From: Pleurocapsales cyanobacterium LEGE 06147
GTDB taxonomy: Bacteria; Cyanobacteriota; Cyanobacteriia; Cyanobacteriales; Xenococcaceae
DNA: 64,000 nucleotides
Reading direction: 5' to 3'
NCBI GenBank assembly: GCA_015207585.1
Contig: JADEWQ010000019.1
Location: 1-64,000 of the forward strand
Made by a program: the position numbers and the translations under genes. The notes below the pieces were generated by a model. The model did no database searches. It was given only the letters and a program-made list of their open reading frames with translations, and was not told the origin of the DNA. This document shows, in pieces, positions 1 through 64,000 of this stretch. How positions within the stretch are numbered: position 1 is the first letter of the stretch; each line of letters starts with the position of its first letter.

Positions 1-109
1 GCCTGTGGACAGAGTAGGTTACAGAAACTTAGGTTTCAGTGACTCTGAGCGAAGCAGGAATAAGACATCAGGATAGTGTCTAAGTTTGTCTAACTTTATC
101 CTATCTTGT

Positions 110-298
110 CTAGGTTCTTAAGAGCGGATATTTATCTTTGATAAACTGAGGACGAGAATCTTTCCCGTCATGACAGGCGAGACAATTAACCAACAAACAC
201 AGACCCATAACCATTGCTAAGATAGAATCAATGATTCCAGCTACTATCCCTAAGTGGTCAAGATCCTGTATTCTAATTTGTGATACTGATGTGTCATC
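110..298 (-). mobile_element. IS1634-type (DUF4277) transposase relic, internally deleted
   Basis: Read on the minus strand, an open frame carries the residues IQDLDHLGIVAGIID, which I recognise as the start of DUF4277/IS1634 transposases. It passes within a few residues into MVMGLCLLVNCLA, which resembles the C-terminal hydrophobic stretch of the same family (usually written MGLCLLVYNLGQR), and stops at 110. Some 400 or more residues between these two parts are missing. This looks like an internal deletion derivative, inactive by itself. The family call rests on recall of the two motifs. Confidence 0.5.
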
Positions 299-543
299 TT
301 TTCAAAATACCATCAGTTTGTCTTCTAACCTGCGGAATCTAGGTTACTAATGTGTTTGTAGCTCAAAACGATATTTGTCGCAATCCCAACGAGATAGAGC
401 GATACAAAAGCCTTTACGTGACTTACTCTAGAGCTAGCGATCGCCTTTAACTATCTGGTTTTACATATTAATGATTATCTTCAGGCTTATGACAATATAC
501 GTATTTTATTCATTCTGCTGAGATTGTTATACAAAGAGTGAGT

Positions 544-627
544 CAAATAACTGACACTTTACATTAATCAACCAAAACTGGTAACTGACCATCGATGACC
601 GATGACTAACTATGATGGCAATCACCC
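544..627 (+). repeat. Direct repeat, copy A (duplicate of the 5' end of the YdjM-like gene)
   Basis: The segment shares AAATAACTGAC, AACTGGTAACTGA and TATGATGGCAATCACCC, in the same order, with 1304-1369. Copy B runs into the start codon of the YdjM-like gene. Copy A reaches an equivalent ATG ATG and then stops after about a dozen codons. The hicB/hicA pair lies between the two copies. The rest of 299-665 shows no gene that I can support. Confidence 0.6.
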
Positions 628-665
628 GTGCAGCGATCGCTCTATTTGTCTAATAAGAATTTTCT

Positions 666-983
666 CTACAGGACATTATGGAGTGCTTTCTCAACCAAAG
701 CATTTAAGCTAATCCCTTCTTTTTTGGCTTTAAGCACCGCTTGACGATGTAAAGAAGGCGAGATGCGAAGATTGAAGCGACCAGAATATGGTTTATCTGG
801 CGTTTTTCCTTGTGTTCGGCAATCTTCTAAATACTCGTCAACGGCAGCCTGAAAAGAGCTTTCTAATTCTTCTACCGACGAACCATCAAAGGCAATTATA
901 TCAAGAGTATTGATAACTCGACCCACAAATAGTCGGTCTTGGTCGTCGTATTCAACAATTGCTTCATATCCTTTGTATTTCAT
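666..983 (-). CDS. hicB: HicB-family antitoxin
   Basis: This 105-residue protein has the two parts of a HicB antitoxin. The N-terminal half (about residues 1-55) is the partly degraded RNase H-like HicB fold, beginning MKYKGYEAIVEYDDQD. The C-terminal part (about residues 68-105) is a ribbon-helix-helix DNA-binding segment (FNLRISPSLHRQAVLKAKKE). In this family HicB binds and neutralises the HicA mRNA interferase and represses its own operon. Its ATG overlaps the stop of hicA in an ATGA, so hicA is upstream and the two are translationally coupled, the usual HicAB order. The antitoxin looks intact while the toxin start does not. Confidence 0.85.
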   Translation of the reverse strand: MKYKGYEAIVEYDDQDRLFVGRVINTLDIIAFDGSSVEELESSFQAAVDEYLEDCRTQGKTPDKPYSGRFNLRISPSLHRQAVLKAKKEGISLNALVEKALHNVL

Positions 984-1234
984 AGTTCAATGTCAGCATT
1001 AATTAAAAAATCTCTAACAGCCTTAACTTGGTAGCGTTTTAACTCTTTTTGAGGATGAGGAGAGTGAATATTAAGAGAAATTCCCTTTAAATCAAAGCGT
1101 ACCCTCGATCCCTCTTTTTGAATCACTTCACCTCCTAAAGCTTTAATCAAGGAGACTACATCGCTCCAAGCAATATTGCGACGAATCGGCTCGGCAAACA
1201 GAGCATCATAAGTATTACGTTGTTTTCGATTTAT
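980..1234 (-). pseudogene. hicA: HicA-family mRNA interferase toxin without a standard start codon
   Basis: The frame reads NRKQRNTYDALFAEPIRRN, then AWSDVVSLIKALGGEV, and later GSRVRFDLKG and a histidine in NIHSPHPQKE, where HicA has its catalytic His in a double-stranded-RNA-binding-like fold. It ends at 980, overlapping the hicB ATG. At the position where relatives have ATG-Asn-Arg-Lys the codon is ATA (1234-1232). A stop lies three codons before it, and no ATG, GTG or TTG is in frame before the conserved core. A purine-rich AGGA sits only one base before the ATA. The gene is therefore either silent or started from a very weak codon. Coordinates assume the ATA. Confidence 0.7.
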
Positions 1235-1303
1235 GTCCTTATAGTACTATTTAATGATACTATTTCGGTCAAATTATTACGACTTAAAAATTGCTCTAGT
1301 GAG

Positions 1304-1369
1304 CTAAATAACTGACGATTCATAACTTTTAACCGAAAACTGGTAACTGATTTATGATGGCAATCACCC
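1304..1369 (+). repeat. Direct repeat, copy B (at the start of the YdjM-like gene)
   Basis: This is the partner of 544-627. It shares three ordered blocks (AAATAACTGAC, CTGGTAACTGA, TATGATGGCAATCACCC) and covers the leader and first codons of the YdjM-like gene. The pair brackets the HicAB locus. Confidence 0.6.
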
Positions 1370-2260
1370 ACGCCCTCATCGCCACTGCTGGAACATCTCT
1401 AATACTCGGCACTGCCGACCCCTTACCTTTGGGTTTAGCTATCCTCGGTTCGCAGATTCCCGACTTAGACACCACTGAAAGCACTATCGGTAAAATCTTC
1501 TTTCCCATTAGCTCTTGGATTGAAGATAGATTTCCCCATCGCTCGATTACTCATTCTCTGTTGGCTACTGGTGTTATTGCTGTTGTAGCGCTCGCTATCG
1601 GATCTTATTGCGAAGATATCAAAACAGCAGCAGCTCTCCCCTTGGGTAATCTTCTCTCTTGTTTTAGTGATACCTTCACCAAACAAGCGGTGCAGTTGTT
1701 TTATTCCGTTCCCGCCTGGGCAGTTAGTGTAAGTAATCCTCGACGCAGGCTCAAAACTGGTGGTGAGTCGCGAACTGTGGGTGTTAGCTGGTGCAGTTGT
1801 TGCTCTTATTCTTGGTATTTATTTTGCTACTGGTGGGGGTATCTCTCAGAAAGTTTCACAGAACTTAGGCTGAAAAGATGGCATCGTGCAGGTGTATAAC
1901 TCCAAAGCAGCTACCAATCACCTCTATACAAATATCAAGGGTGTTTGGGCTTCAGATAGAACTAATGCTGATGGTAAGTATTTGATTCTGGGAACTGAAG
2001 GAAGCGAGTTTGTAGTTACTGACGGGAAGGGTGTTTATAAGACTGGGGAACAGATTATTAGCAGTAAGGTAACTACTTCGGTTGGGGAAGCTGCGACTAC
2101 TGAGATTAAGAATATTAGTTTTAATGCAGCGTACAATCAAGCCGATGAGTTCGAAAACAAGTCACTTGACCATTCCCAACTTGACCCGTCTGAGCTATCA
2201 AGGAATCGAGGGGCTGAAATTGGCTTTGACCGACGGCTTGAAATTGTCTTTGTTGATTAA
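1354..2260 (+). pseudogene. YdjM/DUF457-like membrane metal-dependent hydrolase, frameshifted and interrupted
   Basis: The first 80 or so residues are those of the YdjM-type family: MAITHALIATAGTSL, then GSQIPDLDTTES with the metal-binding Asp pair, and FPHRSITHS with the His cluster. Downstream SDTFTKQAVQLFYSVPAW and SNPRRRLKTGG still fit. Near 1765 the sense moves to the third frame, which continues LWVLAGAVVALILGIYF and a hydrophilic C-terminal part (VYNSKAATNHLYTNIKGVW). A TGA at 1871-1873 interrupts that frame where a Leu codon is expected. About 30 residues before the frameshift also look replaced. With a frameshift and a nonsense codon it cannot make the full protein. The last 100 bases no longer match anything I know. 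Confidence 0.7.
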
Positions 2261-2280
2261 TCCCTAAGAAAGGATGCCAC

Positions 2281-2632
2281 TCATTTTTCTGAATCTGTTC
2301 CTATAGCCATTTGGTCTACAAGCCTCTGTCGGCACTGATAATCACTAACCATTCTTGAGGGACTACCCTTTGAAGCGATTGAAGCAGTTCTAGCCAATAA
2401 GGTTGCCAAGAACCTTTGGCTGTGGCTCTCACAATTTTCCAGGCGAGAGGAATTCCACAACCGCGATCGACAATTTTCTTTCTTGCCCAGTACAGCGGCT
2501 AAAAACACCAACACGGTTGATAATCCACAAGAACCTGTCATAACCATCCCACAACTCCACATGGCTAATCCGACTGCCTGGGGTTTGCTCAAGTGTGCCA
2601 TTTTCTTGGTCACTATTCTTACCCACTCTCAA
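2281..2632 (-). mobile_element. Transposase relic (N-terminal part, degenerate)
   Basis: Read on the minus strand, MAHLSKPQAVGLAMWSCGMV and then CGLSTVLVFLAAVLGKKEN resemble the N-terminus of a common cyanobacterial DDE transposase (its helix rich in W, G, M and A). After about 55 residues the match breaks up over several frames, and the DDE core is absent. No terminal inverted repeats can be placed. The exact IS family is unknown to me. Confidence 0.45.
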
Positions 2633-2737
2633 TATTCTCGGTTTTTTCGGATTCCACTAGCCATCTCAGCACGGTTTCCTTTGCTATCTTTTTTGAGTTT
2701 ATTAAAAGCCTACTCTTGAGAGCTTCCTACCCCCCCC

Positions 2738-2961
2738 ATTCAACTCGCAAATAATGAATTTATTACAGGGATTCGGGGTCGAGCGGGAACTGTGATAGAG
2801 CAGCTTTTTATCGTCACAAATAAGCGTGTTATTGGTCCATTCGGAGGTAAGGTGGTAAGCCTTTTTGGTTAGAGGTGCCTCCTGGTGATCGAGTAAAGAG
2901 ATTATTTGGACGTTCTGGGGTTCTTCTGGATGCTATTGGGATAATCGCGGAGAAACGCTGA
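2738..2961 (+). pseudogene. Jacalin-like lectin domain fragment, frameshifted
   Basis: The frame from 2738 reads IQLANNEFITGIRGRAGTVI and reaches GPFGGK near 2849. One base is then missing, and the adjacent frame continues KPFWLEVPPGDRVKRLFGRS, followed by GVLLDAIGI and a TGA at 2959-2961. The blocks GPFGG and FGRSG-x-LLDAIG are hallmarks of the sugar-binding jacalin-like fold. The 5' part of the gene is missing, since a degenerate transposase and a run of seven C precede it. It is a 3' remnant of a probably multi-domain lectin protein. The following 250 bases (2962-3210) contain no gene I can support. Confidence 0.6.
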
Positions 2962-3210
2962 GATCGGGTGTGGATTAGCGGCAGTCAGCCTAATCATCGC
3001 GTGGAGTGGGACGCGGTAGAAAGCGTCGCACCCCTCACGCGAAATCGTTAGCAATCCACGCGCTGGCGAACCTTCAAGTCGAAAGAAATTACTCCTCATT
3101 AAAGATGTAAAAATCTATGCTTAGCTCAAAAATAATTTCTTAGAAGCCTGCAACTTTTCGGCAAGCGTGGTTTGAAAGTGAATGATAAAAGAGCAGTTAA
3201 AGGCACTACC

Positions 3211-4362
3211 CTACAAAGAAGACATATCCCACCCAAGTGCCAGTTGACCCGATAACTTGCGCTGCGCTTCCCCCCGCAGAGGGTGATAGCGAACTCCCTG
3301 GATATCACGGAATAATTTCTCCAGACCCAGCTTTCGATAGAATGCACTTCCCCCAGTAATTTCCATCGCTAGATCGACCACATTCAGCACCGCTTCGGCG
3401 ACGAGTGTTCGTCCCGCCATGATTTGATTCGTTGTCTCAAAACCAGGTTGACTCACTACGGCAGTAGAAATCATATGCTGGAGTGCCAACTTTGCAGTCA
3501 TTAATTCATTGTCTAACCCTCCCACCATGTAGCAGAGGTGTTCATCAGCGTGGCGTTTGATCGCCAGTTGAATAGCGCGATCGCGTGCCGCTTCTGCAAC
3601 CCCGACATAAACGGAATAAATTAACGGGATCGCAATCATCGAGATTAGGTGAAAAATAAAATGCCACTTTCCTTGTTCTCGTCGTAAAGCTATTGCAGCA
3701 TCCGGCACAAAAACATTCGAGAGCACCACATCATGAGAACCCGTTCCCCGCATCCCCATTGCTTGCCAGGTGGGTTCAATCGAAATGCCCTGAGCATTCA
3801 GAGGAAGGGCAAAATGCAATACAGTAGCCCCGTTCTCTGGGTCTTGATAAACAGCACTCGTGATTAATAGATCGCCAGCAGGAACGCCACTGGCGAATAC
3901 TTTGCGAGCCGTAACTAAAAATCCACCCTCCACTTTGATAGCTGTGCCAGCACTCTGTAGCCAATCCGAGCCACCACTGCTAACCAGCACAATTTGTTCC
4001 GTCGCTACCTGTTTGAGTAATCCCTCCACAGGCGCATTCTGATGATGCCATCGCCAGGTTGGCACCATCACCTGATGGGTATGCATTGAAAAAGTAAGAG
4101 CTGTTGAACTGGAATAACGTCCCAAGATACGCAGTACCGCGCAGAGATCGGTAAAACTGGCTCCACCGCCACCCAGTTCAATCGGAACACCAGCAGCAAT
4201 CAATCCAGCCGATTTCAATCTGGCAATGTTATCGGCAACAAATAAGTCAGACTCATCCGCTTCAGTGTCTCTTGCTACAAACTGTTTTCCTAAAGACTCC
4301 GCCAGCGACAACCAATCCATGGCTTTCTGCTGCATTGTAGGTGTAATCTGTAGTTCGGGCAT
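3211..4362 (-). CDS. Acyl-CoA dehydrogenase family flavoprotein
   Basis: The 383-residue length and architecture are those of an acyl-CoA dehydrogenase. It has an N-terminal helical domain (GLIAAGVPIELGGGGASF), a middle beta domain with the flavin-contacting stretch GGFLVTARKVFASG and later QAMGMRGTGSHDV, and a C-terminal four-helix bundle (EITGGSAFYRKLGLEKLFRD). Such enzymes oxidise acyl thioesters or act as FAD/FMN monooxygenase-like relatives. The typical catalytic Glu before the C-terminal helix is not obvious, so a desulfurisation- or N-hydroxylation-type relative is possible. It is transcribed away from an HxlR-type regulator, which probably controls it. Cyanobacteria rarely run full beta-oxidation, which hints at acquisition together with the regulator. 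Confidence 0.85.
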   Translation of the reverse strand: MPELQITPTMQQKAMDWLSLAESLGKQFVARDTEADESDLFVADNIARLKSAGLIAAGVPIELGGGGASFTDLCAVLRILGRYSSSTALTFSMHTHQVMVPTWRWHHQNAPVEGLLKQVATEQIVLVSSGGSDWLQSAGTAIKVEGGFLVTARKVFASGVPAGDLLITSAVYQDPENGATVLHFALPLNAQGISIEPTWQAMGMRGTGSHDVVLSNVFVPDAAIALRREQGKWHFIFHLISMIAIPLIYSVYVGVAEAARDRAIQLAIKRHADEHLCYMVGGLDNELMTAKLALQHMISTAVVSQPGFETTNQIMAGRTLVAEAVLNVVDLAMEITGGSAFYRKLGLEKLFRDIQGVRYHPLRGEAQRKLSGQLALGWDMSSL

Positions 4363-4422
4363 AATAATATTTCCTTTAAATTTTGTGATATTTCTATTCT
4401 GATTTGCCTAATAAGGTGGTAC

Positions 4423-4441
4423 AAGTTCAATATCTGAACTT
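4423..4441. promoter_or_regulatory. Perfect inverted repeat, candidate operator of the HxlR-type regulator
   Basis: AAGTTCA, five bases, then TGAACTT form a perfect 7-bp inverted repeat. It lies 27 bases before the regulator ATG and 60 bases before the ATG of the divergent acyl-CoA dehydrogenase. Its position in the only gap between the two genes suits an operator for a dimeric winged-helix regulator. Binding is inferred. Confidence 0.5.
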
Positions 4442-4468
4442 AATGGTTCATCCTCTACACAAAGTCCT

Positions 4469-5236
4469 ATGAGAAAGAGTTATGGTCAATTCTGTCCAGT
4501 AGCCAAGGCAGCGGAAGTAATTGGCGATCGCTGGAACCCACTCGTGCTGCGAGAAATGCTGTATGGCAATCGCTACTTCAATGACATTAGTCGAGGTGTG
4601 CCGTTAATGTCCCGTGCCCTTTTGGCTCAACGACTCAAAGAACTTGAAAAAGCGGGTGTTGTCGTCAGCCATGAAAAGGAAACTGGGAAGGGACATGAGT
4701 ATGTTTTAACGCCAGCAGGAGAAGCCCTGCGCCCCCTGATTGAGGCGATGGGTGTTTGGGCGCAACAATGGGGAAGCGAACAAATTGCCCCTGAAGACTT
4801 GGATGATGCCTTGTTGATGTGGGGCATGAGGCGACGAATCAATCTTGAAGCTGTCCCCGCACAAAAAATTGTGCTTCAGTTTGATTTTCAAGGGTTAACC
4901 AAAGGACACAAAACTCACCGTAGTTGGTGGCTGGTGATAGAGAATGGAGATGTCGATGTGTGTCAAAAAGATCCAGGCTTTGAGGTGGATGTCTTAATTT
5001 CAGCCGATCTGAGTGCGTTCACCCATGTCTGGATGGGCTATACTCATCTAAATCTTGCCCTCAAACAAGGGACAATTTATTTTGAGGGCGATCGCGATCT
5101 CGTGCGCCAGGTGCCAACCTGGCTATATCTCAATGGCGAATGGCGTTATGGTATGGGGATTGATAACTCCGCATCACAGTTGATGCAGACTAACAAGCGT
5201 GTTGCAGCAGAATGTAATGAAATTTCTGGTGCTTAG
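4469..5236 (+). CDS. HxlR-family winged-helix regulator with C-terminal sterol-carrier-like domain
   Basis: Residues 1-95 are an HxlR/MarR-like winged helix: FCPVAKAAEVIGDRWNPLVL, then FNDISRGVPLMSRALLAQRL as recognition helix and a wing around SHEKETGKGHEYVLT. Residues from about 120 to 235 are longer than in minimal HxlR proteins and resemble the SCP2-like ligand-binding domain often fused to this class (DVLISADLSAFTHVWMG, FEGDRDLVRQVPTWLYL). The protein probably senses a hydrophobic ligand and represses or activates the divergent acyl-CoA dehydrogenase. A perfect inverted repeat lies in the shared promoter gap. The gene looks intact among decayed neighbours. Confidence 0.85.
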   Translation: MRKSYGQFCPVAKAAEVIGDRWNPLVLREMLYGNRYFNDISRGVPLMSRALLAQRLKELEKAGVVVSHEKETGKGHEYVLTPAGEALRPLIEAMGVWAQQWGSEQIAPEDLDDALLMWGMRRRINLEAVPAQKIVLQFDFQGLTKGHKTHRSWWLVIENGDVDVCQKDPGFEVDVLISADLSAFTHVWMGYTHLNLALKQGTIYFEGDRDLVRQVPTWLYLNGEWRYGMGIDNSASQLMQTNKRVAAECNEISGA

Positions 5237-5244
5237 TTCAATGT

Positions 5245-5400
5245 TCCTTGCATCCACTGAAAGCAGCCGGTGAACTACCTATCGCTTCTCTTGCGAGTAA
5301 GCTTAGGCTTCCTACCCAAAGAATTGCCTCAGTAGCAAGCTACGTTGGTCTTACATCCTGACGATAGGCTATCCCTTCAGTTCCTGAAGTTCTGAATTTT
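5245..5400 (-). mobile_element. IS200/IS605-like right-end relic (possible omega-RNA end of a lost TnpB element)
   Basis: On the minus strand the segment has the layout of a cyanobacterial IS605-type right end: TTCTTTGGGTAGGAAG, a hairpin at 5278-5307 with CCTA/TAGG, CTT/AAG and CTC/GAG pairs around a GCAA loop, then TAGTTCAC. In intact elements this is the end of the omega-RNA that guides TnpB. No tnpB coding sequence is recognisable upstream on that strand. The rest of 5400-5819 holds a small CTCAGC-TTT-GCTGAG hairpin (5679-5693) and no gene I can support. Confidence 0.4.
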
Positions 5401-5819
5401 TTACTACTATGCTTTTTATCGCAGCTTCCACAAGACCACTACGGCGGGTCAGGTTTAGCAAGTTACATCCTTCTTACCGCTGAGAGCTTCCATCATCAGC
5501 CCAAGTCATTACCTTGCAGACCTAGAAAGCTATGTCTCAATGTTACCAAAATTGAGAGGGGGCTTTTATGAAGATTTTGTAAATTCTTGCTCGCCTATCC
5601 ATCCTGACTCTGAGCTATCGCTACAGAGCAGGACTTCCGGCGGATTAGTTAAAAATTACTTATAAGAGAGAATGCGATCTCAGCTTTGCTGAGGCGCGGA
5701 GCGATCGCGGATGCCCCAGGCGAAGCCCGACCAAGAAGTGCCTCGCTGCGCGAGAGCGCTGACAATTCCTAACCAATCAATTAACACTGGTTACTGACTA
5801 TCTTTTATTAACAACCGTG

Positions 5820-6588
5820 ATGGAGTGGCTCAGTAACCTAATTTCCTACGGACTAGCAGCAGTCGGAGTCGTATGCGTCTCTAATTCTTCTTTTCCCGTA
5901 TCCGATCGCCAACCCCATAATCTATCGGCATCATCTGAAACTATCTCTAAACCTACCTAAACAGACACGGCGAATACTTCACCCCGAAGGCTTACCGTCA
6001 CCGTCAAAGTAGCCGAACCACAGGACTTGAAAATAGCTGAAGGACAGGATATTAAACAAGGAGATATCATCTCAGATTGCCTCTATCAAATCGGAACTAG
6101 AACTCAAAAATCAAGAAATAGATTACCTCTCCCAAGTCCCCAACCTCGACCCCATTATCTTCGAACACGAACAAGTCAAGTTAATAGAACTCAAGCGCAA
6201 CCACACCGCAGCCGTCAGGGATTACCAGCTAGCAATGGGTAAACTCCAAACTGCCAAGGACAATAGGAAATACCAAGAATACCAAGCCTCTGTTAGCGAA
6301 GCACAACGGATAGAACAGATGAATCAATCCAGGCTCAACTATCAACGGCAACTAGCAGAGTACGAACAAAGACTGGCCGATAGAGAGTTTCAAGTATCCC
6401 AATTACAAGCAAGGTTGAATGATGTGGAAAATGCGCTCAGCGGAGCTGCGCCAAGGGCGATCGCTTCTCTTAGTGTGGTTAAAGCTCCCTATGCTGGTAC
6501 TGTGGGCCGTATTCGTTGGCTCGGTCAATCAAGCGATGGTTCTCTCACAGCCGAAGTCACCCTCATGGTAAATAAAAGAGAACAGTAG
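5820..6588 (+). pseudogene. HlyD/biotin-lipoyl-type membrane fusion protein, broken
   Basis: An ATG at 5820 opens MEWLSNLISYGLAAVGVVCV, a membrane anchor, and the frame stops after about 45 codons. Further pieces in shifted frames read LTVTVKVAEPQDLKIAEGQD (a lipoyl-like strand) and LEIKNQEIDYLSQVPNLDP. From 6235 comes a coiled-coil hairpin (QRIEQMNQSRLNYQRQLAEY), followed by VVKAPYAGTVGRIRWLGQ, the return lipoyl half. The order (anchor, lipoyl half, coiled coil, lipoyl half) is that of periplasmic adaptor proteins of secretion or efflux systems. At least two frame changes and one stop break it, and no transporter partner is nearby. Confidence 0.6.
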
Positions 6589-6626
6589 TTACCGTGGTAG
6601 ATAGCTGTGGTTTATTTCGTATTTCT

Positions 6627-6845
6627 ATGAACCAAAAAAGCCAACAAAGAGCGATCGCTGAATTCAAAAAGCTTCCAGATAAACAACAGGATTAAGTTGC
6701 CAGGATGATTTTAAAGCAAATCCAGCCTCAAGATAGACTATCTTCTCTATGGCAAAAAGTAGATAAATTGGGTACAGACGAAAATGAACTTACTATGGCA
6801 GAAATTACCGCAATGGTAAAAGAGGTAAGACAGAGCCAAATTTAA
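6627..6845 (+). pseudogene. Small antitoxin-like protein with internal stop
   Basis: The frame MNQKSQQRAIAEFKKLPDKQ is followed by a TAA and then by VARMILKQIQPQDRLSSLWQ, ending KEVRQSQI at 6845. Size and helical, charged composition resemble small antitoxins or addiction-module proteins that sit before toxin genes. With only this to go on the function is a guess. The in-frame TAA (about 6693) makes it a likely pseudogene. It directly precedes a HepT-like fragment. Confidence 0.35.
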
Positions 6846-6864
6846 GAATAAAACTGAATATTTA

Positions 6865-7167
6865 ATGTTAGCTTCCAAAAACTTAAGTAAAGATTCTTTT
6901 CTGGAAGACGAAACTCTTAAAAGAGCTTTTTGTCGCAGTCTAGAAATTATAGGAGAGGCAGTAAAACAATTACCCGATTCTTTTCGAGAACAATATCCAG
7001 AAATTGAATGGCGGAAAATAGCAGGAATGCGAGATAGATTAATTCACAACTATTTTGGAGTCGATCTTGATATTGTTTGGGATGCAGTAGTCACTGAAGT
7101 TCCTCGTTTGAATATTAAAATCATAAATTGCTGCAAAAAGGAGATATTCTTTTCGTTCCTCGGTTAA
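6865..7167 (+). pseudogene. HepT-like (DUF86) toxin fragment
   Basis: Residues [20 protein letters not shown], then [16 protein letters not shown] and [19 protein letters not shown], match HepT/DUF86 proteins, including the R-x4-H-x-Y active-site motif (RDRLIHNY) of HEPN ribonucleases. About the first 15-20 residues of the family are missing. After NIKI the frame runs into unrelated codons belonging to an HsdS fragment, so the C-terminus is foreign. HepT normally pairs with an MntA nucleotidyltransferase antitoxin, and none is present. The motif is intact but the ends are not, so I call it a remnant. Confidence 0.65.
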
Positions 7168-7507
7168 AGAAAGTGGTGTAGGTTGGGCTTCGACGTTTCA
7201 TGGCTGTGATGAGCCTGTAACCTATTGTGGTTTTATAATCAGAGGACAACCTAAACAAAGTAATTTCGATCCAGGTTTTCTTATTTATTACCTACGACAA
7301 CCTCAAGTAAGAAAGCAGATGATTGCTAATTCAGGGAAAACAGCAATCACAAATATTAGCCAAGAAAAATTGAAACCTCTTACTATTTCCCTTCCTCCCC
7401 TCGAAGAACAAAAGCGCATAGCTGCGATTCTGGATAAGGCTGACGCTATTCGACGGAAGCGAAAAGAGGCGATTCGACTTACTGAAGAACTCTTGCGCCT
7501 TGGGTAA
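7137..7507 (+). pseudogene. Type I restriction specificity subunit (HsdS) C-terminal fragment
   Basis: The frame reads VGWASTFHGCDEPVTYCGF, then FDPGFLIYYLRQPQVRKQ, TAITNISQEKLKPLTISLPP and LEEQKRIAAILDKADAIRRK. These are the second target-recognition domain and the distal conserved coiled coil of HsdS, which reads one half of a bipartite recognition site. The fragment starts abruptly, fused to the HepT remnant, with a small frameshift near 7155. No hsdM or hsdR lies in the window. It cannot act alone and marks a lost type I restriction-modification locus. Confidence 0.7.
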
Positions 7508-7615
7508 AATGGTTTTTTCCCCAATCCATAGACAGAAAATTTTACCTATTTCTTGTTCCCTATTTTTCATTTCCCAATAATATTGTGGAAAGAAGTAGAT
7601 GAATATTGAAACTAA

Positions 7616-8575
7616 ATGTATACCGTTAGCTTAGTTCGCGCTCATTCTTACGAATTAGAAAACTTGCGTTCCTCGATAGAATATTTGCTCGAACCATTAG
7701 GAGGAATCAAAGCTATCGTAAATTCGGGCGATCGCGTTCTGCTCAAACCCAATCTCCTGACAGGCAATCGTCCTACCAAAGAATGTATCACCCGCCCAGA
7801 ACTAGTTTATTGCGTAGCCCAATTAGTCAAAGAAGCTGGCGGCAAACCTTTTTTAGGCGATAGCCCTGCTTTTGGCAGTGCCAGAGGAGTAGCCAAAACC
7901 AATGGTTACCTACCATTAATCGAAGAACTAGATATACCCATTGTCGAATTTCACGGACAAAGATATCCCACAGAAAGCGATAATTTCAATCACCTGCGCC
8001 TTTCCAAAGAAGCAATGGAAGCAGATGCAGTCATTAACCTACCCAAAGTAAAATCTCACGCCCAGCTTACTCTCACTTTGGGAGTCAAAAATCTTTTTGG
8101 TTGCGTACCGGGCAAGATGAAAGCCTGGTGGCATATGGAAGCAGGAAAGGATGCCGATCGCTTTGGTGAAATGTTAGTCGAGACAGCAAGAGCGATCGCG
8201 CCTAACTTAACTATTATTGATGGTATTATCGGTCATGAAGGCAATGGTCCTAGTGGTGGCGAACCCCGCCAACTGGGATTTTTGGGAGCATCGACCGATG
8301 TTTTTGCCTTAGACCGAGCGATGGTAGATATTCTCAATGTCGATCCGGCTTTAGTCCCTACCTTAAAGGCACAAGCACGACTGAAATGTTGCTCGTCCCT
8401 ATCAGAAATTAACTTTCCTTACCTGCACCCAACCCAATTACAAATTACCGATTGGCGACTGCCCGATTCCTTAGTACCCATCGATTTTGGTTTACCCCGG
8501 GTGCTGCGTTCTACTTTTAAACATTTTTATATCCGATTTATTACGGAGCCGATGGCAGCTTACGCCAAAAAATAG
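7616..8575 (+). CDS. DUF362 domain-containing protein
   Basis: The 319-residue protein shows DUF362 features: a Lys-Pro-Asn segment (GDRVLLKPNLLTG), GDSPAFGS, AVINLPKVKSHAQL with TLGVKNLFGCVPG, and TIIDGIIGHEGNGPSGGEPR. Many DUF362 proteins are iron-sulfur associated, but this one lacks a C-terminal ferredoxin-like cysteine cluster, so it is the short form. The function is not established. I place the start at the ATG at 7616. It stands alone, with an intrinsic terminator about 90 bases downstream, and it marks the return from the decayed region to intact core genes. Confidence 0.85.
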   Translation: MYTVSLVRAHSYELENLRSSIEYLLEPLGGIKAIVNSGDRVLLKPNLLTGNRPTKECITRPELVYCVAQLVKEAGGKPFLGDSPAFGSARGVAKTNGYLPLIEELDIPIVEFHGQRYPTESDNFNHLRLSKEAMEADAVINLPKVKSHAQLTLTLGVKNLFGCVPGKMKAWWHMEAGKDADRFGEMLVETARAIAPNLTIIDGIIGHEGNGPSGGEPRQLGFLGASTDVFALDRAMVDILNVDPALVPTLKAQARLKCCSSLSEINFPYLHPTQLQITDWRLPDSLVPIDFGLPRVLRSTFKHFYIRFITEPMAAYAKK

Positions 8576-8665
8576 GAGCTAATGCCCTATATTCAGTCAA
8601 ATTAATTACAAAAACCCCAGTTGGTTTCATCGTAATCTAATAAAACCCTCCGATTGCTTATTCAG

Positions 8666-8694
8666 ACCGCCCAATATTCAGCGGCGGTTTTTTA
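8666..8694 (+). terminator. Rho-independent terminator after the DUF362 gene
   Basis: ACCGCC and GGCGGT form a 6-bp stem around an 11-base loop, followed directly by a run of T. It fits as the end of the DUF362 transcript. Confidence 0.7.
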
Positions 8695-8853
8695 TTTAGT
8701 CTTTATCATCTCAGAAAACCTACCATTTTAGATTAAATTTTGGATTCAATTGATTTAAAAGCAACTTCAAATCGGGGCTGAAAAATCGATAAGATATATA
8801 ACTAAGTAGCAGCAAGCATCTGTAGATTTAAATGAGGAGAAAATCTCCGATTT

Positions 8854-10038
8854 ATGGCAAAGATTGAAACTCGTACCGAACCCATGGTTCTCAACATGGG
8901 TCCCCACCATCCCTCTACTCATGGAGTGTTTAGGATGATTGTCACTCTCGATGGAGAAGACGTAATCGATTGCGAACCAGTCATTGGCTACCTACATCGG
9001 GGTATGGAGAAAATAGCCGAGAATCGTACCAACATCATGTACGTTCCTTATGTTAGTCGTTGGGACTATGCAGCAGGGATGTTTAATGAAGCTATCACGG
9101 TTAATGCTCCGGAAAAATTAGCAGACATTCAAGTTCCCAAACGCGCCCAATATATTCGGGTCATTATGCTGGAGTTAAATCGCATTGCCAATCACCTCCT
9201 CTGGCTGGGTCCTTTCTTAGCTGATGTAGGAGCGCAAACGCCCTTTTTCTACATTTTCCGCGAACGGGAAATGATTTATGACCTGTGGGAAGCTGCTACC
9301 GGACAGCGATTAATTAACAACAACTATTTCCGTATCGGTGGCGTAGCAGTAGACTTACCCTACGGCTGGATAGATAAATGCGAAGACTTTTGCGATTACT
9401 TCGATCCCAAAGTAGACGAATACGAAAAATTAATTACTGATAATCCGATCTTCCGTCGTCGAGTAGAAGGTTTGGGTACTATTACTCGCGAAGAGGCAAT
9501 CGACTGGGGGCTTTCTGGTCCGATGTTGCGAGCCTCCGGCGTAAAGTGGGACTTGCGTAAAGTCGACCACTACGAATGCTACGACGATTTTGATTGGGAA
9601 GTTCAGTGGGAAACTGCTGGTGATTGTTTTGCTCGCTACCTGGTGCGCATTCGGGAGATGCGAGAATCTATCAAAATTATCCGTCAAGCTCTTAAAGGAC
9701 TTCCAGGGGGTCCTTACGAAAATCTAGAAGCAAAACGAATGCAAGAGGGGCGGAAATCTAAATGGAACGACTTTGACTATCAATATATAGCCAAAAAAGT
9801 AGCTCCCACTTTCAAAATTCCCAAAGGCGAAAATTATGTACGCCTCGAAAGCGGTAAAGGAGAATTAGGAATTTTTATCGTTGGCAATGATGACGTTTTT
9901 CCCTGGCGTTGGAAAATTCGTCCCCCTGATTTTAACAATTTACAAATACTGCCCGAGCTACTCAAAGGCGTAAAAGTAGCCGATATTGTGGCGATTTTGG
10001 GCAGCATCGATATCATTATGGGGTCAGTAGACCGTTAA
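8854..10038 (+). CDS. ndhH: NAD(P)H-quinone oxidoreductase subunit H
   Basis: This 394-residue protein is the 49-kDa-type subunit of the cyanobacterial NDH-1 complex, which takes electrons from ferredoxin to plastoquinone in respiration, cyclic electron flow and CO2 uptake. Residues 16-24 (GPHHPSTHG) line the quinone pocket. [26 protein letters not shown] and the C-terminal DIIMGSVDR are family hallmarks. Length and ends match orthologues. An AGGAGA sequence stands a short distance before the ATG at 8854. It is a single-gene unit closed by a strong terminator, as in many cyanobacteria where ndhH is unlinked to other ndh genes. Confidence 0.97.
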
Positions 10039-10068
10039 TATTAACAAAATTACACGGATTGAACAAAA

Positions 10069-10093
10069 GGTGGGAACTTCCCATCTTTTTTTT
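10069..10093 (+). terminator. Rho-independent terminator after ndhH
   Basis: GGTGGGAA and TTCCCATC pair as an 8-bp stem (one G-T pair) with a single-base loop, followed by eight T residues. Confidence 0.8.
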
Positions 10094-10414
10094 CGTGAAT
10101 AATTAAAGGCGAGACTAGAGTTGGTCGCATAAACAAACTTGTTTAGATTACTTTTAAATAAAGTATTCTCCCTTTTGCGATCGCACAGACAAATTAGGGC
10201 TATTTCTTTAGCAAAGATAACTTTAAACTAATTAAATAATAATCTTATTATTAGATCGAGCAATCATTTGTGTATCTTAACAAATTGTGTTAACTTGGCG
10301 ATAGCCTCAAAAATAGTATTTTTCACAATTAAGAAAAAAGCATTTTTGAATGTGTAGAGTGTTAAGAGAGAATCTCTCGCTCGTCACGGCTAATATTTAA
10401 GTAACTAAAAAATC
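10094..10414. other. Intergenic region before uppP
   Basis: No gene is visible. The stretch is AT-rich. At 10235-10252 it carries a perfect inverted repeat, AATAATAA-TC-TTATTATT, about 160 bases before the uppP ATG. It could be a protein site or a chance palindrome in AT-rich DNA. Confidence 0.35.
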
Positions 10415-11266
10415 ATGAGTTTATTCGAAGCTATTCTTCTGGGGATAATTCAGGGAATTTTTATGTTTTTTCCCGTTAGTTCGACGAGTCATTTGGTACT
10501 AACCCAACATTGGTTAATTCAACGTGGCTCGAACTTACCGCCTCCAGAAAGCCCCGACCTGATTTTATTTGACTTAATAGTACACGTTGGCACGCTGGTT
10601 TCTATCGTAGTAGTATTTCGTCGCAGCTTAAGCCGTCTGAGGGTCAAAATTTGGCAGGATTTTAGGAAAATTGCCCCTGAACTAGGTTCATCTCGAACTG
10701 AGCATCTTAAATTGCGCTTATCGGCACTTAGCACTCGTTCACTGCTTTTTCCAGATCGTAAGCGGGAAAGCGATCGTGAAACGCCTCGGCAAAGCCGAGA
10801 CCGCCTGTATCTACGGCTTGCGATTTTAGGCATGTTTTCTGTTTTCGTTACGGGTGTAGTTGGGTTACCCATGAAAAAAATTTTTGAACAGGTTTTTGCT
10901 CATCCCACTGCTATCTGTTTCACCTTAACTATTACAGGAATTTTGCTGTGGTGGACAGATACTAAACTTCGACAACCTCGTGGACTTAGGGCACTTACTC
11001 CTTGGGTAGCAGGAGTCATCGGTTTGGGACAAGGACTATCTCTCATCCCTGGTTTGAGCCGTAGCGGCATGACCATTTCGTTTTCACTGTTTACCGGGTT
11101 AAAACGCCAGTGGGCAGCGGAATACAGCTTTTTCATTGCGTTTCCTACCATTCTCGGTGCAACTTTATTGCAATTATTAGAAATCGTAAAAACTGATTAC
11201 CCCATCAGTTTGGGAATTTTACCCCTTAGTGTAGGTTTTATTGTTGCGGCTGGAGTGGGAATATAG
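10415..11266 (+). CDS. uppP: Undecaprenyl-diphosphate phosphatase-like protein, 3' frameshifted
   Basis: UppP is a polytopic membrane enzyme that recycles undecaprenyl diphosphate. The protein has its two hallmark loops: FPVSSTSHL (residues 18-26) and IPGLSRSGMT. In the first loop the family usually has QG-x2-E before the PVSS, whereas here it reads QGIFMFFPVSS, so the Glu position is Met. Between the first and second halves lies a longer-than-usual charged loop (LGSSRTEHLKL to RQSRDRLYLR) containing a CTCGGC-AAA-GCCGAG hairpin (10785-10799). The frame stops at 11266. One missing T would restore ALQLVLHLLYKARFRYFSYY and end at 11379, so the last helix is lost. Confidence 0.75.
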   Translation: MSLFEAILLGIIQGIFMFFPVSSTSHLVLTQHWLIQRGSNLPPPESPDLILFDLIVHVGTLVSIVVVFRRSLSRLRVKIWQDFRKIAPELGSSRTEHLKLRLSALSTRSLLFPDRKRESDRETPRQSRDRLYLRLAILGMFSVFVTGVVGLPMKKIFEQVFAHPTAICFTLTITGILLWWTDTKLRQPRGLRALTPWVAGVIGLGQGLSLIPGLSRSGMTISFSLFTGLKRQWAAEYSFFIAFPTILGATLLQLLEIVKTDYPISLGILPLSVGFIVAAGVGI

Positions 11267-11591
11267 CATTACAATTGGTGTTGCATCTACTTTATAAAGC
11301 CCGCTTTCGCTATTTTTCTTACTATCTCTGGGTGCTAGCTGTAGTGGTTGCTGTAGGCTCATACCGAGGTATGATTTAGGGGTTATTGGTAATTAGCGAA
11401 CTAAATTCGATCTCGATCGTAAAAATCTCCAAGTAACGTTTGTCGTTCCAGCCAATTTTTGATTGGAGGGTAGAGTTGCTTGAGAGTTGCGATCGCTCTT
11501 TAGCTATTGCTTGCTAATATTTATTAGCAGTAGGTTTTGCTCCTATGGGTATTTTTATTTGTTGAGACATAATATTTATTTAATTATTTAA

Positions 11592-12098
11592 GTGTCAGAA
11601 AAACTCAAACAAGTTACGATCTATACTGACGGTGCTTGCACGGGAAATCCAGGGGCAGGCGGTTATGGTGCTGTTCTACTATACAACGAACATCGAAAAG
11701 AAATATCGGGAGGCTATCGTCTAACTACTAACAATCGTATGGAAATGATGGCGGCGATCGCTGCCCTTAAAGCTTTAAAAAATAAATGTGCGGTTACTCT
11801 CCACAGCGACTCAAAATATTTAGTCGATGCAATCCAATTAGGCTGGGCAAAACGCTGGCGAGACAAAGGCTGGAAAAGAAATAGTCAAGAAAAAGCCAAA
11901 AATCCAGATTTGTGGCAGCAATTACTCGATCTATGCGAGTTACACGAAGTCACTTTTGTCTGGGTAAAGGGACATGCAGGCATACCAGAAAACGAAAGAT
12001 GCGATCGCCTTGCCGTCTTGGCTGCGCAACATCCAGATTTACCGCCCGATCCTGGCTACATATCAGCAAACAGTCACCAGTCATCAGTCACCAGTTAA
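11592..12098 (+). CDS. rnhA: Ribonuclease HI
   Basis: The 168-residue enzyme removes the RNA strand of RNA-DNA hybrids. The metal-binding carboxylates are all present: Asp13 in [11 protein letters not shown], Glu51 in [10 protein letters not shown], Asp73 in LHSDSKYL and Asp138 in NERCD, with His128 in VKGHAGIP. The start is a GTG at 11592; no in-frame ATG lies before the first strand. The final eight residues, SHQSSVTS, come from a CAGTCACCAGTCATCAGTCACC repeat-like tract that replaces the natural end. Homologues stop about there, so activity should be unaffected. Confidence 0.93.
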
Positions 12099-12190
12099 AC
12101 AGTGAAAAATTATCAATTATCAATTACCTATTTCCCTAATTACGCTAAAGTTATAAAGTTGAAAACCATTTTAAACAGGATATAACATCT

Positions 12191-12625
12191 ATGGCTTTAG
12201 CAGTTGGTACAAAGGCACCATCCTTTACAACTATAGACGATGAAGGCAACACCGTTTCCTTGTCGGATTTCCAAGGGAAAACTGTTGTCTTGTACTTCTA
12301 TCCTAAAGATGATACTCCTGGCTGCACTAAACAAGCCCAAAGCTTCCGCGATAAGTATGAAGAGTATCAAAATAAAGATATGGTAGTTTTGGGAATTAGT
12401 AGAGACGACCAAGCCTCTCATCAACAGTTTAAAGAAAAATACGGCTTACCTTTTAAGCTGTTAGTAGATACCGATGGTGTAATTACCAAGGCATACGATG
12501 TTGATGGGGGTGGTTACGCCAAGCGCGTCACCTATATTATCGACGGTGAAGGTAAAATTACTTACGTCGATGCTAATGTAAACACCAGCTCCCACGCTCA
12601 GGACATTCTCTCGGCTGTTGGTTAG
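12191..12625 (+). CDS. bcp: Thioredoxin-dependent peroxiredoxin, PrxQ/BCP type
   Basis: The protein reduces hydrogen and organic peroxides through a peroxidatic cysteine. Residues 37-46 (YPKDDTPGCT) hold that cysteine, Cys45. In E. coli BCP a resolving cysteine follows five residues later. Here that position is Gln50 (TKQAQSFRD), and no other cysteine is visible, so this is an atypical 1-Cys form that needs an external thiol to resolve. The rest (FQGKTVVLYFYPKD, LPFKLLVDTDG) is standard at 144 residues. The gene follows rnhA with its own AGGATA ribosome site. Confidence 0.93.
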   Translation: MALAVGTKAPSFTTIDDEGNTVSLSDFQGKTVVLYFYPKDDTPGCTKQAQSFRDKYEEYQNKDMVVLGISRDDQASHQQFKEKYGLPFKLLVDTDGVITKAYDVDGGGYAKRVTYIIDGEGKITYVDANVNTSSHAQDILSAVG

Positions 12626-12770
12626 ATATAATTAGACCTTTTGTATGAATCGGGCGATCGCTTTACGGAAACTTTAGTGAGCGATCGCCATTTATTAAAT
12701 ACTATAAAACTTAAACTAGTATTCCCCACACAAATACTGACAAGTAAATTCTCTCTCCCTGTTTCCGTGA

Positions 12771-12810
12771 GGGACCGTCTGCGGAACCAAGTTCCGCAGC
12801 TTGTGAGCCC
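12771..12810. repeat. Nested-hairpin repeat, copy 1 (intergenic)
   Basis: The inner stem CTGCGGAAC-CAA-GTTCCGCAG (12779-12799) is perfect over 9 bp. A weak outer stem GGG/CCC encloses it in about 40 bases. The core GGAAC-NNN-GTTCC and the size match copies at 28239, 59688 and, more loosely, 63587. It lies downstream of bcp and of the convergent Crp-family gene. The surrounding 12626-12864 has two inverted GCGATCGC octamers and no convincing gene. Confidence 0.65.
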
Positions 12811-12864
12811 CGTGTCTCATCTGTCCGCGTCAATTTCAACCTGTTAAGTCGGCGTAGCAAAGTA

Positions 12865-13656
12865 CTAACGCAGGGGCCACCAAGAAACTTTATCCCTGGT
12901 AGTACTATAAACTTCTTTCAAACTTTCTGGAGCGATTACTCTGACGGTGTCTCCCGAAAGATCGGTTTTTTTGGCTGATTCTAGTAAACCGACTTGTTGC
13001 ATTCCTTTGAGTACTTGCTCGACAGTGCGCTGATTGAGTTGGCAGGCGCGGGCGATAATATCTACGGGTAAGTCAAAGGCGTAAATTTCATCAGCATCAG
13101 GTTGATTTCCCAATTCCCTTTCCTGATAAATTAATGCCCTAAGTAATGCTGCCACTGCTTGTGGAGGATAAGTACTACAATTGAGCAAGTGATATTGAAA
13201 TTTTTCTCGCAGTTCAAAAAGCATTCGGTAGCGATCGCGAAAAATTTCACTCTCTGCATATAGTTTTTCTACTGCTACCAGAGGAATTTTCAGGACATGA
13301 GTAGTTTTATAAGCTTCGACTAAAGTAGGAAATGCTTTCGTTGCCAATCCATAGCTAAAAGGCAAACTCCTCTGACCAAAACAACTTCCCGGATAGGTAA
13401 TAGCAATGATGCGATCTAGAGGTGCGCTACGAGCAATCACTATACCTTCATCGAGAACGACATAAAGTACATCTATAGATTCATCGGGTAAAAAGGCAGT
13501 ATACACGGGACGGTTGGAAAAGAGCTTTTCAATTTTGAGACTATCGAGAGGAAGACATTCCTCTAGCAAGGTTCGATCTAGTTCTCGAAATAAATAGTTG
13601 CTGGTTACTAACCGATCGATGGGATTAGTTTTTTGCTGTTTTATCGCTTTTGCCAT
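12865..13656 (-). CDS. Crp/Fnr-family transcription regulator, candidate CysR
   Basis: The 263-residue protein has a cyclic-nucleotide-binding-like beta barrel (about residues 30-150, IDVLYVVLDEGIVIA) and a C-terminal helix-turn-helix (DLPVDIIARACQLNQRTVEQ, then VLKGMQQVGLLES). The barrel lacks the consensus phosphate-binding Arg motif of true cAMP receptors, so another signal is likely. It is transcribed away from sbpA with a 140-base gap. In Synechococcus the Crp-family protein CysR sits inside the sulfate permease cluster and is needed for sulfur-starvation responses. By position this is the equivalent, and function is inferred from that. Confidence 0.8.
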   Translation of the reverse strand: MAKAIKQQKTNPIDRLVTSNYLFRELDRTLLEECLPLDSLKIEKLFSNRPVYTAFLPDESIDVLYVVLDEGIVIARSAPLDRIIAITYPGSCFGQRSLPFSYGLATKAFPTLVEAYKTTHVLKIPLVAVEKLYAESEIFRDRYRMLFELREKFQYHLLNCSTYPPQAVAALLRALIYQERELGNQPDADEIYAFDLPVDIIARACQLNQRTVEQVLKGMQQVGLLESAKKTDLSGDTVRVIAPESLKEVYSTTRDKVSWWPLR

Positions 13657-13796
13657 CTGTCCTCATATACGCGATCGCTATTTTCAAGTCTACAAATTCT
13701 TTTTTTAAATCGAAAATGTATTTTAAATGTGATAAGATTCTAATCCAGTGGAACTTCTAATGAATTTAAAAACACGAGAAATTGTAATTAAATAAA

Positions 13797-14858
13797 ATGT
13801 TAAACAGATTGAAACGACGAAACTTTCTGGGTTGGATGCTGGGAGGAATTTTGCTGGCGAACGTAATCGCTAGCTGTTCTCCTGGTGGTACTAATGCCGG
13901 TGCTGGTGGTGCCAATGGCAGTTCTCCAGCCACATTAACTCTGGTATCCTACGCCGTTACTCAAAGAGCTTACGGAAACATCATTCCTAAATTCACTCAA
14001 AAATGGCAAGAAAAAACAGGGCAAACCGTAACCATCGAGCAAAGCTATGGCGGTTCGGGTTCCCAGACTCGCGCGGTAATTGATGGCTTAGAAGCAGATG
14101 TAGTTGCTCTTGCCATCCCTGCCGATACAGAACAGATCGAAAAGGCGGGATTAATCGAATCTGGTTGGGAAGATGAATACCCTAATGGTTCGATTGTCCA
14201 CAAATCTGTTGCTGCCTTAATTAAACGTGACGAGCAAGTGCCAGTTCAAGGGTGGTCAGATCTTGCCCGCGATGATGTCCAAGTAATTACAGCCAATCCC
14301 AAAACTTCTGGTGGTGCAAGATGGAATTTCCTCGCTCTTTGGGGTTCAGTTACCGAGGCGGGAGGCAGCGAGCAAGAAGCAGAAGCTTTTATAGAACAAG
14401 TCATGCAAAACGTTCCGGTTATGCCCAAAGATGCCAGGGAAGCAACCGAGGTATTTTATCAACAAAATCAGGGAGATGTTTTAATTAACTACGAAAATGA
14501 GCTGCTTCTGGCTAAAGAACAGGGGCAAGATTTACCTTATATTATCCCTAACGATTACAACATTTCCATTGATAATCCCGTTGCTGTTGTGGATGCCTAT
14601 GTAGATAAACGCGGAACCAGAGAAGTGGCAGAAGCTTTTGTAGAATTTCTTTTTACCCCAGAAGCACAAAGAGAATTTGCTAAAGTCGGCTTTCGTCCTG
14701 TAGAGGAAACTGTCGCGCAAGAATTTGCCGATCGATATCCTCCTATTAAAAATTTGTTTACAGCTCAGAATTTTGGAAGTTGGGATGAAATTGATGCCAA
14801 ATTTTTTGCAAGTGGAGCAATTTTTGACCAAGTGATAGCCAGAGTGAGTAGACGATAG
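13797..14858 (+). CDS. sbpA: Sulfate ABC transporter substrate-binding protein
   Basis: This is the periplasmic receptor for sulfate or thiosulfate. An N-terminal basic stretch (RLKRRNFLGWMLGG) and hydrophobic core end in VIASCSP, a lipobox-like cysteine at residue 27, so it is probably a lipoprotein with a Tat- or Sec-type signal. Family motifs are LVSYAVTQRAYGNIIPKF, QSYGGSGSQTRAVIDGL, ADVVALAIPAD, NPKTSGGARWNFLALWG and NYENELLLAK. The length of 353 is normal. It heads the sbpA-cysT-cysW-cysA set, with 141 bases before cysT. Confidence 0.95.
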   Translation: MLNRLKRRNFLGWMLGGILLANVIASCSPGGTNAGAGGANGSSPATLTLVSYAVTQRAYGNIIPKFTQKWQEKTGQTVTIEQSYGGSGSQTRAVIDGLEADVVALAIPADTEQIEKAGLIESGWEDEYPNGSIVHKSVAALIKRDEQVPVQGWSDLARDDVQVITANPKTSGGARWNFLALWGSVTEAGGSEQEAEAFIEQVMQNVPVMPKDAREATEVFYQQNQGDVLINYENELLLAKEQGQDLPYIIPNDYNISIDNPVAVVDAYVDKRGTREVAEAFVEFLFTPEAQREFAKVGFRPVEETVAQEFADRYPPIKNLFTAQNFGSWDEIDAKFFASGAIFDQVIARVSRR

Positions 14859-14999
14859 ATAGTAGTTTGCCGTGAACTAAAGTTCCGGCTCAAAGCTCAA
14901 AACCATTGAAATGGATTAACTTCACAAAGTTCAAAGGTGGGCAAGGAATCATGCGTAAGTTTTATAAATCGCAACTCTTAGACTTTTAACTCAATAATT

Positions 15000-15860
15000 A
15001 TGGCTATTTCTAGTCCATCCTACCAAGCTGCTGACAAAATCAAACCTAAACAAAGCTACTGGTCAAAAATATCTTTACCTTGGGTCGTAACTATCACTCA
15101 TTTGAGTATAGTGCTATTGCTACCCATGGCTGCATTGATTACTAAGTCTTTAACAGTAGGACCGAGGGAGTTTTGGGAAGTTGCTACCCAACCAGTGGCT
15201 ATCTCTGCCTATGAAGTTAGTTTTGTTACTGCTCTGTTTGCCTGTATGATTAACGGCGTAATGGGTACGATTATTGCTTGGGTGTTGGTTCGTTACCAAT
15301 TTCCTGGCAAAAAAATCATTGATGCGACGATCGATATTCCCTTTGCACTTCCTACCTCAGTAGCGGGTTTGGTGCTAGCTGCCCTATATACTACCAATGG
15401 CTGGCTCGGACAGTTAGTCGCTCCTTTTGGGATCGCAATTGCTTTTACTCGTTTGGGGGTATTAATAGCAATGTTATTCATTTCTATCCCATTTGTAGTG
15501 CGTACCGTTCAGCCAGTTTTAATGGAATTAGAACCGGAAATAGAAGAAGCGGCTTGGTCATTAGGTGCATCGGCAAGCCAAACCTTTCGGCGCGTTTTGT
15601 TACCAATTTTACTTCCCTCAATTTTAACGGGAGTTGCTCTTGGTTTTGCTAGAGCAGTGGGGGAATATGGCACGGTAGTACTAATTGCTTCGAGCGTTCC
15701 CTTCAGAGACTTAATCGCACCAATATTAGTTTTACAAAGACTAGAGCAATATGATTATGGCTCGGCAGCGGTAATAGGGACGGTATTGCTCATTGCATCG
15801 TTGATTATCTTGCTGATCGTTAATCTCTTGCAACAGTGGAGTCGTTGCTATGCAGACTAA
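15000..15860 (+). CDS. cysT: Sulfate ABC transporter permease CysT
   Basis: The 286-residue inner-membrane permease has six predicted membrane segments and the cytoplasmic coupling loop EEAAWSLGASASQTFRRVLL that docks on the ATPase. Other family signatures are DIPFALPTSVAGLVLAALY and GFARAVGEYGTVVLIAS. It forms a heterodimer with CysW to move sulfate or thiosulfate delivered by SbpA. The stop overlaps the cysW start by 11 bases, so the two subunits are translationally coupled. Confidence 0.95.
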   Translation: MAISSPSYQAADKIKPKQSYWSKISLPWVVTITHLSIVLLLPMAALITKSLTVGPREFWEVATQPVAISAYEVSFVTALFACMINGVMGTIIAWVLVRYQFPGKKIIDATIDIPFALPTSVAGLVLAALYTTNGWLGQLVAPFGIAIAFTRLGVLIAMLFISIPFVVRTVQPVLMELEPEIEEAAWSLGASASQTFRRVLLPILLPSILTGVALGFARAVGEYGTVVLIASSVPFRDLIAPILVLQRLEQYDYGSAAVIGTVLLIASLIILLIVNLLQQWSRCYAD

Positions 15861-16662
15861 TAAATCTAAAAAATTTATTTTGATTGGATTGGTCTTAGTT
15901 TACCTATCTTTAGTTCTATTTATTCCTGCTATCTATGTATTTTATGGAGCATTTAATCAGGGAATAAATACCTTTTTAGAAGCACTGGGAAGACGAGAAT
16001 TTCAACAAGCATTGCGATTAACTTTAATTACCGTCGCGATCGCCGATCCTCTCAATATCATTTTTGGACTTTGTGCTGCTTGGGCAATTACTCATAAAAA
16101 ATTTCGCGGTCGTACTTTCTTATTGAGTGTCATCGATTTACCTTTTTCTATTTCACCCGTAGTAGCTGGTTTAATGCTCGTGCTTTTGTATGGACGTAAT
16201 GGTTGGTTTGGTGGTTGGTTGGAGGCAATTGGCTTTAGAGTTATTTTTGCCCTGCCAGGTATAGTTCTGGCGACCAGCCTGGTTACATTACCTTTTGTGG
16301 TGCGAGAAGTTATTCCTTTAATGGAAGAAATCGGTCAGGAACAGGAAGTAGCGGCTCGTACCCTGGGGGCAAGCGAGTGGCAAATTTTTCGGCGGGTTAC
16401 CTTACCAAGTATTCGTTGGGGTTTGATTTACGGAGTTGTGCTGACTAATGCTAGGTCATTGGGGGAATTTGGTGCAGTAGCTGTCGTCTCTGGTAGTATT
16501 CTCGGGCGAACGGCAACTTTACCCGTATTTGTCGAACTAGCTTTCAAAAATTATTTAGCAACAGCCGCCTTTGCCGCCGCTGCTATTCTTGCACTAATAG
16601 GGATAGCGAGTTTGGTTGCTAAGGAAATATTGGCAAAACTGGCTCGTCAGCCAACTATTTAA
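15850..16662 (+). CDS. cysW: Sulfate ABC transporter permease CysW
   Basis: This is the second membrane subunit of the sulfate importer, 270 residues with six membrane helices. Signatures include DLPFSISPVVAGLMLVLLYG and the ATPase-coupling loop EQEVAARTLGASEWQIFRRV, followed by NARSLGEFGAVAVVSGSI. The ATG at 15850 lies inside the last codons of cysT. The ATPase gene cysA follows 43 bases later on the same strand. Confidence 0.95.
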   Translation: MQTNKSKKFILIGLVLVYLSLVLFIPAIYVFYGAFNQGINTFLEALGRREFQQALRLTLITVAIADPLNIIFGLCAAWAITHKKFRGRTFLLSVIDLPFSISPVVAGLMLVLLYGRNGWFGGWLEAIGFRVIFALPGIVLATSLVTLPFVVREVIPLMEEIGQEQEVAARTLGASEWQIFRRVTLPSIRWGLIYGVVLTNARSLGEFGAVAVVSGSILGRTATLPVFVELAFKNYLATAAFAAAAILALIGIASLVAKEILAKLARQPTI

Positions 16663-16705
16663 AAGCAATTTGGGTTTTCTATTAATTTAAGGAGTAAGTG
16701 TTGTC

Positions 16706-17755
16706 ATGAGTATTGTAGTAGAGCGAGTTTCTAAGAAATTCGGTAATTTTCAAGCTTTAGAGGATATTAACATTAATGTTGAATCGGGAAAGTTAGTTGC
16801 CCTACTCGGTCCTTCTGGTTCGGGAAAATCGACCCTGCTACGGACAATTGCTGGTTTGGAAATTCCGGATACAGGTTCGATCGTCATTAACGGTCAAGAT
16901 ACAACTTATTTAGATATTAGAAAGCGCAACATAGGTTTTGTTTTTCAACACTACGCCCTGTTTAAACATTTAACCGTCAGACAAAACATTGCCTTCGGTT
17001 TAGAAATTCGCAAAACTCCCCGCCAAGCTATTAAGCGGAAAGTAGATGAATTAATAGAATTAGTCCAACTTAGAGGATTGGGCGATCGCTACCCCAATCA
17101 ACTTTCCGGCGGACAGCGACAAAGAGTTGGTCTTGCCCGTGCTTTAGCTGTCGATCCCCAAGTTTTACTTCTCGACGAACCCTTTGGGGCATTAGATGCC
17201 AAAGTCCGCAAAGAACTGCGGGATTGGGTACGCCGCCTTCACGATGAAGTTCATTTGACTAGCATTTTCGTTACCCACGACCAAGAAGAAGCTATGGCAG
17301 TAGCTGATGAAATTGTCGTTATGAATCACGGACGGATCGAACAAATTGGCTCTCCTGACGAAGTTTACGAAAATCCTGCTACTCCTTTTGTGATGAGTTT
17401 TGTCGGCGAGGTCAACGTTTTACGCAATGCTAGATCCTTACTCAGCAATGCCTACCTATCTTCCTCCTCCTCGCCAGTCTATATACGTCCCCACGATATC
17501 GATATCGATACTTTTCCTCATCCCGGGAGCGTTAGCACGATGTTAGTGCGCATTATTCCCATCGGTTGGGAGATACAGCTAGAACTACAAATAGAAGAAA
17601 ATTTTACTATAGCAGCGCAAATCAACCGAGAACAGCTCAATCAACTTGACTTGCAGGTGGGTCAGCAAGTTTATCTCAAGCCCCGCAATGTTAAGTCTTT
17701 CCCAGAATTTGCTCATAGCAGTCAACAGCATTTTACTTCAGTTAATGTCAAGTAA
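16706..17755 (+). CDS. cysA: Sulfate ABC transporter ATP-binding protein CysA
   Basis: This ATPase powers sulfate import. Walker A is GPSGSGKST at residues 35-43, the signature is [15 protein letters not shown], Walker B is [12 protein letters not shown], and the switch His lies in FVTHDQEEA. The remaining 110 residues form a TOBE-like regulatory barrel ([22 protein letters not shown]). Length 349 is typical. It closes the operon and is followed by a symmetric terminator shared with the convergent ugd gene. Confidence 0.95.
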
Positions 17756-17837
17756 AATTTGTTGAGCGATCGCTAGTCTAGAAAAGCTTAGGTATTTATT
17801 TTTATAGTGACCAGTCAAGCTTATTGATAACTATTTA

Positions 17838-17879
17838 AAAATGCAAAATGAAAAGTTTAAACTTCCCATTTTGCATTTT
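17838..17879. terminator. Bidirectional terminator between cysA and ugd
   Basis: AAAATGCAAAATG pairs perfectly with CATTTTGCATTTT over 13 bp around a 16-base loop. A-rich and T-rich flanks lie on both sides, so it can serve both convergent genes. Confidence 0.7.
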
Positions 17880-17893
17880 AAAGTTTTTAATTT

Positions 17894-19282
17894 TTATCGA
17901 CCAATACCGACGTAACGAAAACCAGCGTCTTGGACTGCTTGTCGGTCAAGAAAGTTACGACCGTCAATGATTACTGGATGAGTCATTCGTTGTACCATCT
18001 TGCCGTAATCTAGTTTAAGAAATTCCTGCCAGTCTGTAACTAGAACGAGTGCATCACAGCCATCGGCGAGCATTTCTGCATCAGTTTCAATAATCACTCC
18101 AGACAAACCATGACTTAATCCTGATTGAGAGACAATCGGGTCGTAGGCTTTTACTTTTGCACCGAGACGGTTGAGTTGCTCGATCAAATCTAAAGCAGGA
18201 GCATCGCGCATATCGTCAGTGTCTGGTTTGAAGGTTAAACCGAGCAAACCAATAGTTTTGCCTTTGAGGATTTTTAGTTCTTGTTGTAATTTTTCTAGGG
18301 TAATTAAACGCTGACGTCGGTTAACGTTGACAGCAGATTTGAGTAATTCAGCTTCATAACCGTAGTCATCAGCAGTGTGAATTAAGGCGGAGACATCTTT
18401 GGGAAAACAAGAACCACCCCAGCCAATACCTGCTTGTAAAAATTTGCTACCGATGCGGGAGTCGAGACCGATTCCCTTGGCAACTTGAGTTACATCGGCA
18501 CCGACGCGATCGCAAATATTAGCAACTTCATTAATAAAACTAATTTTCGTCGCTAAAAATGAGTTAGCAGCATATTTGATCATTTCTGCCGAACTGAGGT
18601 CGGTGACTACAACTGGTACGGGAGGAAGAGACTTTTCTTCGGCAAATTCTCTATTGACAATTGGTTGGTAAAGTTCTTGCATCATGGCGATCCCCTTGTC
18701 GCTGTTGCCTCCTAAAACAATGCGATCGGGGTTAAAGGTATCGTAAACAGCCGAACCCTCTCTGAGGAATTCTGGATTGCTGATAACATCGAAGTTAGTT
18801 TCGACGATCTGCTCCAGTTCGCTATAGCCGCCACCTGCAGTAACTAGAGTCTTTTGTCTTTCTGCGATACCATCTAAGACAATCATTCTAACCCAGTCGC
18901 CAGAACCGATGGGTACTGTAGATTTATTTACTATTACTTTATAACCGCCGTTGAGATTGGCTCCAATACCGCGAGCCACAGCTTCTACATAGCGAGTATC
19001 GCTTTCTCCTGTAGGTAAAGGAGGTGTGCCAACTGCAATAAATAATATTTCTCCGTGTTCTACTCCCTTAGCTAGATCGGAGGTAAATTGTAGTCTTCCA
19101 GACTCAGCCGAAGATTTCATCAAGTCCGATAATCCTGGTTCATAAATAGGAGATTGTCCCGCTTGCATCAACTTAACTTTTTCTTCGTTATTGTCAACGC
19201 AAATTACCTCATGCCCGATATGAGCCAAGCAAACACCTGTAACTAAACCAACGTAGCCAGTACCAATAACACAAACACGCAT
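17894..19282 (-). CDS. ugd: UDP-glucose 6-dehydrogenase
   Basis: The enzyme oxidises UDP-glucose twice to UDP-glucuronate with NAD. The N-terminal Rossmann motif is VIGTGYVGLVTG. The catalytic cysteine is Cys292 in GWGGSCFPKD, and the C-terminal NAD-binding-like domain carries LGLTFKPDTDDMRDAP. A short insertion near residues 137-160 (IAERQKTLVTAGGG) enlarges it to 462. The next gene upstream on the strand is the decarboxylase that uses its product, 83 bases away, so the two likely form a UDP-xylose operon for surface polysaccharide. Confidence 0.95.
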   Translation of the reverse strand: MRVCVIGTGYVGLVTGVCLAHIGHEVICVDNNEEKVKLMQAGQSPIYEPGLSDLMKSSAESGRLQFTSDLAKGVEHGEILFIAVGTPPLPTGESDTRYVEAVARGIGANLNGGYKVIVNKSTVPIGSGDWVRMIVLDGIAERQKTLVTAGGGYSELEQIVETNFDVISNPEFLREGSAVYDTFNPDRIVLGGNSDKGIAMMQELYQPIVNREFAEEKSLPPVPVVVTDLSSAEMIKYAANSFLATKISFINEVANICDRVGADVTQVAKGIGLDSRIGSKFLQAGIGWGGSCFPKDVSALIHTADDYGYEAELLKSAVNVNRRQRLITLEKLQQELKILKGKTIGLLGLTFKPDTDDMRDAPALDLIEQLNRLGAKVKAYDPIVSQSGLSHGLSGVIIETDAEMLADGCDALVLVTDWQEFLKLDYGKMVQRMTHPVIIDGRNFLDRQAVQDAGFRYVGIGR

Positions 19283-19365
19283 AGAATTAACCTCTTTATC
19301 TGTTTGTTTGTTGTTTATTTTCTAAGTAGTAACTAGATGCTCGGTAAATCAATTAATCAGAAAAA

Positions 19366-20310
19366 TTAAAGATTAAGATTTTGCCCCTCCATACGAGCCT
19401 GAAAATCTTCGATAGTCCACTTTAATCCTTCTTTGAGAGGGATAGTTGGTTCCCATCCCAGCCATGTTTTAGCACGAGTAATGTCCGGTTGTCTTTGTTT
19501 GGGATCGTCTTGCGGTAGTGGTTTAAAGACTAGTTCTGTTTCTGGGTTAACCATTTCTTGAATGGTTTTAGCAAGTTCGAGGATGGTATATTCTCCTGGA
19601 TTACCTATATTGATGGGTCCAATGTATTCGCCGTTCATCAGACGCATCAATCCTTCGACTAAATCGGAAACGTAACAGAAACTGCGGGTTTGCGAGCCAT
19701 CACCGTAAACAGTTAAAGGTATCCCCCGTAACGCTTGAACGATAAAGTTACTGACAACGCGACCGTCGTTTTCCAGCATTCGCGGTCCATAAGTATTGAA
19801 AATACGGGCAACGCGAATATCTACATGATTTTGTCTGTAGTAATCAAAAGCAAGGGTTTCCGCTACTCGTTTACCTTCGTCGTAACAGCTACGAATGCCG
19901 ATACAATTAACATTTCCCCGATAATCTTCCGGTTGCGGATGGACGCTAGGATCGCCATAAACTTCTGAAGTAGAAGCTAGCAAAAATCTTGCTTTGACTC
20001 GTTTGGCTAACCCCAACATGTTCAATGTTCCCGTAACATTTGTTTTGATTGTTTTCACGGGATTGTATTGATAATGAACTGGAGAAGCCGGACAAGCAAG
20101 ATGATAAATTTGATCTACTTCTAAACGAATTGGTTCGGTGATATCATGGCGAATAAGTTCAAAATAAGGATGATCGAGCCACTCGAGCAAGTTACGTTTG
20201 TGACCGGTGTAGAAGTTATCGAGGCACAAAACTTCATGCCCTTGTTTCATCAATCGATCTATTAGATGGGAACCTATAAAACCCGCACCACCAGTTACTA
20301 AAATTCTCAT
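19366..20310 (-). CDS. UDP-glucuronate decarboxylase (UDP-xylose synthase)
   Basis: This 314-residue short-chain dehydrogenase-type enzyme converts UDP-glucuronate to UDP-xylose. It has the NAD motif [12 protein letters not shown] (residues 5-16), the active-site Tyr-x3-Lys in SCYDEGKR, the Thr/Ser-Ser-Glu stretch STSEVYGDP and the family segment [10 protein letters not shown]. It precedes ugd on the same strand. UDP-xylose and UDP-glucuronate feed exopolysaccharide or sheath synthesis, which fits the other envelope genes in the window. Close relatives include dTDP-glucose dehydratases, but the paired ugd supports the decarboxylase. Confidence 0.92.
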
Positions 20311-20506
20311 TTAACCGATTCTGTATTTCTGGATTTATGTCAAGTCAATCTTAAACTAGTCTTTTGTTTTTGTATTGTATTAATATGGCTTATTTTGCTC
20401 GAAGTTATCGTAAACTTACCGACTCGTAATATCAAATTTATGTAAAGATTGGTCAAAAATATACCATGTGTATATATATTGAGAATTTATAAAATTCAGA
20501 TAACAG

Positions 20507-21667
20507 TTATGCGGGTAAATATTCGTACAAAGTATTTCTTTGTCGATAAGGACGACCTACAGAAGCAATAGCTTGTTGTAATATCTCTACGTCCATTGAA
20601 GTACCGCCCCGTGCTCCTGCCATAGTAGTGATGTGTTCTTCCATTAAAGTGCCTCCAAGATCGTTACAACCCCATTGGAGGGCTTCTTTAGCTCCATCTA
20701 AACCCAGTTTTACCCAACTGGGTTGGTGATTGGCAATATAATTACCGAGAAATAAACGAGCCACTGCTGTCAGATGCAGGGTATCTGCCAAGCTGGGTTG
20801 GTCTCTTCCTACGCGATTGCGTAAGGGTTTGGGGGCTTCTTGTCCGACAAAAGGTAAAATAATGAATTCTGTAATTTTGGCAGGATAGTCTCTCTCTATA
20901 GCTAATTGTTGGAGCGATCGCAGTTTGGCTAAATGTCCGATTTGCTGTTGTGGTATTTCGATATGACCGCACAAAATAGTGCTGGTAGTAGGTACGCCCA
21001 AGCGATGAGCAGTTTCGACAATTTCTAGCCAAGTCGCCGTATTAATTTTTTCCGGACAGATAACTTTGCGGACGCGATCGTCTAAAATTTCCGCAGCCGT
21101 CCCCGGCATCGATTCCACTCCCGCTTGTTTGAGTGCGATAATGACCTCTTCATAGCTGATTTCATCTTCTCTGGCAATAAATTGCACTTCTTGAGGAGAA
21201 AAAGCATGAAGATGGAGTCTAGGAAATTGGCTTTTAATCGTTTCTACCAGTCGCAAGTAGTATGGTAAAGAAGCACCATTGAGTTTTGCCTGGGGATTGA
21301 GTCCTCCTTGCATGCAGATTTCTGTTGCACCAAGAGCGATCGCTTCGGTCGCCTTTGCCAAAATTTGCTCTAAATCGAGCCAAAAAGCTCCTGTATCTCC
21401 TGCATCCCGACGAAAGGCACAGAAATTACAATGTTGCTCGCAGATATTAGTGAAGTTAATATTGCGGTTGATAACGTAGGTAACCGTGTCGCCTGCTTGT
21501 TTTTTTCTGAGGCTGTCTGCTGCTCTAGCTATAGTAGCGATCGCTTCTGGATGTTTCTGCTGCAACAAGATTAAGCCTTCAGCTTCTGATAGGTCTTGAC
21601 CTTGGCATGCTCGCTCAATAATAGTCTCAACACTTTTAAGTTTAAGATCGTTAGTTTGGTCAATCAC
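20507..21667 (-). CDS. cofH: 7,8-didemethyl-8-hydroxy-5-deazariboflavin synthase subunit CofH
   Basis: This radical-SAM enzyme, with CofG, builds the deazaflavin chromophore Fo from tyrosine and a flavin precursor. The cluster cysteines are Cys76, Cys80 and Cys83 ([15 protein letters not shown]). [20 protein letters not shown] and [11 protein letters not shown] are CofH signatures, and the length of 386 fits. In cyanobacteria Fo serves as the antenna pigment of DNA photolyases rather than in F420 metabolism. The partner cofG is not in the window. The gene appears to be a single unit. Confidence 0.93.
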
Positions 21668-21939
21668 GGGATGTTAATGAAACGGAAGTTCCTTTGCTCA
21701 TTATATTAGTAGGTGTCTTATTTTCTTTGTATCTACACAGAGAAATTGCGTCAAAATGAGGATGCGATCGGCTATTGTGCGACATCTTCAGCACGACCAA
21801 CCTGTGAATCTAAAATTGTCGCGCTGTAAATTTATTCAATTCATTAGTTTAGTATCGATGAAGTCTCTAACCGACTCGCTCTTTGAACTCTATCTGCTCT
21901 TGAGAGCAAAACTAGGAAACCTTTAAACAATTTGTTTTT

Positions 21940-21958
21940 GATAACGATTATCATTATG
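21940..21958 (+). promoter_or_regulatory. Fur-box-like operator before hemB
   Basis: GATAACGATTATCATTATG matches the classical 19-bp Fur consensus GATAATGATAATCATTATC at 16 positions by eye. It ends 37 bases before the hemB ATG, where it would cover the core promoter. Ferric-uptake regulators bind such boxes with Fe(II) and repress. In Anabaena FurA controls haem-synthesis genes, which supports the reading. Confidence 0.7.
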
Positions 21959-21986
21959 ATAAGATTGGCAATTATCTGAATTTTGA

Positions 21987-23000
<1,014 letters not shown>

Positions 23001-23385
23001 AGATTTTTTAGGGTTAAATAGAATTTATTTGTTTAAGGGGAAAACCAATCTTTATCTAGAACTTGCTTGAGAGTTAGTTCGATTTGTTCTGATAAATCAA
23101 ATAATTTACTGGTTTTGGTAAAGTGAAGGGAGAAAAGGGAGCCAGGGAAATAGAGAGGGAGAAATAGTAATTACCTTTTTGCCCGACTAAGAAAAGCGAT
23201 CGCTAGCTCCTTTGCAAAGATTAAGCACAAACAATAAGTTACACGATAAAAACTTGATTCAATTTAAAGATTCAAAGACTGATGCGAGCGAGTTGAGAAG
23301 CTCGACAAAGCAAACTTGTCCTAAAATACATACAATAAACGTAAAGTAAGTAACCAAAATTAGTTTATTTAATATACTGATAACC
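23001..23385. other. Intergenic region between hemB and ftrC
   Basis: No gene is supported here. A GCGATCGC octamer sits near 23199, and a purine-rich GAAGGGAGAAAAGGGAG tract lies near 23125. The last 60 bases are presumably the ftrC promoter. Confidence 0.4.
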
Positions 23386-23754
23386 ATGACTTCAGCTAAA
23401 ACCGGCACTACAGATAAAGCCAAAATCCTCGAGTCGATGAAAAATTTTGCCGAGCAATATGCCAAACGAACCGATACATACTTCTGTAGCGATCTTTCGG
23501 TGACTGCGGTGGTAATTGAGGGATTAGCAAAACATAAAGAAGAGTTGGGCGCACCTTTGTGTCCTTGTCGCCATTACGAAGATAAAGAAGCTGAAGTTAA
23601 ACACACTTTTTGGAATTGTCCTTGCGTTCCCATGCGGGAGCGTAAAGAATGCCACTGCATGCTGTTTATTACCCCAGATAATGAATTTGCCGGAGACCAA
23701 CAGCAAATCGATCTAGAACTGATTCAAGAAGTTCGTAATAGCATGCAATCTTAG
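23386..23754 (+). CDS. ftrC: Ferredoxin:thioredoxin reductase, catalytic chain
   Basis: This subunit passes electrons from photosynthetically reduced ferredoxin to thioredoxin through a 4Fe-4S cluster next to a redox-active disulfide. The seven cysteines expected are visible: Cys34, Cys59 and Cys61 (CPC), Cys78 and Cys80 (CPC), Cys89 and Cys91 (CHC). The length of 122 is standard. The variable chain gene is not adjacent. A DUF309 gene follows nine bases after its stop, so the two are probably cotranscribed, an arrangement I have seen in other cyanobacteria. Confidence 0.95.
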   Translation: MTSAKTGTTDKAKILESMKNFAEQYAKRTDTYFCSDLSVTAVVIEGLAKHKEELGAPLCPCRHYEDKEAEVKHTFWNCPCVPMRERKECHCMLFITPDNEFAGDQQQIDLELIQEVRNSMQS

Positions 23755-23762
23755 AAAGCATC

Positions 23763-24194
23763 ATGCCACTACCAGAATTTTGGCAGGCTATAGCCCAATT
23801 TAACGAACAACAATTCTATGCCTGTCATGACACCTTAGAGGCTCTATGGCTTGAGGCTTCAGAAACAGATAAAAATTTCTATCAAGGAATTTTACAAATT
23901 GCCGTTGCTTGTTACCATCTCGGCAATTATAATTGGCGCGGTGCAGTTATCCTACTCGGAGAAGGAATTAAAAGATTAAGCGATTATCAACCCGTATATG
24001 AGGATATTGATGTTACGAATCTGCTCGAAGAGAGCAATCGACTTCTTAAGGGACTACAGCAGATAGAGCCAGAGCAAATAGCTCAGTTTGTGCAGAAACT
24101 GCAACCGTCCATCCCGGTAAGACAACAACATAGCCAAGAAGCTATTCTAGTATATAGATTGCCTACTATCATCAGAGTTAATGATGATACCTAA
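23763..24194 (+). CDS. DUF309 domain-containing protein
   Basis: The protein has the DUF309 helical motif: FNEQQFYACHDTLEALWLEA, then KNFYQGILQIAVACYHLGN and NWRGAVILLGEGIKRL. The conserved Glu, His and Tyr residues of EQQFYACHDTLE could bind a metal, but no activity is established. The last 30 residues (QHSQEAILVYRLPTIIRVND) fall outside the domain. It is coupled to ftrC and closed by two hairpins, so the pair forms a small transcription unit. Confidence 0.85.
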   Translation: MPLPEFWQAIAQFNEQQFYACHDTLEALWLEASETDKNFYQGILQIAVACYHLGNYNWRGAVILLGEGIKRLSDYQPVYEDIDVTNLLEESNRLLKGLQQIEPEQIAQFVQKLQPSIPVRQQHSQEAILVYRLPTIIRVNDDT

Positions 24195-24203
24195 GTCAAC
24201 AGT

Positions 24204-24244
24204 CTACCATTACTAATGGTAGTGGCAACAAAATTGCCCTTTTT
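24204..24244 (+). terminator. Double hairpin terminator after ftrC-DUF309
   Basis: CTACCATT-ACT-AATGGTAG (24204-24222, perfect 8-bp stem) is followed at once by GGCAA-CAAAA-TTGCC and CTTTTT (24224-24244). The second hairpin with its T run is a standard terminator. Confidence 0.7.
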
Positions 24245-24316
24245 GCGTCGGTGAGTGTGAGAGTGAAACAATAACTCAACGGTTAGCATAACTAAATGTC
24301 GAGGTGCTGCGTTGAG

Positions 24317-24779
24317 AAAGATGCGGTTGGCGAGGTCTTCCGTTTGCGCAAGCCGAGAGGTCGCTCACTGGATGTGCCCTTGGGCGAATGGCGTTCCCGT
24401 TCCCAAAGGGTCCGTAGGGTTCGTACCTGCGTCGCCAATTTTAGATCCCCGTCCCGTGGATTCCGCATCGCTAAATCTCGTCGTTCGTCAAGCTCAAAAC
24501 AACTTTTTTTGAAGGTCGATCTTTTAGTTGACCGCTGAATACTATGCTTTCGTTTTTTTTGTTATTCTCGCGCTCGAGCAAATTATCTCAAAAGAAAGAT
24601 GTAGTTGGTGAGGTTAGTCGGGGAAACGTGTCGGAGTCAAATTTTAGTCTCCCGTCGGTACAAGCCGAGGGAACGCTTGATAGAGGTGCGTTTTCGGCTA
24701 ACGGCGTTCCTGTAGAGTCTGTAAGTTCCATACCTGCGTCGCCAATTACAGCTGCCCGTCCCGCGCATTCCACGTCGCC
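24317..24779 (+). repeat. Diverged direct repeat of about 155-185 bp, two copies, the second inside the lptA-like gene
   Basis: Copy 1 is 24317-24471 and copy 2 is 24595-24779. They share, in order, AAAGATG-xx-GTTGGxGAGGT, CAAGCCGAG, GGCxAAxGGCGTTCCxGT, CCTGCGTCGCCAATT, CCCGTCCCG and ATTCC-x2-xTCGC. Copy 1 is noncoding or nearly so. Copy 2 encodes the N-terminal extension of the LptA-like protein. An open frame of about 80 codons over copy 1 is not credible as a gene. Confidence 0.65.
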
Positions 24780-25185
24780 AACTCAAATCATCCGTATCTT
24801 AGCAACGTTAGTAGGGGCGATCGCTTTTTTAGCCCTACCTCCTTTTGCCGGGGCGCAAAATCTTACCCCAAAAGACGCAATTACTTTGCGTTCCGATATA
24901 CAGGAAGCCAATACTGAAACAGGAGTAATTGTAGCAAGAGGTAATGTCCAAATTAACTATCCTGCCAGACAAATACAAGCAACAGCGGCGCAAGCACAAT
25001 ATTTTAGTCGCGAACGCCGTATACTTCTTAGCGGTGATGTCTACGTTCTTCAGCAAGGTAATAGTATGCGAGCCGAGACAATGGTGTATCTTATTGACGA
25101 AGGGCGTTTTGTTGCCGAACCCAAAGCTAATCGTCAAGTAGAATCAACTTATATACTTTCAGAGCCTACTCCCACGAACAATTAG
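24544..25185 (+). CDS. lptA: LptA/OstA-domain lipopolysaccharide-transport-like protein with repeat-derived N-terminus
   Basis: The C-terminal 110 residues are an OstA/LptA-like domain (TGVIVARGNVQINYPARQIQ, then RRILLSGDVYVLQQGNSMRA). Such beta-jellyroll domains bridge the periplasm for lipid A-type glycolipids. Just before it, LATLVGAIAFLALPPFAGAQ is a Sec signal peptide that would normally start the protein. Ahead of the signal lie about 80 extra residues encoded by a diverged repeat (24595-24779) also present just upstream. These residues would spoil an N-terminal signal, so the true start may be elsewhere or the gene impaired. lptB and an lptF/G-like gene follow. Confidence 0.75.
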   Translation: MLSFFLLFSRSSKLSQKKDVVGEVSRGNVSESNFSLPSVQAEGTLDRGAFSANGVPVESVSSIPASPITAARPAHSTSPTQIIRILATLVGAIAFLALPPFAGAQNLTPKDAITLRSDIQEANTETGVIVARGNVQINYPARQIQATAAQAQYFSRERRILLSGDVYVLQQGNSMRAETMVYLIDEGRFVAEPKANRQVESTYILSEPTPTNN

Positions 25186-25237
25186 ATGTTTTGTGATTTT
25201 GAATTTGTATTTTTTAATTATTAATTAAATAGTTCGA

Positions 25238-25966
25238 GTGAGTCTGATCTTAGAAAATATTCATAAGTTCTACGGTAAAAAAGCTGTTGTCAATCGAGTC
25301 AACCTGAGAGTTTTACCAGGAGAAATTGTCGGACTCCTTGGTCCCAATGGAGCGGGTAAAACCACAACTTTTTATATTGCCACAGGCTTAATTAAACCTA
25401 ATGAAGGCAAGGTGTGGCTCGATAACAACGATATTACCGCTTTACCTTTGCATAAACGGGCACGTTTGGGAATTGGCTATCTAGCTCAGCAACCGAGTAT
25501 TTTTCGTCATCTGAGCGTTAGCGAAAATATTCAACTTGTCTTGGAGCAAACAGGCATACCTCGTCCCATTCGACCAATACGTTTGAGCGCTCTTCTTCAA
25601 GAATTTCATCTAGAGAAAGTAGCCAACATTATGGGTGCTCAAGTATCCGGTGGCGAACGACGGCGAACAGAGTTAGCTAGAGCTATAGCGGCAGGTTTAG
25701 ATGGACCAAAATTCTTGTTATTAGACGAGCCTTTTGCCGGAGTCGATCCCATTGCAGTGGCGGAAATTCAGACTCTAATCGCTCAGTTGTGCCGTCGTCC
25801 GATGGGAATTCTGATTACCGATCACAATGTTAGAGAAACTTTGGCAATCGTCAATCGTGCCTACATCATGCGCGATGGTCAAATTTTAGCCTCTGGTACG
25901 CCAGAAGAACTATATAACAATTCCTTAGTACGACAGTATTACTTGGGCGATCGATTTAAGGTTTAG
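25238..25966 (+). CDS. lptB: LPS export ABC transporter ATP-binding protein LptB
   Basis: This ATPase drives extraction of lipopolysaccharide from the inner membrane. Walker A is GPNGAGKTT (residues 35-43), the signature is VSGGERRRTELARAIA, Walker B is FLLLDEPFAGVDP, and the switch His lies in LITDHNVRET. The VSGGERRR and DEPFAGVDP wording is characteristic of LptB. The start is a GTG at 25238. It sits between lptA and an LptF/G-type permease, as expected for the export complex, with 52 bases to the gene before and about 140 to the next. Confidence 0.93.
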   Translation: MSLILENIHKFYGKKAVVNRVNLRVLPGEIVGLLGPNGAGKTTTFYIATGLIKPNEGKVWLDNNDITALPLHKRARLGIGYLAQQPSIFRHLSVSENIQLVLEQTGIPRPIRPIRLSALLQEFHLEKVANIMGAQVSGGERRRTELARAIAAGLDGPKFLLLDEPFAGVDPIAVAEIQTLIAQLCRRPMGILITDHNVRETLAIVNRAYIMRDGQILASGTPEELYNNSLVRQYYLGDRFKV

Positions 25967-26106
25967 TCGAAATACTTACTCTACATTTATCTATTATTCG
26001 CTACTAATCTAATTCATCTAAGTCTCGAGCCAAATAATTTAATCACCAAATCTACTTTTGCCAAAATAGTAATGTTTAATTGGTCTCGCTCCCTCATATT
26101 TCGCTC

Positions 26107-27273
26107 ATGAACATCGGCAAACTCAAAATGCTTGACTTGCCTGACCTAGGCTTGTCTTTATTAGATTTCTACATTATCAAAGAATTGATCTTGCCTTTTT
26201 TATTTGGCATGGGATTGTTTACTTCTCTGGGACTATCTATAGGTACCGTATTCGAGCTTGTCCGCAGAGTTACTGAATCGGGATTAGTGTTGAGTATTGC
26301 ACTCAAAATCTTGATTTTGAAAATGCCGGAGTTTATTGTCTTGGCTTTTCCTATGTCGATGCTGTTAGCAAGTTTGATGGCTTACAGTCGTCTATCTAGC
26401 GATAGCGAACTAATTGCTTTACGCAGTATGGGAGTCAATCTCTATCGTCTGATTATTCCTACAATCATGCTTAGTTTAGTTGTCGTTGGCATTACTTTTA
26501 TCTTTAACAATTTCATTGCTCCTGCCGCTAATTACCAAGCTACTCTTACTCTAGAACAAGCGTTAGAGCGAGCGGGTCCTTCCTTCAAAGAAAGCAATAT
26601 TCTTTATCCAGAATACAATAAAGTTACACTACCCGATGGCAACGAACAAACTGTCTTGTCTCGCTTATTCTATGCTGAAGAATATGACGGGAAGCAAATG
26701 AAAGGTCTGACTATTCTAGATCGCTCTAAACAGGGAGTTGCACAAATTATTACGGCTCAATCTGCTACTTGGAATGTTGTTGAAAATACCTGGGATTTTT
26801 TTAATGGGACTATTTATTTAATTGCTCCCGATGGCTCTTATCGTAATATCGTCCGTTATCAACACCAACAGTTAGCTTTACCTAGAGCTCCTTTAGATTT
26901 GACTAACGAAGGTAGAGACTATAACGAAATGAATATTTTTCAGGCACGAGATCATCTCAGGATATTGCAGTTGAGCGGTAATGACAAAAAAATTCGCAAG
27001 CTCAAAGTACGCATTCAAGAAAAATTAGCTCTTCCTTTTGTTTGTCTGGTTTTTGGTTTAATTGGTGCAGCTATTGGCATTAAACCGCAAAATACGGGCA
27101 AAGCAACCAGTTTTGGTATTTGTGTTGGTTTGATTTTTACTTATTATTTACTCTCTTTTATCAGTAGCTCTATGGGAGTTTGGGGAATTTTGTCACCTTT
27201 TATGGCTGCTTGGTTACCTAATATTTTAGGTTTGGGAGCGTCGGGTTTGTTACTGATGTATTCGGATAATTAA
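26107..27273 (+). CDS. LptF/LptG (YjgP/YjgQ) family permease
   Basis: The protein has three N-terminal membrane helices (IIKELILPFLFGMGLFTSLG onward), a periplasmic beta-jellyroll (about residues 145-275, NILYPEYNKVTLPDG) and three C-terminal helices (EKLALPFVCLVFGLIGAAIG). It is the membrane half of the LPS exporter, forming a dimer that works with LptB. Cyanobacteria commonly have one such gene acting as a homodimer. I choose the ATG at 26107, giving 388 residues, over an in-frame TTG 27 bases earlier. It follows lptB by 140 bases. Confidence 0.9.
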   Translation: MNIGKLKMLDLPDLGLSLLDFYIIKELILPFLFGMGLFTSLGLSIGTVFELVRRVTESGLVLSIALKILILKMPEFIVLAFPMSMLLASLMAYSRLSSDSELIALRSMGVNLYRLIIPTIMLSLVVVGITFIFNNFIAPAANYQATLTLEQALERAGPSFKESNILYPEYNKVTLPDGNEQTVLSRLFYAEEYDGKQMKGLTILDRSKQGVAQIITAQSATWNVVENTWDFFNGTIYLIAPDGSYRNIVRYQHQQLALPRAPLDLTNEGRDYNEMNIFQARDHLRILQLSGNDKKIRKLKVRIQEKLALPFVCLVFGLIGAAIGIKPQNTGKATSFGICVGLIFTYYLLSFISSSMGVWGILSPFMAAWLPNILGLGASGLLLMYSDN

Positions 27274-27376
27274 CTTGCTACTTGCTGCAGATAAAACTGA
27301 GAAACTGAAAATCTATATCATCATAGATTAGTGTGGGCTAGGATAGTTCTAGTCAAAAACGATTGCTTCTAGTCAG

Positions 27377-28639
27377 ATGAAAGCCAACAAAATTTCTCCT
27401 GGATTTATCCGGTATTTAAAACCACGTTTACAACCTGTTAGTAGACCTATATTTTGGGGAACTTTGAGTATTTTATCCCTCTTAGGAGTAATTATTTATC
27501 AATATGGACGATATTCTGACTGGTTAGAAACAGATCTAGAAAAAACAACAAACTCTGGCAGTCTTTCCAGTAATAATTTAGCCCCTCGAGTTGGTTCATC
27601 GCACTTATCTCCAGAAAAGTTAGCTATTAGAGTCGATATCGGCAATTTAGACTTACTTTTACAAGAAATCAACCAAAATCAAAATTTTCCTCTGAATTTA
27701 TCCTCAAATTCTCAGGAAAACTCAGAAACCCAAAACAGCGAAGATAAGACTTTAAACCGTTTTCAGGCAAAACAACAACCTAAATCCGAACGATTTTCTC
27801 TCGTTTCTAATTCTTTACCCAATTCTCAAAACAATCTTATCAATAAAAGTTTTTTAGATTCGGAGAATAAATTACCGCACCAGCTAATTAAAAAGAAATC
27901 TACTTTAATATCTTCGATTAACAATAATATTAACTCCCAGTTCGTTTCTCCTTCTAATTTATTATCTAATCCGGTGGGTCGTCTTTATTTATCGAATCGT
28001 CAACAACTTTTTAGCAGCAATCAACCTTTATCTAAAGAAAAGAATTTAGCACATTCAGTCAACCCACTTAGCAGTACTGAAGTTAACTCAGTTCCATCAG
28101 TAATCAGTCCTCTGACAACGAACGATTCATTACATGGATTGGGTGCTGAACCTAAAACACAGACTGATAACACCTCAACAACACCATTAGTCAATCGATT
28201 TCAACCTATTAATAAGTTCCCGTTTGAGTGCGCTGAGAGGGTCGAAGCCGGAACCGAGTTCCGGCTGCAAGCGACCCGAAGCGGGAACTTGTTTCCCGAC
28301 GGACTTCAGGAGCGCGAATTCAATTCGCATTCCAGTACTCCGCAGGAAGCGCAGTGCTTTTACCTAAAAGAAAATGCCAATAATGCGGAAAAGATTAGCT
28401 TGCCATCTTCCCAACATTATAATTATTTGCAAACAATTGATAATTTAAATCACTCTGAGGTTAACTCAAATTCATTGCAATTACAGCCTCATAATTTAAC
28501 TAACTATCAAATACAACCCTTAAATTTTTATCAGCTTCACCCCAGCAATTATCAATTACAACCACAAAAATTAGAGCGACTCGAAGAAGAAAATTTAAAT
28601 TTACCTTCACAATCAAATAGTTCAGTATCAAAGGAATGA
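27377..28639 (+). CDS. Uncharacterised Asn/Ser/Gln-rich membrane-anchored protein
   Basis: I do not recognise this 420-residue protein. One membrane segment near residues 30-45 (TLSILSLLGVIIYQY) is followed by a long low-complexity region rich in Asn, Ser, Gln and Leu, without cysteine-rich or enzymatic motifs, presumably periplasmic and disordered. At about residues 288-330 the composition changes abruptly to Glu, Arg and Gly (CAERVEAGTEFRLQA), encoded by a nested-hairpin repeat. It starts 104 bases after the LptF/G gene and may belong to the envelope cluster, but nothing in it proves this. Confidence 0.6.
   Translation: MKANKISPGFIRYLKPRLQPVSRPIFWGTLSILSLLGVIIYQYGRYSDWLETDLEKTTNSGSLSSNNLAPRVGSSHLSPEKLAIRVDIGNLDLLLQEINQNQNFPLNLSSNSQENSETQNSEDKTLNRFQAKQQPKSERFSLVSNSLPNSQNNLINKSFLDSENKLPHQLIKKKSTLISSINNNINSQFVSPSNLLSNPVGRLYLSNRQQLFSSNQPLSKEKNLAHSVNPLSSTEVNSVPSVISPLTTNDSLHGLGAEPKTQTDNTSTTPLVNRFQPINKFPFECAERVEAGTEFRLQATRSGNLFPDGLQEREFNSHSSTPQEAQCFYLKENANNAEKISLPSSQHYNYLQTIDNLNHSEVNSNSLQLQPHNLTNYQIQPLNFYQLHPSNYQLQPQKLERLEEENLNLPSQSNSSVSKE
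28239..28298. repeat. Nested-hairpin repeat, copy 2, inside an open frame, with a second hairpin
   Basis: The outer stem GGGTCG/CGACCC (28239-28277) encloses the inner stem AGCCGGAAC-CGA-GTTCCGGCT (28246-28266, perfect 9 bp). The whole is 39 bases, so the frame is kept. A further, imperfect CGGGAA/TTCCCG hairpin follows at 28282-28298, then GCGAATT-C-AATTCGC near 28314. Its GC content is well above that of the host gene. Confidence 0.7.
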
Positions 28640-28705
28640 TTAAATTAATCTAAGTAATCAAACCTTTGATTTGTTGCTTCAGTGCCTAACTTCTATTTTT
28701 ATGTT

Positions 28706-29530
28706 TTATGCAGACCCGATTTGAGCTAACTTTTCTACCAAAATCAACACCTCAGTGCGGCTGAGTTTTTCTTTACCCATAGCGATAACATCCAAAGTTC
28801 CATAAGCTAGGGCTAGGGGAAGTTGACAAAAATCTAAAGCTGGTCCTGGTGGTAAAGCCTTAGTATACAAGTCAGCTAATTGAAGATTAGAACGGGCATA
28901 CCCTAGCATCTGTTCTACACTCCATCCGTTAGGAAAAAAATTAACATTCCGTTGCAAATCTTCTTTGTGATTACGAACAATATTAACTGCTTGTAAACCG
29001 CGACCAAAACCGATCGCGTGAGAACGGTTTGTTTTAGTACCATCGTACCAAGCCCATAGATCGGACAAAAGTAAGCCGACTGCCCCAGCCACACTAAAAG
29101 TGTAACGGTCTAAATCTGCTTTGGAGTTAATTGTCCAATTGTTTTCTGCCCAATAAGCCATTCGATCTGCCATAGCTGCAGTAGCATCCCAAATACGTGG
29201 TGCGATCGCTTCGGGCGCAAGAATTGCCCACTCCCCAAGACGCAAACTTACTTCAGGTAAGATGTTTTGATAATTCTCTAAGCCGTTAACAAAATGAGCA
29301 GAAGGAGAATTAGTCATCGTCTCCTGTAGATTAAGGCTAATTTGACTCAACAGTTTCGCTTTAGTAAATTTATCGAGTTCTGAATGGTCTTCAATCTCAT
29401 CAATAGCACGCATGCATAAGTATGCCGATGCAACCGCCTCTTGCAGTTGTTTTGGTAGACGACTAATAGGTATGTAAAAAGTCCGACTGGTTTGTTGGAG
29501 AACTTCCAAGGCTTCTTTACATAAATTCAT
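28706..29530 (-). CDS. Squalene/phytoene synthase-family protein
   Basis: The fold is that of head-to-head prenyl synthases, which join two prenyl diphosphates through a cyclopropyl intermediate. The first Asp-rich motif is intact at residues 44-48 (DEIED), with SRTFYIPI at the N-terminus. The second motif reads NIVRNHKED (183-191), with Asn187 where an Asp normally opens DxxxD. This weakens one Mg-binding site, so activity is uncertain. At 274 residues it is a little short. It could be a squalene-type enzyme for hopanoids or a diverged paralogue. The adjacent small membrane protein offers no clue. Confidence 0.75.
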   Translation of the reverse strand: MNLCKEALEVLQQTSRTFYIPISRLPKQLQEAVASAYLCMRAIDEIEDHSELDKFTKAKLLSQISLNLQETMTNSPSAHFVNGLENYQNILPEVSLRLGEWAILAPEAIAPRIWDATAAMADRMAYWAENNWTINSKADLDRYTFSVAGAVGLLLSDLWAWYDGTKTNRSHAIGFGRGLQAVNIVRNHKEDLQRNVNFFPNGWSVEQMLGYARSNLQLADLYTKALPPGPALDFCQLPLALAYGTLDVIAMGKEKLSRTEVLILVEKLAQIGSA

Positions 29531-29736
29531 CCGTTCAGCTCCTCACGCTAACTTGTCGATAGCATACACTGAACTAGGAGTCTCCAAAAGAGACTAAATC
29601 TAAAAATTTAGCCTGGAAATTTCGAGCGCTCGCTTCTCTATCTCGATGGTTGTTTTCCAAACTATCGGATCTAAAGTATTTTTACTTCTAGGCGTAGCGA
29701 GCGAAAAAAGAAAAGATAGATTGGCTCTAGTTCGGC

Positions 29737-29916
29737 TTAGATTAAGTCAGATTGATGACAAATAACGGCAAATAAAGTGGCGATCGCCGTAATGCCCAAA
29801 GCAATCAGAGGATGTTGACCTTGACTGACAGCAAAAGAAGTAACTACTCCTGCTCCCAGAGCAGCGGTAAGACCAGCAGTGACTAAATCTTTATCGGTAT
29901 TTTTCTTGTTATACAT
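29737..29916 (-). CDS. Small hydrophobic protein, 59 residues
   Basis: An ATG at 29916 opens MYNKKNTDKDLVTAGLTAAL and continues as two hydrophobic stretches (GAGVVTSFAVSQG and ALGITAIATLFAVI) to a TAA at 29737. The sense codon use is ordinary for the genome, including a GCGATCGCC octamer in frame. I do not recognise the family. It might be a small thylakoid or plasma-membrane protein. It stands alone between the prenyl synthase gene and the ferredoxin gene. Confidence 0.5.
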   Translation of the reverse strand: MYNKKNTDKDLVTAGLTAALGAGVVTSFAVSQGQHPLIALGITAIATLFAVICHQSDLI

Positions 29917-30119
29917 AATCTTTATCTTTTTATGTCAAAAAATAGCTACAAAGTGATTGTTTTTTAAACTACCATTCCGTTTTGAGGTTCTGAGAAAAGC
30001 GGGAAAATATTGCAATCAAGTTTTAGATTTAGCTAATTTTCTTAACATAACCAGTGTAGGCAGTCGCACAATAATAAATTTAGTGAAGAAGACAAGCTCC
30101 AATTCAATTTTGTATTCAG

Positions 30120-30440
30120 ATGTCTGACACCTACACAGTTGAAATAAATCACCAAGGAACAACTCATACCATTGAAGTTGCTCCCGAGCAAACGATTCTG
30201 CAAGCTGCTGTCGATGCGGGCATAGACTTGCCTTATTCTTGTAGTGCGGGCGTATGTACCACCTGTGCAGCTTACATTCAGTCAGGAAAAGTAGACCAAA
30301 CTGAGGGCATGGGACTTTCTCCCGAATTACAAGCCGAAGGTTATGCTCTTATATGCGTTGCTTATCCCCGTTCCGATTTAAAACTGGAAACAGAAAAAGA
30401 AGAAATAGTCTATCAAAGACAATTTGGGCAACCATCTTAA
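30120..30440 (+). CDS. 2Fe-2S plant-type ferredoxin
   Basis: The small electron carrier has the plant-type cluster ligands Cys41, Cys46, Cys49 and Cys79 (SCSAGVCTTCAAY and LICVAYP). At 106 residues it is slightly longer than the main photosynthetic PetF, with a C-terminal tail EKEEIVYQRQFGQPS. The cluster loop reads SAGVCTTC instead of RAGACSTC, so it is probably one of the minor ferredoxins rather than the major photosystem I acceptor. A palindromic terminator follows directly. Confidence 0.92.
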   Translation: MSDTYTVEINHQGTTHTIEVAPEQTILQAAVDAGIDLPYSCSAGVCTTCAAYIQSGKVDQTEGMGLSPELQAEGYALICVAYPRSDLKLETEKEEIVYQRQFGQPS

Positions 30441-30453
30441 GATGACAATCAGC

Positions 30454-30482
30454 AGATTGGGGAAAATTTTCCCCGATCTTTT
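30454..30482 (+). terminator. Palindromic terminator after the ferredoxin gene
   Basis: GGGGAAAATTTTCCCC, flanked by AGAT/ATCT, forms one long stem with a tight AATT turn, followed by TTT. The short open frame that overlaps it (30442-30606) is not a credible gene. Confidence 0.65.
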
Positions 30483-30595
30483 AAACCAATTATGCTGTAA
30501 AGGCTCAAAGTTTTGTAAATTCAATCGTTACGGAAGTTTTTTGATAATGAAAAATTGTTTAATTCTCGGTTTGTTTGGCGTGAGGAGAAACAAAT

Positions 30596-31570
30596 ATGGA
30601 TGCTAGCCTGATTGTATCTAATATTTTAAATCCGCCAATCCTGTTTTTTTTCTTGGGCATGACTGCTGTTTTTGTCAAGTCCGATTTAGAAATACCTCCA
30701 CCCGTACCCAAACTCCTTTCGTTATATCTGCTGTTTGCGATCGGGTTTAAGGGAGGGGTAGAACTAGTTAAGAGCGGAATTACTCAGGAGGTAATCCTCA
30801 CGCTCTTAGCCGCAGTATTAATGGCATGTTTTGTCCCGATCTATACCTTTTTTATTCTCAGGCTGAAACTGGATAATTATGATGCCGCTGCGATCGCAGC
30901 AACTTACGGTTCTATCAGTGCGGTTACTTTCATCACGGCAAGTGCCTTTCTCAACGAGCTTGGCATCGATTCTGATGGCTATATGGTGGCAGCCCTTGCT
31001 CTAATGGAATCGCCAGCCATCATTGTAGGTTTGCTCCTAGTTAATCTATTCACGGTAGAACCAGGAAAGGAACGGGACATAGAATGGTCTGAAGTATTGC
31101 AAGATGCTTTTTTAAACAGTTCAGTCTTTCTCCTCGTTGGTAGTCTTCTGATCGGCGTCTTGACAGGAGAACACGGTTGGGAGATTTTGGAACCCTTTAC
31201 CCAAGGTCTGTTCTATGGCGTGCTTACCTTCTTTTTGTTGGATATGGGACTAGTCGCTGCCAGAAGAATTAAAGACTTGCAAAAAACCGGCGTTTTCCTC
31301 ATTTCATTTGCCATACTGATTCCAATACTAAACGCAGGTATTGGATTAGCGATCGCCAAATTCATCAGTATGCCTCAGGGAGATGCACTTCTCTTTGCCG
31401 TGCTGTGTGCCAGTGCCTCTTATATCGCCGTCCCAGCCGCTATGCGATTGACAGTCCCCGAAGCGAATCCCAGTCTGTACGTTTCTACTGCTCTGGCAGT
31501 GACTTTTCCATTCAATATTATCGTGGGAATTCCTCTGTATCTGTACGTGATTAAACTATTTTGGAGGTAA
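30596..31570 (+). CDS. sbtA: Sodium-dependent bicarbonate transporter SbtA
   Basis: SbtA imports bicarbonate with sodium across the plasma membrane in the CO2-concentrating mechanism. The 324-residue protein matches the DUF897 family: NPPILFFFLGMTAVFVKSDL at the N-terminus, YLLFAIGFKGGVELVKSG, the substrate region ATYGSISAVTFITASAFL, and CASASYIAVPAAMRLTVPEA in the second repeat. About ten helices are visible as inverted halves. sbtB follows four bases after the stop and a secreted carbonic anhydrase comes third, forming one operon likely induced by low carbon. Confidence 0.96.
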   Translation: MDASLIVSNILNPPILFFFLGMTAVFVKSDLEIPPPVPKLLSLYLLFAIGFKGGVELVKSGITQEVILTLLAAVLMACFVPIYTFFILRLKLDNYDAAAIAATYGSISAVTFITASAFLNELGIDSDGYMVAALALMESPAIIVGLLLVNLFTVEPGKERDIEWSEVLQDAFLNSSVFLLVGSLLIGVLTGEHGWEILEPFTQGLFYGVLTFFLLDMGLVAARRIKDLQKTGVFLISFAILIPILNAGIGLAIAKFISMPQGDALLFAVLCASASYIAVPAAMRLTVPEANPSLYVSTALAVTFPFNIIVGIPLYLYVIKLFWR

Positions 31571-31574
31571 GATT

Positions 31575-31886
31575 ATGCATCTAGTCAAAAAGATAGAAAT
31601 CATCGCCAATTCCTTTGAACTTGGCAAAATTTTAGAGAGTTTAGACAAGGCAGGCGTTCACGGTCATGCAGTGATTCGTAATGTCGCTGGCAAAGGCTTG
31701 CGAGAAGGCAACGAAGATTTAGATATGACGATGCTTGACAATGTTTACATCATCGCATTTTGTATGCCGGAGCAAATTAAGCCCGTTATCGAAAATGTTA
31801 GACCCCTGCTCAATAAGTTTGGGGGTACTTGTTACATCTCGGATGTGATGGAAATTCGCTCCGTAAAATGTGTTGCATCAATGTGA
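31575..31886 (+). CDS. sbtB: PII-like carbon regulator SbtB
   Basis: This PII-like protein binds cAMP and adenine nucleotides and gates SbtA. The trimer fold begins KKIEIIANSFELGKILESLD, the T-loop region is NVAGKGLREGNEDLDMTMLD, and the last strand is TCYISDVMEIRSVKCVASM. Described SbtB proteins often end in a short redox loop with two cysteines (CGPxGC). Here the tail keeps one Cys and ends at residue 103, so the disulfide switch is missing. A GGAGGTAAG ribosome site overlaps the sbtA end. Confidence 0.93.
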   Translation: MHLVKKIEIIANSFELGKILESLDKAGVHGHAVIRNVAGKGLREGNEDLDMTMLDNVYIIAFCMPEQIKPVIENVRPLLNKFGGTCYISDVMEIRSVKCVASM

Positions 31887-31893
31887 GAAAAAC

Positions 31894-32619
31894 ATGAACC
31901 AAAGAAAAACTTCGATCGAGCGTCGCGAATTTTTAAAGTTAGGAGCAATTAGTGCCTTTGGCTTAGTAGTAACGGCTGGCGATTTACTCTGGCGTGTCGA
32001 ACAGGTTAGAGCCGCCGAATTGTCTGCGACAAATCCTCAACCCCTCAGTCCCGATCTAGCTTTGCAAAAGTTGATGGAAGGGAATCGAAGATTTGTGACC
32101 CATTTACCTCGTCATCCGAAGCAATCGGAGGCTCGTTTACACGAAGTAGCGCAAGCTCAACACCCCTTTGCAACTATTTTGAGTTGTGCCGATTCCCGAG
32201 TTCCGGCAGAAATTGTTTTCGATCGCGGTATCGGCGATATTTTTGATGTGCGCGTTGCTGGCAATATTGTCACGCCCGAAGTGATGGGTAGTATTGAATA
32301 TGCCGTTGTTTTGTTAGAAACACCCGTACTCATGGTGTTGGGTCACGAAAGATGCGGGGCAGTGACTGCAGCGGTGAAAGAAGAATCGCTGCCCAACAGT
32401 CAGGTTGATACCTTTGTTAAAGCAATCAAACCAGCTCTAGATAAGGTTAAGGATCGGTCTGGTGATGCCGTTGACAACGCAGTGATTGCCAATGTGGAAT
32501 ATCAGATAGAAAAGCTGGAGCAATCGCCCCTATTAACTGAGCGAATGCAGTCAGGTAAATTGAAGATTGTGGGAGGTCGTTATGACTTGGATACGGGAGA
32601 AGTGAAGCTCCTCACGTAA
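31894..32619 (+). CDS. Beta-class carbonic anhydrase, exported
   Basis: The enzyme interconverts CO2 and bicarbonate. The zinc ligands are Cys98, His151 and Cys154, with the Asp100-Arg102 dyad (SCADSRVPAE and GHERCGAVTAA). The N-terminus MNQRKTSIERREFLKLGAIS is a twin-arginine signal (RREFLK) followed by a hydrophobic core and VRAAEL, so it should work in the periplasm. I choose this ATG rather than one 24 bases upstream inside sbtB. It is third in the sbtA-sbtB unit and could supply or scavenge bicarbonate for SbtA, resembling the EcaB type of periplasmic enzymes. Confidence 0.94.
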   Translation: MNQRKTSIERREFLKLGAISAFGLVVTAGDLLWRVEQVRAAELSATNPQPLSPDLALQKLMEGNRRFVTHLPRHPKQSEARLHEVAQAQHPFATILSCADSRVPAEIVFDRGIGDIFDVRVAGNIVTPEVMGSIEYAVVLLETPVLMVLGHERCGAVTAAVKEESLPNSQVDTFVKAIKPALDKVKDRSGDAVDNAVIANVEYQIEKLEQSPLLTERMQSGKLKIVGGRYDLDTGEVKLLT

Positions 32620-32650
32620 CAGTGACCAGTGAGCAATTATAGCAGAAGTC

Positions 32651-32754
32651 ACCGAGTCAGTAGTAGGGACGTTCGCTAGACTTCGTCACCCTGCGGCGAA
32701 CGGCGACAGTTCACGTCCGTACACCGAGTAGGGGCGTGCACCGCTAGACTTCGT
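32651..32754 (+). repeat. Two related short repeats sharing CGCTAGACTTCGT
   Basis: Copies at 32651-32686 and 32723-32754 share ACCGAG, then GTAGGG-x-CGT, and an identical CGCTAGACTTCGT. Between and after them lie GC-rich small inverted segments (CCCTCGAAGGG near 32771). No gene is visible in 32620-32885, and the stretch is otherwise the aminotransferase promoter. Confidence 0.55.
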
Positions 32755-32885
32755 AAGGGACTGACTCTGCCCTCGAAGGGCGGAGTACCTTGGATACCGC
32801 TAGAAAATGCCAACGGCTATAAAGCAGTAAACTAAGCAAAAGAAACAATAGTACAATTACATTTTTAAAAATAGAGATAAAATTT

Positions 32886-34037
32886 ATGGTTTCGACTATC
32901 CCCATTAGCGATCGCTATAGGTTAAAGACTTCTCAGCTAGATATGCCGCCCCGACTATTACTCGGACCGGGACCTGCCAATGTCCACCCTCGGGTACTAG
33001 CTGCCATGAGTACCCCTCCCGTCGGACATCTCGACCCTTCCTTCTTGACATTAATGAATGAAATCCAAGATTTACTTCGTTATGCTTGGCAAACAGACAA
33101 TGAATTAACTATCGCTGTCAGTGGAACGGGTAGCGCAGCGATGGAAGCCACCCTTGCTAATGTCATCGAACCAGAGGATGTAGTTCTAGTGGGAGTCAAA
33201 GGCTACTTTGGACATCGCTTAGTCGATATGGCAAGTCGCTATAGGGCAAAGGTGCATAAGCTGATGAAGCCTTGGGGAGAAGTCTTTTCCCTCGAAGAAA
33301 TTAAAACAGGTTTAGAAAAGCATCGTCCGGCAGTTCTGGCTTTAGTTCATGCCGAAACCTCTACGGGAGTGCGTCAGCCCCTAGAAGGAATAGCAGAATT
33401 ATGTCGCCAATATGATTGCCTCTTGTTAGTAGACACGGTTACCAGTTTGGGAGGCATACCCCTGTTTATCGATGCCTGGGGTATTGACCTCGCCTATAGC
33501 TGTAGCCAAAAAGGTCTTGGCTGTCCTCCTGGAGCTTCGCCTTTTACCATGAGTTCTCGTGCTGTTGATAAACTACATAGTCGCCGCACTCCGGTAGCTA
33601 ATTGGTATTTAGATATGGGTTTGTTGACCAAATATTGGGGCGAGGAAAGAGTCTATCATCACACCGCACCGATCAATATGAATTACGGCTTGTGCGAAGC
33701 TTTGCGTTTAGTAGCCGAAGAAGGACTAGAACAACGTTGGCAAAGACATCAAGCTAATGCCGAACTCCTCTGGCGAGGATTGGAAGAATTGAAGTTAGTC
33801 TCTCATGTAGACCAAGAGTTTCGTCTGCCTACTCTAACAACCGTACGCATTCCTGAAGGAGTAGATGGTAAAGCAGTAGCCCGTAAATTACTCGATGAGT
33901 ACAACCTTGAAATTGCTGGCGGCTTGGGTGAATTAGCTGGAAAAGTCTGGCGGATAGGTTTGATGGGTTATAACAGTCGTCCAGAAAATGTTTTACTCGT
34001 GCTGGAAGCATTGGCGCAAGTTTTATCCAGAAGATAA
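32886..34037 (+). CDS. Alanine/serine--glyoxylate aminotransferase family protein
   Basis: This class V PLP enzyme transfers an amino group from alanine or serine to glyoxylate, so it helps clear photorespiratory glyoxylate. The PLP lysine is Lys209 in SCSQKGLGCPPG. LLGPGPANVHPRVLAAM at the N-terminus, VSGTGSAAMEATL, HAETSTGVRQPL and VDTVTSLGGIP are family signatures. At 383 residues it is full length. A GCGATCGC lies within the first codons. The position after the carbon-concentrating operon suits a photorespiration role but does not prove coregulation. Confidence 0.93.
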   Translation: MVSTIPISDRYRLKTSQLDMPPRLLLGPGPANVHPRVLAAMSTPPVGHLDPSFLTLMNEIQDLLRYAWQTDNELTIAVSGTGSAAMEATLANVIEPEDVVLVGVKGYFGHRLVDMASRYRAKVHKLMKPWGEVFSLEEIKTGLEKHRPAVLALVHAETSTGVRQPLEGIAELCRQYDCLLLVDTVTSLGGIPLFIDAWGIDLAYSCSQKGLGCPPGASPFTMSSRAVDKLHSRRTPVANWYLDMGLLTKYWGEERVYHHTAPINMNYGLCEALRLVAEEGLEQRWQRHQANAELLWRGLEELKLVSHVDQEFRLPTLTTVRIPEGVDGKAVARKLLDEYNLEIAGGLGELAGKVWRIGLMGYNSRPENVLLVLEALAQVLSRR

Positions 34038-34080
34038 TTGCCCATAATAGAAAGTGCAGTAGCATCATTGAGAACGAGTT

Positions 34081-35163
34081 GTGTCGCCCATTCAAAAATT
34101 TCTTCTTACCTGGTCTCTCGCGATCGTCGCGAGCTGGCTTACAGTCAAAGCACTGAGCTATGTCGGTGAATTAATTAGCATTATCCTGACAGCTGCGCTG
34201 ATTGCTTTTTTACTCAACTATCCCGTCAATTTTTTGAAATCTGTTTTACCTCGTTCCCTTGCTGCTGCGCTAGTCTACTTGATAAGTGTGCTGGTAGTAG
34301 TGTTGCTGCTGGTAACTTTACTACCCCCAGTTATCAACCAGGCTGGAAGATTAATCGTAGGATTTCCCTCTTTATTGGAACAGACTCAACAAAAATTGAC
34401 CAGTTTTCAAGCTTGGAGTGAAGCTCGTGGCTTACCAATTGATGTTCAACTGCTCACTTCTGAATTTACGGCTCGCATCCAAGCGATCGCAGAATCAACT
34501 GCCAAAACTGGGGTAAGCGTTGTTTTGGGCACCTTCGATCAATTTTTAGATTTTATCTTGATCTTGGTAATTTCTTTTTACATGCTAATTGATGGGGAAA
34601 GGCTGTGGCGGTTGTTTACTAGCATTTTTAATCCCATCATTCAAAAAGAATTAACGGCATCATTGCAAAGAAATTTGCAGCAATTTGTGACTGGTCAGTT
34701 ACTTTTGGGAGCGTTTATGGCAACAACCCTTACCTTTGCATTCTGGCTTTTACAAGTGCCATTTTTCCTTTTATTTGCCGTGTTTATCGGACTGATGGAG
34801 GTTATTCCCTTCATCGGAGCCACATTAGGAATCGGCACAGTCGTCATTGTGGTATTTTTTATTAACGGATGGTTGGCACTTAAAATATTAGCGGTTTCCG
34901 TTGCCATTCAGCAGGTGAAGGATAATGCGATCGCGCCAAAACTGATGGGAAATTTAACCGGATTATCCCCAGTAATGATTTTAATCGCTCTATTACTCGG
35001 TGCTCAATTTGGCGGACTACTTGGTATTATTCTCGCCATTCCGCTAACAGGGGTGGCAAAAAGTTTAGTAGAAATTGTTGCCGATCCCGCGCTGCCCCCA
35101 CAAACGGCCTCTTTTTTTGGTAATCCGCTAAAAAACAACGAAATAATCGATATTAAAGAATAA
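34081..35163 (+). CDS. AI-2E family transporter (PerM-like)
   Basis: The 360-residue protein has the AI-2E/PerM fold, with about eight membrane helices arranged as two N-terminal helices, a soluble amphipathic segment (about residues 95-160) and the conserved FIGLMEVIPFIGATLGIGTV and DNAIAPKLMGNLTGLSPVMI stretches. Members export small signals or act as ion antiporters, so the substrate cannot be told. The start is a GTG at 34081, 44 bases after the aminotransferase, so cotranscription is possible. The last 30 residues are hydrophilic. Confidence 0.88.
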   Translation: MSPIQKFLLTWSLAIVASWLTVKALSYVGELISIILTAALIAFLLNYPVNFLKSVLPRSLAAALVYLISVLVVVLLLVTLLPPVINQAGRLIVGFPSLLEQTQQKLTSFQAWSEARGLPIDVQLLTSEFTARIQAIAESTAKTGVSVVLGTFDQFLDFILILVISFYMLIDGERLWRLFTSIFNPIIQKELTASLQRNLQQFVTGQLLLGAFMATTLTFAFWLLQVPFFLLFAVFIGLMEVIPFIGATLGIGTVVIVVFFINGWLALKILAVSVAIQQVKDNAIAPKLMGNLTGLSPVMILIALLLGAQFGGLLGIILAIPLTGVAKSLVEIVADPALPPQTASFFGNPLKNNEIIDIKE

Positions 35164-35316
35164 GCTTGCTTCTTTTTCCTAATAATGTCAACAATTTAAA
35201 GGAATAAATTTGTGTAGCCAAAATTCTCCGATCGATTATCAATGGTGATGCAATACTAGCAACAGCTAAACAAATTCAATATTTTATTGAAGAGATATTT
35301 GCTACTGTGTACTATT

Positions 35317-36698
35317 TCAGTAACATTTAATCATTCTTTCTGGTAACCACATATACCAATTTTTAGGATTAATGGGCACTTTTACTAAACCATTCTCTTG
35401 CTTAGTATAAGATTGTTCAGCTAAACATAGCCCTTGTTTTAAAGAAATAGTTGGTTCAAAATCAGCTTTTGTAATAGTATGCAAGCCATTGACTATATAT
35501 ATACAAAGCAGAGAACAAAGCAAAATATTTTCTAACTTGAGGTTATTTACTGAAAAATTGTCAAATTTCTCTATTAAGTAGGCTACTATGACAAACGACA
35601 TGAAAATAAATATTAGATTTGGAGCCATCGTGTAAACAGTTGTTTTTAGCTTAGGATTGTTTTGCATGACAACTAATAAACCAGGTCTCCAAGCAAAAGT
35701 CATCCAAGAGATACTCCCTAAACAGTAAAGACAATATACAATAATCTTTTTGCGTAAAATTAATGTAAGGGATATTAAAATAGCAATAGCTAATAATACT
35801 AAAAATTCTGGTATTTTCTCGTATATTGACGCAAATAATTGATTTATCCAAAACTTTTTAAAGAAAGCTTTATGATTATATTGTTCGTCTTGAGGAATAC
35901 CATAAACTTGACCATAACTTTTTGAGTTTAAGCCGATAATATATATATTTAAAAAATAGATTATCGTTCCAATGCCAGTTATGAAACAACTTGTTGATAT
36001 TCCTTTTAATTCAATTTTTTGAGCGACCGGAGTAACTTTTGATTTTAAAAACTTGGGAAAAGCTTGAGCTAAATAATTTAAATAAACAAAAGTAATAAAA
36101 TATTAATTGGTTGCGTAATTATACACAGAAAAATCAAAAGATCTATTGCGAACAAACTAATCTTAGAATGTTTATCAAAAAATAATATACGATCGCCTAC
36201 TAATAAAAAACAAAAATAGATAGATAAAAATCCAAAGTTTAATATTCTTCCAAAAACAAGAAAATGATCCAGTAAACCAATATTTATAAAACAATTACTA
36301 ATTATAATAGCAATTAAATATTTAATTTTAATTTTTGAATAAAATAAAAGGAGAGGAAGACAAAAAATAAATGCATATATTAAATAAGATATAATAGCTA
36401 CTATTTTAGGTACAATCAAAATATTCTCATTAAAAAAAAATCTATTTATCTCTAAACATAATGCTGCAACTAAAAATTTAAAAAACTGCATGTATCCTTT
36501 ATCTAAAAAATTGAGATATAAAGCCTTCCAGAATCCATAATTAATAATCCCAGCCAGATATTCTCTTCCATCTTCTGCCCAAATATCTTCTCTTATAAAA
36601 GGAATAGGATTACGAAGAAACAGTACTATAGCACTAATAAAAACTAGAAAAAAATAAGAATAAAGTAAGTTTTGATCTCGAAACTCTAATTTTACCAT
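35317..36698 (-). pseudogene. Polytopic membrane protein (GT-C-like), single frameshift, AT-rich
   Basis: Two frames join into one protein of about 460 residues. The first, from the ATG at 36698, reads VKLEFRDQNLLYSYFFLVF, then FIREDIWAEDGREYLAGIIN and many hydrophobic helices down to TQPINILLLLFI. The second continues directly as FVYLNYLAQAFPKFLKSK and runs through GISWMTFAWRPGLLVVMQNN-like text to the end at 35317. The switch lies near 36085 in a T-rich run. The early DIWAEDGREY resembles the first periplasmic loop of GT-C glycosyltransferases or mannosyltransferase-like proteins, but I cannot name a family. The AT content is clearly above that of both neighbours. Confidence 0.55.
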
Positions 36699-37131
36699 TC
36701 ATTCCGTTCCTTATTTAAAATTTGAATTAGTATTTATTTATTTTTAGTTATTTATTATCTTAAAAACTATTTCAGAAATGTAATATACATTTTATTGAGT
36801 AAAAAGCGACTACGCGATTCAGAACCTTAGGAGCAGCACTATTTAAATCTTTTCAAACAAGCGATCGCATCTCATAAAAAGGCGATTGTTACTACACGAA
36901 GCTGATTTCAAAATTTACTGTTTTTTCCAACTTCAAGTTCAGAATCCCAACCGATAGGAAGAGAGCCATTAGCTCTGGCATCAATGGCACCTTGAAAACA
37001 CTTTTGCTTTATCCGATTATCCGATCCACTTTGTGTAGCTTCATATTGATTGAAAAAGTCTTCTTCTGGTTGCTAGTTTTATTGCTAAAGTAAGGGCGAG
37101 CGAGATAAAATCTGCTGTATTTTTACGCATC
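36699..37131. other. Gap holding a C-terminal fragment of an unknown gene (36908-37072, minus strand)
   Basis: Apart from the DUF202 promoter, the only structure is an open minus-strand frame of 54 codons after a TAG. It reads EEDFFNQYEATQSGSDNRIK, then CFQGAIDARANGSLPIGWDS, and ends with TGA at 36908. The composition looks like coding sequence, but there is no start. It is probably the tail of a deleted gene. I do not recognise it. Confidence 0.3.
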
Positions 37132-37611
37132 ATGCCGAGCGAAGAAATGGCAAATAGGGAAAAAATCGATCGCCAACGAGAACATCAGGCTAACGAACGC
37201 ACCTTTCTAGCTTGGCTGCGTACATCTATTTCCTTAATTGCTTTTGGTTTTGCGATCGCGCGGTTCGGTTTGTTTCTGCGTCAGCTAGGAGTAGCGGTTA
37301 CGCAACGGCTAGAACCGTTCCATCCCATTTTTAATTCCCAAACCTTGGGCAATATTTTAGTCATTTTGGGCATTGCAGTTATTGCACTAGCAGCTTGGCG
37401 TTACAATCAAGTGTTTTGGCAAATTGAGCGAGGAGATTATCGACCCAATCGATGGATAGTTTGGCTGCTAACTGGAGTAGTAATGTTTTTGGGCATATTG
37501 AGTATGCCTTTATTACTGGTGTGGCGAGAAATTTCTTCTCCATCTACCAAGCCTAACGCTTCACCTCCTTCTTTTCAAAAAATTGAAACCGATCGAAATA
37601 ACTCGAATTAG
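37132..37611 (+). CDS. DUF202/YidH-family membrane protein
   Basis: The 159-residue protein carries the YidH-type signature ANERTFLAWLRTSISLIAFG followed by FAIARFGLFLRQ. Two further helices lie near residues 82-96 and 118-134 (LTGVVMFLGILSMPLLLVW). Its role is unknown; homologues are small inner-membrane proteins. A second in-frame ATG at 37147 could also be the start. Its stop codon overlaps that of the convergent HAD gene by a few bases. Confidence 0.88.
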   Translation: MPSEEMANREKIDRQREHQANERTFLAWLRTSISLIAFGFAIARFGLFLRQLGVAVTQRLEPFHPIFNSQTLGNILVILGIAVIALAAWRYNQVFWQIERGDYRPNRWIVWLLTGVVMFLGILSMPLLLVWREISSPSTKPNASPPSFQKIETDRNNSN

Positions 37612-38426
37612 ATAAATTCATTGGCTGAGAGTAGCTGTTGAATTTGAGATGGCTTTAACTCCTCTACATTGCCCAATATTATTGCAGCGCCTGCCTCTTT
37701 GAGTTTGTTAGCATAATCTGCCTGTCGCTGGGGTGCAGACTGTACGTGAGGAGGTAAAACCCCCACCCCTAGCCAACTACGCTTTGGTTGAAGCTCTCTT
37801 GCTTTAGTTACGGTGTACATATCGGCTACCGTGTCACCTACATATAACACGGGAGTCAATGGTAATTCCACGTCATCCCCTTCGATGTGTTCGACTGTAG
37901 CAAACAAACCTGTGGGGTCTGGTTTTCCCGGTACGTCTTCCATAGCAATTAATACTGGTTGTTGCAATCCCAACCGTTTTTTGAGGATATATTCTGCCGA
38001 ACCTCTGGTGGCACCACTAAAAAAACCCCAACCAATTTGGTTAATACTTAATTGCTCTAAATAGGTGGGGGACAGAAGCAATGGTTCGGAGGTAATATAT
38101 CCATCCCAGCAATCGGGATTAGTACCCCGATAACGACCTTGAAAAAAAGTAACAATACTGTCATAGTCAAGAATTATGCGATCGCGGTGGTGACCCCGAG
38201 ACTCAAAATAACGATAGATTAGTTCGCGGGATGCTTCCCAGTCATTATTCCAGATCCCTTCTCCCTTGAGGCGATCGATGTCTTCCATAGTCGGTCGCCA
38301 GTTTCCTTCAGTAAAGTGCTCGACTGTATCGGCGATCGCCCTGCGGTAAGAGCCGCTAACATCTCTAATCACCCCATCAATATCAAAAACGACAATTGTT
38401 GTTAATTTCTTCCGCGCCATAGCCAA
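37608..38426 (-). CDS. HAD-superfamily phosphatase (TIGR01548-type)
   Basis: The 272-residue protein has HAD motif I as VVFDIDGVIRDVSGSYRRAI, with the nucleophile and acid-base aspartates. The substrate-cap region includes DIDRLKGEGIWNNDWEASRE, motif II is WGFFSGATRGSAEY, motif III is DVPGKPDPTG and motif IV is VLYVGDTVADMYT. This arrangement matches a HAD subfamily widespread in cyanobacteria and plants, with no proven substrate that I know. A shorter start at 38420 (MARKK) is equally possible. It ends convergently on the DUF202 gene. Confidence 0.85.
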   Translation of the reverse strand: MAMARKKLTTIVVFDIDGVIRDVSGSYRRAIADTVEHFTEGNWRPTMEDIDRLKGEGIWNNDWEASRELIYRYFESRGHHRDRIILDYDSIVTFFQGRYRGTNPDCWDGYITSEPLLLSPTYLEQLSINQIGWGFFSGATRGSAEYILKKRLGLQQPVLIAMEDVPGKPDPTGLFATVEHIEGDDVELPLTPVLYVGDTVADMYTVTKARELQPKRSWLGVGVLPPHVQSAPQRQADYANKLKEAGAAIILGNVEELKPSQIQQLLSANEFI

Positions 38427-38497
38427 CTATCAGGTATAATAAGATTTGATTAATGATTAAAAATAGAATAAGTAAATATAGAAACTCGGAGGTGTAA

Positions 38498-38800
38498 TTG
38501 GAGTCAAAATTTACTTTAAAAGTTCTTTGGTTAGAAAAAGATGTTGCCATTGCGGTAGATCAGGTTGTCGGTAAAGGAACTAGCCCTTTAACCGCTTATT
38601 TTTTCTGGCCTCGTAAGGACGCTTGGCAACAGTTAAAAGAAGAGTTAGAAGCAAAGCATTGGATATCAGAAGCCGAGCGGGTTGAAATACTCAATCAAGC
38701 TACAGAAGTAATCAATTTCTGGCAAGAACTCGGTAAAACCATCTCAATGGCACAAGCTCAGGAAAAGTTTCCACAGGTGGTTTTTAGTGGAACTAACTAA
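38498..38800 (+). CDS. ycf65: Plastid-specific-type 30S ribosomal protein 3 (PSRP-3/Ycf65)
   Basis: This 100-residue protein is the cyanobacterial and plastid small-subunit ribosomal protein PSRP-3 (cS23). [40 protein letters not shown] and [18 protein letters not shown] are nearly invariant in the family. The start is a TTG at 38498. A strong CGGAGG ribosome site stands six bases before it, and no ATG or GTG lies in frame, so the TTG call is firm. It stands alone and is followed by inverted repeats shared with the convergent atp genes. Confidence 0.93.
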
Positions 38801-38811
38801 CAAAGTAAATT

Positions 38812-38843
38812 AATTGAGGTTTAGCGATACTTGAGCCTCAATT
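38812..38843 (+). terminator. Hairpin after ycf65
   Basis: AATTGAGG and CCTCAATT form a perfect 8-bp stem with a 16-base loop, followed by TAAAAC rather than a clean T run. Confidence 0.5.
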
Positions 38844-38877
38844 TAAAACAATAACTGAGATTTTCTCCAACCAGTTA

Positions 38878-38905
38878 AGGGCAGAGTCATCAAAACTTCT
38901 GCCCT
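38878..38905. terminator. Second hairpin between ycf65 and atpC
   Basis: AGGGCAGA and TCTGCCCT form a perfect 8-bp stem with a 12-base loop, followed on the plus strand by a T-rich TAATTTATTTTATTT. It lies 23 bases past the atpC stop and may end both convergent transcripts. Confidence 0.6.
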
Positions 38906-38927
38906 AATTTATTTTATTTATGGTTTA

Positions 38928-39344
38928 TTAAACCGATACCATCCCTCCAGCTGCCTGGAATCTTGCTCTAGCTCGCTTTAATGCCTGTTTTGCTTGAAAC
39001 TTTTGTTGGCGATCGCCATTTTTATCTACTTCGTTAAAGCGACTTTGAGCTTGCTCGAACTCGGTCCGAGCGGCTTCACGATCGATGGAATCACCCATTT
39101 CAGCAGAATTGACAAGGACTTTAACCTCATTATTTTCCACCTCAGCAAATCCACCCATCAAAGCGATCGCTTTCCAATCCTTGCCAGGACGGATGCGCAT
39201 TACACCCACATCCAAAGCACTCAAAAGAGGCGCGTGACCTGAAAGAATACCTAGTTGTCCGGTAGTGCTAGGTAAAATAATTTCTTCAACTTTATCGTCC
39301 CAAACAGTTTTATCGGGAGTAATTACTTTTAAACTTAATACCAT
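38928..39344 (-). CDS. atpC: ATP synthase epsilon subunit
   Basis: The 138-residue subunit is part of the F1 central stalk and inhibits ATP hydrolysis. The N-terminal beta sandwich shows [40 protein letters not shown] and [20 protein letters not shown]. The C-terminal helical hairpin ([14 protein letters not shown], then [16 protein letters not shown]) is present. It follows the beta subunit gene by 107 bases on the same strand, the two-gene arrangement in which cyanobacteria and chloroplasts keep these subunits apart from the main atp operon. Confidence 0.96.
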
Positions 39345-39451
39345 CTTTTTTAGTTATCAACGATCGATTATCCCTGACCGAATTTTATTAGGTGTTGGGT
39401 AGATTCTATATTTAACCTAAAATCTAACACCTAATAACTGCTCAGTTTCGA

Positions 39452-41209
<1,758 letters not shown>

Positions 41210-42589
41210 ATGGCAAAAGCAATAATTTCTGAAGCAGATAATTTAGCGGCTACTCTGTTATCTTCTTCAACTTCAACAAGTAAATCTAGTAGCAAAATTG
41301 TCGCTCCATCTTTATTAGCCGATGCGAGCACCCGACTCGAACGAGCTTTGCGATACGTTTCTATTTCCGATGATGCAATATCCCGTCTGAGATATCCTAA
41401 AGCTAGCTTGAGTGTTTCTATTCCAGTGAGAATGGATGATGGTTCCCTAAGAATTTTTCAGGGTTATCGCGTCCGCTACGACGACACTAGAGGACCGGGA
41501 AAAGGAGGAGTGCGCTATCATCCCAATGTCACTCTTGATGAAGTGCAATCTCTTGCATTTTGGATGACTTTTAAGTGTGCGCTCCTCAATCTTCCCTTTG
41601 GCGGTGCTAAAGGAGGAGTGACGGTTAATCCCAAAGAGTTATCCCAAGCAGAATTAGAAAGATTGAGTCGGGGTTATGTAGATGCGATCGCCGATTTTAT
41701 CGGTCCTGATGTAGATATTCCCGCTCCCGATGTTTACACCAACTCTACCATTATGGGTTGGATGATGGATCAGTATAGTATTATCAAACGTCAACTCACT
41801 CGGGGCGTAGTTACGGGAAAACCTCTGACTTTAGGCGGCAGTCGTGGAAGAGAGACAGCAACAGCGATGGGAGCTTTCTACATCATCCAGACAATTTTGC
41901 CCAAATTTAACCAAATACCAGAACAAACTACTGTAGCCATGCAAGGTTTTGGCAATGCGGGGTCAACCCTTGCCGATTTACTAGCTAAAGCAGGATATAA
42001 AGTAGTAGCAGTCAGCGACTCTCAAGGAGGAATCTACGCACCACAAGGTCTAGATATTCCTAGCATTCGAGAGTATAAAAATAGTCGTCGCAGTGTTAAG
42101 GCTGTTTATTGCAAAGATAGCGTTTGTAATATCGTCGAACATCAAGTTATTACTAATGAGCAACTTTTAACCTTAGATGTCGATGTACTAATTCCAGCAG
42201 CATTGGAAAATCAAATTACAATTGCCAATGCATCAGATGTCAAGGCTAAATATATCTTTGAAGTTGCTAATGGTCCCATTACTTCGGCTGCTGACGATAT
42301 TTTGTCAGACAAAGGCATTCATGTCTTTCCCGATATTTTAGTTAATGCTGGAGGCGTGACAGTTAGTTATTTTGAATGGGTACAGAATCGCAATGGCTGG
42401 TATTGGACGCTAGAAGAAATCAATCAGCGTCTTAAGGAAAAAATGGAGGCAGAAACCCAACAAACTTGGTCAATTGCGCAAGAATTAGGAGTGAGCATTC
42501 GTACTGCAGCCTATATCCATGCCTTAAATCGACTCGGAGAAGCTTTAGATGCTAAAGGTACGAGGGACTACTATATTAACCCCATGTAA
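41210..42589 (+). CDS. gdhA: Glu/Leu/Phe/Val dehydrogenase family protein, probable glutamate dehydrogenase
   Basis: The enzyme interconverts glutamate and 2-oxoglutarate plus ammonium. Residues around 78-120 hold the substrate site: GYRVRYDDTRGPGKGGVRYH, then LNLPFGGAKGGVTVNPKEL with the catalytic lysine. DVDIPAPDVYTNSTIMGWMM follows. The Rossmann motif is VAMQGFGNAGSTLADLLAKA. An N-terminal Ser/Thr-rich extension of about 35 residues precedes the core. I choose the ATG at 41210 over an in-frame GTG nine bases earlier, giving 459 residues. It is monocistronic. Confidence 0.93.
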   Translation: MAKAIISEADNLAATLLSSSTSTSKSSSKIVAPSLLADASTRLERALRYVSISDDAISRLRYPKASLSVSIPVRMDDGSLRIFQGYRVRYDDTRGPGKGGVRYHPNVTLDEVQSLAFWMTFKCALLNLPFGGAKGGVTVNPKELSQAELERLSRGYVDAIADFIGPDVDIPAPDVYTNSTIMGWMMDQYSIIKRQLTRGVVTGKPLTLGGSRGRETATAMGAFYIIQTILPKFNQIPEQTTVAMQGFGNAGSTLADLLAKAGYKVVAVSDSQGGIYAPQGLDIPSIREYKNSRRSVKAVYCKDSVCNIVEHQVITNEQLLTLDVDVLIPAALENQITIANASDVKAKYIFEVANGPITSAADDILSDKGIHVFPDILVNAGGVTVSYFEWVQNRNGWYWTLEEINQRLKEKMEAETQQTWSIAQELGVSIRTAAYIHALNRLGEALDAKGTRDYYINPM

Positions 42590-42667
42590 GCTTTCAATCA
42601 GCAGACAGAATGCAGGAGACAGCAATCAGAAGATAATTAACGAATTTATTGTATTTATCGTTAATTA

Positions 42668-42702
42668 AAGACCATTAAATCAAAGATTTTAATGGGGGTC
42701 TT
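42668..42702 (+). terminator. Candidate terminator after gdhA
   Basis: AAGACC and GGTCTT close a hairpin extended by ATTAAATC/GATTTTAAT with small bulges. No uniform T run follows, so confidence is moderate. Confidence 0.4.
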
Positions 42703-42867
42703 AGACCTAATCTTTATTCTTATCTACTGACTACTGACTTCTTTTTGATAACCTAAAAATATAGCAGTAAAGAGGCGTGTTCGTGCGCCTCGATCTTTGT
42801 TGCTTAACACCGATACAAATTTATTCAAGTCAAAATTTCAAATTTACCAACATTTATTACAGTAAAG

Positions 42868-44226
42868 ATGTTACCTGAAAAAGATATTTATGAAGTAGCG
42901 ATCGTTGGTGCGGGAGTTTGCGGCACTGCCTTGCTATATACCTTAAGCAATTACACTAACGTCAATAAAATTGCTTTATTGGAAAAAAATCAGGCAGTTG
43001 CTTTAGTTAATTCTCATCAAAATAGTAATAGTCAAACCCTTCATTTTGGCGACATCGAAACTAATTATACGTTGGCCAAAGCACGAAAAGTTAATCTAGC
43101 AGCTAGTCTGGTTAAAAATTATCTACTGCGGTACGATCCACAACAAGAAATTTATACTAAATACCATAAAATGGTATTGGCTGTTGGCAAAGAGCAAACA
43201 GAACAAATTAGGAAAAGATATCAAGAATTTAAGCAGTTATTTCCTGAATTAAGATTAATAGAACGTCAGGAAATACAATCTATTGAACCAAAAGTTTTAC
43301 AAGGAAGAGATACCGAAGAAGAAATTTTGGCGTTATATACTCCAGAAGGTTATACAGTTGATTTTCAGAAGTTAGCTCAATCTTTTGTTAATAATGCTCT
43401 CAATATTTCAAATAAAACAATTGAGCTAATGATGGGAACAAAAGTCAAAAAAATAGAAACAAAAGAAGACCTTCTCTACATCCAAATGGATCGGAAAACG
43501 ATCGCAGCCAAAGCAGTAGCCGTGACGGCAGGTGCTCATAGCTTATTACTAGCAAAATCAATGGGTTATGGTCAAAATTATGCTCTTTTGAGCGTGGCGG
43601 GAAGTTTTTACTTTGCTCCAGAAATGCTCAACGGCAAAGTCTATACTGTACAACTTCAAAAATTACCATTTGCTGCCATTCACGGCGATCCCGAAGTACA
43701 CGATCGCCGTCACACTAGATTTGGTCCTACTGCTAAAGTATTGCCAATGTTAGAGCGGCATAATTATAGTACTGTTTGGGAGTATCTGCAGACAGCGGGG
43801 TTAAGTTTAGCTGCCTTTAAAAGTTTCTGGAAGATTCTCTCCGATCCGGTTATTTTTAAATATATATTGAAAAATTTCATCTACGACCTTCCTTTTATCG
43901 GCAAAAGACTGTTTATTGAAGAAGTACGCCACATTATTCCTTCAATTAAATTAAGCGAGTTGCAATTTGCCAAGGGATATGGAGGGATCAGACCGCAAAT
44001 TATCGATCTCAAGTCTCAAAGTTTGGAAATGGGAGAAGCCAAAATTGTTGGCGATCGCATTTTGTTTAACATCACTCCTTCTCCTGGTGCATCTACGTGT
44101 TTACAAAATGCGCAAGACGATACACGAAGATTGATTAGTTTTTTAGGAGAAGAATACACTTTTGACCAAGAAAGATTTTTAGCCGATCTAGCGAGCGACG
44201 AATTATGTCAAAGTCAGTCGGTTTAA
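42868..44226 (+). CDS. FAD-dependent oxidoreductase, malate:quinone oxidoreductase-like
   Basis: The N-terminal dinucleotide fold reads EVAIVGAGVCGTALLYTL, followed by ALLEKNQAVALVNSHQNSNS and TLHFGDIETNYTLAKARKV. This last pattern is typical of malate:quinone oxidoreductases, which pass electrons from malate to quinone. FAD-contact residues return in VAVTAGAHSLLLAKSMGYG and NITPSPGASTCLQNAQDD. At 452 residues it is shorter than E. coli Mqo (548), so a related hydroxyacid or amino acid oxidase is possible. The 3' end overlaps the stop of the convergent MscS gene by four bases. Confidence 0.75.
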   Translation: MLPEKDIYEVAIVGAGVCGTALLYTLSNYTNVNKIALLEKNQAVALVNSHQNSNSQTLHFGDIETNYTLAKARKVNLAASLVKNYLLRYDPQQEIYTKYHKMVLAVGKEQTEQIRKRYQEFKQLFPELRLIERQEIQSIEPKVLQGRDTEEEILALYTPEGYTVDFQKLAQSFVNNALNISNKTIELMMGTKVKKIETKEDLLYIQMDRKTIAAKAVAVTAGAHSLLLAKSMGYGQNYALLSVAGSFYFAPEMLNGKVYTVQLQKLPFAAIHGDPEVHDRRHTRFGPTAKVLPMLERHNYSTVWEYLQTAGLSLAAFKSFWKILSDPVIFKYILKNFIYDLPFIGKRLFIEEVRHIIPSIKLSELQFAKGYGGIRPQIIDLKSQSLEMGEAKIVGDRILFNITPSPGASTCLQNAQDDTRRLISFLGEEYTFDQERFLADLASDELCQSQSV

Positions 44227-45911
44227 TCTGAATAGATCGATTCTTCTTTGTCTGTTCCTGCGCCATTGGAATGGCGATTCAACCATACCTGCTGCTGCGG
44301 TGGAAGAATGGGGATGCCAGCACGCTTGAAAGCGATCGCGATGCGGCGGCGAAACTCTCGCGATACTTCCCATTGTTTGAGAGGTTCTGTTTTAATCCAA
44401 ACTTTAATAATTATGCCTCGATCTTCAAAATTGTCCACTCCAAGTACTTGAGGGGATTCTAATATTTTCTCTTGCCAAAGGGAATCTTGGCTCATTTCTT
44501 CTGCCACATGAGAGATTAAATGCAACGCTTTATCCACATCAGTATGATAAGCGATCGGAATGTTCAAATCCGCTCTCGACCATTGACTAGAAAGATTAGC
44601 AACTATCCTAATTTCACTATTAGGAACGGTGATTAATCGTCCCGCAGCATCCCTAAGCTGAGTAATCCGCAAATTCATATTTTCTACCAAACCATCAACT
44701 TCTCCAACTTTGATGACATCGCCAACAGCGTATTGGTCTTCGAGAAGAATAAAAAAACCGTTGATGGCATCTTTGATCAAGTTTTGCGAAGCCAAAGATA
44801 TGGCAAGACCGAGAATTCCAGCACCAGCTAACAAGGGAGCAACATTTACGCCAGCAACGGAAAAAGCCACTAAAATTCCTATTCCAGTCCAGATAACTGT
44901 AACTACACTTCTGCCAATTCTGGTAATAGTATTTACCCGCAATTGTGTGCGTTGATTGGCTCTCATACTTAATACATATGTACTACCAAAAAAGGTAGAG
45001 ACAAAACGAGCAATTAGCGCATAGCTGAGGCGAATAAAAAGGTAAGTGAGTATGCCAACGCCTACAATTATTAAAGGAATGCGAATAGCAACAATAATCA
45101 AAGTGTAAATTACTCGGGTATGGGGGAATAAAAACAGAACATATAAAATGCCTCCTCCCCAAAGAAGGATTCGTAATAATTGAAGCAATCGATATTGAAT
45201 TTCTTTAATATTCCAATGTTGCCTTTGAGTCAGCTGAGTCGATATAGGCGCAGAACGAGAACTTTCAGAGGGTGCTAGCTGTTGTCTTGATTTTCGCAAG
45301 CGGCGAATCCAACGAGAAATTGGCAAACTAGATAAGATGATAGCTACGCTTACGATAGCAGCTATTATTCCTTGACGAGCTAAAAATCCCGGTTGTCTTT
45401 GTTGTCTTGCTTGTTGAAAACCTCTCTCCAAGACTTCAATAATCTGGTCAGCTCTTGTGGGAACATTAACTCCATAGGCTTCAGCATCTTGACGAGTAAT
45501 AGTTAAAAGTCGGGCATCCTCATTCTCAATCGTGCGTTCTTTGCCTCTAACTTCAATATAGATATCCCATAAATTACCATTCTGTTGTTTTCTAATATTA
45601 AATTGCGTAGTCTCATCCTCTAAATAGACACTGCTAATATCATTAAATCTGCTCTGAATTACTTGAATTCTTTCAGATAACTCTGAAGGAGTTGTAGAGA
45701 CAATTTTAAATAAACAACGGCCATCTAGACGAATGCAACCAAATTCTTGGGAATGAGGTTGCATTTGACCGAGTATTTCTCTGTATTCTCTGAGGTTTTG
45801 TAGAGAAGGTAATTGAGCTTGGACTGAGGAGGCGACGAAAATAGTTATTGTTATTAAGCAGCTAATAATTGCAACGGTAATGTTTTTTTTGAACATAAAT
45901 TTATTGCTCAA
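44223..45911 (-). CDS. MscS-family mechanosensitive ion channel
   Basis: The 562-residue protein starts with a signal-like helix (VAIISCLITITIFVASSVQA) and a periplasmic domain of about 150 residues. Several membrane helices follow, then the MscS core: the pore helix region AGVNVAPLLAGAGILGLAIS, LASQNLIKDAINGFFILLED and the beta domain YAVGDVIKVGEVDGLVENMN. The C-terminal cytoplasmic cage includes ILESPQVLGVDNFEDRGIII. Such channels open under membrane tension to release solutes. The periplasmic domain places it with the larger, MscK-like cyanobacterial members. It is alone and convergent with the oxidoreductase gene. Confidence 0.92.
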   Translation of the reverse strand: MSNKFMFKKNITVAIISCLITITIFVASSVQAQLPSLQNLREYREILGQMQPHSQEFGCIRLDGRCLFKIVSTTPSELSERIQVIQSRFNDISSVYLEDETTQFNIRKQQNGNLWDIYIEVRGKERTIENEDARLLTITRQDAEAYGVNVPTRADQIIEVLERGFQQARQQRQPGFLARQGIIAAIVSVAIILSSLPISRWIRRLRKSRQQLAPSESSRSAPISTQLTQRQHWNIKEIQYRLLQLLRILLWGGGILYVLFLFPHTRVIYTLIIVAIRIPLIIVGVGILTYLFIRLSYALIARFVSTFFGSTYVLSMRANQRTQLRVNTITRIGRSVVTVIWTGIGILVAFSVAGVNVAPLLAGAGILGLAISLASQNLIKDAINGFFILLEDQYAVGDVIKVGEVDGLVENMNLRITQLRDAAGRLITVPNSEIRIVANLSSQWSRADLNIPIAYHTDVDKALHLISHVAEEMSQDSLWQEKILESPQVLGVDNFEDRGIIIKVWIKTEPLKQWEVSREFRRRIAIAFKRAGIPILPPQQQVWLNRHSNGAGTDKEESIYSD

Positions 45912-46310
45912 TTAATTGTCAATTAGTTAATAATTGATTTTAAAACCCTGTTTGAAAGCCAATGGTAATTAAAATTTGTTAACAAACCTATAATTTTCCA
46001 ATTAATTATTTTTATTTATGTTATAAAAAAATTTAATCCTAGTAAGTACGATTTTAAATTAAAGTTATCTTTCTGTTGAAATCAAAAAAATAATTTAGTC
46101 AAGCTCATTACACTGGAAAAAATTTAATTTTGACCTTTTCTAGGATAGACAAGATTTAAATAAAATGCACTAATTAAGTAAAAACACTGAATTAATATTA
46201 GGATAATCCTTAGTATTTCTTATTATCTGGGCTATTCGATTATCTACAAAAATAATAATGCTATTCTACTCATAGCCCCTGTTGTGTGGGAGTTGGGAGA
46301 GAGTTTGTTT
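45912..46310. other. AT-rich divergent promoter region before the MscS and GH5-like genes
   Basis: No gene is visible in about 400 bases of strongly AT-rich sequence. It presumably holds promoters for both flanking genes. I see no clear inverted repeat that suggests a specific operator. Confidence 0.4.
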
Positions 46311-47390
46311 ATGCGGCAAAGAACTAAAATCAGAAAAACAATAATGCGCCTACTCATGCTCGTTTTTAGCATAGTAGCCGCGATCGCCTTTGGGTGTCAG
46401 AACTCTTTTCCAGGACAATTTCAATCCACTAGTTTTTATACTGCCAATGGCAAGCTTTATGATGCTAACCGCAGTGAATTTATTCCCCGGGGTATAAATA
46501 ATCTTCACGTTTGGTTTGATGACAATGACGACGATGTTAAGGAAGCATTTGATGCTCTCGAAGATATTGCTGGCTTTGGATTTAACTCGGTTCGAGTTGT
46601 CTGGCAAGTTGAATTTTTAGGACGGAAAACTAACGATGCTACGCTAGAGCAAATTATCGAGCGTATTGTCGAGTTAAATATGATTCCGACGATCGGTATT
46701 TGGGATGTGACTGGTTCGACAGATAAAGACGCTTTTTTCAATAAAGTGGTATCTTGGTGGACCGATCGCTCTAAGCTATGGCAAAAGTATGAAAACAAAG
46801 TTCTCATCAACATAGCCAATGAGTTTGGCGACTATGAAATGGCTTACAAAGGAGATAGACGGGTTTTTCCAGAGATATATAAAGAAGCTATTACTCGCAT
46901 TCGCGATGCCGGCATTAATAACACACTGGTTATAGATTCTTTTGATTGGAGCAAAGATTATACGTTAATCGGAGACTTTGGTCGAGAAATTTATAACCAC
47001 GACCCTAAGAAAAATGTCGTGTTTGATATCCATTTCTACTGCGGTTCCGGAGAAAAGGAAGCTGAAATTACGGAGGCATTCAAGTCCATCACCGAACAAA
47101 AACTTCCCTTACTGGTAGGTGAGTTTTCTCATATGCACCCGATGCCCTGGGTTTCAGAAGAAGCAAAGTGTGATGTTAAGGAAAAATTTATCATGTCACA
47201 AGCGCAGAAGTATGGCGTGGGATATTATGCCTGGGCTTGGCACAATAAAGAATTTTCCGTCGCTTCAGATTGGAGAGCAACCTCTAGAAGACAATTGACT
47301 CCTTGGGGCAAAACCCTCGTATTCGACGATCCAAACAGTGTAGTCAAAACCGCTCACCTTGCTACGGTTTTCGATCGAGCTACTCGCTAA
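46311..47390 (+). CDS. Glycoside hydrolase family 5-like lipoprotein
   Basis: The predicted enzyme cleaves beta-1,4-glucan or mannan chains. The lipobox AIAFGC puts a lipidated Cys at residue 29. The TIM-barrel hallmarks follow: GINNLHVWFD, the strand-4 NE pair Asn170-Glu171 as acid/base in NIANEFGDY, HFYCGSG, and Glu271 in LLVGEFSH as nucleophile. RGINNL and VVWQVE fit family 5. I choose the ATG at 46311 with GGGAGA in front over an in-frame GTG 27 bases upstream. A GH9-like lipoprotein gene follows 21 bases later with a matching signal, so they form an operon. Confidence 0.87.
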   Translation: MRQRTKIRKTIMRLLMLVFSIVAAIAFGCQNSFPGQFQSTSFYTANGKLYDANRSEFIPRGINNLHVWFDDNDDDVKEAFDALEDIAGFGFNSVRVVWQVEFLGRKTNDATLEQIIERIVELNMIPTIGIWDVTGSTDKDAFFNKVVSWWTDRSKLWQKYENKVLINIANEFGDYEMAYKGDRRVFPEIYKEAITRIRDAGINNTLVIDSFDWSKDYTLIGDFGREIYNHDPKKNVVFDIHFYCGSGEKEAEITEAFKSITEQKLPLLVGEFSHMHPMPWVSEEAKCDVKEKFIMSQAQKYGVGYYAWAWHNKEFSVASDWRATSRRQLTPWGKTLVFDDPNSVVKTAHLATVFDRATR

Positions 47391-47411
47391 TGGGGCGAAC
47401 TAATACTTGAA

Positions 47412-49370
47412 GTGTTTATTATCTCGATCCAGCAATTGCGAAAAAGAACGAAACAGATACGCCTGCTATTGGCAATTTGTACCATAGCAGTGGCGATTGT
47501 CTTTGGCTGTCAAAACTTCGTACCGAAACAACTACCAGTCATCCCCTCTAATACCAGCGCACACATTAAAGTCGATCAATTCGGCTATCGACCAAAAGAT
47601 CCCAAAGTAGCAGTAATTAGCCAACCTAAACAAGGATTTAATCGAGACGAATCCTTTAATCCTGGAAAAACCTATCAAGTAAGACGTTGGGATAACAATG
47701 CAATAGTTTTTTCCGGAAAAACCATGCCTTGGCATGAAGGAAAAACTCAATCAACTTCAGGAGATCGAGGATGGTGGTTTGATTTTTCTGCACTAAAAAC
47801 TCCTGGCAGTTACTATGTCTTCGACCCGCAAAATCGGGTCAGATCCTATCGCTTTGACATCGATACTGATATCTATCGCTCGCTCCTCATTGCCGCTACC
47901 AGAATGTTCTTCTACAATCGCAGCGGCTATGCCAAAAAACCCCCTTTTGCCGACCCAAAATGGACCGACGAAGCCGCCTTTGTGAGGAGAAGACAAGATC
48001 GAGAGGCGCGATATATCTACGACAAAAATAATCCCCAAACCGCACGAGATTTAAGCGGAGGCTGGTTTGATGCCGGAGATACCAACAAATATGTTACCTT
48101 CGCTCAATCACCAGTACATCAGTTACTGACTGCTTATACCGAAAACCCCAAAATCTGGACTGATGACTTTAACCTACCCGAATCTGGCAATGGTATCCCC
48201 GATCTGATCGACGAAATTAAATGGGAAATCGACTGGCTCAAAAAAATGCAGAATGAAGATGGCGGTGTGCTGATTAAGATGGGAACCATCGACTACAATA
48301 ACGTATCTCCTCCCAGTAAAGATAGAAGACCCCGTTATTATGCTCCCGTTTGTTCTTCTTCAACTATTGCTGCAGCGAGTATGTTTGCTCATGGGGCAAT
48401 TGTTTTTAATTCCTTTGTTTCCCTATCTGGTTATGCCGAAGACCTCCAAAACCGAGGGATCGAAGCTTGGAATTGGTATCATTCTAACCCCAAGCGAGAT
48501 GACTGTGACTCTCTAGAGATCAAGTCAGGAGATGCTGATTGGGAGTTAGAAAAACAACAGCAAGAAAGCGTGGTGGCGGCAATCTATCTTTTTGCCCTTA
48601 CCGGCGATCGCCAATACCAGAACTATATCCAGCAAAACTACTTTAATACCAGACCCTACAATGACGATGGCTGGTCTCGCTACGACCCAGAACAAGGAGA
48701 TGCTTTACTCTACTATATAAAACTGCCCCAAGCAAATGCTGAAGTCAAAAGGAATATTCTTGACAAAAAACAGCAAGATGCCATTAATAGTGAAGATATC
48801 TACCAGTTTATCCCTGAAAAAGATTTATATCGCGCCTATATTACCGACTCTACCTACCATTGGGGCAGTAACTCCGCCAGAGCTAATAATGGCAATACTA
48901 ATTACGACGTAGTGGCTTATAATCTTGACCTGAGTCACCAAAAAAATTATGGCGAGGGCGAACGAAAAAAGCTAACTTCTCTCTACGCGCCTCAGCTTTA
49001 CCGCGATCGCGCTTTAGAAATTTTGCACTACTTCCATGGAGTCAATCCCTTCAATCTGGTGTATCTGTCCAATATGTATGCTTACGGTGCAGAAAATTCG
49101 GTCAATGAAATTTGGCACGATTGGTTTGCTGACGGAACGAAATACGATAATGCCCTGACTTCCCCTAATGGCCCGGCACCAGGCTACTTGACCGGAGGTC
49201 CTAACAAAAACTATACTGGTTCGGCTAGTCCACCTTTAGGAGAGCCTTACCAAAAAGCTTATAAAGATTGGAACAATGCTGCAGACCGAGCTTGGGAAAT
49301 TACCGAACCGGCAATCTATTATCAATCTGCCTATATTAAACTGTTATCAAAATTTGTCGAGGCAAGGTGA
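47412..49370 (+). CDS. Glycoside hydrolase family 9-like lipoprotein with N-terminal Ig-like domain
   Basis: GH9 enzymes are inverting endoglucanases. The signal ends in AIVFGC (Cys33), nearly the same as in the GH5-like neighbour. Residues 51-150 form the CelD-type Ig-like domain (IKVDQFGYRPKDPKVAVISQ). The alpha-barrel starts near 155, with the catalytic base pair in GGWFDAGDTNKYV (Asp220 and Asp223). Near the end a Glu in NAADRAWEITEPAIYYQSA is the likely acid. Length 652 is normal for this two-domain type. The start is a GTG. Signals on both genes place the pair on the cell surface or periplasm. Confidence 0.9.
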   Translation: MFIISIQQLRKRTKQIRLLLAICTIAVAIVFGCQNFVPKQLPVIPSNTSAHIKVDQFGYRPKDPKVAVISQPKQGFNRDESFNPGKTYQVRRWDNNAIVFSGKTMPWHEGKTQSTSGDRGWWFDFSALKTPGSYYVFDPQNRVRSYRFDIDTDIYRSLLIAATRMFFYNRSGYAKKPPFADPKWTDEAAFVRRRQDREARYIYDKNNPQTARDLSGGWFDAGDTNKYVTFAQSPVHQLLTAYTENPKIWTDDFNLPESGNGIPDLIDEIKWEIDWLKKMQNEDGGVLIKMGTIDYNNVSPPSKDRRPRYYAPVCSSSTIAAASMFAHGAIVFNSFVSLSGYAEDLQNRGIEAWNWYHSNPKRDDCDSLEIKSGDADWELEKQQQESVVAAIYLFALTGDRQYQNYIQQNYFNTRPYNDDGWSRYDPEQGDALLYYIKLPQANAEVKRNILDKKQQDAINSEDIYQFIPEKDLYRAYITDSTYHWGSNSARANNGNTNYDVVAYNLDLSHQKNYGEGERKKLTSLYAPQLYRDRALEILHYFHGVNPFNLVYLSNMYAYGAENSVNEIWHDWFADGTKYDNALTSPNGPAPGYLTGGPNKNYTGSASPPLGEPYQKAYKDWNNAADRAWEITEPAIYYQSAYIKLLSKFVEAR

Positions 49371-49516
49371 CCAAAGCGGTACGTCTTCTCAAGGTTTTGA
49401 GTTAATTTATATTCTTCAACTTCATCAACTATTTAAATTATTGAAGCAAAAAAAAAGATATAAAGTTAAATTAGTCAATGATTTCAGTTAAAATCGCAAT
49501 AATCTTTAAACTTTGA

Positions 49517-50806
<1,290 letters not shown>

Positions 50807-50825
50807 AGTATGAGTCCTTAATTAT

Positions 50826-50850
50826 GGTGGGCATGACCCACCTTTTTTTT
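50826..50850 (+). terminator. Rho-independent terminator after ahcY
   Basis: GGTGGG-CATGA-CCCACC is a perfect 6-bp stem followed by eight T residues. Confidence 0.85.
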
Positions 50851-50946
50851 AATGGTCTAGATTAGTTCAAACAAAAATTTTTAATTGGCAATTATCAAAA
50901 AAATAACTAAAGTCGAGTAAATTTACTTAAGCTTATTATTTTCAAT

Positions 50947-51365
50947 TTGCCCTTACTTTGTAGTTTTGGTTATGTATTGGGAGGATTGACTGGCTATGGA
51001 ATTGGTTTTTTGGCTTTTGCTACTATCCGGTCAATCGTTGTTACATGTTACGATCCAGAGCTAGTTGTATTCGATCGGGTTAAAGAACTTTACCACACGT
51101 GGGGATTTTGGGGTCTACTTATTGCTGCGATTACTCCCATTCCCTATAAAGTTTTTACCATTACCTCTGGAGTGTTTAAATTTGTTTATTTCAGTCTATG
51201 CTCGCCTCCGTTCTCGGGCGCGGTCTGCGCTTCTTCCTAGTGGGCGGATTAATCTTTTGGGGTGGAGAAGCTCTCAAACTTTGGATTAAAAAATACTTTG
51301 ATTGGCTGGCGTGGAGTTTTCTAGCCGTGTTAATTCTTGGTTTTGCTATCTTAAAAGTCTTTTAA
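50947..51365 (+). pseudogene. YqaA/DedA-like (VTT) membrane protein, truncated and frameshifted
   Basis: The frame from about 50947 reads SFGYVLGGLTGYGIGFLAFA, then VFDRVKELYHTWGFWGLLIA and AITPIPYKVFTITSGVFKF, the core of the VTT/SNARE-associated lipid-scramblase-like family. Then the sense shifts one base and the next frame continues MLASVLGRGLRFFLVGGLIF and ends at 51365 with FLAVLILGFAILKVF. The N-terminal third of the family is missing, and a small lesion is visible near 51027. The gene cannot make a normal protein. exoD starts seven bases after it. Confidence 0.75.
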
Positions 51366-51371
51366 TTTACA

Positions 51372-51995
51372 ATGGCTAAACTATCTGTAGAACTAGAACG
51401 TTACTTTTTTCAACAAGAAAGACAACCCGAAGTGACTTTAGCAGATATTCTTTATCTGACAGAAGAGCGTATATTTGGCTTTTTATTAGTTATTTTATCT
51501 CTGCCTTCGGCTTTACCCATTCCTGCTCCTGGTTACTCAATTCCTTTTGGGATTTTGATGTTTATCTTAGCTCTTCAGCTAATTTTGGGTCGTCAACGTC
51601 CTTGGCTGCCAGAAAAAATGAAGAAAGGCTCGATGCCTCTAGAAAAAGTTCGGGGCGTAGTCAAAGCAGGAATTCCTTGGTTGCGGAGAATCGAAGCCTT
51701 AACCAAACCTAGGATGTCATATATTTGTACTAGTTTGTCAGGTAGAGTAATTATTGGAGTAGCGATCGCCTTAATGGCTATTTTTATGATGATTCCTATT
51801 CCAGGAACGAATACTTTACCGGCAATGGGAATTTTTGTGACTGGTTTTGGTTTGATCGAAGATGATGGTGCGATCGCTCTGGCTGGTTTAATAATCTGTG
51901 GATTGGGCGCAACTTTATCGCTCTCAATTATATTTGCTGTTATCTGGGGCGGTTCGAGTCTGTTGGATGTAATTAAAGGCTTTTTAGGTCGTTAG
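51372..51995 (+). CDS. exoD: ExoD-family exopolysaccharide synthesis protein
   Basis: The 207-residue membrane protein matches the ExoD family: TLADILYLTEERIFGFLLVI, LSLPSALPIPAPGYSIPFGI, then LILGRQRPWLPEKM and a second helix pair with FMMIPIPGTNTLPAMGIFVT. In rhizobia ExoD affects exopolysaccharide production and alkali tolerance. The mechanism is unknown. It directly follows the broken YqaA-like gene and may have shared its promoter. Confidence 0.87.
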   Translation: MAKLSVELERYFFQQERQPEVTLADILYLTEERIFGFLLVILSLPSALPIPAPGYSIPFGILMFILALQLILGRQRPWLPEKMKKGSMPLEKVRGVVKAGIPWLRRIEALTKPRMSYICTSLSGRVIIGVAIALMAIFMMIPIPGTNTLPAMGIFVTGFGLIEDDGAIALAGLIICGLGATLSLSIIFAVIWGGSSLLDVIKGFLGR

Positions 51996-52162
51996 AATTT
52001 TTGGAAATAGAAATATTTTGTTTAGATTCAATATTTTTGACAGGGAACAGGGAACAATCATCAGTTATCAGTCATTAGTCCTTTGTCATTGGTAAAGGTT
52101 TCAAGCATGTTTATATTTCGCAACATAGCTTGGTTTATTCTTACTGACTGACTTAACTTGTG

Positions 52163-52441
52163 CTAATTAGATAGTTTCTCAACAAAACTTTGATGTTCTG
52201 GTGTAGACAATCCTTGCTGTAAAATGGCTAATACTTTACCTAAATCTCCTGATAATAATGCTGATTTGTCTAACCACAACCACGGAAAGACTTGAGAGCA
52301 AACTATATTATCTGGATTTGGTTGAAGTTGAATATACTCGCCTTCATTTAACCTCAACCAATCAAATTGACGGTCATAAACTTGCCATACTAAATATTCC
52401 TGTACTTGATTACGACGATATACTTTGAGAATAATAAAAAA
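52163..52441 (-). pseudogene. Uma2-family (DUF820) endonuclease C-terminal fragment
   Basis: The frame opens after a stop at 52444 and reads KVYRRNQVQEYLVWQVYDRQ, then FDWLRLNEGEYIQLQPNPDN and GLSTPEHQSFVEKLSN. These are the C-terminal strands and tail of the PD-(D/E)XK-like Uma2 family that is multi-copy in cyanobacteria. The N-terminal half with the active site is missing, so it is a relic. A shorter start at 52357 would give a 64-residue product of doubtful meaning. Confidence 0.6.
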
Positions 52442-52446
52442 TTATA

Positions 52447-52476
52447 GGGTGAAAAGAAATTAAGTCATTTTCACCC
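52447..52476 (-). terminator. Terminator of the SLH-domain gene
   Basis: GGGTGAAAA and TTTTCACCC form a perfect 9-bp stem with a 12-base loop. Read on the minus strand it lies 36 bases past the SLH gene stop and is followed by TATAATTTTTT. Confidence 0.65.
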
Positions 52477-52511
52477 CGTGAAAGTTTCCTATTTGTTGTC
52501 CCAAAATCTTT

Positions 52512-53717
52512 TTACCTTACTGGATCTACCACGCAAGTCTGCATTCTGAGGGTAGCAGCGGCAGCATAATTACGACCGGAGGGAGTATCTGGATTAAAAT
52601 TATTACCAGTTTCATTCAAAGGTGAAGCTACCTGGCAATAAGCAGACATTTGCTCGATCAGTTGTTGACCCCAGTGACCGGAAATATCAGCAAACGTTCT
52701 CGATACTTGGGTGGTAGCTAAGTTTGGTGTCGCTCCCCGTTCCACTTGGACAAATTCGGCTGCTCTACGCAATACAGCCATTAACTCAGCTCTGGTGACT
52801 GGTTGTTCTGGTCGAAAAGTTCCATCAGGATAGCCACTAACAATCTGGTTTTCTTTTGCCCATTGAATTTTTGCCGCACTCCATCGAGAAGAAACTACAT
52901 CAGAGTAAGGTTGAGTGGTAGCTTGAGCTGGAGTTTGAATTTTGAGATCGGGGACGGTGTTTAAAGATTCAATGACCATCGATACCAATTGTTCTCTAGT
53001 AAGAGACGCTTGGGGACGAAAAGTATTGTCCTCTTTAAACCCAGCAATAAAACCGAGAGCGACAGCTCGTTCTATTTCTTCTTTGTAGATATCATTAGCA
53101 ATATCCCGAAAACTGGGAGTCCTAGCAGCTACTGGAAGAGATGGACTATCGCCAGCAGCAGCGATCTCCTGACTATCTCCACTCAGATAAACGTGACCCA
53201 ATATCTTGTCTTCATACGTTCTTTTAGTTAACTGCCAACCTGGATTGAGAAAAATTTTGAGAAAACCATCACTCATCCCGTAAGTTTTCCCAACTACAAT
53301 GGGTGGCTGAGAGCGATCGGTACGAGAATTTGCTACTAACTGCAGTTCTCCATCTTTCTCGGTCACGCTCAAAAGATAATCTAAACCATAATCTCGATTG
53401 TCTAAACGAACGGAATAACCGTTACTGTCCGTAGCCCGATTACAATGTCCGGTAAAATCAAAAGTCGTCCACAACGGTTCAACAACTACTGGTTCAGAAC
53501 CCCTTTCACTCCAGCACTGATTTTTCCCGGGAATTTGTTCGATAATAACCAAATTGTACTTATTTTGTCCGAAAGGGGCAGCCACAGCAATAATTTGATT
53601 TTGGTCAATCTCTTTCTCTTGATAGGTTGTGGCTTTGGCTGGCATGAAAGAAATTGTGCTAGTTATAACTGCCGTTGCCATGGCTAAAAGTTTGAGCGGC
53701 TGCGTGAATTTCATCAT
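52512..53717 (-). CDS. DUF3747 and SLH-domain secreted protein
   Basis: The N-terminal signal (LLAMATAVITSTISFMPAKA) leads to a DUF3747-like region of about 150 residues (IIAVAAPFGQNKYNLVIIEQ, PGKNQCWSERGSEPVVVEPL). Three S-layer homology repeats follow: FRDIANDIYKEEIERAVALG with TFRPQASLTREQLV, then YSDVVSSRWSAAKIQWAKEN with GTFRPEQPVTRAELMAVL, and FADISGHWGQQLIEQMSAYC. SLH repeats bind secondary cell wall polymer or peptidoglycan, so the protein likely attaches to the wall. Length 401. Cysteine pairs in the DUF3747 part suggest disulfides. It has its own terminator. Confidence 0.9.
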   Translation of the reverse strand: MMKFTQPLKLLAMATAVITSTISFMPAKATTYQEKEIDQNQIIAVAAPFGQNKYNLVIIEQIPGKNQCWSERGSEPVVVEPLWTTFDFTGHCNRATDSNGYSVRLDNRDYGLDYLLSVTEKDGELQLVANSRTDRSQPPIVVGKTYGMSDGFLKIFLNPGWQLTKRTYEDKILGHVYLSGDSQEIAAAGDSPSLPVAARTPSFRDIANDIYKEEIERAVALGFIAGFKEDNTFRPQASLTREQLVSMVIESLNTVPDLKIQTPAQATTQPYSDVVSSRWSAAKIQWAKENQIVSGYPDGTFRPEQPVTRAELMAVLRRAAEFVQVERGATPNLATTQVSRTFADISGHWGQQLIEQMSAYCQVASPLNETGNNFNPDTPSGRNYAAAATLRMQTCVVDPVR

Positions 53718-54051
53718 AATTTTTTTCTCTAGGGATTTTAAGGACTACGAGTATAGTCTAGATTGGAAAAATCGTCCCGTTCGGGAGCAAAAATTTTTTT
53801 ATACCGTCAAGAATAGAAAGTCCGATTTTGGCAAAGCCAAGGTGTGTAGCGAGAGGTTCGCTCCCTTCGTATAACTGTTAGATGATAGGCAGTTGGTGTT
53901 AAGTAGATTATTGCTTTACCTAAATACCTTTTTTTCTTGGCTCAAAATCGAAGTTCCCATCGTTTTGGGCTGACAGACTGATTCTTCTATCGAGATGTTC
54001 CCGCCGAATTTTTATACTGAAATTTAATTATTTGCTCATTGGCATAAATTA
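53718..54051. other. Divergent gap before the SLH gene and a small secreted protein
   Basis: No gene is visible. Two small inverted repeats occur: CCCG-TT-CGGG near 53778 and AGCGA-GAGGT-TCGCT at 53848-53862. Both are GC-rich against an AT-rich background, which is a sign of mobile short repeats. Confidence 0.4.
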
Positions 54052-54402
54052 ATGAACAACAAGTTTACATCTTTGCTAATTGTATTTTTTCCTTTATCGT
54101 TCTTTTTCGCTCTAGCTACCGAAGGAATAAAAGCAGTAGCACAAACAAATACAGCCAATCGCTATCCTCCCGAATACGTACGGGAATATATGGAAGATTG
54201 CGTAAAAGAGTCGATGGCTGAAGGATTACCGGAAGAAGAAGCAAAAACTTTATGTACTTGTACTTTAAATCGATTTCAACAGCAATACACTCTCGACGAA
54301 TTTAAAAAATTGACAGAAGCATCCAAGACGGATCAAACGGCAGCAGATGCTTTGATAACGGTAGGAGAATCTTGTCTGGAAGAAATTTTATATGAACAAT
54401 AA
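54052..54402 (+). CDS. Small secreted protein with paired cysteines, unknown
   Basis: This 116-residue protein has a signal peptide (LLIVFFPLSFFFALATEGIK, probably cut near AVAQT). The mature part is short, helical and rich in Glu and Lys. Four cysteines lie in DCVKESMAEG, TLCTCTLNRFQ and ESCLEEI, so two disulfides are possible in the periplasm. The motif EEAKTLCTCTLNRFQQQYTL recalls small periplasmic proteins of cyanobacteria, but I cannot name a family. Confidence 0.65.
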   Translation: MNNKFTSLLIVFFPLSFFFALATEGIKAVAQTNTANRYPPEYVREYMEDCVKESMAEGLPEEEAKTLCTCTLNRFQQQYTLDEFKKLTEASKTDQTAADALITVGESCLEEILYEQ

Positions 54403-54581
54403 TTGTATCTACAGCGGTTCTTAAATAGATGAGGTGTTAGATATTAGTTATTAGGTAGATTATTACTTAACCAATAATTTAATAATTATGACTAATACCG
54501 GTTCCCTGTTTTCTTTGAACAAGGAGACAGCAATTCTGAATTCAGAAATCAGAAGGATTTTAGTAAGATCTTTAACTCGAT

Positions 54582-54749
54582 TTATTCTGACTCCTGACTG
54601 CTGACTCCTGACTCCTGATTTTGAGCGCGATCTTGGCTTGGTTCGCCTTGCCACTCTTCAGTCAAACTAGCAATCCAGGCAAATAGTAACAATATAGGAG
54701 TAATAACTATTAATATCAGCAAAAATACAATACCTTGGAGTCCCTTCAT
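54582..54749 (-). CDS. Small single-span membrane protein, 55 residues
   Basis: An ATG at 54749 opens MKGLQGIVFLLILIVITPIL, one long membrane helix, then FAWIASLTEEWQGEPSQDRA, and ends QNQESGVSSQESE at 54582. The last dozen residues come from tandem GACTCCTGA-type heptamers and are likely added by the repeat. The hydrophobic head and the TEEWQ segment look genuine. Function unknown. The flanking 54403-54581 carries the same repeat tract and no other gene. Confidence 0.5.
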   Translation of the reverse strand: MKGLQGIVFLLILIVITPILLLFAWIASLTEEWQGEPSQDRAQNQESGVSSQESE

Positions 54750-54867
54750 GGTTTAAGTTAGAAAGAAGAGTGAAATACTCAAATAATTAAATAAATTAAA
54801 TTCCTAAAAATTTTAGTTAGAGTCGAGCGCAAATCGCTGCGGATCTACATGCTGGGAGATAATTATT

Positions 54868-56361
54868 GTGCCTAAAATATTACCAAGTCAATTTATAATT
54901 CGTTGTTTAATTACTACAAGTTTAACAATCGGTAGCACCCTAATCGATCGGGGAGAAATAGGTAAGCCCGTACAAGCAGCAACCGGAGCTTATTGTCATT
55001 TTGACCAGACCGAAATACAAACAAAAGAAAAGCTACTTCAAGCTGCATTAGAAGGTGATTCTCAGGCATATCAGCAATACAAGCAACTTTTGCAACAACA
55101 CACCGCAATGCTACGTCAATGTCGTAGCACAACTTGGCCTCAAGAACAAGCAATTTGGTTGCGTCTCTATCCCTGTGATGTCAGTCCCGGCTCCATTGAC
55201 TATGTTCTCGATCGCATTGTCAATTTAGGCTACAACAAAATTTATCTAGAAGTCTTTTATGACAGTCAAGTTTTATTACCCCCAGCAGATAATCCTACTC
55301 CGTGGGTTCCGGTAGTTCGAGCTCCGGGGGCGGAAAATGTCGATCTTCTCGAACAAACCATCAAAAAAGGTCGCGAGAGGGGTTTACAAGTCTATGCTTG
55401 GCTGTTTACTATGAATTTTGGCTATACTTATGCCCAACTTGGCGATCGCCAGGAGGTGTTAGCCCGCAATGGTAGGGGAGAAAACACGATCGCTGTAGTC
55501 CACGACCGTTCCCAAGCTTTTATCGACCCTTACAATCGTCAGGCACAAATTGACTATCATCGTCTCGTCGAAGCGGTGCTCAGAAGACAACCAGATGGAG
55601 TTTTGTTTGACTACGTTCGTTATGCTCGCGGTACGGGGGGGCAATCGGTAGTTCATCACGTTAAGGATTTATGGATTTACAGTCCCGCCTCTTTGCAAGC
55701 CCTTTACAATCGCGCTAAAAATAAAAAAGCCCGAGCCTTAATCGAACGATACGTGACCAGAGGAAATATTACTGCTAGCGATATTACTACTGTTGACCAA
55801 CTTTATCCCGAAGAAGGCGCGCCTAACTGGCAAGGTCGTCAAATTAGCAGTACAGAAAGTAAACAATCACCCGCAGAGCGTCAGCAACGATTACAAGCCG
55901 AACTGTGGCACTTTACCGTCGCTCATGCTGCTCAAGGAGTTATCGATTTTCTTACTTCCGTCGCTTCCCCGGTTCAACGTCTGGGAATATCTACAGGGGC
56001 AGTCTTTTTTCCCGGTGCCAATCGCACGGTCGGTCGGGGCGGATTTGACTCTCGCCTGCAGGCTTGGGATAAGTTTCCTGCTTCGATGGAATGGCATCCC
56101 ATGGCTTACGCGGTATGTGAAGGCACTGATTGTATTGTCAATGAAGTGAAAACCGTACTCCAAAGTGCGCCTGCAGGCACAAAAGTGATTCCCGCGCTTG
56201 CCGGTGCTTGGGGTAGGACTTACGATAAGCATCCTCCTCTAGAAGCCCAAATGCGTGCCCTGCGTAATTCATTTCCCCAAATTAATTCTGTCAGTCATTT
56301 TTCCTATTCTTGGCAGGAACCAGAAATAGACCGCCAACGTAAATTCTGTAATTTGCAATGA
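54868..56361 (+). CDS. Putative GH10-like glycosyl hydrolase (GHL10/DUF187-type), secreted
   Basis: The 497-residue protein has an N-terminal signal segment (CLITTSLTIGSTLI), a helical spacer (residues 40-90) and a TIM-barrel-like domain: AIWLRLYPCDVSPGSIDYVL, NKIYLEVFYDSQVLLPPADN, RGLQVYAWLFTMNFGYTYAQ, then DPYNRQAQIDYHRLVEAVLR and PDGVLFDYVRYARG, where the Asp-Tyr-x-Arg-Tyr group is typical of this family. The C-terminal part holds HPMAYAVCEG. Substrate unknown. The start is a GTG at 54868 with GGGAGA in front. The next gene overlaps its stop by four bases. Confidence 0.8.
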   Translation: MPKILPSQFIIRCLITTSLTIGSTLIDRGEIGKPVQAATGAYCHFDQTEIQTKEKLLQAALEGDSQAYQQYKQLLQQHTAMLRQCRSTTWPQEQAIWLRLYPCDVSPGSIDYVLDRIVNLGYNKIYLEVFYDSQVLLPPADNPTPWVPVVRAPGAENVDLLEQTIKKGRERGLQVYAWLFTMNFGYTYAQLGDRQEVLARNGRGENTIAVVHDRSQAFIDPYNRQAQIDYHRLVEAVLRRQPDGVLFDYVRYARGTGGQSVVHHVKDLWIYSPASLQALYNRAKNKKARALIERYVTRGNITASDITTVDQLYPEEGAPNWQGRQISSTESKQSPAERQQRLQAELWHFTVAHAAQGVIDFLTSVASPVQRLGISTGAVFFPGANRTVGRGGFDSRLQAWDKFPASMEWHPMAYAVCEGTDCIVNEVKTVLQSAPAGTKVIPALAGAWGRTYDKHPPLEAQMRALRNSFPQINSVSHFSYSWQEPEIDRQRKFCNLQ

Positions 56362-56651
56362 GGGTAACTCTCCAAGACGAAATTTTGATAATTAACCATG
56401 AAGACCTCCCAAACTATCAAAAAGGTGGTTCGATAGTACGTAATAGCTATTTTTGGGCATTAAAGTCGATCGCTTGTTATGCTCCTAAAGGAAAAGATTG
56501 GGAATTCGATCCAGAAGTATGGGTGGCTTTAAGGAGAATGCTGCTGTCTTTTAGCCAATCTGGATATTTGGGATTGAGAGAAACTGTGTTGGAATTTTCT
56601 CCAGATACTATTATCCCAGAGTGTCTGCGTTCGGTTTCTACTTGGCTTTAG
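56358..56651 (+). CDS. Small uncharacterised protein coupled to the GH10-like gene
   Basis: This 97-residue protein begins MRVTLQDEILIINHEDLPNY and carries NSYFWALKSIACYAPKGKDW and WVALRRMLLSFSQSGYLGLR. It has no signal and no membrane segment. I do not recognise the family. The ATG overlaps the upstream stop (ATGA), so the two genes are cotranslated. It ends 17 bases before the convergent hrcA stop. Confidence 0.65.
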   Translation: MRVTLQDEILIINHEDLPNYQKGGSIVRNSYFWALKSIACYAPKGKDWEFDPEVWVALRRMLLSFSQSGYLGLRETVLEFSPDTIIPECLRSVSTWL

Positions 56652-56668
56652 GGTAGATAATCAATCCT

Positions 56669-57748
56669 TCAGCTAAGAGCATCGGAAAGATAGTCGGCAG
56701 TAGTTTCTACCAGAGCGATCGCATTTTCATACAGCATTCGCGTCGGACCGATTACGCCTACGCTTCCTACCGGAATATCGTCTTGATAGTAGTTAGCAGC
56801 AATCAGCGTACAGGTGCGCATTGGTTCGAGAGGATTTTCCGAACCAATTCTGATGGTAACTCTTTGAGCACAATGCTCGAAATGGGAAACGGTAAAAATT
56901 AGAGGCCAGAGTTGGTCTTGTTCTTCTTCTAGTAAATGAAGTAAAGTTTGTACTTGTTGCAGTTGAGAAAATTCTGGCTGACGCAGTACTTCGGCTACGC
57001 CGCGAACCATAATCGGTGCGGCAGAAGGCTGAGAAAAACGTCTCAACTCTCGGGCTAAAACTTGTAAAAAATCGGCATAGCGTTCGAATTCTCTCCCCAA
57101 TTCAGTCCCATCCAACGCAGCTATTTCCGCAAGCGATCGCCCCTTGAGTTTGCTATTGAGAAAGTTGGATAAAATTTGTAGTTCTCCTTCAATTACTTCT
57201 TCATCTAAACCTTCCCGTTCCGAAGTAAAAGGAGATAATTCCATCAGCACGGATTGGGTCTGATAAGCATCGGTGACAATAATCAGCATTATCTGTCCCG
57301 AGGACAGGTGTACTAGCTGTAAGTGACGCAGAATATTGCTCGGATTTTGTGGTAGGGTAATTAGAGCGATATAGCCACTTAGAGTAGCTAAAATCTGGGT
57401 TGCTCTTTGCAGGAGAGCTTCAAAACTCCATCTTTCTTTTTTTAATTGTCTACTAAGCGACCATTCTAATTGTTTGCCGGAAATAGTGTCGGGAGAAATT
57501 AAACGGTCTACGTAAAGACGATAACCCGAATCTGAAGGAATGCGCCCGGCCGAGGCGTGAGGTTGATAGAGAAATCCTGCTTCTTCCAAACGTCCCATGA
57601 CATTGCGAATTGTTGCAGAACTGACTTTAAGGTTATATTCTTCGGCTAGGGTTTTTGAGCCTACTGGTTCTGCCGTAGCTATATAGTGTTTGATCGTAGC
57701 TTTAAGTATATTTTGATACCTTTGGTTTAAATTGGTTTGATGAGACAT
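56669..57748 (-). CDS. hrcA: Heat-inducible transcription repressor HrcA
   Basis: HrcA represses chaperonin genes by binding CIRCE elements. The N-terminal winged helix shows [20 protein letters not shown] and [20 protein letters not shown], followed by [20 protein letters not shown]. The remaining 250 residues are the dimerisation and inserted domains, ending [19 protein letters not shown]. Length 359 is standard. No CIRCE inverted repeat (GCACTC-N9-GAGTGC) is visible in the window, so its targets lie elsewhere. A rhodanese gene precedes it on the strand by 149 bases. Confidence 0.95.
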
Positions 57749-57897
57749 CGAAAACGTAAAGTTTTATTAAGGAGTGTGGTTTAAATTTTTTTTGTTAAGT
57801 ATAGCTTCTGTATTGTTTTCTGAAAATAATTTGGTTGCTAGGAATTGGTTATTTTCACACAGACTTAAAGGGGATTGGGTTTGTAACATCTCTTGAA

Positions 57898-58248
57898 TTA
57901 ATAGCGTGCCATACTGGGGTCTATTTTCAGCGAGTAAGCATCTATACCGCCTGCAATATTTTTGACATTAGTAAAGCCAATACCGATCAACCACTGACAC
58001 ATTTGAGCCGAACGAATGCCATGATGACACATGACCAAAGTTTCGACTTCAGGATTAAAACGGGTTACGATTTGGTCTGTCCACTCAGAAAATTGGCTCA
58101 GAGGTAGCACCTCAAAACCTTCGATATAGGCTATCTCTATTTCATGAGGTTCCCGGACATCGATTAACTGGATTTTGTCTCCTCGTGCTAGATATTGGGA
58201 TAGTTCTTCGACGCTGATTTCAGGAATAGCTGAGTAAGAAAAAGACAT
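57898..58248 (-). CDS. Rhodanese-like single-domain protein
   Basis: The 116-residue protein is a single rhodanese domain with active-site Cys74 in VMCHHGIRSAQMCQWL. DKIQLIDVREPHEIEIAYIE and NIAGGIDAYSL are family motifs. Such domains carry persulfide sulfur. The six-residue active loop (CHHGIR) is of sulfurtransferase size. It lies between the beta-helix gene and hrcA on the same strand, 47 bases from the former. Confidence 0.93.
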   Translation of the reverse strand: MSFSYSAIPEISVEELSQYLARGDKIQLIDVREPHEIEIAYIEGFEVLPLSQFSEWTDQIVTRFNPEVETLVMCHHGIRSAQMCQWLIGIGFTNVKNIAGGIDAYSLKIDPSMARY

Positions 58249-58295
58249 TGTTCCTTCGTCACTACAACTGTATTTATTTTTAATTTAATCAATCC

Positions 58296-60389
58296 TCAAG
58301 AATTTTTTGCTCCCTTCGATTGAACTGGCCAAAGATAAAACCAATTTTTGCCTTTCTGTAAATTTTGAAAGGGTCCGGCTAATAAATTTTCTGTTGGCAT
58401 GGGATTAGCAAAAAAATCTCGGTCAACTCCTCGGACAGATGGAGGATGAAGCATTTGGAAAGGTTCATCGCTATCAAATTCAATGTATTGTCCGCGAGCC
58501 GATAAGTTCATACTTCCTTTTTCAATAGCACCAACTTCGACTTCGCCAAGGTCTATTTCTGGAACCACGCTGTGGAGATCGTTTTCAGTCAGAACTCTCC
58601 ACCAATTCAGGGTTAGATAGGGTTGCTCGACCCACAGTTCAAGATTGGGTTTTTCAGCAAAATTGCCAGCCTCGAGAGCGGCTCGGAATGCCTCTAGCAA
58701 CTGTTCTCGTTTAATTCGTCCATCGTTAGTGTTGAGTACAAAACGAGCGAAGCCCAAGCCTTCCCATTGCCACTGCGTCCCGCCGACCAGTAAATTGTAG
58801 TCCGAGCGATTGTCGAAGCCTCGTTCCGAAGGCAACGGCAGACAGATGTTCCCCCGATAATTGTCTACAAAAACATTGTTATAGATTCTTTGGTGGGAAG
58901 TCTCAACCATCTTGAGTTCTCCGTTGTCCTGTTTGAACTTGCGTTCGGTGACCGTGCGCATATAAACGCCGAAGTGAGAGTTACCGTAAAGCAAGTTGTG
59001 GGCTACGGTTACACCGGAGGCATCGTGAGTATAAATACCATCGCCAATTCTGGTGTAAGCGACAACATTGTTATCTACTAAAATCGGTCCGTTTCCCATT
59101 TCAACAAAAATACCCGACCCTAAATTATTGATTACTACGTTTCTGGTAACTCGAGAGTTTTGCCAGATGTTATCTAACCAAATACCAGAGGCATCGTTAT
59201 CTCGGACGAGATTGGCTTCAATCAGACCATCGACAAACATGTGAACTTTGATGCCGCCAGTTTCCGGTGCCGTCCAACCAAGTCGGTTATTGCGTTCGAT
59301 TTGGTTACCAATAATCTGCGTACCCGTATGCCTCCAACCAGCAATACCACAGCAACCGTTATCGTTAATTAGATTATTACGGATGAGATGATAGCCTACA
59401 ACTTCTGGGATTGGTTCTCCTGCTATCACGTAAGGAGCTTCGCTGCCACAGTCTAAACCAATTGCTTTAGCATAGCGAATTATATTGTCCTCAATAACCC
59501 AGTGATGACCGCTTCGAGTTCCTACAGCACCCGTCTGAGGAGAATTTTCTTTATCCCAAAAGGCACTGGGAAACTGATTGGCAGCGTGCTCGAAGGTAAA
59601 GCCTCGGACATAAATATAACCTAAACCACGTTGGTAGGGAGCGAAAATCCGTTCGCGAACCGTCACTTCTACCAGTCGCGATTGAGCGAGTCGGACGCGG
59701 GAACTTGGTTCCCGCGTAGGAGACTCGGTGACTTCCCGTGGGGTTGGCGAAGAAGAAAAGTGAACGTAGAGGCGATCCTTGTCGGGAGCGAACATCCAGC
59801 TATTTTCCTTATTCAACAACTGCTCTAACGAATCCACCTCGTCTAGCGGTTCCCCATCAACAAAAACTTGTCCGAGTGTTCGATTCCCATTCATTCTTTT
59901 TAGCTCGATGCGATAGGGATTATAATCGCTCAAATCGCTGAATATATCTGAGTTGAGAGTACCGCTGTAAACATTGGGATAACTTTCTAAGGGTTGGGGT
60001 TCGGGAGACCAAATTTCAGAACCTTTGACGATCGCTGTTTCACCGGGAGCAGCTCTATAAATAATCGGATGCTCTGGCTCGCCTCCCCGTGCAGGAGCTA
60101 TCCGTTCGCGGTAGATGCCTGAATAAACGAGTATAGTATCTCCAGGACGAGCAAGTTCGGCCGCACGAGAGATAGTTTTAAAGGGTCGTGTTTGTGTGCC
60201 CCCACCCTCGTCTGACGCCTTTGGATGATTCTGATTGACGATCCAAATTCTAAAACTAGGAGTCTGAGCTTTTGTCTGCTCGTCTGCCGAGTCCACCGTC
60301 ACTAGCAACATCAACATCAATGCTAGTAGATAAATAAATCTACGTCTTGTCAAGAGAAGCAATAAATGGGAGGGTTGAATTGAGAACAT
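58296..60389 (-). CDS. Right-handed parallel beta-helix protein, exported
   Basis: The 697-residue protein begins with a signal or anchor helix (FIYLLALMLMLLVTV). The DUF1565-type start TQTRPFKTISRAAELARPGD then DTILVYSGIYRERIA leads to a long run of PbH1 rungs (HLIRNNLINDNGCCGIAGWR, IIGNQIERNNRLGW, VTRNVVINNLGSGIFVEMGN, YNNVFVDNYRGNICLP). This fold is used by polysaccharide lyases, epimerases and adhesins, and no catalytic site is clear. At about residues 221-241 (PREVTESPTREPSSRVR) an abrupt Pro/Arg/Ser segment is encoded by a nested-hairpin repeat at 59688-59726 on the reverse strand. Confidence 0.88.
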   Translation of the reverse strand: MFSIQPSHLLLLLTRRRFIYLLALMLMLLVTVDSADEQTKAQTPSFRIWIVNQNHPKASDEGGGTQTRPFKTISRAAELARPGDTILVYSGIYRERIAPARGGEPEHPIIYRAAPGETAIVKGSEIWSPEPQPLESYPNVYSGTLNSDIFSDLSDYNPYRIELKRMNGNRTLGQVFVDGEPLDEVDSLEQLLNKENSWMFAPDKDRLYVHFSSSPTPREVTESPTREPSSRVRLAQSRLVEVTVRERIFAPYQRGLGYIYVRGFTFEHAANQFPSAFWDKENSPQTGAVGTRSGHHWVIEDNIIRYAKAIGLDCGSEAPYVIAGEPIPEVVGYHLIRNNLINDNGCCGIAGWRHTGTQIIGNQIERNNRLGWTAPETGGIKVHMFVDGLIEANLVRDNDASGIWLDNIWQNSRVTRNVVINNLGSGIFVEMGNGPILVDNNVVAYTRIGDGIYTHDASGVTVAHNLLYGNSHFGVYMRTVTERKFKQDNGELKMVETSHQRIYNNVFVDNYRGNICLPLPSERGFDNRSDYNLLVGGTQWQWEGLGFARFVLNTNDGRIKREQLLEAFRAALEAGNFAEKPNLELWVEQPYLTLNWWRVLTENDLHSVVPEIDLGEVEVGAIEKGSMNLSARGQYIEFDSDEPFQMLHPPSVRGVDRDFFANPMPTENLLAGPFQNLQKGKNWFYLWPVQSKGAKNS
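59688..59726. repeat. Nested-hairpin repeat, copy 3, inside the beta-helix gene
   Basis: The outer stem GAGTC/GACTC (59688-59726) encloses the inner stem ACGCGGGAAC-TTG-GTTCCCGCGT (59695-59717, perfect 10 bp). The element is 39 bases, a multiple of three, and the host frame stays open. Confidence 0.7.
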
Positions 60390-60482
60390 AATTGCATCAG
60401 CTATGTCGAGCGATTATTGAGAGTAGTAAAGACAACTAAGTATAAAAGTATAAAAACTACATAATATTAATCGCAGCCAAAA

Positions 60483-62180
60483 TTGCTAGTTTTTAGTTCA
60501 CTGTCAATGAAACTTCGTTCTTTTTTATTTACTCTGGTAGCAGGAGCGATCGCGCTTCTGTTAATTGCAGCTATTACTCTATATTGGATACTGGCGCAAA
60601 GTCCTTTAAACCTCCTCAAAGGAGGAGTAAGTACTTATCCCCAAGCAGCAATGTTTGTGCCCAAGCAAGCCCCAGCCTTGGTGTCTCTGTTAATCAATCC
60701 TGAAAAATTGGAGGCTTTACGCCAGCTAGCCGCACCCATAAGCAAAAGAAGGCGATCGCGGCAAGAATGGCAGGAACTAAAAACAAACTTACTAGCACAA
60801 ACCGGATTAGATTATCAACGAGATATCAAGCCCTGGTTGGGAGACGAAGTTACTCTAGCGATCGCGTCTCTAGATTTCGACCGTAATCGGGACAATGGAA
60901 TACAGCCCGGATATCTCCTGATTACTAAAACTAAAGATACCGAAAAAGCTAAGGAGTTTTTACAGGTTGCTTATTCAGAACGGGCAATTGCTAGCAATCG
61001 GGATTTAAAGTTTGAAAAATATAAAGGAGTCAACCTTACCTATCCAAGTTCTCTGACTACAAAACAAGAATCGGGTATTTGGGCTAGTGCCGTAGTTGGA
61101 GATTTTGTTCTATTTGCCAATCATCCCAAGGTATTGCGAGAGGCAATTAATAACGCCCAAGCAGTTGACCTTAATCTAACTCATGCCTCCTTTTATCAAG
61201 AGGCTTTGAAAACAATTGTCGAACCGAGAATTGGTCTGGCGTTTATCAATCTCCCCGCTGCCTCTGCTTGGGCTGCTAAAGCGCCGATACCAGAAACCCC
61301 TGCATTGGAACAGATGCTGACGGTTACCTTGTCTGCTAATCTAGAAGGATTAGTCGCACAAACTGCTCTTATTGGCGTTAAGGGAGCACTCGAACAAACT
61401 CCCGTCCTATCTGGACCAGTAGATACTTTAGCTTATGTTCCCGCTACAAGTATCATGGCAGCAGCAGGAGTAGACTTAGATCGATTCTGGCAGGAAATTG
61501 TTACCGGATTAGCACCCAACAGTCCCCTCGCCCAATTTATCAATCGGGCGATCGCTAGCCTGCAAGAACCGTTAGGAATCGATCTGCCCCAAGATATTTT
61601 CTCGTGGGTACGGGGAGAATATGCCCTTTCTCTCGTCTCTAACCCAGATAATAAGCAATTAGACTGGTTATTCGTTGCTGAAAAAACTCCCGCTACCGAG
61701 GTCGATCTTGTTATCGAACATTTAGATAATCTTGCTAAGGAACGGGGACTGAGTGTGGGCAACTTCCCCGTAGATGACACCCAGATTACTGCCTGGACTA
61801 AATTAAAAACTGCTACTCGCCAAGATTCAGTTAGTTTGGATGCAGAAGTTAAAGGGGCACATATTAACACTCCCAAGTATGTCATTTTGGCTTCATCTGT
61901 GGAAGCGATCGCTCAAGCTTTGGCATTAGATCGAAATTCTCTCCTGAACAGTAAAGATTTTGAACGGGCAGTTACTTCTTTGCCGCTCAAAAATAACGGC
62001 TATTTCTACATCAATTGGCAAAATGGAAAATCTGCCTTTGAGAAAAACATACCCTTATTGCGGGTCATTGAATTATCGGCACAATCCCTTTTCAGCCACT
62101 TGCGATCGCTTACTCTGACCAGTCAAGGCAGTGAAAATGGAGTCCGTCGGGCAACGGTTTTCTTCAATCTGCAAGCTTGA
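60483..62180 (+). CDS. DUF3352 domain-containing protein
   Basis: The 565-residue protein has one N-terminal membrane helix (TLVAGAIALLLIAAITLYWI) and a large periplasmic region of the DUF3352 type: AAMFVPKQAPALVSLLINPE, LGDEVTLAIASLDF, VVGDFVLFANHPKVLREAIN and GRIGLAFINLPAA-like text, with a second half repeating the fold (YALSLVSNPDNKQLDWLFVA, PKYVILASSVEAIAQAL). No enzymatic site is known. The family is common in cyanobacteria. It is divergent from the beta-helix gene by 93 bases. An ATG at 60507 (MKLRSF) is the other possible start. Confidence 0.88.
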   Translation: MLVFSSLSMKLRSFLFTLVAGAIALLLIAAITLYWILAQSPLNLLKGGVSTYPQAAMFVPKQAPALVSLLINPEKLEALRQLAAPISKRRRSRQEWQELKTNLLAQTGLDYQRDIKPWLGDEVTLAIASLDFDRNRDNGIQPGYLLITKTKDTEKAKEFLQVAYSERAIASNRDLKFEKYKGVNLTYPSSLTTKQESGIWASAVVGDFVLFANHPKVLREAINNAQAVDLNLTHASFYQEALKTIVEPRIGLAFINLPAASAWAAKAPIPETPALEQMLTVTLSANLEGLVAQTALIGVKGALEQTPVLSGPVDTLAYVPATSIMAAAGVDLDRFWQEIVTGLAPNSPLAQFINRAIASLQEPLGIDLPQDIFSWVRGEYALSLVSNPDNKQLDWLFVAEKTPATEVDLVIEHLDNLAKERGLSVGNFPVDDTQITAWTKLKTATRQDSVSLDAEVKGAHINTPKYVILASSVEAIAQALALDRNSLLNSKDFERAVTSLPLKNNGYFYINWQNGKSAFEKNIPLLRVIELSAQSLFSHLRSLTLTSQGSENGVRRATVFFNLQA

Positions 62181-62573
62181 GTTATTATATCAATAATATA
62201 TCAATTGGTTTTTTGAGTAAAACAGATGTTTTGTAGGGGCGATGCTCCCTTTGCTTTGCTGCGCCTACGGCGAGCGGGAGTACTGCGCAAGCGCGATTTT
62301 TTGTTTAAGTCTGGCTATTTAGTTGAAAAGCGATCGCGCTTCTATAATAATGCACTCGCCAAAAGAACAAAAGTCTCAAAAGCGATCGTTAGCAAGGTAT
62401 TGAGTACATAGAAACGATTTGTAAATATATTATTGATAAATTGCACGCAATCTTAACTTGTCACAAATGCTGACCACTACGCGTACTAACCATTACTGAG
62501 GATATCTTAGGGCATCTGGCACAATGAGTGAATAGAAAGCTCCTGAACGGTCATAATTGAAGAGGTCAACAAA
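62181..62573. other. Intergenic region with a short GC-rich repeat
   Basis: At about 62236-62310 lies GTAGGGGCGATGCTCCC followed by GC-rich text (CTGCGCCTACGGCGAGCGGG), a pattern common in dispersed cyanobacterial repeats. A 61-codon frame over it (62226-62411) is not credible as a gene. The rest is AT-rich and presumably holds the promoter of the methyltransferase-like gene. Confidence 0.45.
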
Positions 62574-63446
62574 ATGTTTGCAATACTGAAAAAAAAGCTT
62601 CACACCTTGGTGGACAACGCCATCCTGTTGGACAACATCATTCTGAAAAATTCTGAGGATGAGCTCATTGTTAAGCTAGCAACTCAAGAAAGATGTCCAG
62701 AAAATTTAAAACAGATCGTAAACAATTGCGTTGGTAATGTTTGGGGAATTTCAGAACAATTGGCACTTTTTCTATCAAACACTATTCACCATTTTCATTC
62801 TAAAAATGTGTTAGAGTTTGGTGCCGGATCTTCGTCTCTAGTTCTTGCCCATTCAATTTCAAGTATTGGAGGAGGAAAACTTTCATCAATTGAACAACAC
62901 CCGACGTGGTGTGCTGAAAATTGGAAAATTGTACAGGAAATAGAAAATGTAGACTCTCAGATGATCGTGGGTAAACCGAAATGGTCATTCGGGATATCGG
63001 GAATATATTTTTCTTTTAAGGAATCTTGTCTAAGCGATGTTGCTTCTAGAGCTCCTTATGATTTGGTCTTGATTGACAGTCCTCAATTTTTCTTTGGACG
63101 AGATGGAGGAGTTCCTCTCATATATGACTATTTAGTCCCCAACGCACTGATTATCTTGGATGATGCTGGTCGTCAGTTTGAAAAAAATACTCTTTTCCGA
63201 TGGTTACGTTCTTATCCGGGTTTGAGTTTAGTATATTACGCTCCTGAATTTGGTGGTAAAGGCTTAGCTGTACTCCGTTGTCACCATAAACAATCACCTC
63301 AATTCTCTTTTTCAGCTTTTATATCAGGTATCAGAGATTCATATTCCATTTTTAAAAATTCAGAATTCAAGAAACTCAGAACTCAGATATCATTTGGGTG
63401 TGGCTCTTTGACAGAGACAGCTTCACCCTCAGCCAGAAAAAACTAA
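62574..63446 (+). CDS. Class I SAM-dependent methyltransferase-like protein
   Basis: The 290-residue protein shows a Rossmann-type SAM motif I, NVLEFGAGSSSLVLAHSISS (about residues 78-97), an acidic post-I site in KLSSIEQHPTWC, and motif IV as APYDLVLIDSPQFFFG. LIILDDAGRQFEKN follows. The pattern resembles FkbM- or CmcI-like O-methyltransferases, but the substrate is unknown. About 60 residues precede the core. The C-terminal 50 residues are hydrophilic and end near a tract of short repeats. It stands alone before the group II intron region. Confidence 0.75.
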   Translation: MFAILKKKLHTLVDNAILLDNIILKNSEDELIVKLATQERCPENLKQIVNNCVGNVWGISEQLALFLSNTIHHFHSKNVLEFGAGSSSLVLAHSISSIGGGKLSSIEQHPTWCAENWKIVQEIENVDSQMIVGKPKWSFGISGIYFSFKESCLSDVASRAPYDLVLIDSPQFFFGRDGGVPLIYDYLVPNALIILDDAGRQFEKNTLFRWLRSYPGLSLVYYAPEFGGKGLAVLRCHHKQSPQFSFSAFISGIRDSYSIFKNSEFKKLRTQISFGCGSLTETASPSARKN

Positions 63447-63586
63447 CGTCCTCGTAGAGCGATGGCTGCTTAGGAAAATTGGTCGGGGATATGTTCCCAA
63501 ACTCCAGTAAAGCGATCGGGAAATCCTCAAAGTTTATCCTTTTGTGAGTGAGAAGACCCTATGCTCAGCGTTAGCGGGATAGGGAC

Positions 63587-63627
63587 GGGGCTTTTAAAGG
63601 GCGGAATTTATTTCCGCCCGCAGCCCC
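63587..63627. repeat. Nested-hairpin repeat, copy 4 (diverged)
   Basis: The outer stem GGGGCT/AGCCCC (63587-63592 and 63622-63627) encloses GGGCGGAA-TTTAT-TTCCGCCC (63599-63619). Same size (41 bases) and two-stem layout as copies 2 and 3, but the core GGAAC is changed to GGAAT. The rest of 63447-63713 holds no gene. Confidence 0.5.
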
Positions 63628-63713
63628 TCATGAAAGCGAACGCAGGGTTGACAAAATCGACGTAGAATCTTCATAAATATAGCTTCTAACTGTTGTATAG
63701 TACTAAAAGGTTG

Positions 63714-64000
63714 GTGTGTTCGCGCCTCGGAAGACCAGTGTCATGTTTCGACAGAGGCATTAGTACCTAGAAAAGTTGGTACCATACTTGTTGTCCCCGG
63801 GCAGGGGATGAATCGGATACGGAACCGATTTCAAAATTGCCTGTGGAGGCGTTCTGGCGGGGTGAAGCATGAGACTTTCTAGGAAGTTGCTTGAGTGTGT
63901 AGCTAGTTAAGAGCCTGAGAGACAGGAAATCTATAACCAGCGATGGTTGGAATCTCTAATCTCAGCCGTAAGGCGGATTAGAGAGGATGTCAATACCCTG
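63714..64000 (+). mobile_element. Probable group II intron, 5' part (runs off the window)
   Basis: GTGTG at 63714-63718 fits the group II 5' splice consensus GUGYG. It is followed by about 285 bases of structured noncoding sequence without a start. Stretches such as TGAATCGGATACGGAACCGA, GAGACTTTCTAGGAAGTTGC and CTAATCTCAGCCGTAAGGCG are, from memory, typical of domain I of cyanobacterial group II introns. ATCGGATACGGAACCGAT forms a stem, as does TCTCTAATC with GATTAGAGA. The reverse transcriptase frame would lie beyond 64,000. Confidence 0.6.

Follow-up and report, generated by a model that had tools for sequence, protein, structure and literature searches.

Two adjoining glycoside hydrolase genes

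The window, a 64,000-nucleotide stretch of the genome of the Xenococcaceae-type cyanobacterium Pleurocapsales LEGE 06147, contains a GH5 gene and a CelD_N-GH9 gene that adjoin on one strand (Table 1). The GH5 gene starts with ATG at 46311, with an alternative GTG upstream at 46284, and stops at 47388-47390; its product is laid out as a leader followed by a (beta/alpha)8 barrel. The GH9 gene starts with GTG at 47412 and stops at 49368-49370. Open reading frames and Pfam matches confirmed the initial annotation of two genes from different GH families separated by 21 bp, and no terminator-like site was found in the gap. The pair is flanked by a gene for an MscS-type mechanosensitive channel and by a gene that we take, from reading its sequence, to be ahcY, whose product is 79-91% identical to counterparts in relatives. 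No EPS or cellulose gene adjoins the pair in the LEGE 06147 genome, and no sugar-uptake genes were seen beside it when the ORFs were read. Elsewhere in the window, positions 54868-56361 encode a weak GHL10-type glycosidase-like protein and positions 58296-60389 a right-handed beta-helix protein that possibly acts on polysaccharides.

Table 1. Positions in the window of the gene pair, its predicted leaders and its flanking genes.
Feature	Position	Strand	Basis
MscS-type mechanosensitive channel, left flank of the pair	44223..45911	-	Pfam; synteny
GH5_8-like predicted lipoprotein gene, 359 aa	46311..47390	+	Pfam PF00150, PDB sequence matches, fold comparison, residue audit
Predicted GH5 N-terminal leader, lipobox ...AIAFG-C29 then QNSF	46311..46409	+	Homology to GH9 leader
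Intergenic gap, 21 bp	47391..47411		Between GH5 and GH9
CelD_N-GH9 predicted lipoprotein gene, 652 aa	47412..49370	+	Pfam PF02927 and PF00759, PDB matches, alignments
Predicted GH9 N-terminal leader, lipobox ...AIVFG-C33 then QNFVPKQ	47412..47531	+	Homology to GH5 leader
Adenosylhomocysteinase-like gene (presumed ahcY), right flank of the pair	49529..50806	+	Conservation in relatives; synteny

The gene pair is real and uncommon, and it is assembled from known enzyme families. Its rarity was surveyed in 389 sampled genomes of the order, with thresholds of E <=1e-20 for GH5 and E <=1e-50 for GH9. A GH5 relative was present in 7 of the 389 genomes and a GH9 relative in 10, and LEGE 06147 was the only genome with both, which bears out the earlier remark that such a coupled pair is unusual. 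In three relatives (G010, G004 and G029) mscS and ahcY are divergent neighbours with about 200-600 bp between the coding regions, and nothing resembling the pair lies in that interval. The pair therefore looks like a local addition. A recent transfer marked by odd base composition was not supported, as the GC content of the genes (about 0.35-0.44) matches that of their neighbours. Plasmid searches returned only relatives of <=46% identity, and none carried both genes in one place. In the mscS-ahcY interval of G010 (L111, about 7833-8404), an apparent broken start of a DNA methyltransferase (FIDLFAGIGGMRIAW) was read by eye; this remnant suggests a permissive insertion site.

A homologous leader on two unrelated enzymes

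Both N-termini, as read from the sequence, have the basic start, hydrophobic stretch and Cys-ending lipobox of bacterial lipoproteins, and in both the Cys is directly followed by QN (AIAFGCQN and AIVFGCQN). The Ala at -3 of the GH5 lipobox is acceptable, though commoner residues exist at this position. The +2 residue is Gln rather than Asp, which in E. coli would favour the outer membrane. We infer from these features that both predicted proteins are lipidated and located at the envelope.

The near-identical signal endings (AIAFGC and AIVFGC) pointed out in the initial annotation are present, and the likeness extends well beyond them. The two leaders aligned with a local protein score of 74, compared with <=49 for shuffles (n=2000) and <=42 across the 344 other N-termini compared. 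At the DNA level the score was 57, compared with <=32 for codon shuffles (n=2000) and <=34 among 2424 other window segments; the local alignment spans about positions 46326-46404 on the GH5 side. With scores this far beyond chance, the two unrelated enzymes carry a homologous leader of ~30 residues, and by these alignments the homology holds at the DNA level too, beyond mere resemblance. It is a clean case of two unrelated enzymes bearing the same address tag. Neither leader of the pair resembles those of the GH9 relatives or that of a GH5 lipoprotein from another genome (G005); against these the GH9 leader scored 18-24. When the GH5 leader was run against the genome by blastn, no further convincing copy came up, but this is a weak search, as it missed the GH9 leader too.

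A mannanase-like GH5 protein with an altered active site

The GH5 protein matched the Pfam Cellulase family (PF00150, E 2.6e-20). In phmmer searches against the PDB, however, GH5_8 chains were found at 1e-48 to 1e-27 and the next GH5 group at 2e-5; the best solved sequence relative was 1WKY (E 1.2e-48, 35% identity). For a predicted model with a pLDDT of 75, the ten nearest folds were all GH5_8 beta-mannanases (Z 34.5-36.9; 1WKY, Z 36.8), whereas cellulases reached a Z of at most 25.4. As judged from sequence and predicted fold, the protein affiliates with the GH5_8 endo-beta-1,4-mannanases rather than with glucanases. The pair had been described as two beta-glucanases of different families. 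The two families stand, but because the nearest solved relatives of the GH5 protein are GH5_8 mannanases, beta-glucanase is not its best label. Every GH5_8 member characterised to date is an extracellular endo-mannanase (PMC3526467). The hosts named in a study of the subfamily are Firmicutes, Actinomycetia and Proteobacteria (PMC8952944), and the cyanobacterial host of the window GH5 lies outside these phyla.

Eight active-site residues are conserved in GH5_8: Arg, His, Asn, Glu, His, Tyr, Glu and Trp (PMC3978015, PMC3059134). A residue audit found seven of them in the GH5 protein (R95, N170, E171, H241, Y243, E271 and W308), including an intact catalytic Glu pair, with E171 as the acid/base after N170 and E271 as the nucleophile in a GEF motif. 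The first conserved His is replaced by W131. All four nearest GH5 homologues have His at this position, and two remote cyanobacterial GH5 proteins (L059 and L060) have Trp or Phe. In SACTE_2347 and TfManA the position lines the -2/-3 subsites (PMC3978015), and the change from His to Trp makes an altered specificity probable. The His is also absent from the ME and HJ mannanases (PMC3059134), so its loss need not abolish activity. With one of the eight residues replaced, the protein was filed as a diverged GH5_8 derivative and not as a standard mannanase. It resembles the GH5_8 mannanases 1WKY, 2WHJ, 3JUG, 1BQC and 4FK9 in fold and sequence and shares both catalytic Glu residues and the Arg, Asn, His241, Tyr and Trp, but it differs from them in Trp131, in its lipoprotein leader and in the lack of a CBM.

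The genome contains a second GH5 (G000:C161:11171-12637), which is linked to a CBM2 and is 64% identical over the barrel. This paralogue is the sister of the window GH5 in the tree (support 98/95). It differs from the window GH5 in having the CBM2, in keeping the His, in evolving more slowly and in showing no obvious signal peptide where the window GH5 bears a leader. The CBM was probably lost from the window GH5 rather than gained by the paralogue. Branch lengths were 0.12 for the paralogue and 0.38 for the window GH5, and relative-rate tests with three outgroups gave p values of 8e-4, 8e-5 and 2e-7. Among sites fixed in four homologues, 38 are altered in the window GH5 as compared to 5 in the paralogue. 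The rate tests and the lineage changes indicate that the window GH5 diverged fast after duplication. Between the two copies dN was 0.23 and dS 1.31, and the resulting dN/dS of about 0.18 indicates that the window GH5 is still under constraint.

The CBM2-GH5 proteins at L040:11171-12637 and L050:9712-11490 begin at the CBM2 with no visible signal peptide. Another protein, at L049:1-2586, is an odd mix in which an inosine-uridine nucleoside hydrolase domain is joined to a GH5 and a CBM2, with Pro-Val-Glu repeat linkers.

The GH9 protein and its relatives

The GH9 protein matched CelD_N (PF02927, E 3.4e-16) and Glyco_hydro_9 (PF00759, E 2.8e-54), both over the curated cut-off. Alignment showed that it retains the catalytic Asp pair of the DAGD motif (D220 and D223) and the C-terminal E632, so that the catalytic carboxylates are lost from neither member of the pair. 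The usual GH9 substrate-binding signature is H-x-R, and where it is expected the window GH9 has H569-D-W571. The Trp is kept across the subfamily, which makes H-x-W a subfamily trait, and its presence in place of H-x-R means that the substrate may not be cellulose. The GH9s with an N-terminal Ig-like domain (3X17, 5U0H J30, 1UT9 and 1CLC) share the CelD_N and GH9 domains, the DAGD motif and the C-terminal Glu with the window GH9. They are distant from it in sequence (best E 2.9e-43), and it differs from them in H-x-W and in the lipoprotein leader.

GH9 orthologues of 55-57% identity were found in Hyella patelloides, Xenococcus sp. MO_188.B8, Pleurocapsales LEGE 10410, an uncultured Xenococcaceae and Arthrospira sp. 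PCC 9108, and further relatives in Nevskia, Panacagrimonas, Thiosymbion and Rubrivivax. The Hyella, Xenococcus and LEGE 10410 proteins, at 56-57% identity, likewise have Cys-containing leaders of lipoprotein type, but these are dissimilar to the leader of the window GH9. No GH5 relative was found near the GH9 gene at any GH9 locus inspected. The GH9 gene of G357 has a 4-bp overlap with a Wzy_C gene and lies near Wzc-, sulfotransferase- and GT-type genes, and that of G368 comes after Wzy_C, flippase and GT genes. Placement in these Wzy/Wzx EPS clusters suggests that, at least there, the enzyme works on polysaccharide made by the producer itself. The GH9 genes of Hyella, Xenococcus, LEGE 10410 and Arthrospira have apparently unrelated neighbours.

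A second GH9 group that looks membrane-anchored was seen at L030, L033, L034 and L035 (in G020, G018, G015 and G025, respectively). Its DAGD motif is worn (HDTGA, HDGGS, HNGGG) and the catalytic Glu is absent in two members; by sequence these are probable pseudo-enzymes. A remote GH9 gene at L106:8260-12311 (G056) shares 4 bp with a GH2-family gene, and OpgC- and GDSL-lipase-like genes lie in the vicinity. This locus is another glycan-modifying cluster.

Cellulose synthases and other glycosidases in the genome

The LEGE 06147 genome was searched family by family. As the initial annotation held, no cellulose synthase is in the window (contig C222); three BcsA-like GT2 proteins are encoded elsewhere, on contigs C240 and C140. 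All three contain QxxRW and gave strong scores, yet none reached the cut-off curated for the cellulose-synthase model. One of them, compared to solved structures, matched E. coli-type BcsA best (5.8e-88). Two of the genes stand in tandem and encode PilZ domains (L041:11869-16562), with no HlyD or endoglucanase neighbour.

One GH9, two GH5 and no GH8 endoglucanase were counted. The single GH3 is of the beta-N-acetylhexosaminidase type; its reading as a cellobiase was rejected, its best match being the beta-N-acetylhexosaminidase model, though below the cut-off of that model. There is also one GH1 beta-glucosidase-like protein, with which the use of cellobiose is possible.

Known cyanobacterial cellulose operons include an endoglucanase gene, XcsC; in T. 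vulcanus, as here, the genes are scattered, and the accessory parts of the cyanobacterial system are poorly defined (PMC12430437). XcsC in these operons provides a precedent for a self-trimming pair. The BcsZ and XcsC endoglucanases have the job proposed here, the trimming of the producer's own beta-glucan, and BcsA-like genes are found in this genome too. However, the window pair is unlinked to the synthase genes, which lie on other contigs, and BcsZ belongs to GH8, a family other than those of the pair and absent from this genome.

Proposed role of the pair

The best explanation, to which we give about an even chance, is that the two genes form a unit whose products are exported, lipid-anchored glycanases working on the beta-1,4 coat polysaccharide of the cell itself, either cellulose or a glucomannan-like EPS. 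The GH9 would be the likely working endo-beta-1,4-glucanase. The GH5 would have arisen by duplication of a CBM2-linked GH5_8 mannanase, lost the CBM, acquired a lipoprotein leader homologous to that of the GH9, and diverged fast with a subsite changed from His to Trp. Its specificity has probably shifted, so that it binds or cuts a related chain. With both enzymes at the envelope, the matrix may be loosened or trimmed in growth, cell separation or secretion. We infer the pair's co-expression, as well as its substrate and biological role.

That the pair works on the matrix of its own cell had been among the earlier suggestions, and this is favoured by the EPS clusters that hold the GH9 of relatives and by the synthases elsewhere in the genome; the lack of a GH8 was also counted in its favour. 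Standing against it are the CBM2 on the paralogue, the GH1, the lack of an adjoining EPS or cellulose gene, the apparently unrelated neighbours of the GH9 gene in four relatives, and the H-x-W of the GH9. A CBM2 is a module common among enzymes that degrade outside polymers. The earlier interpretation is partly supported. What is new is the shared leader, the descent of the GH5 from mannanases rather than glucanases, its altered active site and fast divergence, and the empty site in relatives. The pair bears on a largely open question, namely what cyanobacteria employ to trim or loosen their sheath or to release it. Its substrate, anchoring and role can be tested directly, since the pair is compact and lineage-specific and an unmodified paralogue elsewhere in the genome serves as a natural control. 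More specifically, a mannanase-derived GH5 re-tooled with a GH9-homologous leader may be the co-anchored partner of the GH9 in a two-protein machine that remodels the coat at the envelope, a proposal that we regard as doubtful.

Feeding was the other suggestion, with the pair cutting external cellulose, mannan or algal wall for a surface-living host that takes up the sugars. This would agree with the extracellular action of all characterised GH5_8 enzymes (PMC3526467), with the CBM2 on the paralogue, with the GH1 gene and with seaweed as the home of some Pleurocapsales (PMC8580901). However, the enzyme set is very small (one GH9, two GH5, no GH8 and one hexosaminidase-type GH3), the ORFs read beside the pair include none for sugar uptake, and the GH9 relatives sit in EPS clusters. 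Feeding is rather unlikely, and less likely than remodelling of the cell's own coat.

It is also improbable that the GH5 is a pseudo-enzyme, a non-hydrolytic carbohydrate-binding partner that leaves the cutting to the GH9. The replaced His would line the -2/-3 subsites (PMC3978015), the lineage-specific changes are many (38 compared to 5) and the rate is fast, and a lipoprotein, apparently inactive GH5_8 offshoot is on record (PMC3526467). Yet both catalytic Glu and five more conserved residues are retained, the ME and HJ mannanases likewise lack this His (PMC3059134), and the dN/dS points to continuing constraint. That the genes are chance neighbours, gained independently at a permissive intergenic site and without joint function, is very improbable: the pair is found in no other genome searched and the apparent broken methyltransferase read by eye in G010 suggests such a site, but the leaders are homologous and the genes lie 21 bp apart on one strand with no terminator between them.
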